Assembly: GCA_944323785.1 (NCBI GenBank) | Contig: CALUTU010000004.1 | Coordinates: forward strand, 1-64,000 | Origin: an uncultured Bacteroidales bacterium | Lineage (GTDB): Bacteria > Bacteroidota > Bacteroidia > Bacteroidales > UBA932 | Direction: 5' to 3' | Length of the DNA: 64,000 bases | In this document: positions 1 to 64,000 of the stretch, one piece after another | Position numbering within the stretch: the first letter of the stretch is position 1 | Layout of the letters: each line of letters begins with the position of its first letter | Notes under the pieces: generated by a model | Database searches by the model: none | What the model was told of the DNA's origin: nothing | The model's input: only the letters and a program-made list of their open reading frames with translations | Translations under genes and position numbers: made by a program

Positions 1-675
1 GAAGACTCCAAGATACGTGAGTACCTGTACGCCCGTATCTCCAAAGTCAACCTTTCCAAGATAGTAATCGAAAGGACCCTCAAGCTCATCACAGTGACCA
101 TCCACACTTCCCGTCCCGGTGCCATCATCGGCAAGGGCGGCCAGGAGGTGGACAAGCTGAAGGAGGAGCTCCGCAAGATTACCAACAAGGAAGTGCAGAT
201 CAACATCTTTGAGGTGAAGAGACCTGAGCTCGATGCCAATATCGTGGCCAACAACATAGCCCGTCAGGTGGAAGGACGTGTATCGTACCGCCGTGCCATC
301 AAGATGGCAGTTGCCAGCACCATGCGTATGGGCGCCGAGGGTATCAAGGTACTCATCAGCGGCCGTCTCGGCGGTGCTGAAATGGCCCGTAAGGAGCTCT
401 ACAAGGAAGGCCGTACACCTCTGCACACCTTCCGTGCCGATATCGACTACGCTCTTGCCGAGGCTCATACCAAGGTAGGCGTTCTGGGTATCAAGGTATG
501 GATCTGCCTTGGTGAGGTCTACGGAAAGCGCGATCTTTCTCCCAATGCCGGTGTGACTACAAAGCCCGCAGCAGGAGCAGGCGAGCGTCGTGATGACCGC
601 CGTGGAGGCGGACGTGGCGGACGCCGTCGTGACCGTCGTCCCCGTGGAGGCAACCGCGAGAGCGCAGCAGAGTAA
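1..675 (+). CDS. rpsC: 30S ribosomal protein S3, 5'-truncated by window edge
   Basis: Ribosomal protein S3 sits at the mRNA entry side of the small subunit. The reading frame is open from base 1 and contains S3 sequence upstream of the GTG at 94 (for example IRKYL-like and IVIERTLKL-type segments), so the gene starts outside the window and about 30 residues are missing. The KH-domain loop GKGG and the segments EVDKLKEEL and RRAIKMA are clear. The last ~40 residues are an Arg/Gly-rich tail ([13 protein letters not shown]), more basic than the family core and probably RNA-contacting. In the usual S10 operon rplP follows directly; here the stop is followed 27 bases later by a strong hairpin and a convergent gene, so rpsC is last in its transcript. 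Identity is certain; the operon break may be real or an assembly join. Confidence 0.97.
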
Positions 676-702
676 GCCAGCAAATAAAAGTCAGCTTAAA
701 TA

Positions 703-738
703 AAGAGGCTGTATCGACCACAATCGATACAGCCTCTT
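703..738. terminator. Perfect 15-bp hairpin after rpsC, probably bidirectional
   Basis: A perfect 15-bp stem (703-717 with 724-738) and a 6-base loop lie between the convergent ends of rpsC and the PEGA-repeat gene. The T-rich flank is better on the minus strand (CTTTATTTA), so it may stop both transcripts. Confidence 0.8.
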
Positions 739-760
739 AAGTTATGAGTCCGTCAGTCGG

Positions 761-3385
761 TTATTCATCAACATATACGGCAACAGGCATAATCCAGCCA
801 AGAATGAGAGCCAGTCCGACACCGATACTGACTGTAGGTATGATATGTGAGTGAGAAACCTGACATCCGATGGAGAAATCGAACAGGCTTACATCCTCGT
901 CATAGTCCCAGCTGAAGCGAAGACCGAAGTCGCCGCCAAACTCATCGTAGATGTAGGCCGGGCCGCCATACAGCTGCAGGTCCAGGATGGAGTCGCTGGT
1001 AAGTCTGAAAACAGGACCGGCAGCTACTGAAAAGTAGTGGCTGTCGTACATACCTATGAGAAACGATCCGTATGCACCGATATGTGTCATAATCCACGAA
1101 TACGCAGCTCCCATCATCGGCTCTTCTCCGTCAATGTCATAACCCATCGTCAAGTCAATAAAATGGGATGGGAAGGGTTCATCATACATAGCCAGGAGTA
1201 CTGGAAACAGGCTCAGGCCTGCCGTTGGTATAATAAAGTTGTTGGAGAACTTGCACCCGAGTGAGAACGAGGCCCAACTCATATAACCGTCATTGAGACC
1301 GTCGATGTTGAAGCGCATTCCTATGTCACCGGTCAGCTGCCATTTGCTTTGCTGAAAATTAGGGCCAATGGTGGCCACAGGGTTATAGCGTATGCCGGGA
1401 GCAGCGTAGAGCTGGAAGTCAAAACTCCGTCTTGGACCTGTCAGACGGAATGCCGGTCCAACACTCAGATTGAAGTCGTTGTGTTCGATACCGTAACTGA
1501 GTGCGGTATGAATTCCGACACGGGATTTGAGATAGCCGTAGTTGAGTCCGACATAGTTTGTTGAGACAGCATTGACACCTTCTTTGAGATTCAGCCCGTA
1601 GCCGTAAGTGACTTCTACAAAATGGCGTGCCAGATGAAAGACCTCCGGCATCTTCTTCAGATTCAGTTTTACGTCGGAAGTAAGGTTCTCATAGACAGAG
1701 ACAGACTTTGTCTCAGAGTCTCTGTACCCGCTCTTGCTGAGGTACATGGTGTATGTTCCCGGTGTTACTGAGAAGGTATACGGGGTGGTCTGTCCGTAAA
1801 TATATTTGTCCGTACCGACTTTCTGGAGATGGATAGATGCGTTGTCTACATTGGATGTGACACGCAGCTGACCGGTTATGAGCCGGGGTGACGGAATCGT
1901 GACATTGAGGTAGCCGCCCTCTTCCAGAATGACGGTGGTGGTGCCGTCATAATAGCCGTCCTTGACAGCCCGGAGCTTGTATTCTCCTGTCGGAAGTTTG
2001 CCTGACCAGCTGCCCTTACCGAGGCTTCTGTCACCGACGAAGATATGTGCATCAGGGTCTGCCGTGATGTTGATATAGCCTTCAACTATTCCCTTTTCAA
2101 GGGTATACGCCAGCATAAGATGCTGGTTGTGCTCCAGGATGAAAGTCGTCCGGTAGGGTTTGTATCCTTCTTTAGACAGCTCTATCTGATGGTCTTCTAT
2201 CAGTACATTGTTGAGAATAAAAGGTGTGGTGCCTACTGTCTGTCCGTCGATCCTGACTTCTGCCTCGTCAGGAGTACTGGTAATCTCTATCGTACCGTAC
2301 AGAGGTTCGGGACCGCCTACTGTGTAGGTGGATGTCTCTCCATCCCTGACCTCAAAGTTGATGCTCCGGCTGAGATGACCTTTCTTCCTGGCTTCCAGAT
2401 AGTGCGAACTGCTGCTGCTCAGGTGGCCGGTCCATGTGCCTATACCGACTTTCTGGTTGTCTATCCACAATTCGGCCTCGCTGTCCTCACACGTGCATGT
2501 GACTGTTCCGAACTGAGGCTTGAGGTTGACGGTGGCAGTATGGAGCAGAGTGTCACCCGGCACGGAGAACGTAATCTCTTCAGGGTAGTAGAGGTCTTTC
2601 TGAGCCCTGATGGTAACTTCGCCTTTTTTCATTTTACTTGATATCCGGACCGGAGATGTTCCGATGTACCTGCCGTCAATGGTGACAGTAGCTCCTTCGG
2701 GCACGGTGTTGATATTAAGGTAGCTGTATGCCGGGGTCAGATCTATCGACAGAGGGGTGGCGTCACTGCTGACAGTCAGTGTGCCTGTCTTGGTCTCATA
2801 GAACTCGTGCTCGATCTTGTAGTAGTACTCGCCGTAATCCAGACGCATGGAGAAATTACCGTCAGTCAGAATCTTGGATGATATCTCGTATTCCTGAGTA
2901 CGGCCTATGGAGAATACGGCGTTAATGGGATTGACATTTATCTTCAGATAGTTGGATGTGACAACGTCATTTTCCACGTAGGTCCCGGTGGAGTTGGCGG
3001 TGATGGTGATGCGGTAGACTCCGCCCGGAGTGAGCCTGACAGTCACCGGAATCTTGACAGAAGGATAGGTCATGCAGCGGAATTCCAGGTTCTTCACCTC
3101 TGTTGGGATATAGAACCAGACCTCTCCGTCATTCCTGTATTCTGTCCTGAAGACTTCCAATATGCTTCCTACCGAGAGAGTCAGGGGATTCTTCAATTCG
3201 TTGATTACAGTAACCTTGATGAGGGCGCACTGCTTGTTGTTGCGGTCCATGACCGGAAAGTTGACCTTGCCGTCAAGATCGTTACTGACGTAAGTCAGTT
3301 TCCCGTCGGATGTCATCGACATGTTCTGCGCCATACACAGTGCAGGTATAATCAGTGATATAAGCAGTATCAATGTTTTTTTCAT
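761..3385 (-). CDS. PEGA-repeat outer-membrane protein
   Basis: 874-residue secreted protein with a Sec signal peptide (residues 1-19, ending CMAQ). Residues ~146-575 hold about six tandem beta-sandwich units of 65-70 residues of the PEGA type (for example VPEGATVTIDGRYIGTSP near 228 and TPDEAEVRIDGQTVGTTP near 371). PEGA domains are surface or periplasmic modules often linked to cell-wall-associated proteins. Residues ~583-874 are rich in alternating aromatic/Gly segments with repeated YG and GP pairs, as in an outer-membrane beta-barrel; this part is inference. It lies 21 bases downstream of the LPP20-like gene on the same strand and is probably co-transcribed with it from the promoter near 5280. 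Substrate and exact role are unknown. Confidence 0.8.
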   Translation of the reverse strand: MKKTLILLISLIIPALCMAQNMSMTSDGKLTYVSNDLDGKVNFPVMDRNNKQCALIKVTVINELKNPLTLSVGSILEVFRTEYRNDGEVWFYIPTEVKNLEFRCMTYPSVKIPVTVRLTPGGVYRITITANSTGTYVENDVVTSNYLKINVNPINAVFSIGRTQEYEISSKILTDGNFSMRLDYGEYYYKIEHEFYETKTGTLTVSSDATPLSIDLTPAYSYLNINTVPEGATVTIDGRYIGTSPVRISSKMKKGEVTIRAQKDLYYPEEITFSVPGDTLLHTATVNLKPQFGTVTCTCEDSEAELWIDNQKVGIGTWTGHLSSSSSHYLEARKKGHLSRSINFEVRDGETSTYTVGGPEPLYGTIEITSTPDEAEVRIDGQTVGTTPFILNNVLIEDHQIELSKEGYKPYRTTFILEHNQHLMLAYTLEKGIVEGYINITADPDAHIFVGDRSLGKGSWSGKLPTGEYKLRAVKDGYYDGTTTVILEEGGYLNVTIPSPRLITGQLRVTSNVDNASIHLQKVGTDKYIYGQTTPYTFSVTPGTYTMYLSKSGYRDSETKSVSVYENLTSDVKLNLKKMPEVFHLARHFVEVTYGYGLNLKEGVNAVSTNYVGLNYGYLKSRVGIHTALSYGIEHNDFNLSVGPAFRLTGPRRSFDFQLYAAPGIRYNPVATIGPNFQQSKWQLTGDIGMRFNIDGLNDGYMSWASFSLGCKFSNNFIIPTAGLSLFPVLLAMYDEPFPSHFIDLTMGYDIDGEEPMMGAAYSWIMTHIGAYGSFLIGMYDSHYFSVAAGPVFRLTSDSILDLQLYGGPAYIYDEFGGDFGLRFSWDYDEDVSLFDFSIGCQVSHSHIIPTVSIGVGLALILGWIMPVAVYVDE

Positions 3386-3406
3386 AGTTGTGCTGTATGT
3401 CGTGTT

Positions 3407-5254
3407 TTAGAAATTTCCGGGTTCGTAAAGTCCGGACAGGCTGTCTATATCCTTGTTGGGTTCAGGTTGCCAGGTACGGACATGTATTATGGGCTTCCTG
3501 TAGTCTCTAAGGTCCACATATAGGAAGAGGTATCCGCAGTCGCCGTAGTTGGAGGAATAGTAGTCCTGCTTGAGCGAGACTCCGAACAGTCCGTCCCTCC
3601 AGGAGCCTATGGTTGTATTGGAGAACTTCAGGTTGATGTATTCCTTGCTGTTGAAGCTGCGGCGCAGATTGCTCATATATTCGGCCTTGGACTGTCTGTT
3701 GTACTCCACATACTGCTTCTGGAGGGTAATCTGATTCTCTATTACTGTCTTCTGCACCACGCGCCCGGTGATGATAAGCGCGTCCTCGGAGAATATGGAT
3801 TCCAGATAATCAATATTTTTGAGAGCAAATGCCGTCTTGTAGCTCTCGAGGAACTGGATGAGTATTATCTTGTGCTCGTCTTTCCACATTGTCATGGCAT
3901 TGATATCCTGGACAGTCTTGTCCTCCAGTGCGAATGTGAGTCCGGATACTTTGCCGGTGCTGTCGAATATGAATACGATGTCTTCGACAAAATGCTTGTC
4001 GTTGGTCTGGAATGCAAAGTCCATGGGAACGCTGCGGCAGTAGACCTCTTCATTGAATTTCATGAATTTGAGATGGCTGTCGTCAAGTACTCTTGCGTTA
4101 CCGTATAGAAGGAGTTTCCGATAGGTATCGTATCCTTCGGGAGTAAAAAGTCCGCTGATATCCCCGCTGCTTTTATGACTGACCGCATCAAGTATCTTAT
4201 GTATGGACTCCTCATATGAAGCGGTCTCATGGGTGTCTATGCTTGCGAAGCTGTATACGGCCTCATCTTCCTCAGGGCCCTGTATCTGCTGTGCTCTTTT
4301 TTTGCCGGAGCTGCCCTTCTCTTTAAGCGGTATGCCGGTCTTGTATGCTTCGTTGAAAGTCACCGGGTCCATGATTGCGATGATGTTCTCTATCTCCGGA
4401 TCCTGATGAAGCTCGTTGTTATACTGGTATTCCACGGTAATGCTTATAGAAGGAACATCCACGTCTTTTCGGAGCTCAAGGACACCAAGGCCGTCTTTGG
4501 CAGATGTCATGGTGCTCCAGCTGATACCGTCCATATACACGTAATCCACAGCAGATACCGGCTTGCCGTCGTAGGTTATCAGCAGTTTCCCCAATGTATG
4601 GTCTTCTGAGGTGTAGCCTCCGAATTCAAAATCAAGTCCGTCCAGGATGGAACTGATCTTGCCCGGTACCCATACGGAGATGATCTGCTTGTTGCCTTCA
4701 TAGTCATAATATGTGACATTCGACGGAGAAGGCAGGGTGTTGATGAGTATCTGGGCCCAGTAGAAATTTTTGAGGGCAGCGTCTATTTTCAGCTCTCTCT
4801 CAGCCTGTTCGGCTACTTTCAGCATATATTTTATCTTCTCCTCCCTTTCCTGAAAGACATTGTTTACATCCTCAATCGAGATGTACCTTACTATATGGTA
4901 TCTTTTCGGTCCGTTCTCGATAATCATCCTCTGGCAGTTGTTGAGTGTGACGCTGGAGTAAGTGGAGATGATGGATTCCAGGGAGTCGGTCAGGGTTTCC
5001 TTGATCCTGTTTCTTACCTGCGACTTTGTACTGCCGCTTTTGAGCATTATCTCCGAGGATACCTTTACCCTTATCTGGGAAGCTACATCTTTCAGGGCAT
5101 TCTGGTCGGCTTCTCTAGATGAGCTTCCGTATCCATGTCCTATGATCCACTCGCTTTTGTTTTTCTGCAGGTCGTTCCATGTCTGCGCCTGCATGCTGAT
5201 GCAGCAAGCGGATAAAGATATCAGCAGCAATATCCTGAGTGCGGCAAATCTCAT
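3407..5254 (-). CDS. Secreted LPP20-like domain protein
   Basis: 615-residue protein with a signal peptide (MRFAALRILLLISLSACCISMQAQ). The start at 5254 is preferred over an in-frame ATG at 5305 because it gives a proper signal peptide and because the promoter -7 element at 5280-5287 lies downstream of the earlier ATG. After the signal, GYGSSSREADQNALKDVASQI followed by a Lys/Val-rich stretch matches the LPP20 fold (N-terminal ~120 residues). The rest is not assigned; residues ~470-600 (ALIITGR, then a YXXNLRRSF segment) could be an NTF2/SnoaL-like fold. First gene of a two-gene unit with the PEGA protein, so the two probably act together in the envelope. Confidence 0.7.
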   Translation of the reverse strand: MRFAALRILLLISLSACCISMQAQTWNDLQKNKSEWIIGHGYGSSSREADQNALKDVASQIRVKVSSEIMLKSGSTKSQVRNRIKETLTDSLESIISTYSSVTLNNCQRMIIENGPKRYHIVRYISIEDVNNVFQEREEKIKYMLKVAEQAERELKIDAALKNFYWAQILINTLPSPSNVTYYDYEGNKQIISVWVPGKISSILDGLDFEFGGYTSEDHTLGKLLITYDGKPVSAVDYVYMDGISWSTMTSAKDGLGVLELRKDVDVPSISITVEYQYNNELHQDPEIENIIAIMDPVTFNEAYKTGIPLKEKGSSGKKRAQQIQGPEEDEAVYSFASIDTHETASYEESIHKILDAVSHKSSGDISGLFTPEGYDTYRKLLLYGNARVLDDSHLKFMKFNEEVYCRSVPMDFAFQTNDKHFVEDIVFIFDSTGKVSGLTFALEDKTVQDINAMTMWKDEHKIILIQFLESYKTAFALKNIDYLESIFSEDALIITGRVVQKTVIENQITLQKQYVEYNRQSKAEYMSNLRRSFNSKEYINLKFSNTTIGSWRDGLFGVSLKQDYYSSNYGDCGYLFLYVDLRDYRKPIIHVRTWQPEPNKDIDSLSGLYEPGNF

Positions 5255-5279
5255 TGTAGTCTTAAGTTTATTCAATTTA

Positions 5280-5287
5280 CAAAGATA
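5280..5287 (-). promoter_or_regulatory. Promoter -7 element for the LPP20/PEGA unit
   Basis: Minus-strand TATCTTTG fits the Bacteroidota -7 consensus TAnnTTTG and lies 25 bases upstream of the ATG at 5254, supporting that start. Confidence 0.6.
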
Positions 5288-5345
5288 CACAGAAACCGAA
5301 AACAAAGGAAATTTATTTACATTGCCGGGAGCTGCATTATAATGC

Positions 5346-5383
5346 GAAAAACCGGTCGGAAAACAAAGGCTTCCGGCCGGCTT
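5346..5383 (-). terminator. Intrinsic terminator after the DUF4988-type lipoprotein gene
   Basis: On the minus strand an 11-bp GC-rich stem (5373-5383 with 5349-5359, one G-U pair and one mismatch) is followed by a run of five T. It lies ~22 bases past the stop at 5406. Confidence 0.65.
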
Positions 5384-5405
5384 ATTATGTCATTTAAAAA
5401 CAGTC

Positions 5406-7463
5406 TTAGAGAACTCTTACGCAACGGACACTGCAGCCGGAGGCCCGTTTGTTGGTGTTGTACAGGAGCATACTCTTGTTGAAGTCCACCATCCTGGAGT
5501 CACCGTCCTCGCCTACTGAAGAGGTCCAGTAGTATCCTTCGCGTCCGGAAGGCCCGGGAACAAGCCTCAGTACACCGGAATTGTTGGCCAGCTGTCCTGC
5601 GGCAGGGAAGAACGAGGAGGCGTTGGTGAAGGTGAACCCGTCCTCGAACGACCCTTCGTAAAGGATGGATGAGTCTATCCAGGCGTTCTGGCCGTCTACT
5701 GTGAATCCGGAGAATACTTTTGCGGGAGCTACCATATAACCTTTAGGGCAGGGGTCGTAGATGGTCTTTACAGGAGCAGTGTCGTCCGGATTGCCCCACA
5801 GGTAGTTGTTGCGGTGCTGGAGGTTCTCCTCATCTGTGCCGGCACCGAGTCCGTACCAGTCGAACATATTATTGTAGGTACCGGTGAAGAACATTTCGGG
5901 GAACTGAATGGCCTCGAGCAGCGTGGCCGCGTCGGATTCGGTTGAGGTCGCGTACCCGACTATAGGCTCATAGTCTGGTTCTGTGAAGACTACAGAGCCG
6001 TCAAGCAGGTATCCTGAACCGTTGAAGCCGACATACGGGTCTTTACGGCCCCACTGGTATTTCAGACCGTCATAGGTGCTGTAGCTGCTTTCGGGCTGCT
6101 CCCAGTCTCCGAGGTTGCGGTCCATGATGGTGAACTGCTCGCCGTCATTGTTGGTGCAGATTACGTCATTGACTCCGGGAGTGGCCCAAATATGCCAGCT
6201 CCAGAGCACCGTGCCTCTGTCTCTGGGATATGGATCGATTACCGGGACTCCGTCTGTCACTGCTATGACAGCATTGCCGTTTACGGTCTCCGATGTGGTG
6301 AAGACCACCTTCCCGTCATCGGTCAGTTCTACGCTGCTGATGACATTGCCTGCCTCTGTACCGGTCTCCCAGATGACGAATACATCCTTGGGGTCAAGTG
6401 CCGTCGGTGCTTCCAGTCCGGCGGTTGCTATGCCCGTACCCATGACTGTAGCATCAAAGTAGTAAGTGGTGTTGGGCTCTGATACGATATAGCTGTTGGC
6501 ATACATGCCGTCGGCGTTGAGGTCAATGCCTGTCAGCTCGGCTGCAGCTACGGAGACGGCTATCTCGTCGAATGCGCTCAGTCCGGATGCGGACAGGGCT
6601 ATTACGGACACAGTGCCTTCAGTCTCGGCGAAAGTGTTCTCCGCAGCAGGTGCGGTAATTTCGATCCTGTTCTCAACGAATCTGACTTTCCATCCGTCCG
6701 GTTTGCTTATGGAGGTGTTGACGGCTCCCGTCATGGTGTAGCCTACCGCGATGGTCTCTCCGTTGGAGAATTCCAGCGGGTCATCTGAATCAAATGAGAA
6801 AGACAGTCCTTCTGTAAGTGGCAAATGTAAGACAGTCCCGTCAAGCAGTTCTATAGTCAGTATGCCTTCCTCAATGCTGATGTCCTTAAAAATGCTTTCA
6901 TTCTCTCCGGCAGAGGGCATTCCGGTATCTTCCCATGTAATGCCTCCGTCAGTAGAGATTTCCCAATTGCCGGAGTCAGGGTTGATGCGTACCTGAGGAG
7001 CCTGGCCTGTAACAGGCATCTTGTTCCCGTCTTCGTCGGTGATAAAGGCTATTGTTCCGTCAGGATGTTCGTATGCCCAGTAATAGACACCGTTTTCCTC
7101 TATTATTGTGATGGAGGGAGGTGTTGTTCCGTCAGTGCCGTTAGTGCCGTCAATACCGTCTTTACCGTCGGAGATTGTTACAGATGTTCCATCGGAGAAA
7201 TTGATAGTGTAACTGTCGCCGTTGTCTACAACATTGTCTATTGTAACCTCCGACTGTATTTTCTCAATGATGGTCTTAAGTGAATTGAGATCGTCCTGGA
7301 AGGATTCGGACATCTTTTCCAGATATTCTATTCTGTCCTGAAGCTCCTGCATCGAATTGCGCAGTTCGGAATCGTCATAGGAGCAGAATGTGAAGGTAAA
7401 AGTGAGCAGTACGGCCGCAATAATACGGACCGATAGTCTCCTGAATAGGTTAAATGTATTCAT
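5406..7463 (-). CDS. DUF4988/FISUMP-type surface lipoprotein
   Basis: 685-residue predicted lipoprotein. The N-terminus has a hydrophobic segment ending FTFTFC-S, a plausible lipobox. Residues ~31-72 form a heptad-rich coiled coil (SMQELQDRIEYLEKM), followed by a Gly-rich collagen-like stretch (GKDGIDGTNGTDG) and GVYYWAY/WEISTDGG segments typical of DUF4988 proteins. The C-terminal ~250 residues (NDGEQFTIMDRNLG, YDPCPKGY, YYWTSS, VRCVRV) fit the Fibrobacter succinogenes major paralogous domain found in many Bacteroidales surface proteins. Role is probably surface binding of a glycan or host ligand; not established. It is divergent from the Crp/Fnr gene and has a weak -7 box (TTTCTTTG, 7494-7501) beside a palindrome, so activator dependence is likely. 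Confidence 0.75.
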   Translation of the reverse strand: MNTFNLFRRLSVRIIAAVLLTFTFTFCSYDDSELRNSMQELQDRIEYLEKMSESFQDDLNSLKTIIEKIQSEVTIDNVVDNGDSYTINFSDGTSVTISDGKDGIDGTNGTDGTTPPSITIIEENGVYYWAYEHPDGTIAFITDEDGNKMPVTGQAPQVRINPDSGNWEISTDGGITWEDTGMPSAGENESIFKDISIEEGILTIELLDGTVLHLPLTEGLSFSFDSDDPLEFSNGETIAVGYTMTGAVNTSISKPDGWKVRFVENRIEITAPAAENTFAETEGTVSVIALSASGLSAFDEIAVSVAAAELTGIDLNADGMYANSYIVSEPNTTYYFDATVMGTGIATAGLEAPTALDPKDVFVIWETGTEAGNVISSVELTDDGKVVFTTSETVNGNAVIAVTDGVPVIDPYPRDRGTVLWSWHIWATPGVNDVICTNNDGEQFTIMDRNLGDWEQPESSYSTYDGLKYQWGRKDPYVGFNGSGYLLDGSVVFTEPDYEPIVGYATSTESDAATLLEAIQFPEMFFTGTYNNMFDWYGLGAGTDEENLQHRNNYLWGNPDDTAPVKTIYDPCPKGYMVAPAKVFSGFTVDGQNAWIDSSILYEGSFEDGFTFTNASSFFPAAGQLANNSGVLRLVPGPSGREGYYWTSSVGEDGDSRMVDFNKSMLLYNTNKRASGCSVRCVRVL

Positions 7464-7493
7464 AAATTCAGTATTGGTAATTAATAACAGTTA

Positions 7494-7501
7494 CAAAGAA
7501 A
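7494..7501 (-). promoter_or_regulatory. Weak -7 element of the DUF4988-type lipoprotein gene
   Basis: Minus-strand TTTCTTTG, one mismatch from TAnnTTTG, 30 bases upstream of the ATG at 7463. Its terminal G is 36.5 bp from the centre of the palindrome at 7522-7539. Confidence 0.45.
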
Positions 7502-7521
7502 ATGGATTGAAGTCAAAAATA

Positions 7522-7539
7522 TATGAACATAGGTTCATA
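7522..7539. promoter_or_regulatory. Palindromic operator candidate (Crp/Fnr-type box)
   Basis: TATGAAC-ATAG-GTTCATA: perfect 7-bp arms with a 4-bp spacer, core TGAAC-N4-GTTCA. It lies between divergent promoters, near -40 of each, the usual place for a Crp/Fnr-family activator or autoregulator. Position relative to both -7 boxes is identical to that of the palindrome at 55278-55293. Confidence 0.6.
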
Positions 7540-7556
7540 CAGTGAAAATTTTATCG

Positions 7557-7564
7557 TTTCTTTG
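7557..7564 (+). promoter_or_regulatory. -7 element of the first Crp/Fnr gene
   Basis: TTTCTTTG, one mismatch from TAnnTTTG, ending 32 bases before the ATG at 7597 and 33.5 bp from the palindrome centre. Confidence 0.45.
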
Positions 7565-7596
7565 CATTTCCAGTGCAATATGGCTATCTTGCGTAT

Positions 7597-8181
7597 ATGA
7601 ATGAGAACCTGAAACAACTTCTTAGGGAGGAATGTAACTTCAAGCCCTCGGATGAGGTGATGGAGATGTTCCTTGGGGCCATGACCGAGATGCGGGTCAA
7701 GCCGGCAAGCCGTATCATAGATTACGGTAGGGTCAATTCGGATGTATATTGTCTGAAAGAGGGTATAGTGAGGCTTTTTCATGTGGAGGAATCCAAGGAG
7801 AAGACTTTCGGATTTGCCCTGCCCGGGACGATATTCCTCTCACCTCTCTCGTTCTATCTCAACGCACCGGCCTTTATCATGGCCGAGACGTGCAAGGTGC
7901 CTGTAACTCTGCTCAGGATGGATCGGCGGACATTCAATATGCTGGTGGATAAGTCCGGTGAATTTGCCAGGTGGATGCTTTCCCTGACTACTGCCCAGAT
8001 ATGCATATGCGAGAGAAAGCTGTCCATCATCAACGGTTCGGCCCTTGAACGTTACAAGTCGGTACTGGAGAACCGTCCCGAAATCATAGAGGCCGTTACC
8101 AATAAGGTGCTCGCCTCCTATCTTGATATCACGCCCCAGCACCTGTGCCGCCTCAAAAAACAGATTGAAGCCGGTAAATAA
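7597..8181 (+). CDS. Crp/Fnr-family transcription regulator (first copy)
   Basis: 194-residue regulator with an N-terminal cyclic-nucleotide-binding-like beta-roll (~20-115: DYGRVNSDVYCLKEGIVRLF, GTIFLSPLSF) and a C-terminal helix-turn-helix (KVLASYLDITPQHLCRLKK). No Fnr-type four-cysteine cluster is visible and the phosphate-binding cassette of true CRP is not obvious, so the ligand is unknown. The ATG at 7597 is chosen over a GTG at 7573 because the GTG lies only ~9 bases after the -7 box. It is divergent from a surface lipoprotein gene with a palindrome between them, and closely resembles the second copy at 55342 in domain layout and HTH sequence. Probable role: control of its neighbour and of itself. 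Confidence 0.85.
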   Translation: MNENLKQLLREECNFKPSDEVMEMFLGAMTEMRVKPASRIIDYGRVNSDVYCLKEGIVRLFHVEESKEKTFGFALPGTIFLSPLSFYLNAPAFIMAETCKVPVTLLRMDRRTFNMLVDKSGEFARWMLSLTTAQICICERKLSIINGSALERYKSVLENRPEIIEAVTNKVLASYLDITPQHLCRLKKQIEAGK

Positions 8182-8215
8182 GCGGAATCCAATGAAAGCA
8201 GCAGTCTTGCCCGGA

Positions 8216-8938
8216 TCAGCGGGGGTAGATGGAGTGGGCTGAGAGGAAGTCCTGGAAGGACTGGCGGCAGGTGTCGGAGACTGGGATGCGGACTTTGCCG
8301 AATACTATCCGGCCGCGCTCGATATAGGACATATTGGAGGGCTGGACGATGAATGAGCGGTGGACTCTGATGAAGCGGTCTGACGGCAGTTCCTCTTCCA
8401 GTGACTTCATGTTCATGAGCGAGAGTACCGGCTGCTCGGCGTCTTTCAGGTAGATCTTCACATAGTCCTTGAGGCCTTCGATATACAGGATGTTGTCCAG
8501 CGGGATTCTGATCAGACGGTATTCGGTCCTGACCATTATCGAGTCGGCGGTACTGCCGGCATTCTGCGCTGTGCTGCTCATTCCGAACCATTTGAGTGCC
8601 TTGTCCGCAGCCGCCAGAAAGTCGGTGTAACTGATGGGCTTCAGGAGGTAGTCCAGAGCGTTGACCCGGAACCCTTCCACTGCGTAGGAACTGAAAGCCG
8701 TGGTGAAGACTATGCGGGTATGCTCCGGCAGCAGGCGGGCCAGGTCCATGCCGCTGAGTCCGGGCATCTGTATGTCGCAGAAAAGCAGGTCCACCGGCCT
8801 CTCCTGCAGGGCCGCGAAAGCCGCAGCCGCGCTGCAGTATGAGCCTTTCAGTGCCAGAAAAGGAGTTTTCCGGACGTATCCTTCCAGAAGTTCCACGGCC
8901 AGCGGCTCGTCATCTATAACCATGCAGGTAAGTATCAT
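8216..8938 (-). CDS. LytTR-type response regulator
   Basis: 240 residues: a receiver domain (1-~120; acidic pocket DDE at 9-11, phospho-acceptor Asp55 in FCDIQMPG, conserved TAF and KP) and a LytTR DNA-binding domain (~135-240; IMVRTEYRLIRIP, ILYIEGLKDYVKIYL, FIRVHRSF). LytTR proteins bind direct repeats upstream of target promoters. It starts 11 bases after the LytS-type kinase gene, its evident partner, and lies at the end of an operon-like run with an ABC/HlyD/TolC export system, suggesting that envelope stress or an exported compound is sensed. It converges with the Crp/Fnr gene, 34 bases apart. Confidence 0.92.
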   Translation of the reverse strand: MILTCMVIDDEPLAVELLEGYVRKTPFLALKGSYCSAAAAFAALQERPVDLLFCDIQMPGLSGMDLARLLPEHTRIVFTTAFSSYAVEGFRVNALDYLLKPISYTDFLAAADKALKWFGMSSTAQNAGSTADSIMVRTEYRLIRIPLDNILYIEGLKDYVKIYLKDAEQPVLSLMNMKSLEEELPSDRFIRVHRSFIVQPSNMSYIERGRIVFGKVRIPVSDTCRQSFQDFLSAHSIYPR

Positions 8939-8949
8939 AGGCAGGTGTT

Positions 8950-9987
8950 TTACAATGGAATACGCATATAAGTCCGGTATTCTTCCCCATTGAGGCCGTA
9001 TTCAAACCGGTACTCTCCCGGATACAGCATTTCCAGACGGCGGGACAAGTTGGAGAGTCCTATGCCGGAGCCGCTGCGGTCGGTGCCGCCGGATTTGGGG
9101 AAGTAGCTGTTGCGGGTCTCGCAGACTACGGCTCCGTCTTCCAGAGCGATGCGGATGCTTACGTAGGAGGGTCTGTCATTGCTGACTCCGTGCTTGAAGG
9201 CATTCTCCACCAGGGCTATGAACATCAGCGGGGCAGTCATCACTCCTGACCGCTCCGGAAGCGACACGTCCACTTTCACATGGCGGGGCAGGCGGAGACG
9301 CATCAGGTCCACGTACTCCTGAATAAAATGCACTTCGTCGTCCAGCGGCACGGACTGTCTGTCGCTTCCGTAAAGCACATAGCGCAGCAGATGGCTCAGG
9401 TCGTGTACGGCGGCCTGGGCGCGGACGGTGTCAATCTGGATGAGAGAGTAGATGTTGTTCAGGGTATTGAAGAGAAAATGCGGGTTGATCTGGCTTCTGA
9501 GGTTCTGCAGTTCGGCTTCGGAACGGCGGTGCTCCAGCTCCTTTCTGGCAGCCTCGGCTCTGTACCAGCCTCCTGTCATCCGAACGGCTACGCTGGCTCC
9601 CACGACCAGAAAGTACATCAGCGCGTTGCGCATGAAGAACATCATGGTGTCCATAATCGGCCTCTCTCTTGGCGGACGGTGTATGTCCGGCGGCAGCACG
9701 TACCTGAAGAGAAGATGCACCGCAATCATCACGGCCGCTACAAGCAGTACATTCACCACGATGAACATGGCCAGGCGGTGTCTGGTAAGCAGCCGGTTGA
9801 TCAGATACAGATAATTGACGTAGAAGATTATCATGAACGACAGCGGTACGGCCAGGAAGCGGATATACTCCGTCCCGGTCATCAGCGGACGGTCCGGCGA
9901 GGTGACGAAAAGGGGCATGACCAGGACGACGGCCCATATCAGGACGTGTATCGGCCAGCCGGCGTATTTGGATTGACTGGATGTCAT
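8950..9987 (-). CDS. LytS/YehU-type sensor histidine kinase
   Basis: 345 residues. Four predicted membrane helices fill ~12-140; a short linker helix (EAARKELEHRRSEAEL) leads to the His_kinase domain with the phospho-acceptor His in QINPHFLFNTLNN (about residue 166), then a HATPase_c domain with the N box ENAFKHGVS (~263) and G box GSGIGLSNL (~306). It autophosphorylates and passes the phosphate to the LytTR regulator encoded 11 bases downstream. It follows the export permease gene by 31 bases but has its own TAnnTTTG element, so it can be read both with and without the export operon. Confidence 0.92.
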   Translation of the reverse strand: MTSSQSKYAGWPIHVLIWAVVLVMPLFVTSPDRPLMTGTEYIRFLAVPLSFMIIFYVNYLYLINRLLTRHRLAMFIVVNVLLVAAVMIAVHLLFRYVLPPDIHRPPRERPIMDTMMFFMRNALMYFLVVGASVAVRMTGGWYRAEAARKELEHRRSEAELQNLRSQINPHFLFNTLNNIYSLIQIDTVRAQAAVHDLSHLLRYVLYGSDRQSVPLDDEVHFIQEYVDLMRLRLPRHVKVDVSLPERSGVMTAPLMFIALVENAFKHGVSNDRPSYVSIRIALEDGAVVCETRNSYFPKSGGTDRSGSGIGLSNLSRRLEMLYPGEYRFEYGLNGEEYRTYMRIPL

Positions 9988-9994
9988 GGCTCTG

Positions 9995-10002
9995 CAAAGT
10001 TA
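9995..10002 (-). promoter_or_regulatory. -7 element before the LytS-type kinase gene
   Basis: Minus-strand TAACTTTG (TAnnTTTG) ending only 7 bases before the ATG at 9987, implying a very short or absent leader. Confidence 0.5.
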
Positions 10003-10018
10003 AGCATTTTTCCCGGGT

Positions 10019-11239
10019 TTATTCGTACCGTATGGCTTCGATAGGATCCAGGCCTGCGGCTTTCCGGGCCGGGTACCAGCCGAAGAAGACTCCCGTAACC
10101 GTACATACGGCGAATGAGAGGATTACGCTCCACGGCTGGATGTATATCGGGTATGAGGCCAGGATATTGACCAGGAAGGCCGCGCCTATTCCCAGCACCA
10201 CCCCTATGAGACCGCCGGTCACGCTTATGAGGATGGACTCGATCAGGAACTGGGCCAGAATATCCCTGCCCTTGGCTCCTATGGACATACGCAGTCCTAT
10301 CTCCCTGGTGCGCTCCGTTACCGACACATACATGATGTTCATGATGCCGATGCCGCCTACCAGCAGGGAGATACCGGCTACTGCGGCCAGCAGGACAGTC
10401 ATCATGTCGGTAGTGGATGTCATCATGGAGGACAGCTCCTGCTGGGAACGTATGGAGAAGTCGTCCTCATCGCCCGGTCTCAGCCGGTGGTTGTCCCGGA
10501 GTATCGAGGTTATCTCCTCTATCGCCTGCTCCGTATAGTCCTCAGCCAGAGCCGAGCAGACTATCTCCTGAAGGTGTGTTATGGCCAGGATACGCTTCTG
10601 AACTGTAGTATAGGGGGCGATTATCAGGTCGTCCTGATCCATGCCCATGCTGTTGTAACCCTTGCTCTCCAGCACTCCGACTATGCGCAGGGGTATGGAG
10701 CCGAAACGGATGACCTTTCCTATGGGATTCTGTCCGTCGGGGAACAGTTCGTCTACCACGGACTTTCCCACCAGGCAGACTTTGGCGGCGGTCTGTATGT
10801 CCCTGTCGGAGAACACGTCTCCGTCCTCTACCTTGTAGCGTCTGATCTCCAGATAGTCCCGGTTGACTCCGTAGACCGTAGTCGGAGTATTGTTGGCTCC
10901 GTAGATGGCCTGGCCGGAACTGTTGACCGCCGGGGACACATAGGTTACGAAGCCGGCCTGACTGCCGATGTCCTCCAGATCCTCTATCTTGAGCGTTTCC
11001 ATGTCATCGGCGCTTAGTCTGACTCCGCCCCTGCGCTCTCCTCCGGGATGAATCATTATCATATTGGAGCCCATCTCGCTGATCTGGGCCTGGATACTTC
11101 TTTTCGAACCCTGACCGATGGCGAGCATGGTGATGACGGCGGCTACTCCGATGATGATGCCCAGCATGGTCAGAAAGCCTCTGAATTTGTTGTTGCCCAG
11201 GGCTTTCAAGGCTATTTTAAACAGATTGGTCAGATTCAT
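10019..11239 (-). CDS. MacB-type ABC transporter permease
   Basis: 406 residues with the MacB/FtsX layout: a helix near residues 17-40 (GFLTMLGIIIGVAAVITM), a large periplasmic MacB_PCD domain (~45-270), then three helices in the C-terminal FtsX domain (around MMTVLLAAVAGISLLVGGIGIMNIM, LGIGAAFLVNIL and WSVILSFAVCTVTGVFFGW). MacB-type permeases work with a HlyD-type adaptor and TolC to expel toxins, drugs or peptides from the periplasm. Here the ATPase is a separate gene 2 bases upstream, unlike E. coli MacB where it is fused. Substrate unknown. Confidence 0.93.
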   Translation of the reverse strand: MNLTNLFKIALKALGNNKFRGFLTMLGIIIGVAAVITMLAIGQGSKRSIQAQISEMGSNMIMIHPGGERRGGVRLSADDMETLKIEDLEDIGSQAGFVTYVSPAVNSSGQAIYGANNTPTTVYGVNRDYLEIRRYKVEDGDVFSDRDIQTAAKVCLVGKSVVDELFPDGQNPIGKVIRFGSIPLRIVGVLESKGYNSMGMDQDDLIIAPYTTVQKRILAITHLQEIVCSALAEDYTEQAIEEITSILRDNHRLRPGDEDDFSIRSQQELSSMMTSTTDMMTVLLAAVAGISLLVGGIGIMNIMYVSVTERTREIGLRMSIGAKGRDILAQFLIESILISVTGGLIGVVLGIGAAFLVNILASYPIYIQPWSVILSFAVCTVTGVFFGWYPARKAAGLDPIEAIRYE

Positions 11240-11241
11240 GG

Positions 11242-11982
11242 TCAGTCCTCCTCCACCGGAAGAGACGCCAGTGTGCGCGCCGCATCCAGTATATCATGAT
11301 TGCGGACATCTCCGGTTACTCGGCCGTCCCTGAGAGTGATGTTGCAGCTGCTGTAGCGGGCAATGTCCGGGTTGTGTGTTACAAATATGATGGTACGGCC
11401 CTGGGCATGAAGCTGCTGGAAGAGCACCAGCACCTCATAGCTGGTACGCGTGTCCAGATTGCCGGTGGCCTCGTCGGCCAGGATGACTGCCGGGTCGTTG
11501 ACCAGGGCCCGGGCTATGGCCACTCTCTGCATCTGGCCTCCGGACATCTGGTTGCTCTTGTGCATGAGCCGGTCTCCCAGCCCTACGGCCTCCAGGGCAG
11601 CCACTGCCTTCTCCCTGCGCTGACGTGCCGAGCATGATGGGTTGTACATCAGCGGCAGCTCCACATTTTCCACGGCGGTGGTCTTGGGCAACAGGTTGTA
11701 GCTCTGGAACACGAAGCCTATCTTGCGGTTGCGGAGAGTGGCCCGCCGGTTCTTGTCCATGGTACGTACCGGTACACCGTCCAGATAATAGTCCCCGGAG
11801 GTGGGAGTGTCCAGACATCCCAGAATGTTGAGCAGGGTGGATTTGCCCGAGCCCGAGGACCCCATGACCGTGACAAATTCTCCCTCGGTGATGGTAAACG
11901 TTACTCCGCGCAGGGCATGGACGGTCTCGTCGCCTACGGTGAAGTCCCGTCTGATATCCTCCAGTCTGATAATCTCTTTCAT
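11242..11982 (-). CDS. MacB-type ABC transporter ATPase
   Basis: 246-residue ATP-binding subunit. Walker [10 protein letters not shown] (~43), Q-loop [10 protein letters not shown], signature [15 protein letters not shown] (Met in place of the usual Leu), Walker [13 protein letters not shown] and the switch His in FVTHNPD are all present. It belongs to the LolD/MacB branch that powers permeases with large periplasmic domains. It sits between the HlyD adaptor (10 bases upstream) and the permease (2 bases downstream) of one operon. A C-terminal extension of ~25 residues follows the switch region. Confidence 0.95.
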
Positions 11983-11992
11983 AGCCGTGCTG

Positions 11993-13186
11993 TTATCTTG
12001 GAGGACCGGGCATGAACGGGCTGCGCTCCTGCGCTCCGGGAGATTTCATGACATCTGCCGGAACTGCCATTTTCAGACCGAGCACTACCTGTTCCCCCTC
12101 GTGCAGGCCGGAGAGGATTTCGGTCATGTCTCCGTCCGAGGCTCCGGTAGAGACTGCCGTCGGGCGTAAAGTCTGCCCGTCCAGTACCCAGACCGCCCCG
12201 GATGCGGGTGCACCGGCCGGAACTCCAGAAATACTTAAACCCAATTTAGAAATGAGTCCCGGATCCGGTGCAAACCGCAGAGCCTTGGACGGAACTGCAC
12301 ACACGTTCTGTCTGTCCAGAGTATATATTGTCACATTGGCCGTGAGACCGGGCTTCAGTTTCAGCTCCGGATTGGCAGCCGAGATGACTACCTCGTAGGT
12401 CACTACACTTGACTCAGTCGTGGCTTCCAGACGTACCTGCCTGACATTTCCGGTGAAAATGTCGTCAGGATAGGCATCTACTGTAAACTCCACTCTCTGT
12501 CCCTCCGCCACATAGCCTATGTCCGCCTCGTCCACGTCGGCCACCACCTGCATGTCCCTGAGGTCGTTGGCGATGGTGAACAGGGTAGGTGTCTCGAAGC
12601 CTGCGGCCACTGTCTGCCCCTCCTCGACAGCGCGGCTGATGACCACTCCGTCTATGGGCGATGTGATGGTGGCGTAGCCCAGATTGCGGCGGACACCCGT
12701 GATGGATGCCTGATTCTGCTCGTAGGCGTTCCTGGCCGTCTCGTACAGGTATTTGGCCTCGTCATACTCGGCGTCGCTCACCAGCTCTTTCTCGTACAGT
12801 TTTTTAGTACGCAGGTATTCCTTTTCCCTGTATTCGTATTCGGTCTTGCTGCTGGACAGCTGGGCCTCGGCCTGCTCCAGTTCCGACTCAAGCGTCACCT
12901 TGTCCATCTCCGCTATCAGCTGGCCGGCTTTTACATGGTCATTGTAGTCTACATAGAGCTTGTCTATGATGCCCGAGACCTGAGTTCCGACCTCTACCAG
13001 CGTGACCGGCTCCACTGTCCCGGTGGCCGTTACCGAGTTGTGTATGTCCACTCTGGCCACCGATGCGGTCTCAAGCGATATGTCGCCCTTTCCCTTAGGA
13101 CCTGACAGTATCCATATCCCCACGGCGGAGGCCACCATGATGCACGCCGCCAGAATGATTATACCGTTTCTGATACCTTTTTTCAT
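11993..13186 (-). CDS. HlyD/MacA-type membrane fusion protein
   Basis: 397 residues anchored by an N-terminal helix (GIIILAACIMVASAVGIWIL). Biotinyl-lipoyl-like hammerhead halves (VEVGTQVSGIIDKLYVDYNDHVKAGQLIAEMD and TITSPIDGVVISR) flank a coiled-coil hairpin (~95-160), followed by beta-barrel and membrane-proximal domains (VEFTVDAYPDDIF, LKPGLTANVTIYT). This is the MacA layout: a periplasmic adaptor joining the MacB-type permease to the outer-membrane channel. It lies 10 bases from both TolC-type and ATPase genes, so this is one four-gene export operon. Confidence 0.94.
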   Translation of the reverse strand: MKKGIRNGIIILAACIMVASAVGIWILSGPKGKGDISLETASVARVDIHNSVTATGTVEPVTLVEVGTQVSGIIDKLYVDYNDHVKAGQLIAEMDKVTLESELEQAEAQLSSSKTEYEYREKEYLRTKKLYEKELVSDAEYDEAKYLYETARNAYEQNQASITGVRRNLGYATITSPIDGVVISRAVEEGQTVAAGFETPTLFTIANDLRDMQVVADVDEADIGYVAEGQRVEFTVDAYPDDIFTGNVRQVRLEATTESSVVTYEVVISAANPELKLKPGLTANVTIYTLDRQNVCAVPSKALRFAPDPGLISKLGLSISGVPAGAPASGAVWVLDGQTLRPTAVSTGASDGDMTEILSGLHEGEQVVLGLKMAVPADVMKSPGAQERSPFMPGPPR

Positions 13187-13196
13187 ATATTCTCTT

Positions 13197-14543
13197 TTAA
13201 TATTCTCCCTGAATTTCCTTGCCTTGATAGATGTTGAGCAGCTCCATGTTGAGCAGGGTCATGTATTTGGCCTGCAGGGCTTCCTGTTCCGCGACAGTGA
13301 GTTCGTTCTGAGCCGTGATAAGCTCCACGGTATTCTTCACCCCGAGCGAGAACTGCTCATAGGTCAGCTCATAGCTTTCCCTGGCGTATTCCTGCTGCTT
13401 GAGGGCGGCGGTGTAGCGGGCCTGGTACGAGACGGCGTTGAGGTAGGCCGACTCCACTTCCTGCAGCAGCTGTTTTTCGATATTCAACTGCTCCAGACGG
13501 CTGTTCTCCGCCTCCAGTCTGGCCTTGTTGACGGCCGTGCGGGTCTGTCTGTTGGAGTAGATGGGGATGCTCAGGGACAGACCTATATTCTCGTTGAAGT
13601 TGTTCCAGTACTGGTTGCCGGAATGATAGCCGGGAGTAGAACCCGTGGCTGTACCCGCACCGGTGGCCGACATAAAGGCCGTCCCCACACCTGCCGAAAG
13701 TGAAAGGGTGGGGAAGAATCCTGACCGGGCCTGTTTAATACCCAGCTCCGCGGCCTTGACGGACAGTCTGCCACGCTCAACCTCAGGCATGGCACTCAGG
13801 GCCGCTGCATACACATCGGTTTTAGACGGCAATACCGACATGACCTGCACGTCGCTCACCTCGGGCCCGGCAAGATTCATTTCTTCCATGATATCCAGTT
13901 CCAGAAGCTGTTTCAGCTGGAGCCGGTAATTGTCCAGGGATGTCTGCGCCGAGACCACCTGGTATTCGTCACTCATCCACTGGCTCTCCAGCTGTGCAAA
14001 GTCCACCTTGCTGATGGAGCCGGCCTTCCACATCTCCTCGGCCCTGTCCCTCTGGGCCTTCGAGGCGTCCGCAGTGCTTCTGGCCACAGTTACGGACTCA
14101 TCGGCATACAGGCACTGCATGTATGCCTCGATTATCGCTGTCCGGATGTCGTTGGCGGTCTCCTCGATACTGAGCAGGTCTATCTCGTTCTGTACCTTGC
14201 CCTGCTTGACAGCCGTTGCAAGCGAACCTCCCTGGAAGAGGCTCATGCGGGCGTTCAGGTTGTATGAGCCGGTGTACATATTGTTGTCCGACACATCATT
14301 GGAGGGATAATTGGACAGACTCTGGGAAGTCGAGGCGGAAAGGGAAGGCAGTATGGCGGCCTTGGCCTGCCGGGTGTCCTCCATCCCGGAAAGATATTCG
14401 TTGCGGCTCTGACGGAGCTGGATGTTGTTCTCCATAGCATAGTCGATGCAGTCCTTAAGAGACCATACCCTGACTGTGTCCCCGTTCTGGCCGATGGCGG
14501 TGACAGGTACACACAGGAGCAGTATCCACAGCAGCTTTCTCAT
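13197..14543 (-). CDS. TolC-type outer-membrane channel (MacAB operon)
   Basis: 448-residue outer membrane efflux protein with a signal peptide (MRKLLWILLLCVPVTAIGQ). Two OEP repeats are seen (DCIDYAMENNIQLRQSRNEYL near the start; LSIPIYSNRQTRTAVNKARLEAE in the second half), with long alpha-helical stretches of TolC type. An upstream TTG at 14564 was rejected because the -7 element covers it; the ATG at 14543 also gives the better signal peptide. First gene of the operon TolC-HlyD-ATPase-permease, with the LytS/LytTR pair behind. Confidence 0.93.
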   Translation of the reverse strand: MRKLLWILLLCVPVTAIGQNGDTVRVWSLKDCIDYAMENNIQLRQSRNEYLSGMEDTRQAKAAILPSLSASTSQSLSNYPSNDVSDNNMYTGSYNLNARMSLFQGGSLATAVKQGKVQNEIDLLSIEETANDIRTAIIEAYMQCLYADESVTVARSTADASKAQRDRAEEMWKAGSISKVDFAQLESQWMSDEYQVVSAQTSLDNYRLQLKQLLELDIMEEMNLAGPEVSDVQVMSVLPSKTDVYAAALSAMPEVERGRLSVKAAELGIKQARSGFFPTLSLSAGVGTAFMSATGAGTATGSTPGYHSGNQYWNNFNENIGLSLSIPIYSNRQTRTAVNKARLEAENSRLEQLNIEKQLLQEVESAYLNAVSYQARYTAALKQQEYARESYELTYEQFSLGVKNTVELITAQNELTVAEQEALQAKYMTLLNMELLNIYQGKEIQGEY

Positions 14544-14561
14544 GTTGTTCTTTGTTTTTCG

Positions 14562-14569
14562 CAAAGCTA
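14562..14569 (-). promoter_or_regulatory. -7 element of the MacAB-TolC operon
   Basis: Minus-strand TAGCTTTG matches TAnnTTTG and lies 18 bases upstream of the ATG at 14543. Confidence 0.6.
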
Positions 14570-14708
14570 CCGTGAGAGCGGCCCTGCCGCAAATAAACTG
14601 GACGAAACGGGCAATTGTCCCGACGAACTCCTGTGACGAGAAAAGCCGGGCGCGGGAGGAGGGTGTCCTGTCTGCGGCCGGCCTTGCAGTAATAATATGT
14701 AGATCAGA

Positions 14709-15389
14709 CTAAAGTTCGTTCTTGACGTCGGTGACGATGTTGCCGTCGAAGAGGTTGATGACGCGCTGGGCGTAGCTGGAGTCCTTGATGGAGTGGGTTA
14801 CCATGAGGATGGTGGTGCCTTCGCGGTTGAGTTCGGTGAGCAGGTCCATCACTTCCTTTCCGTTCTTGGAGTCGAGGTTACCGGTGGGCTCGTCGGCGAG
14901 GATGAGCTTGGGGCCTGCGATGACGGCGCGGGCGATGGCGACTCTCTGCTGCTGACCGCCGGAGAGCTGCTGGGGGAAGTGGGAGGCACGGTGGGCGATG
15001 TTCATGCGCTTGAGGATGTCGTTAACCATCTGTTTGCGCTGGGATGCCTTGATCTTCAGGTATATCAGAGGTAGCTCCACGTTCTCGTAGACGTTCAGTT
15101 CGTCGATGAGGTTGAAACTCTGGAAGACGAAGCCGATGTTGCCTTTGCGGTACTGGGTGCGCTCTTTCTCTTTCAGTGAGCCTACTTCCTTGCCCAGGAG
15201 TTCGTAGCGGCCCGAGGTGGGGTTGTCGAGGAGGCCGAGGATGTTGAGGAGGGTGGATTTACCGCAGCCGGAGGGGCCCATGACGGCTACGAATTCGCCC
15301 TGCTTGATGTCGAAGGAGACGTTGTTGAGGGCTACGGTCTCGATTTCTTCGGTGCGGAACACCTTGCTTAAGTTTTCTACGTGTATCAT
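14709..15389 (-). CDS. LolD/MacB-type ABC transporter ATPase
   Basis: 226 residues, the short form typical of LolD-type ATPases. Walker A GPSGCGKST (~39), signature [15 protein letters not shown], Walker B LILADEPTGNLDS and switch His in MVTHSIKD are intact. It is last in the five-gene operon and must power the two large permeases encoded just upstream (37 bases from the nearer). No second ATPase is present, so the complex is probably a permease heterodimer with an ATPase homodimer. Confidence 0.95.
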   Translation of the reverse strand: MIHVENLSKVFRTEEIETVALNNVSFDIKQGEFVAVMGPSGCGKSTLLNILGLLDNPTSGRYELLGKEVGSLKEKERTQYRKGNIGFVFQSFNLIDELNVYENVELPLIYLKIKASQRKQMVNDILKRMNIAHRASHFPQQLSGGQQQRVAIARAVIAGPKLILADEPTGNLDSKNGKEVMDLLTELNREGTTILMVTHSIKDSSYAQRVINLFDGNIVTDVKNEL

Positions 15390-15426
15390 AACGGTTTAAA
15401 TTAATTTATTGTCGTAAGTATGTATG

Positions 15427-17775
15427 TTATTCATTGGAAATGGAGTCAATGGGGTTGCGCAGTGCGGCGCGGCGGCTCTGCAGGGTGACGGTCACGACGG
15501 TGATCAGGCCGATGATGAGCAGGGCCGCGAGGAATATCCATACCGGCACGGGGCTCTGGTAGGGGAAGCCGGATACCCAGCTGCGGATGATGACCACGGC
15601 TACGGGTACGGCCACTATGAAGCAGACGGCGGTGATGATCAGATAGTAGCGGTTGAGCATCGCGAGGATCTCGCCTACCGATGCGCCGTGTACTCTGCGC
15701 AGCGCAATCTCCTTGCGGCGGAACTGGGTCTCGAAGTAGACGAGGCCGAGGATACCGATGACGGATATCAGCAGGGAGATGAGGGCGGCGGTGGTAATCA
15801 GGCGGCCCAGGTTGTCCTCTTTCTGGTAGAGCCGGCCGATGGACTCGTCCATGAAGTACAGGCCCATGGAAGATGTGTCGAAGGTCGGGTCAAGCTCGCC
15901 GCATTTCTCGCGGATGTACTTGAAGGTCTCCTGAACGTTGCCGGGCAGTATCTTGGCGTAGCCTACGGTCAGGGGCCACCAGGGGTCGGAACCGAAGTTG
16001 TAGAGGACGATGGGAGCCACGCTGTACTGCAGGGGCTGGAAGTTGAAGTCCTTGACGATGCCGACTATCTCGGCGGGCATGTCGTCGCCCTGATGTCCGG
16101 AGAACTTGAGACCGATGCGGAGGAAGGGGTACTTGGCCATGAAGGCCTGGTTGACGATGAAGGTGCCGTTGGGGTTGAGGTTGTCCGACTCGGTGAAGTC
16201 CCGGCCTTCGGCTATCTCCATGCCGAAGAAGCTGATGAAGTTGGGATCGACGGGCAGGCAGTCCATCTGGACTCTCTGGCCCTGGTAGTCGCGGCCCCAG
16301 CCCATCTTGCCCTGGGATACCACCTGCCCTCCGGCGAAGGTGACGTCGGTGATGTTGGGGTTCTCGAGGAGTATCTGCCTGAGGGTCTCGCGGCTGTTGC
16401 CTATCCTGCTGCTTACGAAGAACTCCACGGTCTGTTCCCGGTCGAAGCCCATGTCATAGCCCTTCATATACTTGATCTGCACGGTGATGAACAGCGAGCA
16501 GAGTATCAGGATGAAGGAGATGACATACTGGAAGCCTACCAGGACCGAACGCAAGGAACGGCCTTTGGCCGAGAGGGAGAAGGATCCCTTGAGGACCATG
16601 GCGGGGCTGAAGGAGGTGCTGTAACGGGCCGGGAAAATACCTGCGATCAGGGCGGTGATTACGGCCACACCGAGACCGATGAGGATGATGTGCAGATTGT
16701 CAGACACCATCAGAGAGCCTGAGATGTAGTGGGCAAATGAGGATGTGGCTACCAGCGACATCACTCCTATACTCAGTATGAAGGCCAGCAGCACGAGTCC
16801 GAGGGCCCTCCAGAGCTGCGCCCGGATCTGCTGTCCTCGGGTCGAGCCGATGACGCGGCGGGTGTTGATGCTCTTGATGCTGAAAGGCACGGAGGCCATC
16901 GCGAAGTTGACGAAGTTGATGATGGCTATCAGCAGCACGAGTATCGAGACGGTCAGCAGGGTCATCGTGGTGGTGCGGTTGCCCTTGGCCATGTTGTCCC
17001 CATCCACGTCACGGGCATAGTAGGCGTCGTGCAGGTGTGTCAGACGGGCATCCACCTGATCTTTGTATTCGGGACCATACAACTCGACACATAGCGAGTC
17101 AAGTACGGATTGGAGTCCCTCGGATGTCCTCAGCTTCATGTAGCAGGGGAAGCTCCATTCGGAGTAATTGTTGAGGCAATCGTCGCCCATGTTGAGCAGC
17201 AGGCCGTTGTCCATGCTGGAGTTGTCCGGGAAATCCTTGTACACTGCCACTATCCGGTAGGAATAGGCATCGGGTATGTCATTCTGTATATCCTTGCCGA
17301 TGGGGGACTGGTCTCCGAACAGCCTTGCTGCGGTACTCTCGGAAATGACGGCTGTCCACGTGGCGCGGTATCCGGAGGTGTCTCCCTGGGTGAACTCAAA
17401 GGGGAATATCCTCAGTAGATCGAAATCCGTAGAGGCGTATTTTATCTGGATTCCGGGCATCTCCGAGCCGCTTTCCTTGAACCTGCTGCTGTTGTTCTTA
17501 TAGTAATGGTAGCACGATACAGCCTCTGCCTGCGGGATGAAGTCTTTTACGAACTCTATGAAAGGCCGGCAACACTGTACGCCGTACACGCCCGGAGTCG
17601 TAGGATCGGAATACTCCAGCCTTACGATCTTGTCCGCGTCCGGATACCCTAAGTCATACCGGGTATCATACACCACCTGCACCATCAGTATCAGGAAGAC
17701 CGAGAAAGCTAAGGTCAGTCCTATGATATTGAGGACGGTGGAGAAAATCTTGTGTCTGTTGAATCTGAGTCTCAT
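15427..17775 (-). CDS. Large MacB/FtsX-type ABC permease (second of pair)
   Basis: 782 residues, about twice the length of MacB permeases. An N-terminal helix (FSTVLNIIGLTLAFSVFLILMVQVVY) and MacB_PCD domain are followed by an FtsX triple-helix unit (LLTVSILVLLIAIINFVNFAMA onwards), then a second periplasmic domain (~430-660) and a C-terminal FtsX unit (LITTAALISLLISVIGILGLVYF, YYLIITAVCFIVAVPVAVVII). This duplicated layout is common in Bacteroidota. It is a paralogue of the next permease and lies 23 bases from it. Substrate unknown; a lipid, peptide or toxin is plausible. Confidence 0.92.
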   Translation of the reverse strand: MRLRFNRHKIFSTVLNIIGLTLAFSVFLILMVQVVYDTRYDLGYPDADKIVRLEYSDPTTPGVYGVQCCRPFIEFVKDFIPQAEAVSCYHYYKNNSSRFKESGSEMPGIQIKYASTDFDLLRIFPFEFTQGDTSGYRATWTAVISESTAARLFGDQSPIGKDIQNDIPDAYSYRIVAVYKDFPDNSSMDNGLLLNMGDDCLNNYSEWSFPCYMKLRTSEGLQSVLDSLCVELYGPEYKDQVDARLTHLHDAYYARDVDGDNMAKGNRTTTMTLLTVSILVLLIAIINFVNFAMASVPFSIKSINTRRVIGSTRGQQIRAQLWRALGLVLLAFILSIGVMSLVATSSFAHYISGSLMVSDNLHIILIGLGVAVITALIAGIFPARYSTSFSPAMVLKGSFSLSAKGRSLRSVLVGFQYVISFILILCSLFITVQIKYMKGYDMGFDREQTVEFFVSSRIGNSRETLRQILLENPNITDVTFAGGQVVSQGKMGWGRDYQGQRVQMDCLPVDPNFISFFGMEIAEGRDFTESDNLNPNGTFIVNQAFMAKYPFLRIGLKFSGHQGDDMPAEIVGIVKDFNFQPLQYSVAPIVLYNFGSDPWWPLTVGYAKILPGNVQETFKYIREKCGELDPTFDTSSMGLYFMDESIGRLYQKEDNLGRLITTAALISLLISVIGILGLVYFETQFRRKEIALRRVHGASVGEILAMLNRYYLIITAVCFIVAVPVAVVIIRSWVSGFPYQSPVPVWIFLAALLIIGLITVVTVTLQSRRAALRNPIDSISNE

Positions 17776-17798
17776 AATATAAATGGTACAAATATAGT

Positions 17799-20156
17799 CT
17801 ATTCAGCCCGCAGCGAGTCCGCCGGATTGCTCCTGGCTATGTCATAGCACCTGGCGATGACCACGGCTGCCAGTACGGCCAGCAGGGCCACGGCCACGGC
17901 GATGAACAGCCATATCGTGATATCGGCTTTCTGTGCGAAGGAACGCAGCACCATCTGGAACACGAACCAGGAGGCCACGCAGCCGATGACCACGGCCACG
18001 ATGGAGAATGAGCCGATGTCGCGCAGGAAGATGGCCGTAATCTGCCAGGGCTGTGCCCCGTTGATCTTGCGCAGGGCTATCTCCTTGCGGCGGCGTCCGG
18101 TCTCGTCCGTGGTGTAGCCCACTAGTCCGAGCAGGGCGATGATGACCGTGACCACTCCGGCGGCGAGAATCGATTCTCTCATGGTGCGGGCCGGCTTGTA
18201 GATCTCAGTGATGGCGGCAGTGTAGGGCAGGACTGTGAACCGGTCCGGAACCACGCTTTCTACGGCTTCCTGGATAGCGGCGGTCAGCTCCGGGGTCACC
18301 CGGCTCACGCGGACGATAAGGTTGTCACAGGGCTCGTCGGAGTAGAACAGGGCGTTGGGCCTGGAATCCTCGTCGATGACAGTTCCCACGCGGATGTCGC
18401 TGAATACTCCGACTATGGTGTACAGGTCGTCTCCGGCCTGACTGTGCTCGGTAATCAGCACCTGCTTGCCGATGACTCCGTCAGTCCATCCGGTCACCTC
18501 AATAAGGCGTTCCCGGAAGTCGGGGTCTACGAGGATTTCCTTGGGATTTGTAAAGTTGCGTCCTTCGATGATATCCACGCCTATCAGTTCAGCCCATCCG
18601 GGGCAGCCGCTGTAAAGATCGCCTATGTTGAAGAGCTCGCGAGGGTCTCCCGGGAGGTAGATGTTGTTGCCGGAAATGGCTCCGTAGGCCAAGGTATGGT
18701 CAGCTGTCCCGATCGCTTCCACTCCGGGTACCGTGCTGACAGCCTGCATGATGGCGGTACGAGTCTGTGCCGAGGTGCCGTTCAGGGGGCAGGACAGCAG
18801 CTGCTCGTAGTCATAGCCGGGATCGTCGCTCATCCATCGGTCCATCTGCAGGGCCACAAAGCACAGCAGGGTGATGAGCATGGAGGCGAGGGCCATCTGC
18901 AGGAAGAGCAGTATCCTCTTCCACAGCCGCTTGTTGTCTACATAGTTGCGGAATGCCACGGCGATGGGAATGCTCTGGAAGGCCTGTCCGGGAATGTATG
19001 CGGCGATAAGCAGCACCACCACAACGGTCAGGGCCAGCACCCACAGGCTGTGAGGGGAGAACAGGGCTCCGAGGGAGGTCATCATGATGCTCTCCACGGT
19101 ATTGCGGAAAGCGAGAATCAGCAGGAAGGCCAATACGAGGGAGACGGCCAGGTTGATAAGGGTCTCTTTGAAGACAATGCCCATGATCGTCCCGCCTCCG
19201 GCTCCGTAGCAGCGGCGCACGGCTATGCCCTTGGCCCTGCCTATGAGGGAGGAAATGACAATCATGATGTAGTTCATCACGGCTGCGAGGATCAGGGCCG
19301 CTGCGACCACTCCTAGCAGGAGGTTGGTCCTGCGGACGCTCTCCGAGGCGGAATGTTCGCTGGAAAGGGGCGCAAGGCTGAAATGCAGTTCGAGGCCCGC
19401 CTGCCGCAGCTCCTCGACTGGCAGATAGCGGTTCTCCATGTCCCGGATGGCCTGGTCGAGGGAAGCCGGATCCGTGCCGGGGTAGAGCACCACGTGGCTG
19501 ATATACCGGTCATTGCCCACCCAGTTCTGAGTGGAACGGAAGTCACTGCCCATCATTCGGAATATCTCGTCCATGGCCTCGAGGGATACGGCTATGTCGA
19601 AGCGCATGGAGGCATTCTCCGGGATGTCCTCGAAGATACCGCCTACCTCGATGGGTATGCCCTGCCATTCCTCCAGGAAAAATATCTTGCCGACGGCCTG
19701 CTCCACCCCTCCGAGCTTCTCGGCGAAGGAGCTGGATACCGTGGCCTTGTTCCAGCTGGAGAGGACTTCCACCGGGTCTCCTGCCAGGAAGGGACGGGGG
19801 AATACCTTGAAATAGTTGGTGTCGGCGAGGATGATGTTATCCGCAGTGTATTTGCGCTGCTCCTGATCGAAGATATTGCAGGTGCCGTAGCCGACGAATG
19901 TGACGCGGGTAGCATATTTGACCTGAGGTATCTCCTGTCCCATGTAGTATGCCACCGCACCCGGAGTCTGGCCGTAGGTATCACTGCCCTCATTGGCTTT
20001 GGTGTATTCCTGCTGGATGCAGTAGATGTTCTCATACTCTGGATAGAACTTGTCATAGCTGTTCTCGAAGGAGATCTTGGCTATGAGCACCAGCCCGACC
20101 GCGAGTCCCACCGCGAGGGAGAGGACCTTGAATATGCCTATGTTGAGTTTTTTCAT
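17799..20156 (-). CDS. Large MacB/FtsX-type ABC permease (first of pair)
   Basis: 785 residues with the same two-part FtsX/MacB_PCD design as its neighbour: N-terminal helix (VLSLAVGLAVGLVLIAKI), first FtsX unit from ~280 (LLGVVAAALILAAVMNYIMIVI), second periplasmic domain ~430-670 and C-terminal helices (ILAAGVVTVIIALLGLVGY and FSIVAVVIGCVASWFVF). The motif RRKEIALRKINGAQPW near the end is the usual FtsX coupling segment. It starts 2 bases after the HlyD adaptor, so translation is probably coupled. Two different permeases with one ATPase suggest a heterodimeric exporter. Confidence 0.92.
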   Translation of the reverse strand: MKKLNIGIFKVLSLAVGLAVGLVLIAKISFENSYDKFYPEYENIYCIQQEYTKANEGSDTYGQTPGAVAYYMGQEIPQVKYATRVTFVGYGTCNIFDQEQRKYTADNIILADTNYFKVFPRPFLAGDPVEVLSSWNKATVSSSFAEKLGGVEQAVGKIFFLEEWQGIPIEVGGIFEDIPENASMRFDIAVSLEAMDEIFRMMGSDFRSTQNWVGNDRYISHVVLYPGTDPASLDQAIRDMENRYLPVEELRQAGLELHFSLAPLSSEHSASESVRRTNLLLGVVAAALILAAVMNYIMIVISSLIGRAKGIAVRRCYGAGGGTIMGIVFKETLINLAVSLVLAFLLILAFRNTVESIMMTSLGALFSPHSLWVLALTVVVVLLIAAYIPGQAFQSIPIAVAFRNYVDNKRLWKRILLFLQMALASMLITLLCFVALQMDRWMSDDPGYDYEQLLSCPLNGTSAQTRTAIMQAVSTVPGVEAIGTADHTLAYGAISGNNIYLPGDPRELFNIGDLYSGCPGWAELIGVDIIEGRNFTNPKEILVDPDFRERLIEVTGWTDGVIGKQVLITEHSQAGDDLYTIVGVFSDIRVGTVIDEDSRPNALFYSDEPCDNLIVRVSRVTPELTAAIQEAVESVVPDRFTVLPYTAAITEIYKPARTMRESILAAGVVTVIIALLGLVGYTTDETGRRRKEIALRKINGAQPWQITAIFLRDIGSFSIVAVVIGCVASWFVFQMVLRSFAQKADITIWLFIAVAVALLAVLAAVVIARCYDIARSNPADSLRAE

Positions 20157-20158
20157 GA

Positions 20159-21421
20159 TTATTTATTCAATATGAGCACGTCGCTCTTGCCGTAGTTCTC
20201 GTAGTTGGAGATGATGACGCGCTCGCCGGGCTGCAGGCCTTCAAGCACTTCGTAGTACTGGGGGTTCTGGCGGCCGATGCGGATGTCGCGGCGGTAGGCG
20301 CGGGTGCCGTCCTCGGAGAGCACGTAGATCCAGGTGCCGCCGGTGGACTGGTAGAATACTCCCCGGGGGATGTAGACCGACTGGGTGGGCTGGCCGAGCT
20401 GAAGGTTGAGGTAGTAGGTCTGGCCGATGCGGATGTTGTCGGGACGCTCGCCCTCGAAGTAGAAGTCAGCCTTGAACTGGCCCTCTGTCACTTCGGGATA
20501 GACCTTCTCCACTACGGTGCTGAAGTTGGCGCCCTGACGCTCGAAGGTGGCGTTCAGGCCCGACTGCACGCGGTCGATGTAGTGCTCGTCGATGCGGGCC
20601 TCGATCTTGTAGTCCGACAGGTCGTTGACCTGGCCGATCTTGGTGCCCTCGGGAATAGACTGGCCGAGGATTACGTCGAGGGAGCCGAGCTGTCCGTCGA
20701 TGGGGGACTTGACGTTGAGGTTCTCGACCCTCTGGCGCACGAGCTGGATGCTGCGGCGCATACTCTCCAGACTCTCCTCCAGATTGCCGATCTGGATAGA
20801 GCGGTAGATGGAGTCCTGCTTCTGACGGGCGATGACCAGCTCCAGGCTCTTGACCGCCAGCTCGTAGTCCTCCTTGGCCTGGAGATATTCCTCATGGGCA
20901 ACCAGACCGTCCTCGTCAAGACGCCTGTACTGCTCGTATTTGCGCTTCTTGCGCTCGGTGTCGATGGTGTACTCCAGCCGCTGCTTCTCGAGGTCGAGCT
21001 TTTCCTGCTCCATGGTCACTGTGGTGTTCCTCAGGAAGTTCTCCTGCTCGGCCAGGTCGGCCTCGCTCTGGAGAATCTGCAGTCCGAGGGTGTTGTTGGA
21101 CAGGCGGACGAGCACGTCGCCTTTTTTGACCATTGAGCCTTCCTCGATGAGTTTTTCCTCCACTACACCGCCTTCAAGCAGGGATACCTGCACTACGGTG
21201 ATGGGCTGTACCTGTCCCGATACCCTTACGTAGTCGTCGAACTCTCCGAGACGGACGTCGCCGATGGTGACGGTGTTGGCGTCCACCTTGAGGGTGGAGG
21301 ACTTGTCCCTGAGCAGCAGCCAGAGGACGAATATTACGAATACTCCTGCGAGGAAGTACGGGATGTTCTTCTTGCGGAATACGGCGCGGATGCCTTTTTT
21401 CTTTTCAATGACTCTATCCAT
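20159..21421 (-). CDS. HlyD-type membrane fusion protein (sigma-54 operon)
   Basis: 420 residues with one N-terminal helix (IPYFLAGVFVIFVLWLLL). The lipoyl-like halves (QVSLLEGGVVEEKLIEEGSMVKKGDVLVRL and NVKSPIDGQLGSLDVILGQ) enclose a long coiled coil (~110-225), followed by a barrel domain (NATFERQGANFSTVVEKV) and a C-terminal region (VYIPRGVFYQSTGGTWIYVL). Periplasmic adaptor between the paired permeases and the TolC-type channel encoded 11 bases upstream. Confidence 0.93.
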   Translation of the reverse strand: MDRVIEKKKGIRAVFRKKNIPYFLAGVFVIFVLWLLLRDKSSTLKVDANTVTIGDVRLGEFDDYVRVSGQVQPITVVQVSLLEGGVVEEKLIEEGSMVKKGDVLVRLSNNTLGLQILQSEADLAEQENFLRNTTVTMEQEKLDLEKQRLEYTIDTERKKRKYEQYRRLDEDGLVAHEEYLQAKEDYELAVKSLELVIARQKQDSIYRSIQIGNLEESLESMRRSIQLVRQRVENLNVKSPIDGQLGSLDVILGQSIPEGTKIGQVNDLSDYKIEARIDEHYIDRVQSGLNATFERQGANFSTVVEKVYPEVTEGQFKADFYFEGERPDNIRIGQTYYLNLQLGQPTQSVYIPRGVFYQSTGGTWIYVLSEDGTRAYRRDIRIGRQNPQYYEVLEGLQPGERVIISNYENYGKSDVLILNK

Positions 21422-21432
21422 GATTGTACTGT

Positions 21433-22929
21433 TTATTCCTGATCAAGATATGTTATTCCTTTATAATACATGACCACTCTTTCCTTGAGCAGATACTGCA
21501 GGCCGCAGTTGAGCCTCTGGGCCTTGGCCTCCAGCAGATCGTTGGAGCTGGTCTGCAGCTCGATGACCGTCATCAGGCCTTCCTCGTACTTGCGGGTATT
21601 GGCCTGGTGGGAGAGACTGAGCGCGCTGACCTTCTTGTCCGCCGAGACGAATTCCTTGGCTGCGCCCCTCATGTCCTGCACTGCCTTGCGGATTTCCACC
21701 TCGACCTCCTGGAACTTGATGTCCCGGTTGGCCTCCGCAGTGGCCAGGGCATTGCGCTTGCGGGCGATATTGTTGTATTTGTACAGCCCGTTGAAGATAG
21801 GGATGCTGATGCCGATGCCCACGTACTGTCCCTGCTTGGCGTTCATCTGGTTCCAGAAGGGATCGTTGACGGCGTATGAGCGGTCGTAGACGTAGCCGGT
21901 GGAGTATCCGCCCTGAGCGTAGATGTAGGGTACGAGGCTCCAGCGGGCGGTCTTGAGCTCCAGTTCCGCGTTGCGTACCTTGTATTCCTCGGCCTTGAAC
22001 TCAGGCAGGAAACTGCGGGCGGCCGAGGCTATGCTGTCGGCGTTGCCCTCGTATGAGAACTGGCTGAACAGCACGGACGGCTCGATGACCGAGATCTCCA
22101 GGTCATCGTCCAGAGGGTAGTACATCACGCTTTTGAGAGTCAGGACGGCCTGTTCCAGGGTATTCTCCATCTTGGTGAGATTGAAGTCCTTGGAGGCCAG
22201 GTCGGACTCTATCTGCAGCACGTCCGCGCTGCTCTTCAGGCCCAGCTCGCACTGGATTCTGGCCTGCTCCAGGGTCCTGCGGGTCTCTTCAAGCTGCTCG
22301 CGGGCCAGATCCGCCATGCCCTGATTGTAGAGCACGTTGTAATAGGCCTGGATGACTTCGAGGCAGATGTCGTCCTTGGTCACCTGCTCTTCCTCAATGC
22401 CCAGCAGCAGGGCGGTCTTGGCTATGCGCAGGCTGTTGACCGCCGAGAAGCCGTTGAAGATGTCCATTTCGGCCGAAAGGCTGTAGGAGTTGCTGAATGT
22501 GGTCGTGTTGGTGTAGACGTTGGTCTCGGGGTCGATACCGCGGCCGAAGCTTAACGAGCCGGATGTCCCTGCCGATATCGTGGGGAGGAATCCGAAAGCG
22601 GCCTCCCTTCGGTCTATGCGGCGGTCGTCATTGGTGGCCTGCTGCACCCTCATCTTCGGGGAGTTGGCCACGGCATACCGCATACAGTCGTGCAGGCTCC
22701 ATATTTCCGCCGGTTGCTCTGCCAGGCCGTTGTTATCCTGTTCTGAGTTTGCAGTGTATGCCGCGCTTAGAGTCCTGGTGCCGGTATCCCCGCTGTATGT
22801 TCCGGTCAGGGAAAAGTCCGCCGGGATGTCCGTGCGCCACTGTGCGTCGGCTTTGAACGGACCCGCAGCCAGTCCCGCTGTCAGAATCAGCGTCGCGGCC
22901 AGGGCTTTATTATAGAAGGTGTGTCTCAT
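21433..22929 (-). CDS. TolC-type outer-membrane channel (sigma-54 operon)
   Basis: 498-residue outer membrane efflux protein with a signal peptide (ALAATLILTAGLAAGPFKADA). An insertion of ~50 residues rich in Thr/Ser precedes the first OEP repeat (WSLHDCMRYAVANSPKMRVQQ); the second repeat is GIGISIPIFNGLYKYNNIARKRNALATAEANRD. It leads the operon TolC-HlyD-permease-permease-ATPase. Just upstream on this strand lies a sigma-54 type -24/-12 element, and the divergent genes encode an NtrC-type activator and its kinase, so the whole operon is probably induced through that pair. Confidence 0.93.
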   Translation of the reverse strand: MRHTFYNKALAATLILTAGLAAGPFKADAQWRTDIPADFSLTGTYSGDTGTRTLSAAYTANSEQDNNGLAEQPAEIWSLHDCMRYAVANSPKMRVQQATNDDRRIDRREAAFGFLPTISAGTSGSLSFGRGIDPETNVYTNTTTFSNSYSLSAEMDIFNGFSAVNSLRIAKTALLLGIEEEQVTKDDICLEVIQAYYNVLYNQGMADLAREQLEETRRTLEQARIQCELGLKSSADVLQIESDLASKDFNLTKMENTLEQAVLTLKSVMYYPLDDDLEISVIEPSVLFSQFSYEGNADSIASAARSFLPEFKAEEYKVRNAELELKTARWSLVPYIYAQGGYSTGYVYDRSYAVNDPFWNQMNAKQGQYVGIGISIPIFNGLYKYNNIARKRNALATAEANRDIKFQEVEVEIRKAVQDMRGAAKEFVSADKKVSALSLSHQANTRKYEEGLMTVIELQTSSNDLLEAKAQRLNCGLQYLLKERVVMYYKGITYLDQE

Positions 22930-22961
22930 TTTCAGTCATTGTTGAGTTATGCCTGAGATAC

Positions 22962-22978
22962 TGCCACAATAATGCCAA
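22962..22978 (-). promoter_or_regulatory. Candidate sigma-54 (-24/-12) promoter of the export operon
   Basis: Minus-strand TTGGCATTATTGTGGCA contains GG and GC dinucleotides separated by exactly 10 bases, with TGGCA at -24 and TGGCA at -12 (consensus TGGCAC-N5-TTGC). It predicts a start ~23 bases before the ATG at 22929. No TAnnTTTG element was found for this operon, and an NtrC-type activator gene is divergent from it. Confidence 0.6.
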
Positions 22979-23077
22979 AATAACTAAAGAGCAGTAAACC
23001 AAAGTGTTGATAAATTTGTCCGTATTTTTCATGTCAAATTTTCATACACCCTGTGTCCACTTTTTTGATATATGTCC

Positions 23078-23085
23078 TACATTTG
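23078..23085 (+). promoter_or_regulatory. -7 element of the NtrC/NtrB operon
   Basis: TACATTTG matches TAnnTTTG, ending 17 bases before the ATG at 23103. It sets the start downstream of the in-frame ATGs at 23004 and 23031. Confidence 0.6.
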
Positions 23086-23102
23086 TCCCAAACTTTAAGA
23101 CA

Positions 23103-24494
23103 ATGAGCAAGAAACAGAGTCCGGACGGACGTGTGCTGGTGGTGGATGACAACAAGGCCATACTTTCGGCCCTGAGGCTTCTGCTGCCGTCCTATTTTGC
23201 GGAGGTGACCCTGCTCTCCTCTCCCAACGACCTGATGCACAGCATCGAGACCAAGCGGCCCGAAGTGGTGCTGCTGGACATGAACTTCACCGCCAAGGTG
23301 ACTACCGGCAACGAGGGCCTGTTCTGGTTGGGGGAGATTAAGAGGGCGTACCCGGAGCTGCCCGTGGTGCTTTTCACCGCGTATTCCGACGTTGCCCTGG
23401 CCGTGGATGCGATAAAGCGCGGGGCATTTGACTTCGTCATCAAGCCTTTCGACAATGCCAAGCTGCTGTCAACCCTTCAGGCCGCCCTGCAGCTCAGCCG
23501 GAGCCGGCAGGAGGTCAAGCAGCTGCGCGAGATCAAGAACGAGATACGCAGTGAAGGGCAGATGTACTGGGGAGACTCGCCCAAGATGAGGGAGCTGCGC
23601 TCTATAGTGCAGAAGGTCGCCCGTACCGATGCCGGCATCCTCATCACCGGGGAGAACGGCACCGGCAAGGACATGCTGGCAGGGGAGATACACCGTATGT
23701 CCCGCCGCAGCGGCAACAGCATGGTCTGCGTCGATGTGGGCTCGCTGCCCGAGAGTCTGTTCGAGAGCGAGCTGTTCGGTCACGTCAAGGGGGCTTTCAC
23801 CGATGCCCGCGCTGACCGGGCAGGCAAGTTCGAGGTGGCTTCCGGGGGCACGCTGTTTCTGGACGAGATAGGCAATCTGCCCCTGCATCTGCAGATGAAG
23901 CTGCTGACGGCCATCCAGACCCGGAGCGTGACCCGGGTGGGCAGCAATACTCCGGTTCCGGTGGATATCCGCCTGATCTGCGCGACCAACCGGGATCTGG
24001 CTCAGATGGTGGCCTCGGGGGAGTTCCGCGAGGACCTGTATTTCCGCATCAATACCATCCACCTGACCCTGCCGCCCCTGAGGGAGAGGCCCGGTGACAT
24101 AGCTCCGCTGGCGCAGATGTTCATGCGCAGATTCGCGGCCAAGTACGGCAAGGATGTCGGCGGTATCTCCGAGGAGGCCCTGAAGGCTCTGGAGGGCTGC
24201 GTCTGGAAGGGCAATATCCGGGAGCTGCAGCATGTGGTGGAGAAAGCGGTGATCCTGGCTGACGGTCAGGTGCTGGATGTCGGTGACTTCTTCCCGGAGG
24301 GCAATATGCGTGCGGCCTCATCCGTACCGTCTCCGGCGGTTGCGGCCGGCAAGGTGATGACTCTGGACGAGATGGAGAGCGAAATGATCCGGGAGGCCCT
24401 GCGCCGCAATGACGGCAATATGTCGGCAGTGGCCCAGCAGCTCGGCATCACCCGTCAGACTCTGTACAACAAGCTCCGCAAATACGGACTCTAG
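23103..24494 (+). CDS. NtrC-family sigma-54 activator (response regulator)
   Basis: 463 residues: receiver (1-~125, Asp59 in VVLLDMNFTA), AAA+ sigma-54 interaction domain (~155-385; Walker A GENGTGKD, GAFTDA in place of GAFTGA, Walker B GGTLFLDEIG, arginine-finger region FREDLYFRIN and RPGDI) and a Fis-type HTH at the C-terminus (NMSAVAQQLGITRQTLYNKL). The GAFTDA variant is known in this family and does not by itself mean loss of function. It should bind upstream of the divergent export operon and open the sigma-54 promoter at 22962-22978 after phosphorylation by the kinase encoded 12 bases downstream. Confidence 0.95.
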   Translation: MSKKQSPDGRVLVVDDNKAILSALRLLLPSYFAEVTLLSSPNDLMHSIETKRPEVVLLDMNFTAKVTTGNEGLFWLGEIKRAYPELPVVLFTAYSDVALAVDAIKRGAFDFVIKPFDNAKLLSTLQAALQLSRSRQEVKQLREIKNEIRSEGQMYWGDSPKMRELRSIVQKVARTDAGILITGENGTGKDMLAGEIHRMSRRSGNSMVCVDVGSLPESLFESELFGHVKGAFTDARADRAGKFEVASGGTLFLDEIGNLPLHLQMKLLTAIQTRSVTRVGSNTPVPVDIRLICATNRDLAQMVASGEFREDLYFRINTIHLTLPPLRERPGDIAPLAQMFMRRFAAKYGKDVGGISEEALKALEGCVWKGNIRELQHVVEKAVILADGQVLDVGDFFPEGNMRAASSVPSPAVAAGKVMTLDEMESEMIREALRRNDGNMSAVAQQLGITRQTLYNKLRKYGL

Positions 24495-24506
24495 CTATTC
24501 TGCGCC

Positions 24507-25895
24507 ATGGGTTACAGGCATCTCATAATATCGCTCGTGCTGCTGGTGCTCTCGGCAGGGGCGGCAGTGTGGCTCCTGCTTTCGGGCCTGTACTGGGGTG
24601 CCGGCGGGGCTGTGCTCTGCGTACTCTTCCTGGTCTACAGGGTGATATCCATCTATACGGGCAACCTTCGGAAGCTCAATTATCTGCTGGGAGCCTTCGA
24701 GAACGGGGACCTGGCCTTTCATTTTGCGGAAAACTCGACCTTCCTGCAGGACAGGGTGTTCAATATCCTGCTCAACAAGGTCAGGGATTTTGTCTCGGAG
24801 CAGCGCAGTATGCGCGGTGCCAACGAGGCTTTCCATACGGCTGTGGAGAGTCTGTCCAGGACCGGTATCCTCGGTGTACTGCCGGACGGGGAGGTGCGGT
24901 GCAGCAACAGGGCGGTGAGGGCCATGCTGGGGATGCCGGAGATCAGGCATGTCTCGGACGTGGACAAGGTGCTGCCCGGACTGTCCCTGCGTCTGAAGGC
25001 CGTGGAGGACGGAGGTGTGCTGGAGATACCCGTCGGCTCGGAACAGCGGGTGTACAATGCTCTGATAGAGTGCCGCACGGTGATGGACGGTCAGACACCC
25101 GTGCGGATATATGTCTTCGAGGAGAAAACCGACGATGCAGCCGAGGCCCGCTCGCAGGAGAATGCCCAGTGGCAGAAGATGACGCGCATCATCTCCCACG
25201 AGGTGCTCAATACGATTACTCCGATCGTCTCGCTCAGCGATACCCTGCTGGGCATGACCGGGGAGCGCAGTGTCCGCGAGGGGATAGAGGTCATCGGGGA
25301 GTCGGCCCGTGGCCTGCTCGGCTTCGTCAACGGCTATAGGGCCTTGTCCCGCGTACCTGTGCCTCAGATCCATCCGTTCAGGTTCAGGGCCATGCTGGAC
25401 TATGTGCTCCAGCCTCTTATGCCGGAAGTCGAGGCTCTGGGAGGCCGGGTGGACATCAGCCTGGAGGACGAGGGGATGGTGCTCTTCGCAGACGAGCAGC
25501 TCATGCGCCAGGTGTTCGCCAACATCCTCAAGAATGCCGTCAACGCACTGCGCGACCGCTTCGGGGACAGCACCGCCGCCGCTTCTGTCAATCCCGGACC
25601 CGCTGCCCACGGTGCCGTCTCCGCAAATCCAGACCACGGTACAGACGATATCCCTCTTATCCGTATCTCTGCGTTTGTCAATGCATCCGACAACACCGAA
25701 ATCCATATTTCCAACAACGGCTGGCCCATTCCCGATGCTGACGCGGAACATATATTCGACCCGTTCTTCACCACCCGCGCCGAGGGTACCGGCGTCGGCC
25801 TGGCCCTGTCGCGCCAGATCATGCGTGCGCACTCAGGCACTATCCGCCTCGACCGCACCGACCCCGCCCTCACCACCTTCATCCTTACCCTCTAG
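24507..25895 (+). CDS. NtrB-type membrane sensor histidine kinase
   Basis: 462 residues. Two adjacent N-terminal membrane helices (~5-25 and 31-49) are joined by only a few residues, so there is almost no periplasmic sensor; sensing is likely in the membrane or in the PAS-like region (~110-205, ILGVLPDGEVRCSNRAVRAMLG). The H box is MTRIISHEVLNTITPI with His231; HATPase N box FANILKNAVNAL and G box GTGVGLALSRQ follow. A Pro/Ala-rich insertion of ~35 residues sits between N and G boxes. It pairs with the NtrC-type regulator in one transcript and so probably controls the divergent ABC export operon. Confidence 0.93.
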   Translation: MGYRHLIISLVLLVLSAGAAVWLLLSGLYWGAGGAVLCVLFLVYRVISIYTGNLRKLNYLLGAFENGDLAFHFAENSTFLQDRVFNILLNKVRDFVSEQRSMRGANEAFHTAVESLSRTGILGVLPDGEVRCSNRAVRAMLGMPEIRHVSDVDKVLPGLSLRLKAVEDGGVLEIPVGSEQRVYNALIECRTVMDGQTPVRIYVFEEKTDDAAEARSQENAQWQKMTRIISHEVLNTITPIVSLSDTLLGMTGERSVREGIEVIGESARGLLGFVNGYRALSRVPVPQIHPFRFRAMLDYVLQPLMPEVEALGGRVDISLEDEGMVLFADEQLMRQVFANILKNAVNALRDRFGDSTAAASVNPGPAAHGAVSANPDHGTDDIPLIRISAFVNASDNTEIHISNNGWPIPDADAEHIFDPFFTTRAEGTGVGLALSRQIMRAHSGTIRLDRTDPALTTFILTL

Positions 25896-25940
25896 CCCGC
25901 ATCTTCGGTAAACGCACATTTTGAATAAAATAAAATACTT

Positions 25941-25962
25941 AAGACTGACTCAAGACTGACTC
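25941..25962. repeat. Tandem 11-base duplication
   Basis: AAGACTGACTC occurs twice in direct tandem in the gap between the kinase gene and the nitroreductase gene. It could be a duplication scar or a pair of direct-repeat protein sites. Confidence 0.6.
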
Positions 25963-26037
25963 AAAACAAATGGGAGGGTTTGCGGATAGTTGTCAGAAAT
26001 TTTGCAGGAAAAAAGTACCGTTACTGAATTAAACCAT

Positions 26038-26045
26038 TACATTTG
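26038..26045 (+). promoter_or_regulatory. -7 element of the nitroreductase gene
   Basis: TACATTTG matches TAnnTTTG, ending 26 bases before the preferred ATG at 26072. Confidence 0.6.
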
Positions 26046-26071
26046 TAAATTGAGAAAGAATGTTTGTAAGT

Positions 26072-26602
26072 ATGAAAAAGAACGAAGTGCTTGAGTGTCT
26101 TAAGACAAGACGCAGCATCAGGGCATTTGAGCCGGATAAGATGCCTTCAAAGGAACTTGTGGCCAAGGTGGTCGAGGCCGGGACTTTTGCTCCGACCGGT
26201 ATGGGCAAGCAGTCACCTGTGATAGTGGCGGTTATGGACAAAGCCGTGCGGAACCGTCTGTCAAAGATGAACGCCGATGTGCTCGGTTCGGCATCGGATC
26301 CGTTCTACGGAGCCCCGGTAGTGCTGGTGGTGCTGGCGGACCGCAGCCGTCCGACTTACCTGTACGACGGCTCGCTGGTGATGGGCAATCTGCTCAATGC
26401 GGCCCATGCTCTCGGGCTGGGCAGTTGCTGGATTCACCGGGCAAAGGAGGTTTTTGACTCCGAGGAGGGCCGCGACTTGCTGAGACAGTGGGGCATAGAA
26501 GGAGACTATGAGGGGATAGGCCATTGTGTTCTCGGCTACTCGAAGGACGGAAAGGAGCCTCAGGCCGCTCCCCGCAAGTCGGATTATGTGCGTTATGTCT
26601 AA
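26072..26602 (+). CDS. Nitroreductase-family flavoprotein
   Basis: 176-residue NAD(P)H/FMN-dependent oxidoreductase of the nitroreductase fold. The FMN-binding signature TRRSIRAFEPDKMPSKEL opens the protein, followed by AGTFAPTGMGKQSPVI, the middle GAPVVLVVLADRS and the C-terminal GHCVLGYSKDGKE. The ATG at 26072 fits the family start; an ATG 12 bases earlier is possible. It reduces nitro groups, quinones or flavins; the natural substrate is not predictable. Its stop overlaps the methyltransferase start by 8 bases, so the two are translationally coupled. Confidence 0.9.
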   Translation: MKKNEVLECLKTRRSIRAFEPDKMPSKELVAKVVEAGTFAPTGMGKQSPVIVAVMDKAVRNRLSKMNADVLGSASDPFYGAPVVLVVLADRSRPTYLYDGSLVMGNLLNAAHALGLGSCWIHRAKEVFDSEEGRDLLRQWGIEGDYEGIGHCVLGYSKDGKEPQAAPRKSDYVRYV

Positions 26603-27359
26603 GGACCGCCGTAGATATTTTGACCAGCTGGCCGCGACCAGCCGGAAATACTATATGCCCTGGCTGTCCTCTTATATGAGGATAGGTGAGGGCATAAATG
26701 TTCTGGAGATAGGCTGCGGTGAGGGTGGCAATCTGCTCCCCTTTGCCCAGGCGGGATGCTCAGTTCTGGGCGTGGACCTGGCTGAGGGTAAAATACGGGC
26801 AGCGGAGCAGTTCTTCGCGGAGGAAGGTACACCGGGCCGCTTTCTGGCTTCGGATATCTTTGAGGTAAAGGAGATGGAAGGACAGTTTGACCTGATAATC
26901 TGCCACGATGTGATAGAGCATATCATGGACAAGGAGGAGTTCATGCGCAGGGTAAGACGCTATCTTGCGCCGGACGGCCTGGCGTTCTTCGCTTTCCCGG
27001 CCTGGCAGATGCCCTTCGGCGGTCATCAGCAGAACTGCCGCAGCAGAGTGCTTTCGCACTTGCCTTATTTTCACCTTCTTCCGAAAAATATATACAGATG
27101 GGTCCTCAAACGCGGCGGTGAGTCTCCTGAAGCCATAAAGGAACTGTTGGAGATCAAGCAGACAGCTACGCCCATAGAGCGTTTCGAGAGGATAATACGG
27201 GACGAAGGCTTTCAGAAGGTGGACAGGCGTCTATGGCTGATAAACCCTCATTATGAGGCCAAGTTCGGACTCAGGCCGCGCCGGCTGTTCCGTCTTCCTG
27301 CCGGCATACCCTGGCTGCGCAACTTCTACACCACTTCCTGTTTTTATCTGCTGCGGTAG
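26595..27359 (+). CDS. Class I SAM-dependent methyltransferase
   Basis: 254 residues. Motif I VLEIGCGEGGNLLPFA, motif II VLGVDLAEGK, the acidic FDLIICHDVIEH and LAPDGLAFFAFP define a class I Rossmann methyltransferase. The C-terminal half (PYFHLLPKNIYRWVLK, LRNFYTTSCFYLLR) resembles small-molecule or lipid/sugar methyltransferases, but the acceptor is unknown. The start at 26595 lies inside the nitroreductase 3' end; starts further upstream would give a basic tail without homology. The 3' end overlaps the convergent C-S lyase gene by 16 bases. Confidence 0.88.
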   Translation: MSKDRRRYFDQLAATSRKYYMPWLSSYMRIGEGINVLEIGCGEGGNLLPFAQAGCSVLGVDLAEGKIRAAEQFFAEEGTPGRFLASDIFEVKEMEGQFDLIICHDVIEHIMDKEEFMRRVRRYLAPDGLAFFAFPAWQMPFGGHQQNCRSRVLSHLPYFHLLPKNIYRWVLKRGGESPEAIKELLEIKQTATPIERFERIIRDEGFQKVDRRLWLINPHYEAKFGLRPRRLFRLPAGIPWLRNFYTTSCFYLLR

Positions 27360-28519
27360 CGGCTTGTGGTGAAACCGCTGAAGCGTCGCAGGCCCTCTTC
27401 GACGTTGGCGCGGGGGCAGGCCAGGTTCCAGCGCATGAATCCCTCTCCCTCCGGGCCGTACATGGTGCCGGCATTGAGCCACAATTTTGCTTCCCTGAGC
27501 AGTGCTTTCTCAAGACTTTCCGAAGTCATCCCCAGACAGCTGCAGTCCATCCATGCCAGGTAGGTGCCTTCAAGTATGGTGACCGGGAAGTCCGGCAGAT
27601 GCTCTCGGCAGAAATTCACCATATAGTCGTAATTGCCCTTGATGTACTGCATCAGCTGGAGCAGCCATTCCTCTCCCTCGTTGTAGGCGGCTATGGCGGC
27701 ATCCACTCCGAAGGGATTGACATTGCCGATCTCATTGGTGCGGACACTGGCCTCTATCTTCTTGCGGAGATTCTCGTCCTGACAGACTATGTTGGCTATC
27801 TGGAGTCCGGCGATATTGAATGACTTGCTGGGGGAACAGCATGTGACCGAATGTCTCTGGAAGTCCTCGCAGATGGAGGCAAACGGGGTGTAGGTGTAGC
27901 CCGGGCAGGTCAGTTCGCAGTGTATCTCGTCCGAGATGACGGTAATCCCGTGTCTGAGACATATCCTGCCGAGCCGGGTGAGTTCCTCTCTGGTCCATAC
28001 CCTTCCGGCCGGGTTGTGAGGGTTGCAGAGCAGCATCAGCTTGACAGCCGGGTCTGAGGCCTTGCGCTCCAGGTCCTCAAAGTCCATCCGGTAGGTGCGG
28101 TCTCCGTAGATCAGGGAAGAGCTGACGGTCTCGCAGCCGTTGTTGTGTACAGTCGAGTAGAAACAGTTGTAGACGGGACCCTGTATCAGCACTTTGTCCC
28201 CAGGTGAGGTCATGGCCCTGATGATGGCCGAGAGAGCCGGGACCACCCCGGTCGTGTAGATGATCCAGTCTTTTTCTATCTTCCAGCCGTGTCTGCGGCC
28301 GAACCAGCCTGTGACGGCATCGTAGTAAGTGTCCGGTACCCGGGTGTAGCCGAATATTCCGTGCTCTACTCTGCGCCGCAGGGCTTCTGTGACGGCCGGA
28401 ACTGCGCGGAAATCCATATCCGCCACCCACATGGGCAGTACGCCGTCATCCTCCGCACCGTCCCATTTGATTGAGTTGGAGCCTCTTCTGGGAATTATCC
28501 CGTCGAAATCGTATCTCAT
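27344..28519 (-). CDS. MalY/PatB-type aminotransferase (cystathionine beta-lyase)
   Basis: 391-residue PLP enzyme of fold type I, class I/II. Signatures: SIKWDGAEDDGVLPMWVADMDF at the start (typical of MalY/PatB), CNPHNPAGRVW, the Asp and Tyr region ITVISDEIHCEL and the PLP lysine in SPSKSFNIAGLQ. MalY/PatB enzymes cleave C-S bonds of cystathionine or cysteine conjugates, producing pyruvate, ammonia and a thiol (homocysteine or sulfide). It stands alone on the minus strand and shares its 3' end with the methyltransferase gene. No clear -7 element was found upstream. Confidence 0.92.
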   Translation of the reverse strand: MRYDFDGIIPRRGSNSIKWDGAEDDGVLPMWVADMDFRAVPAVTEALRRRVEHGIFGYTRVPDTYYDAVTGWFGRRHGWKIEKDWIIYTTGVVPALSAIIRAMTSPGDKVLIQGPVYNCFYSTVHNNGCETVSSSLIYGDRTYRMDFEDLERKASDPAVKLMLLCNPHNPAGRVWTREELTRLGRICLRHGITVISDEIHCELTCPGYTYTPFASICEDFQRHSVTCCSPSKSFNIAGLQIANIVCQDENLRKKIEASVRTNEIGNVNPFGVDAAIAAYNEGEEWLLQLMQYIKGNYDYMVNFCREHLPDFPVTILEGTYLAWMDCSCLGMTSESLEKALLREAKLWLNAGTMYGPEGEGFMRWNLACPRANVEEGLRRFSGFTTSRYRSR

Positions 28520-28613
28520 CGTCTGTTTCTAGTTTCTATTATGCTGCCGGATTATCAATTTCCATGCCGTATGCTTGATAAAAGCTGTTGTTATAGATTG
28601 AGGAAAGATTTTA

Positions 28614-28621
28614 TATTTTTG
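28614..28621 (+). promoter_or_regulatory. -7 element of the caspase-like lipoprotein gene
   Basis: TATTTTTG matches TAnnTTTG and ends 26 bases before the ATG at 28648. Confidence 0.55.
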
Positions 28622-28647
28622 TGAAAATTTAAAAATCTGAGAAAATT

Positions 28648-30240
28648 ATGAAAAAATACATTTTCCCTGCAGCCGTGGCCTTCTGTGCCTTGTCCGCTGC
28701 GTTCATGTCTGTAAGCTGTGTCTCTTCGGAAGCGGAGTCAGAGCCGTATGCTGTCCTGGCACCGGTATCATTTGCAGAGGACTCCGCCGGTTGGGAAGGA
28801 GTAGTTGCAAGTCTGCAGAGGATGCATGATGCTGAGGTTCTGCGTTTTGACGCTACTCCTACAGAACTTGAGGCTCAGTTGAGGGCCCTCAATCCCAGGT
28901 ATGTGGCAGTGGTGGACGTGCCGGAGAACATAGGCCGGGACTATGTGATAGAACTTAACCGGATGAGCCGCAGGATGGATGACGATCCCTATGCGGATTT
29001 CCTTTGGGGTATAGTCACCGGCTATGATGCGGCAGCCGCGCAGAGGATGGTGGACAATTCCGTTGAGCCGATGGTGATACGCAGCGGAGTGGGAAGTATC
29101 AAGGAACTTGAGTCGGCAAAATGGTTTGACAAATATGCCTTCGTGGATGATCACGTAGTGGGGATGTGTGGAGAGAAGAAGCCGGGAGAGGACTCATTGA
29201 CATATAAGGAGATTGCTTACAGGACTGACATGGCCGGGGCTAATGAGTACATCCGGGAGTTTGTGGAGAAACGTTTCGGGAAAGACGTGCCGGATGTGCT
29301 GCGGCAGTTTTTGGAGTATTATGAAGGCTATGAGCCGGATCTTGTGGTAACGGCTTCCCATGCGACGGAAGAGAATCTGGAAATGCCGGGCTCAGTAGGC
29401 AATATCCGCTGCCGCGACGGACGTCTGTACGTGGATTACCCTGGCGAGCAGCGTTTCGTCAAGGACCGCGACAGCCGTATGGTATATCTGCCTATAGGCA
29501 ATTGCCTGATAGGAAATATGAACAATACCCGGGGCAGCATGGCGGCCGCGTGGATGAACAGTCAGCAGGCTACGGCTTTTGCAGGGTATGTTGTGACCAC
29601 CTGGTATGGCCGTAATGGATGGGGAGGCTTGAAATACTTGATAACCAATCCTGGCCGTTATTCAGTGCCCGAGGCCTTCTACATGAACCAGCAGGACATG
29701 ATGGCCCAGATAGCTGCGTGGAAAGATACCCTGACCACGGCTCCGTTTGATTACGATGCAGATTATTTCGAGACTCTGCCGTCAGAGCTGGTACGGATGG
29801 CGGCTCCTGACACGCTGTCGGAGGATGAGCTGTTTTTCTGGTTCGGTTTCTGGCATGACCGTGACGTGCTGGCTTATTATGGAGACCCCAAGTGGAACGT
29901 GCGTATGCAGGAAGTCCCGGGCGAGACAGATTTTACAGTCACTTCCCGGATGCAGCGGCTCTCTGCCGCGGAGGCTTCCGCCACCGGTGCCTCGCGCAAG
30001 TGTGTGATTACCGTAGAGACATCTCCTGATTTCAGTCTACGCAGGATGCAGGGCGACGGTTTCAAGGAGGAGCATGTCCTGGATTTGCCGTTCAGTTATT
30101 TCTTCCCTCATCGTCTGGACAATCCCCGTCTGCCCGAGGGTGAGACCCGCGAGATTGTCGTGGATGAGAATTTCCTGCTGCTCTACAATCCGGCATTCGA
30201 GCCGGGCCGTACTTATACGATAGAGGTCTTCTGTGACTGA
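28648..30240 (+). CDS. Lipoprotein, possible gingipain/caspase-like (clan CD) fold
   Basis: 530 residues with a lipoprotein signal peptide (lipobox MSVSC, Cys24). I do not recognise a named family. The order of elements resembles gingipain-type C25 proteases: a Rossmann-like start (YAVLAPVSF, RYVAVVDVPE), an Asp/Tyr patch (DDDPYADFLWGIVTG), a strand ending in His238 (LVVTASHATEEN), a strand ending in Cys286 (VYLPIGNCLIGN), then SMAAAWMNSQQATAFAGYVV as in the helix and strand after the gingipain Cys. Residues ~430-530 look like an Ig-like C-terminal domain. His238/Cys286 as a catalytic pair is inference. The 3' end overlaps the PepSY gene by 28 bases. Confidence 0.6.
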   Translation: MKKYIFPAAVAFCALSAAFMSVSCVSSEAESEPYAVLAPVSFAEDSAGWEGVVASLQRMHDAEVLRFDATPTELEAQLRALNPRYVAVVDVPENIGRDYVIELNRMSRRMDDDPYADFLWGIVTGYDAAAAQRMVDNSVEPMVIRSGVGSIKELESAKWFDKYAFVDDHVVGMCGEKKPGEDSLTYKEIAYRTDMAGANEYIREFVEKRFGKDVPDVLRQFLEYYEGYEPDLVVTASHATEENLEMPGSVGNIRCRDGRLYVDYPGEQRFVKDRDSRMVYLPIGNCLIGNMNNTRGSMAAAWMNSQQATAFAGYVVTTWYGRNGWGGLKYLITNPGRYSVPEAFYMNQQDMMAQIAAWKDTLTTAPFDYDADYFETLPSELVRMAAPDTLSEDELFFWFGFWHDRDVLAYYGDPKWNVRMQEVPGETDFTVTSRMQRLSAAEASATGASRKCVITVETSPDFSLRRMQGDGFKEEHVLDLPFSYFFPHRLDNPRLPEGETREIVVDENFLLLYNPAFEPGRTYTIEVFCD

Positions 30241-31109
30241 TCTTTGCGTTGATGCCGGTTTTTCTTTGTCCGTTTCCACCACAGCCAGTATCCGCTTAAA
30301 GGCAGTATGCCTCCGAGCAGGGCGGCGATGAAATACAGGACTTTCGTGACGATGCCACCCCAGCTTCCGGTGTGCAGGGCGTAGAACAGGCCTCTCAAGG
30401 TCCTGGCTTGCTCCGGTGTATCGTTTCCGAAGAGTGAGTAGGCGGCATCACGGTACCATCCGAACGACCACGTGAGTCCGGTGAGAGCCATTATCAGTAG
30501 AAATATTGTGCAATAGAAACCGAGTGTCACGTGGCTGTCGTACCAGAACCGGCGCCAGCCTTTCGTAACGGATATGCTTAGGCGGCTTTTCAGTGCCTTT
30601 CGGTTGCGTGGAATCCATATAATCAGTCCGCTGATGAGGATGACTACCATTACAAGGGTAGTGACGCCGACGATGACCTTCCCGACCGACTTCTGCCCTT
30701 TGGACGGCGGCGGATCCAGCAGCCAGCGGTGGATCTTCTTTACAGTCTGGAAGAACGGGTAGGATTTGATCCAGCCTTTCACCTCACCTGTGTAGGGGTC
30801 TACACTTAGCTGTCTTCTTCCGGTCTCACGGAAGGAGGCGAAGGCGGCCTCATGCGGATTGTCGGAAATCTTAATGAATGTAAGATGAAGCGAGTCGGCG
30901 GCCCAGGTCATAATACCTGCCTCCAGAATGGAGGGAGACAGGGGCTGTGCTCCCTCCGATGGAGGTGTTACGGTATACAGTTCCCGCTGAAGGGCCCGTG
31001 TGATATCCCGCTCGAATACCAAGGCTGCGCCTGACAGGCAGATGACGGAGATTACAAGACCCAGCGGCAGTGAGAGCCATAGGTGTATGTTGCGGAATAG
31101 CCGTCTCAT
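30213..31109 (-). CDS. PepSY-domain inner-membrane protein, XusC-like
   Basis: 298 residues with about four membrane helices (near 12-32, 139-161, 189-214 and 249-271) and a PepSY-like periplasmic domain between the first two (AAFASFRETGRRQLSVDPYTGEV). Conserved His residues flank the helices (NIHLW, KKIHRWLLD, DSHVTLGFY, ALHTGSW), as in PepSY-associated proteins proposed to reduce ferric siderophores. It ends the operon TonB receptor - DUF4374 lipoprotein - PepSY, the same order as the xusABC siderophore-uptake locus of Bacteroides thetaiotaomicron. The start overlaps the preceding stop. Confidence 0.85.
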   Translation of the reverse strand: MRRLFRNIHLWLSLPLGLVISVICLSGAALVFERDITRALQRELYTVTPPSEGAQPLSPSILEAGIMTWAADSLHLTFIKISDNPHEAAFASFRETGRRQLSVDPYTGEVKGWIKSYPFFQTVKKIHRWLLDPPPSKGQKSVGKVIVGVTTLVMVVILISGLIIWIPRNRKALKSRLSISVTKGWRRFWYDSHVTLGFYCTIFLLIMALTGLTWSFGWYRDAAYSLFGNDTPEQARTLRGLFYALHTGSWGGIVTKVLYFIAALLGGILPLSGYWLWWKRTKKNRHQRKDQSQKTSIV

Positions 31110-32542
31110 TACTGAGCCTGGGTTGAGAGTTTGCCAAGTGCCGATACGGATATGGCCTCACTGACTTTCAGACCGGCTTTCGCCTCTCCTGTGGCGGGAT
31201 CGATGCAGTAAATGGCCGGATCAGCTCCGTCAGTGGTCGTTATGGGTATGTAGGCCAGTCCGTTGTCACTGTACGGTGTGCCTATGCTGGAGAGAATTCC
31301 GGCATCAGGCAGGCCTGTAACCACGGTAAGTGTGCCTTCCTCGCCCTTGAATACCGCAAGCTCGTTGCGGGGTGCGCTGGTTCCGGACATGTTCTCGGCT
31401 CCCTCGCTGTACATCTGGAGCAGGAAGTAGTCTCCGCTGATATGCCAGCAGCGGAACATGGGGTTGTTGTTGCCCAGTTCCTCCAGGTTGACATAATAAT
31501 TGGGATCAAATGTGCTCTCACCGGCATTGATGCGCACTACTCCGGAAGGCAGCTTGCCCTGTACGCGGTCGAACTGGGTGCCGTCGTTGTTGGTTACGGG
31601 CGTGGTGGTCGTGCGTCCGTAGCCGGGGGAGAATACGTAGAGGTCCCCGTTGTCGGCGGCCCAGATGGTCTGGTAATACTGCGAGCGCATGCGGCCGCTT
31701 GCAAAGCCTATCTTGCCGGTGCGGGCTATGACCGGGGTCTCGTTGAAATTGTCCCCGCTGTAGATTGCCACGAAGGCGCTGTCAGGATACTGTGTGGTGG
31801 GGATCATGCCGGCGGTGTACTGTCCGGAGCCGCTGCCGCCGCTGCCGTTGGCCACATAGCCGGGGTCAACTATGGCCCACGGATAGGTGTTCACGCCGTA
31901 GTGGCTCATGCCCATCGGGACGACGGATGTGTAAAGTTTCCCGTTGGCCTCCACGAATCCCGCGAAGCTCACCCGCTCACCGTTGCCGAGGAAGTTCTCC
32001 GCGATGTGGCTGCCGGTGGTGCTTGTCCCGTCTGTCACGCTCAGATAGTTGAACTGGAGATAGTAGGCATAGTTGCCCTCCGCGTCCTGTTCGTTGTTGC
32101 CTGCGTTGGTCGAGGCAGTGATGACATTGTCGCCCCATGTGCCGTAAGTGGTGGTGCGGTTGAAAGTGTACTGGCGGTCCTCGATGACCCTTCCGTCATT
32201 TCCTAACTTGAATGAGAAACCTGTACCCTGGTTTCCGTCATTGTACTGGAATCCGAAGAGGTAATGCTCGCCGTAGTAGATCCAGTTCGATGCGGACTGG
32301 GTCTCCCAGCCATTGCCGGCGGGGGTTACCGCTCCTTCCTCCAGCGATTCAGCGGATATCAGATAGGTGGCCGACTGGTCCTGGCTTCCGGCCTCGGCCA
32401 CTATGACGTAGCGGCTGATGGTACCGGTGCCTTCGCCGTTGTCCGGACCTGGTGCGGGGGTGTTGTTCTCCTCGCAGGCTGTCATCAGGATGCAGCCGAG
32501 AGAGAGGGCGGCAAGCGCCCTGGGGAAAATGCTTTTCTTCAT
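31109..32542 (-). CDS. DUF4374 lipoprotein, XusB-like siderophore-binding candidate
   Basis: 477-residue lipoprotein (lipobox LMTAC, about Cys23) with an acidic/Pro linker, then a beta-propeller-like domain: [64 protein letters not shown] and [12 protein letters not shown]-type strands near the end. This fits DUF4374, the family of XusB, a surface lipoprotein that captures catecholate siderophores in B. thetaiotaomicron. The gene overlaps the TonB receptor stop by 4 bases (ATGA) and abuts the PepSY gene. Binding a siderophore here is inferred from family and context. Confidence 0.85.
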
Positions 32543-35004
32543 TGTCTTATTTTTTGATTATCGATTGTGTCATGTTTTGTCCAGCTTCCGAAATACACCC
32601 GCAGTTTGGCGTAAAAGGCCCTTCCGGCTTTCTGCAGGCTGAAATTGTCGTACAGTTTCTCGTTTGTGAGATTGCGGCATTCCAGGGAGATGTTGTACCG
32701 TCCGTCCTGTATTGAGTAGCTGATGCTCAGGTTGTGCGACAGCTGTTCTGGCACTACGCTCTTGGAGGCCGGGTCTCCGAAACGTTCCCAGTACAGGGGA
32801 AAGTCGTGCTGGTAGTAACCGTCGTAGCTGACTGTGAGCACGTTGCCTTCGGCTCCAAGACCGTGCCACGAGAACGTGGCGTCGAAGCTGGCGAACATGT
32901 ATGGCAGGTTGGGCATGCGCTGGCCGTAGGTCGCACTCTCCTGCATGGAGTTGCCGGCCACGTAGCGCTCGTTGTCGCGCACGTTGATGTTGTTGAACGT
33001 GCCGCCTATGCTGAGCCAGCGGGAAAAGCTGTAACGTGCAGATATGTTGTAGCCGACTGTCCTTACCCGCCCGTGGTTCTCGTAGAAGCCGTAGCTCATG
33101 CCGCTGACCGTGCTCAGCCCTCTCTGGATATAGTCCCTGGTGTCGCGGTAAATAAATGTACCCTCCATGTAGACGGCGTGCTTGTGGAACTGGCGGTTGA
33201 AACTCAGGTTGAGGTTCACGTTGTGGCTGTTCTCAGGACGCAGGTCGGTCTTTCCGGCTTCCAGGTCCTCATCTCCGAACAGCTCGTCGGTGGTGGGCAG
33301 GCGGTAGGCTTTCTCATAGGAGAGTTTCACCTGCAGGCCCTTGATGATGAAATATGTGCCGGCCGCTCCATATCCGAAGGCATTGGTTGTGCGGCTCATG
33401 TTTACGTAGTTGCCTATCCCGTCGCTGCTTTGGGAGACAGGTCCCTGGTTGTACTGGTTGTAGTATTTGCCGAAGGCCGTAACGCTCCATCTTTTCGATG
33501 GCGACAGCATGTACGACAGGCCGGTGATGTTCTTGCGGGTCAGTTTCGGGATGCTGAAATCCGAGAGCTGGGAGCTGCCGTCCACCTTGGAGCGGGTGGT
33601 ACGCCTGAAGGAACTGGATACGTGGTTGAGGGTGAAGGTATGGGCCTTGCCGAGGCGGTAGTCGGCGGTGGCGGTCACATTCCAGTTGGTGTTCAGCGAT
33701 TTGTTGTCCTGATAGGACTGCTCGCCGCGGCTTCCTGTGTACTTGCGCTCTCCGAGCCAGTTGTATTTGTACGACGAGGTGTCTATGTTCATCGTGATGT
33801 TGTGGTTGTAGTTGGCGTTCAGCCTTATGTCCAGTCCCTTGACGAACAGGTCCCGCTTGCTGTATTCGAGCGACGGGACGAAAGAGTGGCCTCTGCGGTG
33901 TTTCTCGCCGAAAACTATATACTGGTACACGCCGGTCTGTATCTCCTTGTAGAAATGCGAGTAGTTGAATCCGACCATCAGGCGGTCAGCCCATGACTTG
34001 CCGGTCACTCCTATCTTTCCTATGGCGGCCTCGTTGTGGAACTGGTCGTTGAAACGTCTTACGTGGTAGATCTTGTTGCGGTCTGTACTTTCCGAGACAC
34101 CGTCGTCACCGAACTCTGTGATATAGCTGTCGATGAAATAACTGTTGTCAGAGTAGTTCTGAAAGGCGTTTATCTCGTATGTCAGTCCGTTGCGGAAAGT
34201 CTGGTTGAAATTGACATAGGACTTGTGCGTATTGAACGAGCCGTAGGAGTAGGATGCGTCCAGATGCCAGCCGCGTCGGCGTTTTTTTGTCACTATGTTG
34301 ATTACGCCTCCGAGAGCGTCGCTTCCGAAGCCTACCGGTACTACTCCCTTGTACACCTCGATCCGTTCAGCGAAATTTACCGGCAGGTTGTTGATGTCCA
34401 ATGCCGCCCCGGCACCTTCCTGCGGCACTCCGTCGATGAAGATCTTCACATGCTTGCCGGAGAAACCGTCCAGACTCAGCTGTGCGTCCGAGCCTACGCC
34501 GCCCGATTCGCGGAGTTTCAGTCCCGGAAGCTGTGAGAGTGTCTCGCCCAGACTCTTGCTGGAGTTGTGCATCTCCTTTACGCTGAGGTCAAGGGCATTG
34601 AATGCCGAACGCTGCACATGGCTGGACCTGTTGGACACCACTACCACCTCATCCAGCTGACGGTGGTCGGGTTTGATCGTTACGGCCTTCCGGATATCGC
34701 TGCCGGCCTGCAGCGTCACTTCCTCCTTGTAGGGCTTGAATCCTACGGCCGAGACAACCATAGTATATGTGCCGACAGGTGCTTCCAAACGGAATTCTCC
34801 GTTCTTGTCTGCGCTGCACCAGTATTCCGTCCCTTTCAGGAAGATGTCTGCGAAATCTATGCTGCTGCTGTCCTCAGCGGAGATGATTTTCCCCGACAGG
34901 ACAGCCCTTTCCTGCTTTTCCTGCGCCGAGGCTGAGAAGTGCTGCATGAGTATGCAGATCCCTATGAGAGCGCAGTGTCTTATAGTAAGATAGATGTTTC
35001 TCAT
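32539..35004 (-). CDS. TonB-dependent outer-membrane receptor, XusA-like
   Basis: 821 residues: signal peptide (ending ASAQ), carboxypeptidase-regulatory-like domain (~30-115; [34 protein letters not shown]), plug (~125-235; [54 protein letters not shown]) and a 22-strand barrel to the end (last strands [24 protein letters not shown]). TonB energy drives uptake across the outer membrane. The ATG at 35004 is chosen over 35040 because the -7 element lies between them. The downstream DUF4374 and PepSY genes point to a xenosiderophore rather than a glycan (no SusD is present). Confidence 0.93.
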
Positions 35005-35011
35005 TGCGCTG

Positions 35012-35019
35012 CAAAAGTA
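35012..35019 (-). promoter_or_regulatory. -7 element of the Xus-like operon
   Basis: Minus-strand TACTTTTG (TAnnTTTG) ending 7 bases before the ATG at 35004, so the transcript has almost no leader. No clear Fur box was recognised. Confidence 0.55.
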
Positions 35020-35126
35020 GGGCAATGCCTCTTGCTGCACAATCGCTAAAAATAGAGATTTTTTCGCCGGATTTTCCGCTGTTTATCCCTATTTGTATGT
35101 AAAAAGCGGTGATAAGCAAAAAATAT

Positions 35127-35134
35127 TACATTTG
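35127..35134 (+). promoter_or_regulatory. -7 element of the BASS-family transporter gene
   Basis: TACATTTG (TAnnTTTG) ends only 4 bases before the ATG at 35139; the transcript may be leaderless. Confidence 0.55.
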
Positions 35135-35138
35135 CGCC

Positions 35139-36011
35139 ATGAATACTGTGTGGATAGTAATGCCGATTCTTATCGTGCTGATGTTCCTGCTTGGGACAGA
35201 TCTGAAAGTCAAGTCGTTCGTGGATGTGGCCCGTAATCCCAAGGCCGTGGTGGCCGGGATGATCGGGCAGATAATCGTGCTTCCGCTGCTGGCCTTCGGC
35301 GTGGGTTGGGCCCTGGGCCTGAGTCCGGTCTATTTCATGGGGCTGGTGCTCATAGCCTGCTGTCCCGGCGGCAGTTCCTCCAATGTGTTCTCCATGCTGG
35401 CCAAGGGGGATGTCGCCCTGTCCGTGACGCTGACCGCAATGAGCAGCGTGATAACCCTGTTCACCCTGCCTCTGATAATGGATCTGGCTTCCGTCTTTGT
35501 CTCGCAGCAGTCCGGGGTGGAGGTCCATCTGCCCGTGGGCAAGCTGCTGCTGCAGAATCTGGTGCTGCTCTTCGTGCCCATACTTGCTGGGGCGGCCTTC
35601 CGCCATTTCAGCCCTGTGGCGGCCGAGAAGGTGCATAAGGTGCTGAGCAAGGCGGCGTTTCCGGCCCTGATGTTCCTTGCGCTGGTATTTTTCCTGCAGT
35701 ATACAAAGGAGATAGTGGACAATTTCACAGTGCTGGGGCTTGCGACAGCCGCCCTGATTCTCCTGGCCATGATGTGCAGCTCGCTCCTGTCCCGCCTCTG
35801 GAAGTTCACGCCCGCCGTCCGCCGCACCATCGTCATAGAGGTCGGGATGCAGAATGCCGCCCAGGCGATAGCCATAGCATTTTCCCCCTTCATCTTCAAC
35901 AGCGGGGAGATGGCCATACCCGCCATCATCTATGCCCTGCTGATGAATGTCGTGCTGCTCGTCTATGTCGCAGTGGTCCGCCGGCGTCAGTATGCCCTTT
36001 CTGTAAAATAA
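35139..36011 (+). CDS. BASS-family (bile acid:Na+ symporter-like) transporter
   Basis: 290 residues and about ten membrane helices. Characteristic BASS features are the N-terminal LMFLLGTDLKV, the crossover-helix segment IACCPGGSSSNVFSMLAKGDVALSVTLTAMSS and the second crossover region IVIEVGMQNAAQAIAIAF, which hold the Na+ and substrate sites in the family. Substrates range from bile acids to pantoate and other organic acids, so the transported compound is unknown. The ATG at 35139 is chosen over one at 35109 because of the -7 element between them. It is divergent from the Xus-like operon. Confidence 0.9.
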   Translation: MNTVWIVMPILIVLMFLLGTDLKVKSFVDVARNPKAVVAGMIGQIIVLPLLAFGVGWALGLSPVYFMGLVLIACCPGGSSSNVFSMLAKGDVALSVTLTAMSSVITLFTLPLIMDLASVFVSQQSGVEVHLPVGKLLLQNLVLLFVPILAGAAFRHFSPVAAEKVHKVLSKAAFPALMFLALVFFLQYTKEIVDNFTVLGLATAALILLAMMCSSLLSRLWKFTPAVRRTIVIEVGMQNAAQAIAIAFSPFIFNSGEMAIPAIIYALLMNVVLLVYVAVVRRRQYALSVK

Positions 36012-36046
36012 TTCCCCGGATGCCGGCTCAGTTCCGAATTGTATAC

Positions 36047-36054
36047 TAACTTTG
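36047..36054 (+). promoter_or_regulatory. Orphan -7 element before the wHTH pseudogene
   Basis: TAACTTTG (TAnnTTTG) 35 bases upstream of an ATG at 36090 that opens a reading frame of only eight codons. Confidence 0.4.
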
Positions 36055-36089
36055 GGAAAGTTTAAACGGAACTAAAAAGCAAGGACGAC

Positions 36090-36339
36090 ATGGCAATTAC
36101 AGCAGAAAAGATTTGAGGAAAAGAGTGAGGAAAAGAGTGAGGAAAAACTTACTGAGATGGAATATAAGGTATTTAATCTTATTAAGGAGAATCCGGCAGT
36201 GACTTATGCATATATTACCGACAAAGCGGGTGTAGGAGAAACTTCTGTGTATAAAATAATAAAAACTCTCAAAGACAAAGGTTGGATTAGGCGGAATAAT
36301 GGCCGGAAATGCGGCAACTGGGTGATAATGAAAAAATAA
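36090..36339 (+). pseudogene. Remnant of an AlbA_2/RecG-like ATP-binding protein (C-terminal wHTH)
   Basis: An ATG at 36090, properly placed behind a -7 element, is followed by eight codons (MAITAEKI) and a stop. In another frame, open from 36076 without a start codon, follows EEKSEEKSEEKL and a winged-helix domain (EYKVFNLIKENPAVTYAYITDKAGVGETSVYKIIK, split here by frame from any N-terminal domain). The Glu/Lys/Ser repeat before a wHTH is the usual C-terminus of AlbA_2-type (COG2865) proteins. I read this as a gene that lost its ATP-binding body by deletion. A 60-residue wHTH peptide from the ATG at 36157 could still be made. Confidence 0.55.
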
Positions 36340-36353
36340 CAGATACAGAGAAT

Positions 36354-36818
36354 ATGACAGTGGAAGAGACATTGCGGATTGCGTTGGAGGCGCACGAGGG
36401 TCAGAAGGACCTGGACGGGAAGCCGGTTGTCCTACATCCTATTGCGGTTGGGCTTATGGGCTGTAATGATGCTGAGACCAAGACTGGTTTTCTGCATGAT
36501 GCGGTGGAGGATTCGGATCTGACCTTAGATGAACTGCGCGGCAGAGGGGTCGATGAGGATGTGCTGGCTGCACTTGAGCTGCTTACGCACGCCAGGACTG
36601 AGGACTACTTCGATTATGTGCGTAGGATCGCTGCGTCCGGCAACACCACGGCCATTCACGTCAAGATGAACGACCTCCGGCACAATCTTGAAAGAGGCCT
36701 GCGGACCTATGCGCAGGCTGTGGAGGACGGCGACACGGAAAAGGCGGAGCGTCTGGCCCGCATCAACAACAAGCACCGCAAGGCTCTGCAGATATTCGAG
36801 AACCGCGGACTGCTATGA
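36354..36818 (+). CDS. Small HD-domain hydrolase, RelA/SpoT hydrolase-like
   Basis: 154 residues. The motifs follow the hydrolase half of RelA/SpoT proteins: His in PVVLHPIAVGLM, the HD/ED pair in GFLHDAVEDSDLTLDEL and the Asp/Asn segment in HVKMNDLRHNLERG (compare KxADRxHNxR in RelA). No synthetase or TGS domain is present, so it is a candidate small alarmone hydrolase removing pyrophosphate from (p)ppGpp; other HD phosphohydrolase substrates are possible. The ATG at 36354 is chosen because the HD domain begins right after it; an ATG at 36309 lies within the wHTH remnant. Confidence 0.7.
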   Translation: MTVEETLRIALEAHEGQKDLDGKPVVLHPIAVGLMGCNDAETKTGFLHDAVEDSDLTLDELRGRGVDEDVLAALELLTHARTEDYFDYVRRIAASGNTTAIHVKMNDLRHNLERGLRTYAQAVEDGDTEKAERLARINNKHRKALQIFENRGLL

Positions 36819-37116
36819 TTTGTATGCTGTAGTATTGAAAAACCGAGGGGATAGGGCAGAGTGCCTTTCCGGCTCAGAGTAAGAATTCCGATATCGGCAG
36901 TGTACCCTAATACCTACCTATACGAATTTCAAACTCTCTCAATCTTGCCGAAACGGAAGAGTGCAAGCACCTTGATTTTGGCAAGCCTGACAATCTCCGC
37001 TCTGATGGAGACTATCACGAATGTGCATCTTGTTCTTGGTTTCATTAATTTGTGTATTGACTTTTTGTAAGAACAATTGGCTTCTCGCAATAACAACCTC
37101 CCCTCGGTAGCAGTTC

Positions 37117-37178
37117 AAAAAAAACAGACATCCATTTAGGGATAGATGCCTGTTCTAATTCGGTCAATACACTTAATG
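37117..37178 (-). ncRNA. Candidate ~60-base small RNA with its own promoter and terminator
   Basis: On the minus strand a TAnnTTTG element (TAGCTTTG, 37185-37192) is followed ~25 bases later by a hairpin (arms 37144-37154 and 37123-37135 with two mismatches) and a run of eight T (37117-37124). Together they predict a transcript of about 60 bases. No conserved RNA family was recognised, and the parts could be remnants of a lost gene. Confidence 0.3.
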
Positions 37179-37184
37179 ATGCTG

Positions 37185-37192
37185 CAAAGCTA
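37185..37192 (-). promoter_or_regulatory. -7 element of the candidate small RNA
   Basis: Minus-strand TAGCTTTG, exact fit to TAnnTTTG, with no gene start downstream. Confidence 0.35.
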
Positions 37193-37210
37193 TATAATAA
37201 TCCCTGAAAA

Positions 37211-37237
37211 ACAAGAAAAATCATCCACTGAGGATGA
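37211..37237 (-). terminator. Minus-strand terminator-like hairpin
   Basis: TCATCC-ACTGA-GGATGA stem-loop (37221-37237) followed on the minus strand by a T-rich run. It lies between the tRNA-Leu terminator and the candidate small RNA; no gene for it to end was recognised. Confidence 0.35.
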
Positions 37238-37275
37238 ATTATTTTACGGAATGTGTCAAAATCCCAACTGCGTAG

Positions 37276-37428
37276 GTAGACCACATATCATTGAGTTATG
37301 CTCCTGAAGATGCCCACAGGCTTACGGACGGGATGATGGTCCTGCTTGCCAGGGAGTATATGGAAAAGATGGGCATAAAGTATCGTATGTCCAATATAGG
37401 TTCTTTGGGAACATTTGAAAAAAAGTAA
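37276..37428 (+). pseudogene. Possible 3' remnant of a protein gene
   Basis: Open frame of 50 codons with natural-looking protein sequence (SYAPEDAHRLTDGMMVLL, AREYMEKMGIKYRM) but no ATG before Met at codon ~20 of the frame and no promoter; only a TTG at 37291. It ends within the tRNA-Leu terminator region. Probably the tail of a gene whose 5' part was lost; the family is not recognised. Confidence 0.3.
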
Positions 37429-37467
37429 AAGAGGTAATTGTTTGATTTTCAAATAACTACCTCTTTT
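37416..37467 (-). terminator. Intrinsic terminator of tRNA-Leu
   Basis: Long imperfect stem (37427-37446 with 37448-37467) directly after the CCA end of the tRNA, followed on the minus strand by a T run (37417-37424). Confidence 0.75.
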
Positions 37468-37468
37468 G

Positions 37469-37555
37469 TGGTACCCGGAGCCGGGGTCGAACCGGCACAT
37501 CCTTTCGGACATTGGTGTTTGAGACCAACGCGTCTACCGATTCCGCCATCCGGGC
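37469..37555 (-). tRNA. tRNA-Leu(CAA)
   Basis: 87-base cloverleaf with acceptor GCCCGGA/TCCGGGT, anticodon loop CTCAAAC (anticodon CAA, reading UUG), a long variable arm as expected for Leu, T loop TTCGACC and an encoded CCA. It stands alone with its own promoter and terminator. Confidence 0.95.
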
Positions 37556-37590
37556 ATGATACGGGATGCTTGTGCACAGGTATCAGGCTG

Positions 37591-37598
37591 CAAAGGTA
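37591..37598 (-). promoter_or_regulatory. -7 element of tRNA-Leu
   Basis: Minus-strand TACCTTTG (TAnnTTTG), 35 bases upstream of the mature tRNA 5' end. Confidence 0.6.
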
Positions 37599-37609
37599 GA
37601 AAAAAATGT

Positions 37610-37617
37610 TACATTTG
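37610..37617 (+). promoter_or_regulatory. -7 element of the aro operon
   Basis: TACATTTG (TAnnTTTG), 40 bases upstream of the aroB ATG at 37658 and divergent from the tRNA-Leu promoter. Confidence 0.6.
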
Positions 37618-37657
37618 CAATGTGTATTGCTTAAAACGGATATAAAGAATATCTTGA

Positions 37658-38827
37658 ATGGACAATGTCATTTTCGGTCGGGCGGAGCAGTGGCTCAGCG
37701 GCGTGGTGCAGGACACCGGGCTGGGAATGCCGGGTGCCGCAGGAGGAAATCGGAAGGCGGACAGCGTGTTTGCGGTAGTGGACGGCAATGTGGCTGAAAG
37801 GTTAGCTCCGGTGCTCAAAGCCGCCGGTATAGAGTGGATGCCGTTTGAGGCGCGTGAGGAACGCAAATCGCTTGACGGTCTGCAGGAGATAGTCGGATGG
37901 CTGCTGGAGTGTGAGGCGGACCGGGGTGCGCTGCTGCTGGGTATAGGCGGCGGGGTTACAACGGACATTACGGCTTTCACCGCCTCGGTCTATAAGCGCG
38001 GCATCCGTTATGCGCTGGTGCCGACTACACTTCTGGCTCAGGTGGACGCGGCGATAGGCGGCAAGACGGGGCTCAATTTTCACGGCTACAAGAATATAAT
38101 CGGTACGTTCGGCACTCCCGAGGCGGTGTGCGTGGACGTGGAGCTTCTGGGGACTCTGCCGGCGGCCGAGGTCCGTTCGGGGATGGCGGAGGTGCTCAAG
38201 ACGCTGATTATCGGGGATGCGGAACTGTATCATGAGGCGGTGAGATGGTATGGCGGAATACTTGAAAGGAGGGAGACTCCGGGGAGTGAAGTGGGGACTG
38301 AGGACGTGAAGGGGCTGGCGGTGCAGAGACACTGGGATGCAGGGATGCCGGGCAGGATAGTCCGCCGCTGTGTGGAGATAAAGTCGGCTGTGGTCAATGC
38401 GGACCGCACGGAGAAGGGGGAGAGGATGAAGCTGAATCTGGGGCACACCCTGGGGCATGCAGTGGAGTCCGTCTGTCTCAATGCCGGCAGGGCGGTGACG
38501 CACGGGGAGGCGGTGGCCTCCGGGATTATGGCCGCGGCGGAGATTTCCCGACGGAGGGGAGTGCTGGCGGAGGATGTCGCGGGGGCTGTTGTCCGTGATT
38601 TCAAATCCCTGGGATACAGGGATATTCCGGAGATTCTGGCATCCTGCTCCGAAGCCACGGAGGGGGATCTGGCGGCAAAATTATCGGACTTTGTGCTCAA
38701 TGATAAGAAACGTAAGGAAGATTTTATTAATTTTGTCCTTATTCAGGACTTGGGCTCTGTCATGGTGGAGGGCCTGAGTATAGAAGAAATACAGGAGGTG
38801 ATCAATGATTTGCGTAAGCATAGGTAA
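37658..38827 (+). CDS. aroB: 3-Dehydroquinate synthase
   Basis: 389-residue second enzyme of the shikimate pathway, converting DAHP to 3-dehydroquinate with NAD and a divalent metal. The NAD-binding GIGGGVTTDITAFTASVYKRG, the active-site stretch VPTTLLAQVDAAIGGKTG and metal ligands in LNLGHTLGHAVE and THGEAVASG are all conserved. A low-similarity insertion (~200-225, ERRETPGSEVGTEDV) extends the middle. It leads the operon aroB-aroDA-aroC; its last 23 bases overlap the fused gene, so translation is likely coupled. Confidence 0.96.
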   Translation: MDNVIFGRAEQWLSGVVQDTGLGMPGAAGGNRKADSVFAVVDGNVAERLAPVLKAAGIEWMPFEAREERKSLDGLQEIVGWLLECEADRGALLLGIGGGVTTDITAFTASVYKRGIRYALVPTTLLAQVDAAIGGKTGLNFHGYKNIIGTFGTPEAVCVDVELLGTLPAAEVRSGMAEVLKTLIIGDAELYHEAVRWYGGILERRETPGSEVGTEDVKGLAVQRHWDAGMPGRIVRRCVEIKSAVVNADRTEKGERMKLNLGHTLGHAVESVCLNAGRAVTHGEAVASGIMAAAEISRRRGVLAEDVAGAVVRDFKSLGYRDIPEILASCSEATEGDLAAKLSDFVLNDKKRKEDFINFVLIQDLGSVMVEGLSIEEIQEVINDLRKHR

Positions 38828-40793
38828 TTTCGGTCTGGATGCCTGCAGGAAGGCACTGAAGCGTTGTGAGAAGTACCGCAGGCAGTTCCCCGATCTGGTC
38901 GCTGAGATACGCATGGATCTGTGCGGACTGGGAGAGGATGAGGTGAGGGAGCTTTTCAGCGAGTCCAAGATACCTTTGATCGCCACTGGTATAAAACGCA
39001 GCGGCGGACTGTATGAGCAGGCCGTTCTGGCCGGAGCCGCCTATGTGGACATCAATGTCTTCACGTACATCAATCTGAAGAAGGAGAACAAGGCCCTGCT
39101 GAAGGGTAAGAGGACCAAGGTCATCCTGTCTTTCCATGATTTCCAGGGTACTCCCTCGACGGAGTCTCTGGCGAAAGTGTATAAGGAGGCGGTCGCTGCC
39201 GGTGCTGATATCGTGAAGATAGTGACGCTGGCAGACTCCACGGAGGATGCTCTGCGGGTGCTGGATCTGTACAGGATGCTCCGGGAGGGGCGTCTGGGCC
39301 GTAAGAAGGTGCCTCTGGTAGCTTTCGCAATGGGCGAGAAGGGACGTTTCAGCCGTCTGGAGGCTCTCAACATGGGTTCTCCGTTTATCTATTGTGCATT
39401 GAAGAAGAAATACATAGTGGCTCCCGGAATGTTCGTGATGGATGAGGTGGAGAATTTTGAGGACAGGACCAGGGTCGAGGGTACGGTGGCCATGCCGGCC
39501 TCCAAGAGTATCGCGCAGAGAGCCGTTATAGCCGCTATGCTGGCAAAGGGGGAGAGCGAGTTCCACAATTGTACCCGGTGCCGTGACATAGATTCGGCTA
39601 TCGGCGTGGCGAAACAGTTCGCCTCGGAAGCTTATATCGACAGCGGAGGAGATCTTATCATCCGCGGCGGGACTCCGTCAGAGAAGAAAAAGGAGGAATC
39701 GCCGCTTCTGGGTCTTACATCCATGTCCATGCAGGGGCTTCAGGGCGGGCGCACGGCATTTGTCGGAGAGTCCGGACTGCTGTCGCGTCTGTGCATCCCG
39801 GTGGTGGCCCAGTTCGGGGAATCGGTTACGGTGACCGGAGAGGGCAGTCTGCTGGACAGGCATATGTACGGCTGCAAGGAGGCTATGGAGGAGCTGGGAG
39901 CGAGCTGCATCCTGACTGCTGAGGAGACTCTTCCGGCAGTGGTCAGCGGCCCGATAAAGGGCGGGGAGATAACGATATCCGGTAAGAAGGGCTCGCAGTT
40001 CATCTCAGGTCTGCTGATGGCCCTGCCGCTTTCCAGAAAGGACAGCGTCCTGCGTGTCCAGCATGCAACCAGTGTACCGTACATCCTGCTGACTGTGGAT
40101 GTGATAGAGAAGTTCGGCATAAAGCTCGACTGGCACCGCGAGGATGACGAGTTGGTGTTCAATATCCCCGGCAAGCAGAAATACACTCCTACGGAGATGA
40201 CTTTTGAGGGGGACTGGAGCGCGGCGGCCAATTTTATAGTGACTGCCGCTATATTCGGAACACTGACTGTTACCGGTCTCAATCCTGACTCGCTGCAGGC
40301 GGACAGCCGGATTCTGGATGTGGTGCGCGGCAGCGGTGCTTCTGTGGAGACTCTGCCGGAGGGATTGAGGGTGAACAGAGGCAGTCTGCGGGCATTTGAC
40401 TTCGATGCGACCAATTCTCCCGACCTGCTTCCGGCCCTGTCGGTGATGGCGGCCTTTGCCGAGGGTACCTCGCATTTTACCGGAGTAGCCCGTCTGCGCA
40501 ATAAGGAGAGCAACCGTCCGGTGGTGATGGAGGAGGGGCTCAGAAAGATGGGAGTGGATGCCAAGGTGGACGGTGACACCATGGAGGTGACGGGTATGTG
40601 TCTGGCCCGCAGGATAGTCGAGGGCCGTATGCTCAAAGGCGGCAACTTCCACACCTTCTCCGACCACCGCGTGGCCATGGCTCTGAAGATAGCCTCGCTG
40701 GGCTGCGACTCGAAAGTGACCCTCGACAGTACCGACTGTATCGACAAGTCGTTCCCCGGTTTCCTGAAATTGTTCGACTCCATTCACAGATAA
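38805..40793 (+). CDS. Fused 3-dehydroquinate dehydratase and EPSP synthase (AroD-AroA)
   Basis: 662 residues carrying two shikimate enzymes in one frame. Residues ~1-215 are a type I dehydroquinase: AEIRMD (Glu34), VILSFHDFQGT (His111) and ADIVKIV (Schiff-base Lys138). Residues ~222-662 are EPSP synthase: MPASKSIAQRAVIAAMLAKG, the middle GSQFISGLLMALP and SDHRVAMALKIA. The halves are joined by a short linker (DEVENFEDRTRVEG) with no stop or frameshift. The steps catalysed, 3 and 6, are not adjacent in the pathway; aroE and aroK are not in the window. It overlaps aroB by 23 bases and precedes aroC by 10. Confidence 0.93.
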   Translation: MICVSIGNFGLDACRKALKRCEKYRRQFPDLVAEIRMDLCGLGEDEVRELFSESKIPLIATGIKRSGGLYEQAVLAGAAYVDINVFTYINLKKENKALLKGKRTKVILSFHDFQGTPSTESLAKVYKEAVAAGADIVKIVTLADSTEDALRVLDLYRMLREGRLGRKKVPLVAFAMGEKGRFSRLEALNMGSPFIYCALKKKYIVAPGMFVMDEVENFEDRTRVEGTVAMPASKSIAQRAVIAAMLAKGESEFHNCTRCRDIDSAIGVAKQFASEAYIDSGGDLIIRGGTPSEKKKEESPLLGLTSMSMQGLQGGRTAFVGESGLLSRLCIPVVAQFGESVTVTGEGSLLDRHMYGCKEAMEELGASCILTAEETLPAVVSGPIKGGEITISGKKGSQFISGLLMALPLSRKDSVLRVQHATSVPYILLTVDVIEKFGIKLDWHREDDELVFNIPGKQKYTPTEMTFEGDWSAAANFIVTAAIFGTLTVTGLNPDSLQADSRILDVVRGSGASVETLPEGLRVNRGSLRAFDFDATNSPDLLPALSVMAAFAEGTSHFTGVARLRNKESNRPVVMEEGLRKMGVDAKVDGDTMEVTGMCLARRIVEGRMLKGGNFHTFSDHRVAMALKIASLGCDSKVTLDSTDCIDKSFPGFLKLFDSIHR

Positions 40794-40803
40794 GCCGTCA
40801 GTC

Positions 40804-41802
40804 ATGCGTAATTTTATAGGAAATGCTTTCAGGATTGTCCTTTCAGGGGAGTCCCACAGCCCTTTGATGTCGGTGGAGATTCAGGGAGTGCCGGAAGGCC
40901 TGCCGTTGAGTCCGGAGGATCTCGTAGCGGATATCGCCCGCCGCCGCCCGGGCAGAAAAGGTACGACGGCCCGCGTGGAGACGGATGTGCCCGAGATAGT
41001 CCGGGGAGTGGAAAGGGGAGTGACCACCGGCACGACATTGAAGATAGCTTTCCGTAATCAGAATATAGATCCGTCGGCATACCGTCAGTTTGTGGATATG
41101 CCCCGCCCCGGTCACGCGGACTGGGTGCGTAGAGCTAAATACGGTGCGGACAGCCTGACATCGGGAGGCGGGATGTTCTCGGGCCGGATGACACTGCCTC
41201 TGGTGGCTGCCGGGGTGGTGGCCAGGAAGATTATCGCGCCGGTGACGGTCTCGGCCCGTCTGATAGAAGTGGGAGGACACCTTGTCAATGGTCTGGATGA
41301 CCCTGTTCTGGAAGCAGTCCTGACTGAGGCGGCAGAGGAGGGGGATTCGGTCGGCGGAGTTATCGAATGTGTCTGCACAGGTGTGCCGGCCGGTCTGGGC
41401 GAGCCGTTTTTCTGTCCGATGGAAGCCGCGCTGTCTCAGATGGTGTTCTCCATTCCTGGCATCAGAGGCATAGAGTTCGGGGACGGCTTCGGGGCGGCCC
41501 GGATGCGCGGTTCGCAGCACAATGACCCTATAGTGGATGAGGCAGGTCATACCTCGCGCAACGGGGCCGGCGGCATCAACGGCGGTCTCACCAACGGCAA
41601 TCCCATAGTCTTCAGAGTGGCCGTCAAGCCTACTTCCAGTATCGCCAGGCCTCAGATGACAGTCAATCTGTCCACGGGCCGCATGGAGACTCTGACTGTA
41701 AAGGGCCGTCACGACACATGCTTCGCCCTGCGCGTGCCTCCCGTCATCGAGAGCGCCGCCGCCATCGTCCTCTGCGACTCCCTCCTGTCTACTCGAATTT
41801 AG
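40804..41802 (+). CDS. aroC: Chorismate synthase
   Basis: 332 residues, somewhat shorter than the usual ~350-360. It converts EPSP to chorismate using reduced FMN. Conserved elements: LSGESHSPL (catalytic His; the usual GESHG reads GESHS), RRRPGRKG, RPGHADW, TSGGGMFSGRMT, AARMRGSQHNDP and RNGAGGINGGLTNG. The N-terminus is slightly short (starts MRNFIGNAFRIVLSGESH). Last gene of the aro operon; its 3' end overlaps the convergent GNAT-MsrA gene by 14 bases. Confidence 0.95.
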   Translation: MRNFIGNAFRIVLSGESHSPLMSVEIQGVPEGLPLSPEDLVADIARRRPGRKGTTARVETDVPEIVRGVERGVTTGTTLKIAFRNQNIDPSAYRQFVDMPRPGHADWVRRAKYGADSLTSGGGMFSGRMTLPLVAAGVVARKIIAPVTVSARLIEVGGHLVNGLDDPVLEAVLTEAAEEGDSVGGVIECVCTGVPAGLGEPFFCPMEAALSQMVFSIPGIRGIEFGDGFGAARMRGSQHNDPIVDEAGHTSRNGAGGINGGLTNGNPIVFRVAVKPTSSIARPQMTVNLSTGRMETLTVKGRHDTCFALRVPPVIESAAAIVLCDSLLSTRI

Positions 41803-43438
41803 GGGTGCGGAAGTGGCAGTAGGGGGTGCCGCCGTTCTTCCCGTAGTAGTGCTGGTGATAGTCCTCGGCTGGCCAGAATGTCTGGTCTACGGGGGTGTCT
41901 TTCGTCGCCTTGACGGCTGCCGGAGCCAGGAATGTGTTGACCTCATGGCCGCCGCGGCGCAGCAGTGCCATCACGTCCTCCGCAGTGTGTTTCTGCAGGT
42001 CGGAGGTGTAGAAGATGCCGCTCAGGTACTGCGGGCCTATGTCCGGGCCCTGACCGTCCAGCTGGGCCGGGTCGTGTATCTCGAAGAAGAGCTTGCAAAG
42101 TTCCTCGTATGAGGTCTGCTTTGGATCGAACTCTACCTGGATGGCCTCGTAATGTCCGGTCTTGTGGGATTTGACATCCTCATAGGAAGGATTTTTCTTG
42201 TGGCCTCCGATATATCCGACGGTGGTGCGCAGTACTCCGGGAGCCTTGTCCATATAGTGCTGTACTCCCCAGAAGCATCCGGCGGCGAAGACAGCCGTCT
42301 CGGTGCCTGGCCGTCCGTCCTTCAGGTTCAGTATGTAGCAGCGGCGGCGCTGGTAGAGCTCGCTGTCGTAGTAGTCGAACAGACGCTGGACTGCCAGGTT
42401 GTTCTCCAGCTGGGGATTGGATACGACATCCTTGAAGCCCATCTTGATGTAGTTGTTCTGAAGATAGTTGAAGATGAGCGCGTTGATGCCTTTGTGCTTG
42501 TACTCCGGGATGACACCGATAAGATAGCACTCGACTGTGTTGAATGTCCTGAGCGACTTGAGGATATGGAAGAATCCGAACGGGAACAGCTTGCCGCCCG
42601 CCTTGCGGAAACCCTCCGAGAGCGAGGGCATGGTGATGGCGAAGCCCACCACGCGGTCGTTGCGGTCCACCACTACGCAGATCATATTCTTGTTGATGAA
42701 GGGCATGTACTGGCCGATGTACATTTTGACCTGTTTCTCAGTCAGGCGGGTGAACTCGTGCAGTACGACATAGGCGTCGTTGAGCACCGCGAAGATCTCC
42801 TCGGCCCTGCGCTTTATATCCTTGGCCTTGCGGGGTACGATGACGGACACTCCGTACTTCTCGCGTATGATCTTGTCGTATTCGGCCAGCTTGGCGGGGA
42901 CCTCTGACGGAAGCACTATCCTGCGCTGTATCCAGTCCACCTCCTTGCGGAAACCGAGCCTTTCCAGATGCTCGCCATAGTAAGGGAAGTTGTAAAGAGT
43001 GGTGATTGACGGTTCCTTGTCAAAGCCGTCCACGAGCAGTCCCTCCTTGTCCATGTCGGAGAAGCCCCAGGGGCCGTTCATGGTCTCCAGACCTCTCTCC
43101 TTGCCCCATTCGGCCACAGTGTTCACCAGTGCCTCGGTGACCTCGATGTCGTCTATCATGTCCAGCCATCCGAAACGGATATTCTTCTCGTTCCAGTCAT
43201 TGTTGGCATTGTGGTTGATGATGCCGGCGATACGCCCCACTATCTCTCCGTCCCTGTAAGCCAGCCAGTAGCGGCCCTCGCAGTGGGCAAAGGCCGGATT
43301 GGTCTTGCGGAGCGAGTTCATCTCGTCCACATCCAGCGGCGGGACATAAAGCGGGTCGTTCTTGTATAGTGTACGGGGAAATCTTACAAAGCGTTTAAGG
43401 TCTTTCAGAGACAGTACCTCTTTGATAATTACAGTCAT
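41789..43438 (-). CDS. Fused GNAT-like acyltransferase and methionine sulfoxide reductase A
   Basis: 549 residues. Residues 1-~373 match the Bacteroidota GNAT-like family of ~380 residues (FPRTLYKNDPLYVPPL, NGPWGFSDMDKEGLLVDGF, YLIGVIPEYKHKGINALIF as acetyl-CoA loop region). After a short linker (LKDGRPGTE), residues ~381-549 are a complete MsrA with the catalytic Cys388 in AAGCFWGVQ, then GYIGGHKKNPSYEDVKSHKTGH and EDYHQHY. MsrA reduces methionine-S-sulfoxide. No signal peptide is seen, so it is cytosolic. The frame is continuous with no sign of a frameshift artefact. Confidence 0.92.
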   Translation of the reverse strand: MTVIIKEVLSLKDLKRFVRFPRTLYKNDPLYVPPLDVDEMNSLRKTNPAFAHCEGRYWLAYRDGEIVGRIAGIINHNANNDWNEKNIRFGWLDMIDDIEVTEALVNTVAEWGKERGLETMNGPWGFSDMDKEGLLVDGFDKEPSITTLYNFPYYGEHLERLGFRKEVDWIQRRIVLPSEVPAKLAEYDKIIREKYGVSVIVPRKAKDIKRRAEEIFAVLNDAYVVLHEFTRLTEKQVKMYIGQYMPFINKNMICVVVDRNDRVVGFAITMPSLSEGFRKAGGKLFPFGFFHILKSLRTFNTVECYLIGVIPEYKHKGINALIFNYLQNNYIKMGFKDVVSNPQLENNLAVQRLFDYYDSELYQRRRCYILNLKDGRPGTETAVFAAGCFWGVQHYMDKAPGVLRTTVGYIGGHKKNPSYEDVKSHKTGHYEAIQVEFDPKQTSYEELCKLFFEIHDPAQLDGQGPDIGPQYLSGIFYTSDLQKHTAEDVMALLRRGGHEVNTFLAPAAVKATKDTPVDQTFWPAEDYHQHYYGKNGGTPYCHFRTPKFE

Positions 43439-43465
43439 ATCTAAGTATCGGTGGTTTTAGTTGCG

Positions 43466-43473
43466 CAAAATTA
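43466..43473 (-). promoter_or_regulatory. -7 element of the GNAT-MsrA gene
   Basis: Minus-strand TAATTTTG (TAnnTTTG) 27 bases upstream of the ATG at 43438. Confidence 0.5.
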
Positions 43474-43495
43474 TCACATTATTTTCAAAAATGAG

Positions 43496-43503
43496 TATAT
43501 TTG
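43496..43503 (+). promoter_or_regulatory. -7 element of the lpxK-murA-murB operon
   Basis: TATATTTG (TAnnTTTG) ends 24 bases before the lpxK ATG at 43528 and overlaps the upstream in-frame TTG at 43501, ruling that start out. Confidence 0.6.
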
Positions 43504-43527
43504 ACGAATTATTGTGGGGTTTGCACT

Positions 43528-44598
43528 ATGAAATTAGACAGAATACTGCTTTTTCCTTATACTTTGACACTGGCATTGAGAAATCTCCTGTACGACAGAG
43601 GGGTGTTCAAGTCGTATGTTCCGCCGGTCCCGTCCATCTGTGTGGGCAATGTGACTGTGGGCGGTACGGGCAAGACTCCCATGGTGGAACTGTTGGTACG
43701 CATGTACAGGGATGACAGAAGGGTGGCGGTGGTGTCGAGGGGTTATGGCCGCAAGACCAAGGGGTACAGGGAAGTGACGGTAGATGATACTTACAGGGAG
43801 GTAGGGGACGAGCCTCTGCAGATAAAGAAAAAATTCCCGGATGTAACGGTAGTGGTGGATGCTGACAGGACCCGGGCGATAGAGACTCTGGCGGCTCTGC
43901 CGGAGGACAGAAGGCCCCAGCTGGTGATTCTGGACGATGCGTTTCAGCACAGGCGGGTCAGGCCGGGTTACTCCATCCTGCTGGTCAGCAGTACCAGGCC
44001 CTTGCATAAGGATGCCCTGCTGCCGTTAGGCCGTCTGAGGGACCTGCCGTCTCAGATCAAGAGGGCGGATATGGTGATAGTCACCAAGGTGGAAGGCGGT
44101 GTCACTGACACAGTGCGGTACAGGTGGAGGGAAAGTATGAGACTTCCGGGCCGTATTCCCCTGCTCTTCTCGCGGACTGCGTATCTCCCGCCGGTACCTG
44201 TCTTTGCTGACGGATACGATCAGAGGTATGTGTATTCCAAGAATGCGATAGTCTTCTCCGGTATAGCAGATGACAGGACTGTGCGTCGTGAAGTCGGTTG
44301 GAAATACACGGTCAACGATGTGCTCAGCTTCTCCGACCATCACAGGTACACCTTGTCCGATATGTCAAGGGTCCTTTCAAGTATGCGCCGGCATCCTACC
44401 GCGGTGGTGCTGACCACCGAGAAGGACGCTCAGCGGCTGGTGTCGCTCAAGGGTATGCCGCCGGAGCTGAAGGCCAGACTGTTCTACCTTCCCATAGTCT
44501 CCGAGATAATCCCCGAGACCGGTTCGGGACGATACATAGAGGAGGAGCTTCCCGGACTCGGACTCAAACAGTTGAAAGAAACCATAATAATCCGATAG
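43528..44598 (+). CDS. lpxK: Tetraacyldisaccharide 4'-kinase
   Basis: 356-residue membrane-associated kinase that adds the 4'-phosphate to the lipid A precursor on the cytoplasmic face of the inner membrane. N-terminal membrane-associating helix (RILLFPYTLTLALRNLLYD), Walker A GNVTVGGTGKTPM, VVSRGYGRKTKGY, GDEPLQIKKKFP and the acidic LVILDDAFQHRRV are conserved. It leads a compact operon with murA (4 bases), murB (2 bases) and a GNAT gene, linking lipid A and peptidoglycan synthesis in one transcript. Confidence 0.95.
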   Translation: MKLDRILLFPYTLTLALRNLLYDRGVFKSYVPPVPSICVGNVTVGGTGKTPMVELLVRMYRDDRRVAVVSRGYGRKTKGYREVTVDDTYREVGDEPLQIKKKFPDVTVVVDADRTRAIETLAALPEDRRPQLVILDDAFQHRRVRPGYSILLVSSTRPLHKDALLPLGRLRDLPSQIKRADMVIVTKVEGGVTDTVRYRWRESMRLPGRIPLLFSRTAYLPPVPVFADGYDQRYVYSKNAIVFSGIADDRTVRREVGWKYTVNDVLSFSDHHRYTLSDMSRVLSSMRRHPTAVVLTTEKDAQRLVSLKGMPPELKARLFYLPIVSEIIPETGSGRYIEEELPGLGLKQLKETIIIR

Positions 44599-44602
44599 CG
44601 TT

Positions 44603-45910
44603 ATGTCTTGTTTTGTCATAGAGGGCGGTCACAGACTCTCAGGAGAGATATTTCCGCAGGGAGCCAAGAACGAGGTGCTCCAGATACTGTGCGCGGTGCT
44701 GTTGACCAGGGAGAAAGTCACAGTCAGCAATATCCCCGACATCCTGGATGTCAACAACCTGATTGCCCTGCTGCAGGATATGGGTGTCAGGGTGGAGAAG
44801 CTGGGAGAGGGACGCTACAGTTTCTGTGCGGAGGCAGTGGATATGGATTATCTCCGCACTCCCGAGTTCCTCAAGCGCAATGCCTCCCTGCGCGGCTCCA
44901 TCATGCTGACCGGCCCGATGCTGGCCCGTTTCGGCTATGCGCTGACCGCCAAGCCCGGCGGGGACAAGATAGGCCGCCGGAGACTTGACACTCACTTCGA
45001 GGGTCTGAAGAAGCTCGGTGCGGAATTTTCCTACAACAAGGACAATGCTACGTTTGAACTCAGGGCGGACCGTCTGCGCGGTACCCGTATGCTGCTGGAC
45101 GAGGCATCCGTGACCGGTACGGCCAATATCATCATGGCCGCTGTCCTGGCCGAGGGCACCACGACTATCTACAACGCCGCCTGCGAGCCGTACCTTCAGC
45201 AGCTCTGCCGGATGCTGGTGCGCATGGGTGCCAGAATAAGCGGCATCGCCTCCAACCTGCTGACCATAGAGGGAGTGAGCGAGCTGCACGGTACCGAACA
45301 CACTGTGCTTCCGGACATGATAGAGGTCGGCAGCTTTATCGGCATGGCCGCCATGACCCAGAGTGAGATTACGATAAAGAACGTCTCCTACGACAATCTC
45401 GGTATCATCCCGGAGAGTTTCCGCCGTCTGGGCATTGCCCTGGAGCAGAGGGGGGACGACATCTATGTGCCGGCTCAGGACGAATATGCCATCGAGACTT
45501 TCCTGGACGGCTCCATCATGACCATTGCCGACGCGCCGTGGCCCGGCCTTACCCCTGACCTGCTGAGCGTCATGCTGGTGGTGGCCACCCAGTGCAGGGG
45601 CTGCGTGCTGATACACCAGAAGATGTTCGAGAGCCGTCTGTTCTTCGTGGACAAGCTCATAGACATGGGTGCGCAGATTATTCTCTGCGATCCGCACAGG
45701 GCGGTGGTCGTCGGACACAACCGTATGATGAACCTGCGCGGCCGGGAGATGACCTCCCCCGATATCCGTGCCGGTATCGCCATGCTCATCGCCGCAATGG
45801 GAGCGGTCGGCACCAGCCGAATTCACAACATAGAGCAGATAGACCGCGGTTATCAGAACATAGAGGGCCGTCTCAACGCTCTCGGGGCCCGTATCACCAG
45901 GATTGACTGA
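44603..45910 (+). CDS. murA: UDP-N-acetylglucosamine 1-carboxyvinyltransferase, Asp-type active site
   Basis: 435 residues. MurA transfers enolpyruvate from PEP to UDP-GlcNAc, the first committed step of peptidoglycan synthesis. Lys22 in GAKNEVL, the segment LDVNNLIALLQDMG and the C-terminal VVGHNRMMNLRGREM are typical. The loop that carries the fosfomycin-reactive Cys (Cys115 in E. coli) reads PGGDKIGRRRLDTHFEG, with Asp121 at the Cys position. Asp-type MurA enzymes are active but not alkylated by fosfomycin. It is followed 2 bases later by murB, the next enzyme. Confidence 0.95.
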   Translation: MSCFVIEGGHRLSGEIFPQGAKNEVLQILCAVLLTREKVTVSNIPDILDVNNLIALLQDMGVRVEKLGEGRYSFCAEAVDMDYLRTPEFLKRNASLRGSIMLTGPMLARFGYALTAKPGGDKIGRRRLDTHFEGLKKLGAEFSYNKDNATFELRADRLRGTRMLLDEASVTGTANIIMAAVLAEGTTTIYNAACEPYLQQLCRMLVRMGARISGIASNLLTIEGVSELHGTEHTVLPDMIEVGSFIGMAAMTQSEITIKNVSYDNLGIIPESFRRLGIALEQRGDDIYVPAQDEYAIETFLDGSIMTIADAPWPGLTPDLLSVMLVVATQCRGCVLIHQKMFESRLFFVDKLIDMGAQIILCDPHRAVVVGHNRMMNLRGREMTSPDIRAGIAMLIAAMGAVGTSRIHNIEQIDRGYQNIEGRLNALGARITRID

Positions 45911-45912
45911 CC

Positions 45913-46938
45913 ATGCTGAGGATAGAAAGAGATTATTCCCTTCTGGGACACAATACATTCGGGATAGATGCCCGTACCGCTGCTTTCGTGGAATACAGCT
46001 CGGAAAATGAGCTTGTGGAGGCTGCTGAGATGCTTAGGGACTCCCGTCTGCCGTCTCCGTGGCTGCATATCGGCGGGGGCAGCAATCTGCTGTTTACCAA
46101 GGACTGGCCGGGGACGGTGCTGCACTCACGTATCAATGGTGTCGAACCGCTCCATGAAGACGGTGAGCAGGCCGTGGTGCGAGTCGGCTCCGGAGTGGTA
46201 TGGGATGATTTCGTGGCAATGTGTGTGGAGCGCGGCTGGTACGGGGCGGAGAATCTGTCTGCCATTCCCGGTGAGGTCGGTGCCGCTGCGGTACAGAATA
46301 TAGGAGCCTACGGGACGGAGGTGAAAGACTTGATACTAGGTGTGGAGACATTGAATGTCGGGAATGGGGAAAGAAGAGTCTTTGAGGCTGCGGAATGCGG
46401 ATACGGTTATCGCCGCAGTATCTTCAAGCAGCCTGACAATAAAAAATACGTGGTGCTGTCGGTGATTTTCAGACTGGGACTCCGGCCGCATTTCAATCTG
46501 GGTTACAAGGCCCTGGCGGATGCTCTGGCCACCCGTTCCGATATCTCTCTGCGGGATGTGAGGGATGCCGTGATCTCTGTACGCAGTTCCAAGTTGCCTG
46601 ATCCTGCGGTAATAGGCAGTGCCGGCAGTTTCTTCACCAATCCGGTGGTGTCCGGGGCGAGGCTGCAGGAACTTCAGCGGCAGTGGCCGGCTGTGCCGTT
46701 CTATGAGCTGCATGACGGTGAGGGTTCGGTAAAGCTTTCAGCCGGCTGGCTGATAGAGCAGTGCGGCTGGAAGGGCCGTTCGCTCGGCAGGGCCGGGGTA
46801 TACGGGAAGCAGGCCCTGGTTCTGGTCAATCTGGGAGGAGCCGAAGGTGCGGAGGTGCAGGCACTGGCCGAAGCCGTCCGCTCCGATGTCCGCAGCCGTT
46901 TCGGCGTGGACCTTCATCCCGAAGTCAATATTCTATAA
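45913..46938 (+). CDS. murB: UDP-N-acetylenolpyruvoylglucosamine reductase (type I)
   Basis: 341 residues. FAD-dependent enzyme that reduces the MurA product to UDP-MurNAc with NADPH. FAD-binding ILHIGGGSNLLF-like segment (WLHIGGGSNLLFTKD), SAIPGEVGAAAVQNIGAYGTE, YRRSIFK with the type I Tyr loop and the catalytic Ser region GSAGSFFTNPVV are present; the C-terminal Glu region is DLHPEVNIL. Type I length and layout match E. coli MurB. Third gene of the lpxK-murA-murB operon. Confidence 0.95.
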   Translation: MLRIERDYSLLGHNTFGIDARTAAFVEYSSENELVEAAEMLRDSRLPSPWLHIGGGSNLLFTKDWPGTVLHSRINGVEPLHEDGEQAVVRVGSGVVWDDFVAMCVERGWYGAENLSAIPGEVGAAAVQNIGAYGTEVKDLILGVETLNVGNGERRVFEAAECGYGYRRSIFKQPDNKKYVVLSVIFRLGLRPHFNLGYKALADALATRSDISLRDVRDAVISVRSSKLPDPAVIGSAGSFFTNPVVSGARLQELQRQWPAVPFYELHDGEGSVKLSAGWLIEQCGWKGRSLGRAGVYGKQALVLVNLGGAEGAEVQALAEAVRSDVRSRFGVDLHPEVNIL

Positions 46939-46959
46939 ACCTTTTAAGACTATACTGCA

Positions 46960-47496
46960 ATGATCAATGCAAGAAGGATTGTGTCGCCCGAAGACGGGCT
47001 GTATGCGGAGTGCGTGAGAATCTATGAGGAGAGTTTTCCGTATGAGGAGCGCAGGGATACTGCGGAGATGACGGAATATCTGTCCGATGCAAGATTCCAT
47101 TTCATAGTGTTTTACGAGCAGCGGGAAGAGGACGGCCCGGCGGGATTCTTCACTTTCTGGGATTTCGGCAGCGGATACCTGTACGGTGAGCATTTTGCGG
47201 TCAATCCCTCGCTCAGGGGACGCGGTACCGGTACGGCCATACTGGACTATATCAAGAGCATGGACATCTCGATGATACTGGAGATAGAGCCTCCGTGCGA
47301 GGATGACGGGATGACTCTCAGGCGTAGGCTTTTCTATGAGCGCAACGGCTTCATCCTCAATCCTTACGAGCATGTGCAGCCGGCCTATCACGAGGACGCC
47401 CGGCCTGTGCCGATGCGCATCATGACCTGGCCCTATGTATTCTCCGAGGAGGAGTATGACCGCTTCCGCACCGACCAGATCTCCATCATGCCCTGA
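46960..47496 (+). CDS. GNAT-family N-acetyltransferase
   Basis: 178 residues with the GNAT core: acceptor-side ECVRIYEESFPYEERRD, the strand YGEHFAVNPSLRGRGTGTAILDY containing the acetyl-CoA loop (R-G-x-G-T/I) and the late strand RLFYERNGFILNPYEHVQPAY. The acetyl acceptor is unknown; this branch often acts on small molecules. It follows murB by 21 bases and probably is read with it. No signal peptide or membrane helix. Confidence 0.88.
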   Translation: MINARRIVSPEDGLYAECVRIYEESFPYEERRDTAEMTEYLSDARFHFIVFYEQREEDGPAGFFTFWDFGSGYLYGEHFAVNPSLRGRGTGTAILDYIKSMDISMILEIEPPCEDDGMTLRRRLFYERNGFILNPYEHVQPAYHEDARPVPMRIMTWPYVFSEEEYDRFRTDQISIMP

Positions 47497-47540
47497 GAGG
47501 CGCGGTGCTGGTGTGTTCAAGTAAGTGTTATTCTAGATAT

Positions 47541-49196
47541 TTAGTAGGATTGGTCTCTTGTATCGATTGTACCGGACCAGTCTCCTGACCATGTGTGTCC
47601 TTTATCATCCAGGAATTCGAACTGTATGCGGTATGTGCCGTCACCGTTGTTGGTTATGATGAGGTCTCCGGATGTAGCCGGTGCCGCCTTGTCTATCGTA
47701 TAGGAATTGTTGGTCCACAGGAAATATTGTGATCCTACTTGATATCCGTAAGAAGATATGGATCCAGGCATATATCCTCCTTCGTTGCTTGCATTCTCGG
47801 ATGCCTTATAGGTTCCGGAAGGTATTCCTGCTTCGAAACTGCCGAGATTACAGTACAGATCGATGTAAGCTCCGTCTCCGTTTCCGTCACCTGGCTGGAT
47901 TGTAATGGCCCAGTTCTCAATGGAGCCTCCGTAGTATGAACTGTAGAAATAATTGGCGGAAACTATAGCATCAGAAAGATCCATTACAAGGTCATCTGTC
48001 AGACATGAGTACGGTCCGGGTATATTGGGTATTTCAATGGGACCTGTATAGCTGCAGGTTATGGGAGTCCCGTCCTTGCCTATAAAGTCGCAGGAGACAG
48101 TATAGTTGCCGGCGGATCCCGATACTGTCATGGTTCCGCTTTCGATAAGAACGTCTCTGTCTGAGTAGTAGCCGCCTGTTTCATATATTTCCAGATATGA
48201 GTCATAACTATTGGATGACACAATGGTGAAAGCCGCGCCGGCTGTCTGTGTGACCACATACTCTCCGGAGGGTATGTTGCCATCCACGTCAAACGGCAGA
48301 TAAGCTGTTATAATCAGATCCTCTCCTGGAGTGTAGTTGCTTGATCTGTTGCTGAATTCAAACAGGATCTTCATATTGTTGCCGTCATCCTCCATATAGC
48401 TGCCGCTTGCTGTGACGGCCTGGATATCCACCGGACTGCCGGGCTCATCTCCGCCGGTTGCTCCGATAGCACCTGTATATGTCATATGATGAGTCCTGCC
48501 ATCTATATCGGTTACAATGGCTTCCACATACATATTCTCCTCATCATAGGAGATGGTGAGTGTTCCGTCTGTGAAATCATATGAGCTTCTGTCAGATTCG
48601 ATAACTCTGGAATATCCGTCGGAAACGCAGAATGTCATATCTGTATAAGATGATGATGCAGTATATGTGCCTGCGGGGGAAAGGGCATTGGCTTCATTGG
48701 GCTCTCCGCCGTTGGCATAGATGTCAAAGGAATAGGTGATAGCTCCCCACATGGTATTGCCGTAGTCATCGAACGGCTGGTCACATATATTCAGCAGGTA
48801 GTTATATGGAGTGGTATCGTAGAAGCTGACATAGCGGTACTGCATCTCGCGCTCGACATCATATCCTTCATCGCCACCGCCTTCACCGAAGGGACCTGTA
48901 TAGGTGAAGTGATGTGTCATCTCATTCGAGTCGGTGAAGAACCCTTCTATTACTATATCGGATCCTGCATAGCTGACAACTACATACCCATCTGTAAAGG
49001 TCGCAATGTACTCACCCAGAGATGGAAATGTGTTGTAATAACCCAGAGTCATGGGTGTACCTGTGTTATTTAGATCGAGAGTGTATGTCCCGGCGGTAGG
49101 AGTAGGGTTGGAGAGATCTGTAGGTATCCCTGAATAGAAATCCACCATATATGACATGCTGCCTATTGCGGGCACGCCATATTCTCCCGGCTCCAT
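47541..49196 (-). CDS. Repeat-bearing surface protein lacking a signal peptide (left of head-to-head pair)
   Basis: At least 551 residues from the first ATG, but the frame is open to 49307 and protein-like sequence (for example YIHITDWGTDYSEGYNF) continues upstream to ~49265, so the true start is missing. It contains tandem ~120-residue units with shared motifs (GTYTLDL, HHFTYTGPFG, HHMTYTGAIG) and a C-terminal domain beginning GPYSCLTDDLVMDL and ending DDKGHTWSGDWSGTI. The paralogue at 49265 has the same design. No signal peptide or lipobox exists, though such proteins are normally exported. It looks 5'-truncated. Function unknown. Confidence 0.7.
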   Translation of the reverse strand: MEPGEYGVPAIGSMSYMVDFYSGIPTDLSNPTPTAGTYTLDLNNTGTPMTLGYYNTFPSLGEYIATFTDGYVVVSYAGSDIVIEGFFTDSNEMTHHFTYTGPFGEGGGDEGYDVEREMQYRYVSFYDTTPYNYLLNICDQPFDDYGNTMWGAITYSFDIYANGGEPNEANALSPAGTYTASSSYTDMTFCVSDGYSRVIESDRSSYDFTDGTLTISYDEENMYVEAIVTDIDGRTHHMTYTGAIGATGGDEPGSPVDIQAVTASGSYMEDDGNNMKILFEFSNRSSNYTPGEDLIITAYLPFDVDGNIPSGEYVVTQTAGAAFTIVSSNSYDSYLEIYETGGYYSDRDVLIESGTMTVSGSAGNYTVSCDFIGKDGTPITCSYTGPIEIPNIPGPYSCLTDDLVMDLSDAIVSANYFYSSYYGGSIENWAITIQPGDGNGDGAYIDLYCNLGSFEAGIPSGTYKASENASNEGGYMPGSISSYGYQVGSQYFLWTNNSYTIDKAAPATSGDLIITNNGDGTYRIQFEFLDDKGHTWSGDWSGTIDTRDQSY

Positions 49197-49264
49197 ATTG
49201 GAGATGGTTGTAGAGAAATTGTATCCTTCACTGTAATCAGTTCCCCAGTCAGTTATGTGGATGT

Positions 49265-51010
49265 ATGAAGTATCGCAGTATTTATTCTTCGCCTTGCTAT
49301 GGCGGTCCTAATGGGGAAAAGAACTATAATATTCAGATAGGAGACGCGGAACCGGATGACATGGGATACTTCCCTTACGGCTCCAATGTGTATACTTTCG
49401 ATACTTACTCTCTTAACGGAACCTCTGACGGTAATAATTATCTGCCGGCAGCCGGAACTTATACCGTTACTTCAGGCAATACTGATCTGACCGTCGATCC
49501 TGAATACTCAACGGCAAATCTGACTGATGTGTACGGGTATATAGAAGAAGGTACCGTGGTGATATCTTATGATGATGAGAATATGTATCTGGAAGCTTCA
49601 GTTACAGACAGTAAAGGAAACAGGCACCATGTCACGTATTCCGGTCCGATAGAGGGTAATCCATTCGGAGGAGATGATGAGGAAGAATATGACAAAGAGC
49701 TTGAAGCCGATTATATCTCGATGGAGTACAGCGGTGAGAACGGTGCGTACCGTTTTTACACGAAGCTTTCTGATTCCCCGATCGAGGACGTAGGTATGTT
49801 CGGTGCATTCGGATATTATCTGGATATCTACAGTACAGTTCCGGCGGATCCTGTCAAGCCTCTGCCCGCTACAGGCACATACACACTTGAATACGGCACG
49901 AGCCCTATGACTCTGGGTAAAGACAATACGATGACTTCAAATCTTGATTCGTTCTCGGAGGGAACTGCTGATATCAGCTATGAGGGAGACAATATAGTTA
50001 TCGAATGCGTGCTTACCAGAAGTAACGGTGAGACTCATCACATAACTTACTCCGGACCTGTATCCGTTATCGGAGGAGAAGAACCGGAGCCGGAGAATCT
50101 GACTATTTATCCTACATCAGTGCAGGCATATTATAACTGGGATGAAAACGATGTGATGGAAGTCGAGTTCACCTTCTCCAATCTGCAGAATGACGGTTAC
50201 TATAACATAGGCCCGGGAAATGAGTTGACAATAGTCGCATATCTGCCTTTTGACCAGGATGGAAACATACCGGCAAATACATACAGTGTAAATGAGTCAG
50301 GAGCCTTGTATACAATCCAGCCCGGCAGCACTTATGAGAATTTCTGGGGAGGACTGGAATATGAGGGTTCTTATTTCGGAATATATCCTGAGGGCAGTTA
50401 CTATCCGGAGACTTATTATGTCCTGAACGGAGGTTCGATGACTGTTTCCGGATCAAGCTCGAATTATTCAGTAGAGTTTAACTTTACTGCAGAAGACGGA
50501 AGCACGGTTACCGGAAGTTATACGGGTGCGATAAATATTGAAGGTATCCCCGGTCCATATTCCTGCCTGACATCGGACTACACTCTTGACCTTGCAGGTA
50601 CGGTAGCTAATACGGCCAAATATGGAGACATGTACGGTTACGGAGTAGATAACTTTGAACTGGAGCTTGCTCCGGAAAGCGGCAATGGCGACGGTTTCTT
50701 CATCAGTCTGTATACCCCGTCAGACTCCAATGTGGAGGGAATACCTTCCGGAACTTGTTATGGCAATGAGAATGCTTATAAAGAAGGGGGCTGGACACCT
50801 GGCTCATATTCTTATTCATTCTACGGAACACATTACTATGTCTATGAGGACGGTTGGAAAACGACAACGGCCGCTCCTGCGAAATCCGGAGAGTTCACAG
50901 TTGAGAATCATGGAGACGGAACATACACATTGACTTTTGCATTTGTCGATGATAAAGGTTATACATGGTCCGGCAAGTGGGAAGGTAACTTGAACATATC
51001 GGAATGGTAG
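49265..51010 (+). CDS. Repeat-bearing surface protein lacking a signal peptide (right of head-to-head pair)
   Basis: 581 residues from the first in-frame ATG; the frame is open back to 49214 without a signal peptide. Two N-terminal repeat units (GTYTVTSG ... HHVTYSGPIEG and GTYTLEYG ... HHITYSGPVS), a middle domain (VEFTFSNLQNDGYYNIGPG, SMTVSGSSSNYSV) and a C-terminal domain (GPYSCLTSDYTLDL ... DDKGYTWSGKWEGNL) match the minus-strand paralogue in order. The protein begins in the middle of the first repeat. Its 5' end meets that of the paralogue with no intergenic space or promoter. Probably truncated; function unknown. Confidence 0.7.
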   Translation: MKYRSIYSSPCYGGPNGEKNYNIQIGDAEPDDMGYFPYGSNVYTFDTYSLNGTSDGNNYLPAAGTYTVTSGNTDLTVDPEYSTANLTDVYGYIEEGTVVISYDDENMYLEASVTDSKGNRHHVTYSGPIEGNPFGGDDEEEYDKELEADYISMEYSGENGAYRFYTKLSDSPIEDVGMFGAFGYYLDIYSTVPADPVKPLPATGTYTLEYGTSPMTLGKDNTMTSNLDSFSEGTADISYEGDNIVIECVLTRSNGETHHITYSGPVSVIGGEEPEPENLTIYPTSVQAYYNWDENDVMEVEFTFSNLQNDGYYNIGPGNELTIVAYLPFDQDGNIPANTYSVNESGALYTIQPGSTYENFWGGLEYEGSYFGIYPEGSYYPETYYVLNGGSMTVSGSSSNYSVEFNFTAEDGSTVTGSYTGAINIEGIPGPYSCLTSDYTLDLAGTVANTAKYGDMYGYGVDNFELELAPESGNGDGFFISLYTPSDSNVEGIPSGTCYGNENAYKEGGWTPGSYSYSFYGTHYYVYEDGWKTTTAAPAKSGEFTVENHGDGTYTLTFAFVDDKGYTWSGKWEGNLNISEW

Positions 51011-51066
51011 CGCAAGGCATATCTTTAATGTCCGGTTGTTAAACTGTTTTTATGGGCAGGTTGCTG

Positions 51067-51930
51067 TCAGTCGATGTCTAGAGCGGTGGTCATGAAGCGT
51101 TTCCAGACGATGTTGACAGCTTCTTTGGAAGGATGCACTTGATCATCCGAGTACCAGGCGTAGTCGCGCAGTTCATCCAGGACTATCTCGTAGGCCGGGA
51201 AATAGCGTGTGTTGTGAAATATGCCGGTCAGATGCTCTACGGCCAACAGCAGGATGGCCTTGGATATCTGGTTGCCGTGCATACCGTCTTTCTTGTGTCT
51301 GATCGGTGATACCGTGAATACGAACCGCTTGTCCGGGTAGGCTTTGACGATGCCGCTCCATCTGTTGACTATGTCGTCTACGGTCAGCAGTTCGCGCCGG
51401 AATTCCCATGCCGGGTGCTTGTGGCAGTTGGACACGATGATGTCCCGTTCTATGTGCCGGTATACCCATGATGTTCCGAAAGTGACCATTATCCATTTGG
51501 CTTTCCTGAAAGCTGAGGAGGCTGCGGCCAAGGAGGTATTGGCATTGAGGAGAAACTCCTCCGGGGACTTTCTGGTGAACGAGCCGTGGTGGTAGAACGA
51601 CACATATCCGTCTCCGTCCGGAGCAATGGGTCTGTGGCCCGGCTGAGGCCCGACTGTATGTCCGGCCCTTACAGGGTTGGTATTCCGCGGGACTACGTCG
51701 CTGTCCGTGAAAATCCTGCCGTGCGCCAGAAAGTCTATCGAATTGGCTATGGACGCCGGGTTATAGAGCACACCGAACGGATTGGAGCATATCCCGTAAC
51801 CCTCTTCCGCAAGCTTGTTCCCTATCTCCATCGAAAAACATGAGCCCAGCGAGAGTATCCCGGCATCCCTGGTCACTCTTTCCGACCATCCCTTTACTTC
51901 AACGACAGTCCTGTTGCGCTCACACTGCAT
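51067..51930 (-). CDS. GSCFA-domain protein
   Basis: 287 residues. The family motif appears as LSLGSCFSMEIGNKL near residue 26, followed by NPFGVLYNPASIAN, IMVTFGTSWVYRH, FTVSPIRHKKDGMHGNQISKA and the C-terminal DYAWYSDDQVHPSKEAVNIVW. The GSCF Ser, the GTSW segment and the D-x-x-H near the end fit an SGNH-type hydrolase arrangement, so esterase or acyltransferase activity is plausible. No signal peptide is seen. It lies 58 bases downstream of a surface-lipoprotein gene on the same strand. Confidence 0.88.
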   Translation of the reverse strand: MQCERNRTVVEVKGWSERVTRDAGILSLGSCFSMEIGNKLAEEGYGICSNPFGVLYNPASIANSIDFLAHGRIFTDSDVVPRNTNPVRAGHTVGPQPGHRPIAPDGDGYVSFYHHGSFTRKSPEEFLLNANTSLAAASSAFRKAKWIMVTFGTSWVYRHIERDIIVSNCHKHPAWEFRRELLTVDDIVNRWSGIVKAYPDKRFVFTVSPIRHKKDGMHGNQISKAILLLAVEHLTGIFHNTRYFPAYEIVLDELRDYAWYSDDQVHPSKEAVNIVWKRFMTTALDID

Positions 51931-51988
51931 TTGTTTGAGGTATTAATGTTTTACAGTATGTGAGTTTCTTGGAACGTTATTGTATTGG

Positions 51989-53809
51989 TCATTCGGCGAC
52001 AAATGTCTCGGAAAAGAAGGTCTTACCGACAATATCGGTGTATCCGAAAGCGAAAGCTGTATATTCTGTCCCTTTGGTCAGTCCATCAGGATTGTATATC
52101 AGTTCATCGAAAGTTATCCTTGTATTCAGCATATCGTTGATGACATAGTATGAGAGCACGGATGCGATTTTAACGTCGTCTGTGTCATATCCGTCGAAGA
52201 ATGAAGTCTCGAGGACTCCGTACACGTAATATTCATCGGGATAAGGTGTGAATTTGACCGATGCATTAGATGCACTTTTGTTAAGGATCTCGATGTTGAC
52301 ATCGATGTTCACATCATCAGAGCCATCGTCTGCATTGGTTACCAGGGAGCTTGTGGTGAGATCTGAGATTCTTGTACCATATTCGCTGATGGCCATAACA
52401 CCGATGAACTGCCTGGTCTCCGGGATGGCTGCCTCACCCATCATATCGTAGTTGGATAGGGTCTGTGTGCCGGTGTATGCCAGAGCGCTCATCCAGTCGG
52501 CTCCTGATGAGCAGAGTATGTCCAGTACTTCGTCCGTCATCTCCTCCAGTGAGGGGTATGCTTCCAGAACCTCATAGGGCAGCGTATAGGCGAACCATTT
52601 CTGGTTAGGGTCAGACGGAATAATCTCAGCGGAGAATGTGGTGGACATGATATCTTTAGGAGTAATGGAGAAAGAGCAGTTAACCTTTTCCAGACTCATG
52701 GCAGAGAATTCCTCCTTCATGAGTGGAGTGGTGACAACTCCGGACACATCGCAGCCGAAAGCGAATACTACATATTTTTCTCCGTTATTGAATTCGTTGA
52801 ATGCTTCTGACTGGTTGTGATAGAACAGTATTTGGCCCATGCCTGTGCCTGATGCCTGTGATTCTTCCAGCAATTCTTCTGCGATTTTGTCGGCGGCATC
52901 CTTTCCGTATGCGTCAAATTCGTTCTTGGGCATGACACTCCAGTAGTACTGGACGGATGTGTTGCTGGGGATCACGTTTATTCTCATTCCTTCTAGTGTG
53001 GGTCGGACAATAAACTCAAAAGTGCAATCTTGCAATTCCGGTTCGGTTGTCCTGAATTCTTCCTTGAAGACTTTTGAGGTGACAGTCCCATCCGTATTAA
53101 GGCCGTATGCGTAGAAAACATAATCTGACATCGGCCTGTCTAGTGTGATTTCATAGTTTTCCATTGCACCTGTTCTTAAAAACATGGCAATAGCCTCCTC
53201 TTTTGTGATGTTCTCGTCACCGAAGGCCATGCCCCATTCGATGAAATAGTTTATATCCTGTTCAAAAAACTCTCTGCTGTTTTCCTCAAGGGCGTAATAA
53301 TCATCTTTATCTGATGTCATAGCAATGTAGGTTGCCTGAAGATCGGAGGGGATGCAGTTGATGACAACAGATCTTGAGGCAGTACTGACTACCTTTATTT
53401 CAAATGAGAGTCCTGTCTCATGAATGATATCATCGTCGGGGTTGTCTGAGGATACTCCGTTCTGGGTCACAGTCACCGTGATGTTCTCAGCGTCAGTATA
53501 TGAAAGGGTGATTTCCGTGCTGCGGCTGTTTTCATCTTCATTGCTGGAGACGGTTGCTGTCACGGTGCTCTCAGAGATTTCTTTTATGGAGATCCATCCG
53601 CAGTTTTCCGCGGTAGCTGTTAATTGCCGGCCTTCTACCGGATTGATTATGGTGTAGTTGATATTGATGTCTCCACCTGCGGCTTCAACTGTTAGAAGTT
53701 CTTGCGTCTGTATTACAGGAGCATTCTTTGAGTTGTCGGAGTTTTCGGGAGTACAGTTTGCAAATATGGCAAATGCGGCAAAAGGGATAAGTGTGAATAT
53801 TTTTTTCAT
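51989..53809 (-). CDS. BACON-domain lipoprotein with four ~110-residue repeats
   Basis: 606-residue lipoprotein (lipobox IFANC). A BACON domain (~35-125; LLTVEAAGGDININYTI, CGWISIKEI, ITVTVTQNG) is followed by four divergent ~110-residue repeats. Each begins with a beta strand and INCIPSD- or INVIPSN-like turn, carries a helical middle and ends with an aromatic YAYGLNTDGTVTS/FAFGCDVSG strand. The same repeat occurs in the proteins encoded at 53823 and 56235. BACON domains occur in Bacteroidales surface glycan or mucin-binding proteins. It starts 13 bases after the upstream lipoprotein gene, so the two form one operon. Confidence 0.8.
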   Translation of the reverse strand: MKKIFTLIPFAAFAIFANCTPENSDNSKNAPVIQTQELLTVEAAGGDININYTIINPVEGRQLTATAENCGWISIKEISESTVTATVSSNEDENSRSTEITLSYTDAENITVTVTQNGVSSDNPDDDIIHETGLSFEIKVVSTASRSVVINCIPSDLQATYIAMTSDKDDYYALEENSREFFEQDINYFIEWGMAFGDENITKEEAIAMFLRTGAMENYEITLDRPMSDYVFYAYGLNTDGTVTSKVFKEEFRTTEPELQDCTFEFIVRPTLEGMRINVIPSNTSVQYYWSVMPKNEFDAYGKDAADKIAEELLEESQASGTGMGQILFYHNQSEAFNEFNNGEKYVVFAFGCDVSGVVTTPLMKEEFSAMSLEKVNCSFSITPKDIMSTTFSAEIIPSDPNQKWFAYTLPYEVLEAYPSLEEMTDEVLDILCSSGADWMSALAYTGTQTLSNYDMMGEAAIPETRQFIGVMAISEYGTRISDLTTSSLVTNADDGSDDVNIDVNIEILNKSASNASVKFTPYPDEYYVYGVLETSFFDGYDTDDVKIASVLSYYVINDMLNTRITFDELIYNPDGLTKGTEYTAFAFGYTDIVGKTFFSETFVAE

Positions 53810-53822
53810 GTTTTGTAATTAT

Positions 53823-55205
53823 TTAGTAGGTGGGAAGTTCCTGTGTAAATAGAATAGTGGGAGATGTGGCCAGATTATAGTAGTCCAGTGTTACGTATCC
53901 ATCGCGGGTCTCCTGATAGCCTGGAGTGACATCGGTACTTGGCAGTACGGTGAAGCGGATGACTCCTTTCTCATTGTCTACGCTCACGTCCGTAACCCAG
54001 TCATAGCAATTGTATCCGGCACTGGCGCTCAGTTCTTGGCCTTCAATGGGGTTCTTTAAGACGAAAGGTACTTCATAGGAACCGCCCTCCATCGGTATGA
54101 CAGTGTTGTTGTCCCATTCGACAGTGAGTTCCGGCCGGGCTGCGGAATGGAAAGGCACTTTGGTTATACCGTTAGAGGTGACAGTGCCGTCCGTGTTCAG
54201 GCCGTATGCGTATATATAGTAGTCGGTATCGGCGTTGTACAGGTATTCATAACAATCCTGCTCCGAACCGGTGTAGATATAATCCTCAATGCTGCCGGGA
54301 TTACCGAACCAGTCTTCCGAAAGGAAATATTCAATGTCTTCTTCAATCAGTGCCATGTCGCTTCCGAAAGCATCAAATTCGGTTTTTTCCATTACAGCTC
54401 TGTAATATGTGGCTTCCTCATCTGATACTGTGATGTTGAAATATACGCCGTCAGAGGACACGGACGTGATATCGATGGTAAAGGTAAGTCCTTCTTCGAC
54501 TACTTCTTCCTCTGCTTCCTGAATAAATGTTATCGGCGTGATATCATCCGCCCCCGGATAGCTTAGCGATATAGTGCCGTGTCTGGGTCCGCTGCCCGGT
54601 TCAGAGTCATTCCCGGCTACGGTAAAGGCGATGATGCCGTCTTGTGTGCCGGTTACGGTAATCCAGTCCTGTTCCGGTACTGCCTTAAGCGCGGCGTCTT
54701 CTGCCGGGTGTTCTATGGAGTAGGCGGCTGTATAGGTTCCTCCTTCAACGGGGACAACAGTAGTGCTGTCCCAAGTGACGTTCACGACCGGAGTTTCTGG
54801 TGTTTCAGGATCGTCAGGATCTTCGATGGCTGGTGCGGACTGGGTGACTTCCACTTTGACAGTCTCTGCGTCGGGATATTCAACGGTGATGACGGCAGTC
54901 CTGTTCTCGGGATTCTCTTCGTCAGTCTCGTATTTGAGGACATCGAATGTCAAAGCGGTCTCGGTAAACACGGGACTGTCAATCCAGTCGCAGTCTGGAG
55001 TCACCTTGGTCTGCCCGGCACTGTTCTCCACCGGGTCGGTTATCGTTACCTTGAGGGTTATTGTCTCCCCTTCTGCCTTGACTGTACGGCATTTCTCAAT
55101 ATTGACAACGGGCTTGGTGGCTGGGGTTTCTTTCTCTTCTTTCTGGCAGCTCACGACAGCGGCCATGGCGGCTGCAATAAGGATTGTGGATAAGGACTTT
55201 CTCAT
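53823..55205 (-). CDS. Three-BACON lipoprotein with one ~110-residue repeat
   Basis: 460-residue lipoprotein (lipobox AAVVSC). Two BACON domains (~30-125 and ~140-235) precede one copy of the shared repeat (~240-350: VYFNITVSDEEATYYRAVMEK ... YYIYAYGLNTDGTVTS), then a third BACON domain (ELTVEWDNNTVIPMEGGSY ... PTILFTQELPTY). Such modular proteins are typically surface-exposed binding proteins. First gene of a two-gene unit. It is divergent from the second Crp/Fnr gene; its weak -7 element and a palindrome lie in the gap. Confidence 0.8.
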   Translation of the reverse strand: MRKSLSTILIAAAMAAVVSCQKEEKETPATKPVVNIEKCRTVKAEGETITLKVTITDPVENSAGQTKVTPDCDWIDSPVFTETALTFDVLKYETDEENPENRTAVITVEYPDAETVKVEVTQSAPAIEDPDDPETPETPVVNVTWDSTTVVPVEGGTYTAAYSIEHPAEDAALKAVPEQDWITVTGTQDGIIAFTVAGNDSEPGSGPRHGTISLSYPGADDITPITFIQEAEEEVVEEGLTFTIDITSVSSDGVYFNITVSDEEATYYRAVMEKTEFDAFGSDMALIEEDIEYFLSEDWFGNPGSIEDYIYTGSEQDCYEYLYNADTDYYIYAYGLNTDGTVTSNGITKVPFHSAARPELTVEWDNNTVIPMEGGSYEVPFVLKNPIEGQELSASAGYNCYDWVTDVSVDNEKGVIRFTVLPSTDVTPGYQETRDGYVTLDYYNLATSPTILFTQELPTY

Positions 55206-55248
55206 AATAGTGTATAGTATGGTTATATGGCAAGAATTCTGTCAGATG

Positions 55249-55256
55249 CAAAAATG
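55249..55256 (-). promoter_or_regulatory. Weak -7 element of the BACON lipoprotein operon
   Basis: Minus-strand CATTTTTG, one mismatch from TAnnTTTG, 43 bases upstream of the ATG at 55205. Its terminal G is 36.5 bp from the palindrome centre, exactly as at 7494-7501. Confidence 0.45.
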
Positions 55257-55277
55257 TTCAATGTTTTTGAAATAAAA

Positions 55278-55293
55278 GTTGACAAATGTCAAC
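55278..55293. promoter_or_regulatory. Palindromic operator candidate (Crp/Fnr-type box)
   Basis: GTTGACA-AA-TGTCAAC: perfect 7-bp arms; core TTGAC-N4-GTCAA, close to the Fnr box TTGAT-N4-ATCAA. It sits between divergent promoters of the Crp/Fnr gene and the BACON operon, near -40 of each. Confidence 0.65.
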
Positions 55294-55311
55294 ACTTGCT
55301 CCAATATTCCG

Positions 55312-55319
55312 TATTTTTG
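55312..55319 (+). promoter_or_regulatory. -7 element of the second Crp/Fnr gene
   Basis: TATTTTTG (TAnnTTTG) ends 22 bases before the ATG at 55342 and 33.5 bp from the palindrome centre. Confidence 0.6.
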
Positions 55320-55341
55320 TATAGAATTAAAAGTAACGGAT

Positions 55342-55917
55342 ATGAATGATGTGATGGAATGTTTTTCACGAGAAGGCAGTTTTATCCTTCCTGAGGATCT
55401 AGCTCATAAGATTTTTTCCGGGGCAGAAGATGTCTGGGTTGGCCCTAGGGAGAGTGTAATCGGGTATGGCAAGGTTGATACCAATATATACATAGTCGCT
55501 GAAGGTATCCTGAGAGCCGGGTATTTTGACGGCAATAAAGAAGTTACGCTGGCTTTTACGGATATCGGCACCATGTTCATGTCCCTTCACGGATACTTTG
55601 CCGGGAAACCTGCGTTCATCTATTATCAGGCATGCAGCAAATGTCTGTTGAAGAGGATATCCAAGGAGTTTTTCGACAATCTGATAGAGGAGTCGCCGGT
55701 GTTTGCCCGCTGGGTGTATTCGGTGGCGATACATCAGCTGTATGCTCTTGAAAGGAAAGTTTCCCTTATCAACGGGACGGTCAAGGAACGGTATCTGGCA
55801 CTGATCAAGAATAGGCCGGATATCATCAAGAATGTCTCAATGAAGGTAATTGCCAGCTATTTAGGTGTTTCGCCCTATTATCTGTGCCGGTTGAAAAAGA
55901 CTCTTTTGAACGAATAA
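55342..55917 (+). CDS. Crp/Fnr-family transcription regulator (second copy)
   Basis: 191 residues with an N-terminal beta-roll (~25-115: ESVIGYGKVDTNIYIVAEGILRAGYF, TDIGTMFMSLHGYF) and a C-terminal HTH (KVIASYLGVSPYYLCRLKKTL). The HTH is nearly the same as in the copy at 7597, and both lack an Fnr iron-sulfur cysteine cluster. The ATG at 55342 follows the -7 element by 22 bases; an upstream TTG at 55279 lies within the operator and is rejected. It is divergent from the BACON lipoprotein operon with a palindrome between them, pointing to local control and autoregulation. The activating signal is unknown. Confidence 0.88.
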   Translation: MNDVMECFSREGSFILPEDLAHKIFSGAEDVWVGPRESVIGYGKVDTNIYIVAEGILRAGYFDGNKEVTLAFTDIGTMFMSLHGYFAGKPAFIYYQACSKCLLKRISKEFFDNLIEESPVFARWVYSVAIHQLYALERKVSLINGTVKERYLALIKNRPDIIKNVSMKVIASYLGVSPYYLCRLKKTLLNE

Positions 55918-55942
55918 ATTTTGGAAATTGGGAAAATTGCTA

Positions 55943-55950
55943 TACTTTTG
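55943..55950 (+). promoter_or_regulatory. -7 element of tRNA-Ser
   Basis: TACTTTTG (TAnnTTTG), 21 bases upstream of the tRNA 5' end. Confidence 0.6.
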
Positions 55951-55971
55951 CCTCCCACATTAAGACTGAAT

Positions 55972-56058
55972 GGTGAGGTGGGTGAGTGGCTTAAACCAGC
56001 AGTTTGCTAAACTGCCGTACGGGTTACCGTACCGGGGGTTCGAATCCCCCCCTCACCG
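55972..56058 (+). tRNA. tRNA-Ser(GCT)
   Basis: 87 bases with acceptor GGTGAGG/CCTCACC, discriminator G, anticodon loop TTGCTAA (anticodon GCT, reading AGC/AGU), a long class II variable arm (GTACGG...CCGTAC) and T loop TTCGAAT. CCA is not encoded. Confidence 0.96.
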
Positions 56059-56059
56059 C

Positions 56060-56114
56060 AAAAGGGTACAAAGAGGCCGCAGAGCTTGCTCTAGCGGCTT
56101 TTTTGTACCCTTTT
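56060..56114. terminator. Terminator after tRNA-Ser
   Basis: Outer stem AAAAGGGTACAAA/TTTGTACCCTTTT (56060-56072 with 56102-56114) and inner stem GCCGC/GCGGC, with a T run (56099-56104). Symmetric enough to act on both strands. Confidence 0.75.
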
Positions 56115-56155
56115 GCAAAGCCCGCCGCCATCCCCAGGTGCAGGTGTGTGAATAA

Positions 56156-56169
56156 TTGACATATGGCAA
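56156..56169. promoter_or_regulatory. Possible third Crp/Fnr-type box
   Basis: TTGAC-ATAT-GGCAA differs from TTGAC-N4-GTCAA by one base. Its centre lies 36.5 bp from the G ending CAAGTTTG (56192-56199), a weak -7-like box before the lipoprotein gene at 56235; this spacing equals that of the other two lipoprotein promoters. Confidence 0.4.
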
Positions 56170-56191
56170 CATTGTTCTGGAAATTATTAGG

Positions 56192-56199
56192 CAAGTTTG
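56192..56199 (+). promoter_or_regulatory. Weak -7 element of the five-repeat lipoprotein gene
   Basis: CAAGTTTG, one mismatch from TAnnTTTG, 35 bases upstream of the ATG at 56235. Confidence 0.4.
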
Positions 56200-56234
56200 C
56201 ACTTTCAAAAATAATAACCAATACCTGATGATTT

Positions 56235-58034
56235 ATGAAGAAGATTTTTATCAACGCAATGATTGCGGTTATGACGGCGGCAATGCTGGCTTCCTGTGAC
56301 AAGGCCGGGCCCGATACGGGATCTGTCGTCCCGCCAGACACTCCGTCAGAGCAGGAACTGCCGGAGATGTTGTCCATTACACTTCTCCGTGTGACCGATA
56401 CGGGAGTGGTGCTGAAGTGTGAGTCCGTATCGGAGGACAGTACCTATTATCTGCGTGTAGGACCTGCCGAAGAGGTTGAGGGACTGACAGATGAGGAGGT
56501 GCAGGCTTTTGACGCGCAGTTCTTTGTAGAGGAGGCCGCGGCTCTTGACATGACATTGGAGGAGTACTTGTCTCTGCGCCTGGACAGAGGTACGGTTTCG
56601 GTTGCCTTGGGCAATCTGGAGCCGGGGGCCGGATATTGCGCTTATGGATACGGCCTGACTGCAGACGGGACTGTCACATCGGTGATGGAGCGCCGTCCGT
56701 TTGTGACGCTCAGCTCGGATGAGCCTTTTGTCACCGTTTCTTTCGGCAGTATCGGACCCGATGAGGCCGAAGTGACATTCATTCCTGCCGATGATGAGAT
56801 AACGTATGTCTTCGATATACGTCCGGCTGAGGATTATCTTGCCATGAGCGATGCGGAGTGTATAGAGGATATCATCAGTGCCGGAGTTTCCGAGGATATG
56901 ATCAGGACAGGGGAATACACCCATGTGTTTGACGGACTTACTCCTGAGACGGAATACATTGTGTTTGCCTTCGGTTATGACGTTCCTTCCGGTCAGACTA
57001 TTACATCGCTTGCCAGGGAGTTGTTCGAGAGTACATCAGGGATGCTGCCGGACTTTTCCATAGAGGTGAGGGTCGAGAATATAACGCCTTCGTCTGCGGA
57101 CATATCTTTCATCCCGTCGGATAAGAACGCCTCTTATTTTTATGATGTGTTGCCGGCCGCTGCTTATGAAGGGATGTCGGACAGCGAGGTTATTGAGGCG
57201 GCTCTCGGTGCTGCCGGAGAAAGCGGCCTGCTTTATTATTACCTGACGAGCGGGGACGAGAGCTTCTCGCAGGCTCTCGTCCATGACAGGGATTATGTCG
57301 CCTATGCCTTCGCTTATGATTATTTTTCCGGTGGGGCGGCATCCGGTCTGTTCAGACATGATTTCACATCAGGACATTCGGATGTTCCGCAGTTCTCTGT
57401 GGAGATAGAGGTCGGGGAGATTACATCGGATATGGCTACTGTAATCTTCAGGGGCTCGGATGAGGAGACGCCTTATTTTTTCTATCTGGCGAAGAGCGCT
57501 GAGCTTGCAGGTCTCAGCGGAGATGCTCTGGTGGAGCAGGCCCTGAGCCTTCCCGGCTATGCGGGCTCGTGGATTGAGCGTGGAGAGTACGAGTACAGCT
57601 GGGAGGTCAATCCCGGAACGGAGTACACGGCGATTGCGTTCGGATATGACAGCGATATCGTAACTACTGTCCCGTTTACCAGGTCGTTCAATACTCCGGA
57701 CTGGGAAGATCCGTCGCAGCAGTTCAGAATAGAAATCAGCAATCTGACCGCTACGACTGTGGATGTCCGTATCATTCCGGCCGACAAGGACATGGAGTAT
57801 TTTACCGACATAGTGGTGTCGGCGGATTATGAGGGCCTGAGTGATGATGAGATAACTGAGAAACTGATAGACAACTCTTACTATTTTTATGCAGACAGCG
57901 GGATAGAGGATTATCCGTACTACGGTCTGATGCCTGACACGGATTATACCGTGTATGTATTCGGATGTGACTCTTATACTGAGGAGAGGACTACGCCGCT
58001 CTACAGTCTGGACCTGCATACTGAGAAAGAATAA
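56235..58034 (+). CDS. Lipoprotein with five ~110-residue repeats
   Basis: 599-residue lipoprotein (lipobox AMLASC). After an acidic/Pro linker it is made entirely of five copies of the repeat seen in the two BACON lipoproteins upstream: copies begin near residues 45, 157, 273, 386 and 497. Each has a strand, an IPADD/IPSDK turn, an acidic helical middle (for example SDAECIEDIISAGVSEDMI) and a closing aromatic strand (YGYGLTADGTVTS, FAFGYDVPSGQ, YAFAYDYFSG, IAFGYDSD, VFGCDSY). There is no BACON domain. Ligand unknown; probably a surface-binding protein. A Crp/Fnr-type box and weak -7 element lie upstream. Confidence 0.78.
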   Translation: MKKIFINAMIAVMTAAMLASCDKAGPDTGSVVPPDTPSEQELPEMLSITLLRVTDTGVVLKCESVSEDSTYYLRVGPAEEVEGLTDEEVQAFDAQFFVEEAAALDMTLEEYLSLRLDRGTVSVALGNLEPGAGYCAYGYGLTADGTVTSVMERRPFVTLSSDEPFVTVSFGSIGPDEAEVTFIPADDEITYVFDIRPAEDYLAMSDAECIEDIISAGVSEDMIRTGEYTHVFDGLTPETEYIVFAFGYDVPSGQTITSLARELFESTSGMLPDFSIEVRVENITPSSADISFIPSDKNASYFYDVLPAAAYEGMSDSEVIEAALGAAGESGLLYYYLTSGDESFSQALVHDRDYVAYAFAYDYFSGGAASGLFRHDFTSGHSDVPQFSVEIEVGEITSDMATVIFRGSDEETPYFFYLAKSAELAGLSGDALVEQALSLPGYAGSWIERGEYEYSWEVNPGTEYTAIAFGYDSDIVTTVPFTRSFNTPDWEDPSQQFRIEISNLTATTVDVRIIPADKDMEYFTDIVVSADYEGLSDDEITEKLIDNSYYFYADSGIEDYPYYGLMPDTDYTVYVFGCDSYTEERTTPLYSLDLHTEKE

Positions 58035-58076
58035 AAAGATTTTTGCGGCACGTGCTTTGCGATAGGACAAAGCGAT

Positions 58077-58084
58077 TATCTTTG
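58077..58084 (+). promoter_or_regulatory. -7 element of the WG-repeat/caspase-like gene
   Basis: TATCTTTG (TAnnTTTG) ends 21 bases before the ATG at 58106. Confidence 0.55.
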
Positions 58085-58105
58085 TAGGGATATTCGCAAG
58101 TGCAT

Positions 58106-60067
58106 ATGAGAAGATTCAGATTTGCCGCATATCTGTGCCTGACGGTGTTGCTGGCTGCAGCCGGAAGGATATCGGGGCAGGCGCAGGATTTGGAGCCTTA
58201 CCGGGACTGGTTCGGAAGCTACGGATTCACGGACAGTCTCGGTAATATCGTTATAGAATGCCGGTTCGATGATGTCAAGGGATTTACAGAGGGCTATGCT
58301 CCGGTTCTGTCGCGCGGAGGTAACGTCCTGGGTGAGGGTGGAGTCTTCGGAACGTTGTCGCCTACGTTGAAGTGGGGCTATATAGACACATCGGGCATGA
58401 TAGTGATACCTTGTCAGTTTGATCTTGCAGAACAGTTCTCGGAGGGTTATGCCGCCGTGATGTCAGGTAACAAGTGGGGCTTTATCAACCATGTGGGAGA
58501 TACTCTGGTCTCGTATAAGTATGATGAGGTCCGCAAGTTTGTCAACGGCTACGCGGCTGTGCGCCAAGGGCAGAAGTGGGGTTATATCGACACTGAGGGA
58601 CAGGAGTTGGTGCCGTGTGTATATGATGCGGCCGGCAGTTTCGGTCAGGACGGTTTCGCGGCGGTCACCAAAGCGGATTCCTCCGGCTTTGTTTTCCGTA
58701 ACGGCAACTGGTATGCCACCAAGGACAGGGCATTGAACTGGATCAGAGGCATACCTTTTTCTATTTATGCCAAGGACAAGATGATGAACAACATGAACGA
58801 GTGGCAGCGTCTGGCGCCTGGCGAGTCCGTACCGGATTGGGAGGCCAGGGTCAATGACGAGACATTCATGGCCAGACTTGACGGTCTGGAACTGCGTTTC
58901 GGCGCTGGATATCTGGCAGCCAATCAACTGGAGAATCCAGAGTGCCTGCTGGGAGCCTACGACTCACTTGCCGGTACATTTGCGGTGAGTGTGCGGGAGG
59001 GCTTCAGGGAGTACCGTCTGGATCTGCCGGTGCCGGCGGATGATGCGGCCTCAGTGGAGAGCGGATGGAAGAGAGTCAAGTCGCAGTTCAAGTATTTTAT
59101 CAACCATGACAGGCCGGCGGTGTCGGAAGCCGTCTTTACTCTCCCGGGCCGGAAAGTCTATGAATGGAAAAATCCGGAGTATGACGCGGCGGGTCATCAT
59201 CTGTTGCTGGATTATGATCTGGATGATGTGGATTTTACTCTTCCAGGCAAGATATACCGTGAGACTCTCAAATACGTGCGGGACTCATCAGCCGCCGATA
59301 CAGACAGTTCTCTGCCCGGCAGGTCAGGCCGCAATGTGGACACTTATGCGATAATCATTGCCAACGAGCACTATCTTTCCGGTGAGTCGGTGCCGTATGC
59401 GTTGAATGACGGGAAAATATTCTGCGAGTACTGCAGGACCAGACTTGGGATTCCCGACAACAATATCAGGCTCATCTCCGATGCCAGAACGGAGGATCTA
59501 CGTTCGCTGGAGTCCTGGCTGGACAAGGAGGCCCGCGTGTTCAATGTGGATACCCGCGTCATAGTTTATTATTCGGGCAAATGTGCTGTGGATGACGGTC
59601 TCCGCGAGGTGTTTCTCCTGCCCGTGGACTATGTGACCGGCGGAGTCCAGGGCGGTCTGAGTCTGAACTCCATGTATTCCAGACTTCTCAATACGTCGGC
59701 TGACAACGCCCTCTTTTTAATAGACGCATCCTACGGCAAGATAGACAGGGACGGTATGCGTTCCGACGTGTTCTATACTCCTGCTGTGGATATTCAGACT
59801 CTGCGGCCGGAGGAGAGGATGGTGACATTCTATGCGGCCGGAGCCGACGAGGGGGCCTATCCCTATCCTCAGAAGCGTCACGGACTGTTTACGTATTTTC
59901 TTTTAAAGGCCCTGCAGGACCACCCCGGGATATCCTATGGAGAGCTGTTTGATTATATATCCGCCAATGTAGAGCGCGTATCGGAGGAACTTTACGGCAG
60001 GACTCAGGAGCCCGAGGTCTACTCGTCCGAATGGGACGGAGAGGCCTGGAGGGACTTTACTCTGTAG
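58106..60067 (+). CDS. Secreted WG-repeat protein with a catalytically altered caspase-like domain
   Basis: 653 residues with a signal peptide (YLCLTVLLAAAGRISGQAQ). Residues ~40-200 hold about four WG (KWG) repeats (LKWGYIDTSGMIVIPCQFD, NKWGFINHVGDTLVSYKYD, QKWGYIDTEGQELVPCVYD). Residues ~405-650 have the peptidase C14 caspase layout: DTYAIIIANEHYLSG, ALNDGKIFCEYCRTRLG, VIVYYSGKC, LFLIDASYGK and HGLFTYFLLKAL. The catalytic His of YYSGHG is Lys492 and the catalytic Cys of DAC is Ser542, so protease activity is unlikely. An ATG at 58106 is preferred over GTG at 58100. Probably a binding or scaffold role. The stop overlaps the MATE gene by 11 bases. Confidence 0.85.
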   Translation: MRRFRFAAYLCLTVLLAAAGRISGQAQDLEPYRDWFGSYGFTDSLGNIVIECRFDDVKGFTEGYAPVLSRGGNVLGEGGVFGTLSPTLKWGYIDTSGMIVIPCQFDLAEQFSEGYAAVMSGNKWGFINHVGDTLVSYKYDEVRKFVNGYAAVRQGQKWGYIDTEGQELVPCVYDAAGSFGQDGFAAVTKADSSGFVFRNGNWYATKDRALNWIRGIPFSIYAKDKMMNNMNEWQRLAPGESVPDWEARVNDETFMARLDGLELRFGAGYLAANQLENPECLLGAYDSLAGTFAVSVREGFREYRLDLPVPADDAASVESGWKRVKSQFKYFINHDRPAVSEAVFTLPGRKVYEWKNPEYDAAGHHLLLDYDLDDVDFTLPGKIYRETLKYVRDSSAADTDSSLPGRSGRNVDTYAIIIANEHYLSGESVPYALNDGKIFCEYCRTRLGIPDNNIRLISDARTEDLRSLESWLDKEARVFNVDTRVIVYYSGKCAVDDGLREVFLLPVDYVTGGVQGGLSLNSMYSRLLNTSADNALFLIDASYGKIDRDGMRSDVFYTPAVDIQTLRPEERMVTFYAAGADEGAYPYPQKRHGLFTYFLLKALQDHPGISYGELFDYISANVERVSEELYGRTQEPEVYSSEWDGEAWRDFTL

Positions 60068-61403
60068 CGATATATCTTTTGCTGATACGGACGAACCTGG
60101 TGCAGAACATCAGTGCCGCAGCCGCGAGACCGAGCAGCAGCCCGATCCAGACTCCCTCAGGACCCAGACCGAGGGTGAACCCGAGCAGATAGGCGCAGGG
60201 CAGGCAGATCGCGTAATAGGATATGGCCGAGAACACGGTCGGTATGTTGATGTCCTTGAGTCCCAGCAGTGAGGACCGGCTGGCCAGCTGGATGGCATCG
60301 AAGATCTGGTAGAGGGCCAGTATGATGATCAGTTTCCCCGCTATCGGGATTACGGCGGTGTCATCGGTGTACATATACGGTATGATCCGGTGCAGGGATA
60401 TGAACAGGATGCCGAAAAACACCATTATCGCCATGGCCATGTGGACTGCGGCCACGCCGGCGTGGAACGCGTCCCTGCGGCGTCCCGCCCCGAACTGGTG
60501 CGATACGCGGATGGTGGCCGCCGAGCCGATGCCTGTGGTGATCATGAATGACAGCGAACTGAGGTTCTGAGCAATCTGATGAGCGGCCAGTTCGTATTTC
60601 CCCATCCAGCCCACCATGATGGCCGCGAAACTGAAAGCGGTTACTTCCAGCAGGTTCTGCAGGGATACCGGGATGGACATCTTCAGCTGGCGGTATATCT
60701 CCGACAGATGTATGGGTCTGCGCGGGGTGAGGCGGACGAATTTACGGTATTCCTCCACTCTGAACAGGATGATGAGAAAGGCTATGGCTCCCAGTACTCT
60801 GGAGATGAGTGTGGCCCAGGCCGCGCCGGCCACTCCGAGCCTAGGTGCTCCGAGGTTGCCGTATATGAGCACCCAGTTGAGGAAGATGTTGATCAGATTG
60901 GTGCCTATGGTGATCCACATCTCGTTGCGGGTGTTGCCGATGCCCTCGGAGAAGAAGCGGACGTTGAAGAAGGCGATCATCGGGATGAATCCGGCCACGA
61001 TGATGAAGTAGTAGTCCTTGGCGTGGGCGAGCACCTCCGGGTCCTGGCCCATGCGGTCCATGAAGGCTCCCACTGTCAGCATGATGCCGGTAAGTACGAC
61101 TGCCATTACGGTGTTGAGTACGGCGGAATTGCAGAGAGCCGAGGCTACGGCCCGTCCGTCTCCCTTTCCGAAGTGCTGTCCTATCACCGGGGTCACACCC
61201 TGAGTGAAGCCTATGGCGAAGACCAGCCCGATCATGATGATGGCGTTGGCGAAGGAGACTCCGGCCAGCTCGGCCGCTCCCAGATGCCCCACCATGATGT
61301 TGTCCGCCAGCTGCACCAGCACCTGTCCGGCCTGGGTGATCATCACTGGAAACGCCACTTTCAGATTCCTTTTATAAAAAGGTATATATTCCTGTAGAGT
61401 CAT
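60057..61403 (-). CDS. MATE-family multidrug exporter
   Basis: 448 residues with about 12 membrane helices. MATE signatures include the N-terminal FPVMITQAGQVLVQLADNIMVGHLGAAELAGVSFAN, GFTQGVTPVIGQHFGKGD and, in the second half, the symmetric GIGSAATIRVSHQFGAGRRRDA. It exports cationic drugs or toxins in exchange for Na+ or H+. It is divergent from a TetR-type regulator with a 113-base gap, so regulation by that repressor is likely. It converges with the caspase-like gene, sharing 11 bases. Confidence 0.94.
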   Translation of the reverse strand: MTLQEYIPFYKRNLKVAFPVMITQAGQVLVQLADNIMVGHLGAAELAGVSFANAIIMIGLVFAIGFTQGVTPVIGQHFGKGDGRAVASALCNSAVLNTVMAVVLTGIMLTVGAFMDRMGQDPEVLAHAKDYYFIIVAGFIPMIAFFNVRFFSEGIGNTRNEMWITIGTNLINIFLNWVLIYGNLGAPRLGVAGAAWATLISRVLGAIAFLIILFRVEEYRKFVRLTPRRPIHLSEIYRQLKMSIPVSLQNLLEVTAFSFAAIMVGWMGKYELAAHQIAQNLSSLSFMITTGIGSAATIRVSHQFGAGRRRDAFHAGVAAVHMAMAIMVFFGILFISLHRIIPYMYTDDTAVIPIAGKLIIILALYQIFDAIQLASRSSLLGLKDINIPTVFSAISYYAICLPCAYLLGFTLGLGPEGVWIGLLLGLAAAALMFCTRFVRISKRYIATE

Positions 61404-61431
61404 ATTGTGTCCTTTTTTGAAAAACGGGCGG

Positions 61432-61439
61432 CAAAAGTA
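61432..61439 (-). promoter_or_regulatory. -7 element of the MATE gene
   Basis: Minus-strand TACTTTTG (TAnnTTTG), 28 bases upstream of the ATG at 61403. Confidence 0.6.
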
Positions 61440-61471
61440 CTAAAAATTCCCTTAGGAAACGGAAATGGTAT

Positions 61472-61479
61472 TATATTTG
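61472..61479 (+). promoter_or_regulatory. -7 element of the TetR-TolC-HlyD operon
   Basis: TATATTTG (TAnnTTTG) ends 37 bases before the TetR ATG. The AT-rich stretch after it (61480-61516) carries imperfect inverted repeats of ATTTAA/TTAAAT type that could be the repressor operator. Confidence 0.55.
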
Positions 61480-61516
61480 CATTTAATATGATATTTAACT
61501 GCTTATTAAATATGCG

Positions 61517-62152
61517 ATGAAAGAAAAGGAAGACAAGGCCGGCGGTGACGGCAGCATGGAGGAGCGGATACTCGCGTGTGCGGAGAGACTGTTTCTCAAC
61601 AAGGGGTACAATCTGACCAGCATGACGGAGATTGCCCGTGAGGCCGGCTGCACCCAGGCGCTGGTACATTATTATTTCAGGACGAAGGAGAACCTCTTCT
61701 CGAAGATCTTCGAGGGCAAGTTCCATCTTTTCATCGACTGCATAGTCCGGAAGGAGGACGAGAATCTTCCGTTCGAGGAGATCGTCGCGGTCAGGACTTC
61801 CAGACTGTTTGACCTGATGGCCGCCAACCGGAGGCTGCCCTTTGTGTTCCTGAGCGAGTTCATCATCAATCCGGATCAGCGGTTCAGCCTCAAGGACAAT
61901 ATAGTCAGTCTCTGCGCGGAGGCGACCTCCCGTCTGGAAACGATGATTGCCGCCGAGGTGGAAGGCGGCCGTATCCGTCCTGTCGGGACGATGGACATCA
62001 CCCTGAACATGTTTTCCCTTGTGGTGACATTTTTCATAGTCCTGCCTTTTCTGGAGGAGATGGGCTTTGTCACTGATGCCAACAGGGATGAGTTCATAGA
62101 GCAGCGCAGGCAGGAGATACTTAAAACCCTGATAGGAGGACTGAGACCATGA
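61517..62152 (+). CDS. TetR-family repressor
   Basis: 211 residues. The N-terminal HTH (ILACAERLFLNKGYNLTSMTEIAREAGCTQALVHYYFRTKENLF) is a clear TetR_N domain; the C-terminal ~140 residues are the helical ligand domain (FVFLSEFIINPDQRF, LNMFSLVVTFFIVLPFLEEMGF). It overlaps the TolC-type gene by 4 bases (ATGA) and is divergent from the MATE exporter, so it probably represses both the tripartite export operon and the MATE gene until an exported compound binds. Confidence 0.93.
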   Translation: MKEKEDKAGGDGSMEERILACAERLFLNKGYNLTSMTEIAREAGCTQALVHYYFRTKENLFSKIFEGKFHLFIDCIVRKEDENLPFEEIVAVRTSRLFDLMAANRRLPFVFLSEFIINPDQRFSLKDNIVSLCAEATSRLETMIAAEVEGGRIRPVGTMDITLNMFSLVVTFFIVLPFLEEMGFVTDANRDEFIEQRRQEILKTLIGGLRP

Positions 62153-63555
62153 AGGCTTATATCGGAAAGTATGTGATGACCGCTTTGTCGGCGGCGGTGC
62201 TGGCGGCAGGTACGTTGCCGGTGTCCGCACAGTGCCGGGTCTCTCCGCAGACGCAGCAGTATGCGGAAGTTCAGGATGCAGCCGTGTCCGATACTCTACG
62301 GGGAGCTGCGGTGGACGGAGACTCTGTCTACACTATAGAGAGATGCTACACTCTGGTGGAGGAGAATTATCCTCTGGTCAGGCGGTACGGTCTGCTGGAC
62401 CTGACGGAGGAGTTTACCCTGAAGAACGCCTACATGAATTATTTCCCCCAGATATCCCTGCAGGGATCCGCATCCTGGCAGACTGACGTGCTGCAGTTTC
62501 CGTTTGACCTGAGTCCCTACGGGATAGACATGCCTACTTTCAGCAAGGACCAGTATGCGGCTGTCATCGAACTCTCGCAGGTGCTCTGGGACGGAGGCAT
62601 GATAGCGGCCAACCGGGCCAACATCAGGGCTAAGGCCGATGTGGACATGGCCGAGCAGGAGATCAACATGTATTCGCTGCGGGAGAAGGTCAACGACCTG
62701 TATTTCGGCATATTGTACCTGGACCAGCAGATCCGGCAGGTGGATATCATGATGGAGGAGCTGCAGAGGGAGCATAAGCGCATAGAGAGCTGCATCGCCA
62801 ACGGTGTGGCCAATCTCTCCGACCTGGACCTGATAGAGGTCGAGCGCATCACCCAGGAGCAGAACCGGGAGAGCCTGGCATCCATGCTGGAGGCCTATCT
62901 GAGGGTTCTGACCCTGATGACGGGAGTCAGGATAGACGACAGCCGGCAGCTGGTGATGCCGGTGCCGGAGGGGATGGACATGGAGGCCATGCTGGCGGCT
63001 TTGATAGATGCCGAGATACGCAGGCCGGAGCTGGAGCTGTACAGGGCTCAGGAGCTGGAGATAGACACCCAGCTGGACTACTGGACGGCGGGAGGCCTGC
63101 CTCAGTTCAGCCTGTTTGTCAGGGGCGGTTACGGACGGCCCGGACTCAATATGATGGACAACAGTTTCCAGCCCTTTGCCATCGGCGGTATCCGTATGGT
63201 GTGGAACATCAGCAAGCTGTACAGCCTGGGCTACGGCAAGAAGATAGTGGGTTACTCCAAGGAGCAGGTCAATACGGTGCGCGAGACCTTCCTGTTCAAC
63301 ACCAATCTTCAGGTGCAGGAGCAGGTGGCCGAGATACGGCGTTATTTCAAGACAGTGGAGGATGACGAGAGGATAGTGGAGCTGCGGGAGAATATACGCA
63401 AGTCCACCGAGGCGGCCGTGGAGAACGGTACCAAGAATGCCTCGGACCTGGTCTCCGAGATCAATAAGGAGAACATGGCCCGCAGGCAGCTGATCATGCA
63501 CCAGGTCGAGATGATGAAGGCCATATATGAGCTTAAGACTATAAAAAACAGTTAA
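62149..63555 (+). CDS. TolC-type outer-membrane channel (TetR operon)
   Basis: 468-residue outer membrane efflux protein with a signal peptide (MTALSAAVLAAGTLPVSAQ). OEP repeats: YTIERCYTLVEENYPLVRRYGLL with DGGMIAANRANIRAKADVDMAEQEIN, and the second-half GIRMVWNISKLYSLGYGKKIVGYSKEQVNTVRETF. The long helices and conserved Asn-Asp-Leu-Tyr-Phe-Gly-Ile stretch match the family. It is coupled to the TetR gene by a 4-base overlap and is followed 5 bases later by the HlyD adaptor gene. Confidence 0.92.
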   Translation: MKAYIGKYVMTALSAAVLAAGTLPVSAQCRVSPQTQQYAEVQDAAVSDTLRGAAVDGDSVYTIERCYTLVEENYPLVRRYGLLDLTEEFTLKNAYMNYFPQISLQGSASWQTDVLQFPFDLSPYGIDMPTFSKDQYAAVIELSQVLWDGGMIAANRANIRAKADVDMAEQEINMYSLREKVNDLYFGILYLDQQIRQVDIMMEELQREHKRIESCIANGVANLSDLDLIEVERITQEQNRESLASMLEAYLRVLTLMTGVRIDDSRQLVMPVPEGMDMEAMLAALIDAEIRRPELELYRAQELEIDTQLDYWTAGGLPQFSLFVRGGYGRPGLNMMDNSFQPFAIGGIRMVWNISKLYSLGYGKKIVGYSKEQVNTVRETFLFNTNLQVQEQVAEIRRYFKTVEDDERIVELRENIRKSTEAAVENGTKNASDLVSEINKENMARRQLIMHQVEMMKAIYELKTIKNS

Positions 63556-63560
63556 ATACA

Positions 63561-64000
63561 ATGAATATGAGAACAATGTGCAAATGGATATATATCGTAC
63601 CGGTGTCGGCTCTGGCACTGGGACTTACGGCATCGTGCAAGGATGCGGAAGGGGGCAATGACGCCTCGGGAACATTCGAGGCTACGGAAGTGACGGTGTC
63701 GGCGGAGGCGTCGGGACGCATCATGTCGCTGGATGTCTATGAGGGCGGAATGCTTGCGGCCGGTCAGGTCTGCGGTCTGGTGGATACCGTGCAGCTTTAC
63801 CTGCAGAAGCGGCAGCTTGAGGCCGGAGTCGATGCGGCCCTGAGCCGGAAGCGTGATGCCGCCACCCAGACGGCCTACATCAAGGAGCAGATAGAGGTGA
63901 ACCGGAAGGAAGCCGGGCGCGTGAGCAATCTTATCGAGGCCGACGCCGCCAACACCAAGCAGCTCGACGACATCAACTCGTCCATCAGGCTGCTTGAGAC
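63561..64000 (+). CDS. HlyD-family membrane fusion lipoprotein, 3'-truncated by window edge
   Basis: 146 residues visible. A lipoprotein signal peptide (VSALALGLTASC, lipobox LTASC) is followed by the first lipoyl-like half (EATEVTVSAEASGRIMSLDVYEGGMLAAGQV) and the start of the coiled coil (QLYLQKRQLEAGVDAALSRKRDAATQTAY ...). Lipid-anchored adaptors of this type usually serve ABC-2 or RND pumps. The pump genes should lie just beyond base 64000. It shares the operon with the TetR and TolC-type genes. Confidence 0.9.
   Translation, partial: MNMRTMCKWIYIVPVSALALGLTASCKDAEGGNDASGTFEATEVTVSAEASGRIMSLDVYEGGMLAAGQVCGLVDTVQLYLQKRQLEAGVDAALSRKRDAATQTAYIKEQIEVNRKEAGRVSNLIEADAANTKQLDDINSSIRLLE

Follow-up and report, generated by a model that had tools for sequence, protein, structure and literature searches.

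At class II promoters of Escherichia coli, CRP binds with its centre near -41.5; the cAMP-binding CRP proper is marked by a phosphate-binding Glu and Arg, and FNR proper by an iron-sulphur cysteine cluster. The system described here resembles class II CRP-dependent promoters in its Crp-fold protein, its two-fold operator and, if the -7 box ends near -4, an operator centre near -41. It departs from them in its Bacteroidota -7 box (TAnnTTTG), its local regulators with few targets, its several operator classes and in that the canonical cAMP residues are not seen. In Bacteroides the TAnnTTTG element is centred at -7 and is accompanied by an element near -33, and the 5′ UTRs of B. thetaiotaomicron have a mode of 23 nt, as given in the accessible part of PMC7366714. 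Surface variation by DNA inversion in Bacteroidales (PMC4747536) likewise switches surface molecules on and off singly, but the divergons described here have dedicated regulators and operators. We found no paper on such regulator/lipoprotein divergons in the open-access literature, most subscription papers being outside the scope of that search. If Crp/Fnr-type proteins with co-diverged operators act here as local class II activators, the mechanism would be one known in kind, in a family not found in the literature searched.

The window is a stretch of 64,000 nucleotides of DNA from an uncultured Bacteroidales bacterium. In it two genes for Crp/Fnr-type proteins, regulators 1 and 2, each stand divergent from a gene for a predicted surface lipoprotein (Table 1). 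A sequence-only reading had proposed that these are two paralogous switches built to one plan, with a palindrome at identical distances from the two promoters in both loci. On direct reading both palindromes are present, with 5-N4-5 cores (TGAAC-N4-GTTCA in operator 1, TTGAC-N4-GTCAA in operator 2), and the recomputed distances from palindrome centre to -7 box end are, as had been claimed, 33.5 bp on the regulator side and 36.5 bp on the lipoprotein side at both loci. The only place in the source genome that matches operator 1 without mismatch in a pattern search is its own locus, and the 14-mer of operator 2 is identical in the G013 and G018 orthologues. Lipoprotein gene 1, in which a lipobox-like TFTFC can be read, is the putative target of regulator 1, and gene 2a the putative divergent target of regulator 2; gene 2b starts 13 bp behind gene 2a and is probably co-transcribed with it.

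Table 1. Features of the two divergons and of the additional site in the window, in order of position.
Feature	Position	Strand	Basis
Lipoprotein gene 1, 685 aa, DUF4988 and weak FISUMP-like end	5406..7463	-	ORF; Pfam DUF4988 E 1.1e-27; FISUMP below cut-off
-7 box TTTCTTTG, lipoprotein gene 1	7494..7501	-	G at 7494, 36.5 bp from operator 1 centre; same in L009
Operator 1, TATGAACATAGGTTCATA, TATGAAC-ATAG-GTTCATA, centre 7530.5	7522..7539		Read directly
Candidate -7 box TTTCTTTG, regulator 1	7557..7564	+	G7564, 33.5 bp from operator 1 centre
Regulator 1, 194 aa, Crp/Fnr-type, clade A	7597..8181	+	ORF; Pfam cNMP_binding; AlphaFold; Foldseek
Lipoprotein gene 2b, 606 aa, BACON, related to 2a	51989..53809	-	ORF; Pfam
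Lipoprotein gene 2a, 460 aa, BACON, lipobox VVSC	53823..55205	-	ORF; Pfam; lipobox read from sequence
-7 box CATTTTTG, lipoprotein operon 2	55249..55256	-	G at 55249, 36.5 bp from operator 2 centre
Operator 2, GTTGACAAATGTCAAC, GTTGACA-AA-TGTCAAC, centre 55285.5	55278..55293		Read directly
-7 box TATTTTTG, regulator 2	55312..55319	+	G55319, 33.5 bp from operator 2 centre
Regulator 2, 191 aa, Crp/Fnr-type, clade C	55342..55917	+	ORF; cNMP_binding below cut-off; alignment
tRNA-Ser gene	55972-56059
Operator 3, ATTGACA-TA-TGGCAAC, centre 56162.5	56155..56170		Genome pattern search with operator 2 and 36.5 scan
-7 box CAAGTTTG, lipoprotein gene 3	56192..56199	+	36.5 bp from operator 3
Lipoprotein gene 3, 599 aa, lipobox LASC	56235..58034	+	ORF; lipobox read from sequence; related to gene 2b, E 7e-21

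The lipoprotein strand of locus 1 (L001) also carries a second, perfect box, TATTTTTG, whose G lies 51 nt before the ATG and which overlaps a palindrome arm; a best-box rule selects it over the 36.5 box. In the orthologue L009 this second box reads CATTTTTG and the 36.5 box is unchanged; in L047, from an Alistipes strain, the two read ATTTTTTG and TTACTTTG.

For comparison with relatives the start set was 94 distinct regulator genes, 19 of which face either a lipoprotein gene or what is left of a broken one. These 19 divergons, from three regulator clades, were grouped by hand into 14 sequence clusters. The loci were read by eye and clustered before the test. The choice of box was blind, that of the loci was not; under the blind rule, resemblance to TAnnTTTG was the sole ground for picking a box ahead of the lipoprotein start. 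Each of the 19 divergons has a 5-N4-5 palindrome whose centre lies 36.5 bp from where the lipoprotein -7 box ends. The blind profile of the 14 clusters gave at 36.5 a mean of 5.64 of 8 pairs when the box was sought 8-60 or 20-50 nt upstream, and 5.96 of 8 for 15-45 nt, against a mean of 2.35-2.37 (sd 0.44-0.46, maximum 3.24) at the other 43 offsets; circular-shift controls reached the 36.5 score in 0 of 10,000 trials in each of the three search ranges. Taken by clade, the shuffles that reached the score across the three ranges numbered 40, 0 and 40 per 10,000 for clade A, none in any range for clade B, and 92, 81 and 84 for clade C. An alternative blind rule that requires TTT gave 4.86 against 2.42 (0/20,000) and misses L013 and L014, in which the box is TATTTTCG. 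The 36.5-bp geometry on the lipoprotein side is real and general.

Several loci lay outside the 14-cluster test: L059; L002, whose contig gives out 63 bp upstream; the pair L048 and L023, in which a divergent lipoprotein gene was not found; all other homologues, among them L017 and L025, which do not belong to the clade. In a second genus of the family L059 is a 20th divergon, with a 6/6 box and TTGAACT|ATGACAA at 36.5. This site has 5 pairs and shares its operator core with L016, in which the palindrome is weak (4/8 pairs). At L017, a remote relative outside the group, and at L123, which face lipoprotein or lipoprotein-like genes, the operator was not found. Many loci derive from draft genomes; the lipoprotein frame is broken in L018, L011 and L027, and the start codon of L015 is uncertain.

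Box-to-ATG distances are mostly 26-33 nt, in line with the 23-nt 5′ UTR mode that the accessible part of PMC7366714 gives for B. thetaiotaomicron. The lipoprotein boxes had been called weak, and both window boxes do match the consensus at five positions out of six; as a general trait this was rejected, since six of the other 12 clusters have a 6/6 box and six a 5/6 box.

Less of the proposed plan survived on the regulator side, where the box was picked by eye if several 5/6 boxes exist. Here the distance from operator centre to candidate box is 33.5 bp in L001/L009, L012/L018 and L006, 34.5 in L011, 30.5 in L010, 22.5 in L016 and L028 (clade C, relatives of regulator 2) and 12.5 in six clade-B loci (L014, L004, L022, L019, L020 and L027), while L047, L003, L013 and L015 yielded no usable box. 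The distance thus also differs between regulator 1 and other members of clade A. We thus rejected the regulator-side distance as part of a shared plan: of the single plan read from the two window loci, the lipoprotein-side 36.5 recurs in other species and paralogues when the gaps of relatives are aligned, but the identical geometry on both sides does not. With the spacing on this side unconstrained, members probably differ in their self-control.

The spacing shared by the two window loci might have been an accident of two AT-rich gaps, or have been inherited without present function. Single palindromes of such quality are indeed near chance in both window and genome: a two-mismatch search alone is near chance within the window, and across the genome it finds operator 1 at 8 places (control 11) and operator 2 at 6 (control 3). 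The lack of conservation of the regulator-side match would also fit such an origin. Against it, when the two clusters that seeded the comparison from the window are removed, the remaining 12 score 5.83 against 2.37 (sd 0.54), with 0 of 10,000 shuffles reaching this; L059 repeats the spacing, as does a third site in the window (below); and the spacers have diverged while their length and the operators were kept. Aligned on the box, operator-to-box spacers are 38% identical within clades and 34% between, whereas operator halves are 74% and 84% identical within clades and 45-51% between, so that spacer length is held and its letters are not. We find accident or idle descent scarcely credible.

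The signal is carried by the fixed distance and not by the palindrome alone. In 62 non-divergon homologue loci, most of them from f25 and f21 and still including L059 with its 5-pair site, a palindrome of at least 6 pairs was found at 36.5 from 0 of 114 boxes (other offsets, mean 1.33). Of the 137 TTTG boxes in the window, 6 are matched at 36.5 by a palindrome with 6/8 or more pairs, against an average of 0.42% at other offsets. Three of these matches were taken as chance: that at 50274 is inside a reading frame on the other strand, that at 55638 is inside regulator 2, and at 5303 a better box, TATCTTTG, is nearer the gene. A wider regulon of operator 1 was rejected, the two-mismatch search being at background and the other seven places having no 36.5 box.

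The operators diverge along with the recognition helix of their regulators. Their types are TGAAC and TTAA in clade A, TTGTA/TAGTA in clade B, and TTGAC, or TTGAA with TTGTC, in clade C. Operator distance correlates with recognition-helix distance (Mantel r 0.69, p 1e-4) more than with sensor-domain distance (r 0.33), and with sensor-domain distance removed the partial r is 0.65 (p 1e-4). The palindromes co-vary with the helix; the regulators may bind these two-fold operators as dimers. An alternative is that a different, global Crp-like protein occupies the operators while the adjacent regulators act elsewhere. In its favour, the source genome has at least one more distant Crp/Fnr-type gene (L007). 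A global protein would not account for operator classes that track the neighbour's recognition helix, nor for the confinement of exact clade-B sites to those genomes of the genus with clade-B regulators, and we hold it to be highly improbable. The exact clade-B operator occurs at 7 places in the 19 genomes of the genus, all at divergons and one per genome in the seven genomes with a clade-B regulator; the exact clade-C 14-mer occurs at 5 places, 4 at divergons and 1 in G001, which is without such a regulator. One-mismatch sites of the clade-B and clade-C operators in the genus were taken as background, a part of the places having been read (62 loci, L154-L215): for clade B they are at or below control in most genomes, and for clade C they are mixed, some genomes, including G000, G006 and G010, exceeding their control. 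Among these 62 loci read around operator-like matches, a box at 36.5 occurs only at divergons and at the third-lipoprotein site (G000, G018).

This third site, absent from the earlier reading, lies downstream of regulator 2. Operator 3 is an imperfect copy of operator 2, and its box, CAAGTTTG, stops 36 bp short of lipoprotein gene 3, which is probably a second target of regulator 2, as predicted from the shared spacing. Operator 3 and lipoprotein gene 3 are both present in G018; in G013 neither was found at this place, though the locus is nearly identical through and past the tRNA-Ser gene.

We consider it likely that these proteins are paralogous class II activators of Crp/Fnr type that act locally: each would serve a single surface-lipoprotein unit, and its control of its own gene would be wired independently. 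In such a scheme a small Crp/Fnr-type protein, presumably a dimer, would have a recognition helix matched to a 14-bp 5-N4-5 operator of its own. The centre of this operator lies 36.5 bp upstream of the base that closes the -7 box of the divergent gene for a predicted surface lipoprotein. Provided that the box ends near -4, this centre would fall near -40 to -42, the class II position, at which a Crp-type dimer would overlap the -33 region and recruit RNA polymerase. The bound regulator would then most likely activate the lipoprotein gene or operon, and regulator 2 would probably activate lipoprotein gene 3 too. Fixed spacing on the lipoprotein side together with free spacing on the regulator side points to contact with polymerase, and hence to activation, at the lipoprotein side. 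In clade B (12.5 bp) and the two clade-C members at 22.5 bp a bound dimer should repress the regulator's own promoter, and at the window loci (33.5 bp) self-control of either sign is possible. The earlier interpretation as Crp-type switches is accordingly kept as to regulators divergent from lipoprotein genes and an operator at the predicted class II position, and dropped as to regulator-side geometry. Points against the activator scheme are the weak palindromes of L016 and L059, the best box of L001 lying elsewhere, the broken frames of L018, L011 and L027 and the uncertain start of L015, the many draft genomes, the lack of an operator at L017, the -33 element that several lipoprotein promoters may retain (below), the cyclic-nucleotide Glu and Arg not seen, the lack of a Pfam HTH_Crp hit and the orphan clade-C site of G001.

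A regulator that represses would fit the same operator data: centred at about -41, the palindrome would reach into the upstream edge of the promoter, where a bound protein could block polymerase until a signal releases it. The clade-B site should block the regulator's own -7 region, so the protein may be able to repress, and five of the lipoprotein promoters retain a TTTG upstream of the box. Among the 14 lipoprotein promoters, TTTG is absent from the stretch 42 to 17 bp before the box end in 8 and stands 23-25 bp before it in 5, L006 having one inside its operator, so that a missing -33 element at these promoters is only partly borne out. A repressor would, however, tolerate varied positions, as seen on the regulator side, whereas the lipoprotein side is exact to the base pair over diverged spacers, as polymerase contact predicts. 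Repression of the lipoprotein genes therefore seems to us unlikely, and we favour local activation.

A further step, which we regard as doubtful, is that duplication and co-divergence of helix and operator have given mutually insulated class II switches, one surface-lipoprotein unit per paralogue, with self-control (positive, negative or none) freely rewired around the same bound dimer. If this were true, the cell would hold a switchboard of surface lipoproteins expressible one by one, and bistable where self-control is positive.

The regulator proteins themselves have an N-terminal jelly roll of the cNMP type, a feature of the Crp/Fnr superfamily. Regulator 1 scores 27.7 bits against PF00027 (cNMP_binding; cut-off 27.5) and regulator 2 scores 24.3, below cut-off. 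The AlphaFold model of regulator 1 (pLDDT 92.6) matches CAP/CRP over its full length in Foldseek (E 8.9e-11, TM 0.75), and this match and the modelled helices 161-166, 169-175 and 180-193 indicate a C-terminal helix-turn-helix, for regulator 1 only; neither regulator matches Pfam HTH_Crp. In a profile alignment to SthK the cyclic-nucleotide Glu and Arg are not at their places, which sets the proteins apart from cAMP-binding CRP proper, and across 22 aligned rows C99 is the sole cysteine that is invariant or nearly so, so that the FNR cysteine cluster is not found. The best sequence match among solved structures is PDB 3dn7, a cyclic nucleotide binding regulatory protein and a distant relative (E 2.2e-19, over sensor and helix-turn-helix).

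To our knowledge, activator geometry has been little mapped in this phylum. A base-pair-exact rule, 36.5 bp from operator centre to -7 box end, predicts targets directly from a genome's letters, and it found both the third window site and, in another genus, the 20th divergon. Since the recognition helix changes from one paralogous regulator-operator pair to the next, the series lends itself naturally to the study of a DNA-recognition code, and it could be a source of insulated parts for gut Bacteroidales.

As to their distribution, the two switches first noted are paralogous and share one plan on the lipoprotein side, but the source genome holds not two but five full-length regulator paralogues, one 3′-end fragment and a more distant relative, L007. 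Matches occur in 8 of 19 genomes of the genus at E 1e-20 and in 19 of 398 genomes of the family at E 1e-25. In a tree of 33 rows the divergon members fall into three clades, A (with regulator 1), B and C (with regulator 2); L015 sits beside A and B and was counted with B for its operator. Within the divergon group 20 of 23 rows follow the plan, namely the 19 of the cluster test and L059. Homologues in other families of the same order (f25, f21) belong to the same protein family (E down to 2.7e-69) but differ in the operator, since the scan of 62 loci outside divergons showed no palindrome of at least 6 pairs at 36.5. In a loose lipobox screen 18 of 19 divergons have a flagged neighbour, against 23 of 64 non-divergon loci, many of the latter doubtful. 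A close member occurs in Alistipes sp. Marseille-P5061, 71% identical and again with a DUF4988 partner.

In three loci (L027, G015:C18; L018, G013:C27; L011, G015:C34) the lipoprotein ORF facing the regulator is interrupted close to its start, while the operator and the -7 box are retained; in L027 a T run lies at the site of the break. Decay, slippage and errors in assembly are all possible causes of these interruptions. Genomes of f25, another family of the same order, carry up to four regulator homologues each; the operator layout on the lipoprotein side was not found with those of L089 and L122-L124 (genome G1066), nor at other f25 loci.

Fragments of the regulator-1 gene lie at a separate location in four species (loci L005, L026, L021 and L030), with similar downstream flanks. 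They span regulator-1 residues 119-191 at 95-97% identity, the G018 copy covering residues 136-191 at 88%. No close full-length regulator-1 orthologue was seen in two of these four species (G015 and G018).

The region adjoining the tRNA-Ser gene, compared in L032 and L033, is variable among species: lipoprotein gene 3 and its operator were found in the source genome and G018, and are absent from the corresponding position in G013. In G013 and G018 this junction carries GC-rich short repeats.

Over its first 300 residues, lipoprotein 1 resembles the model for the BT3328 hyaluronic acid lyase family (E 1.6e-30), with a score far below the model cut-off.

Coordinates of the features discussed
Feature	Locus position	Contig or window position
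Regulator-1 gene fragment	L005 1501-1719	G000:C19:1932-2150
Variable region beside tRNA-Ser gene		window 56060-56234
Lipoprotein 1		window 5406-7463
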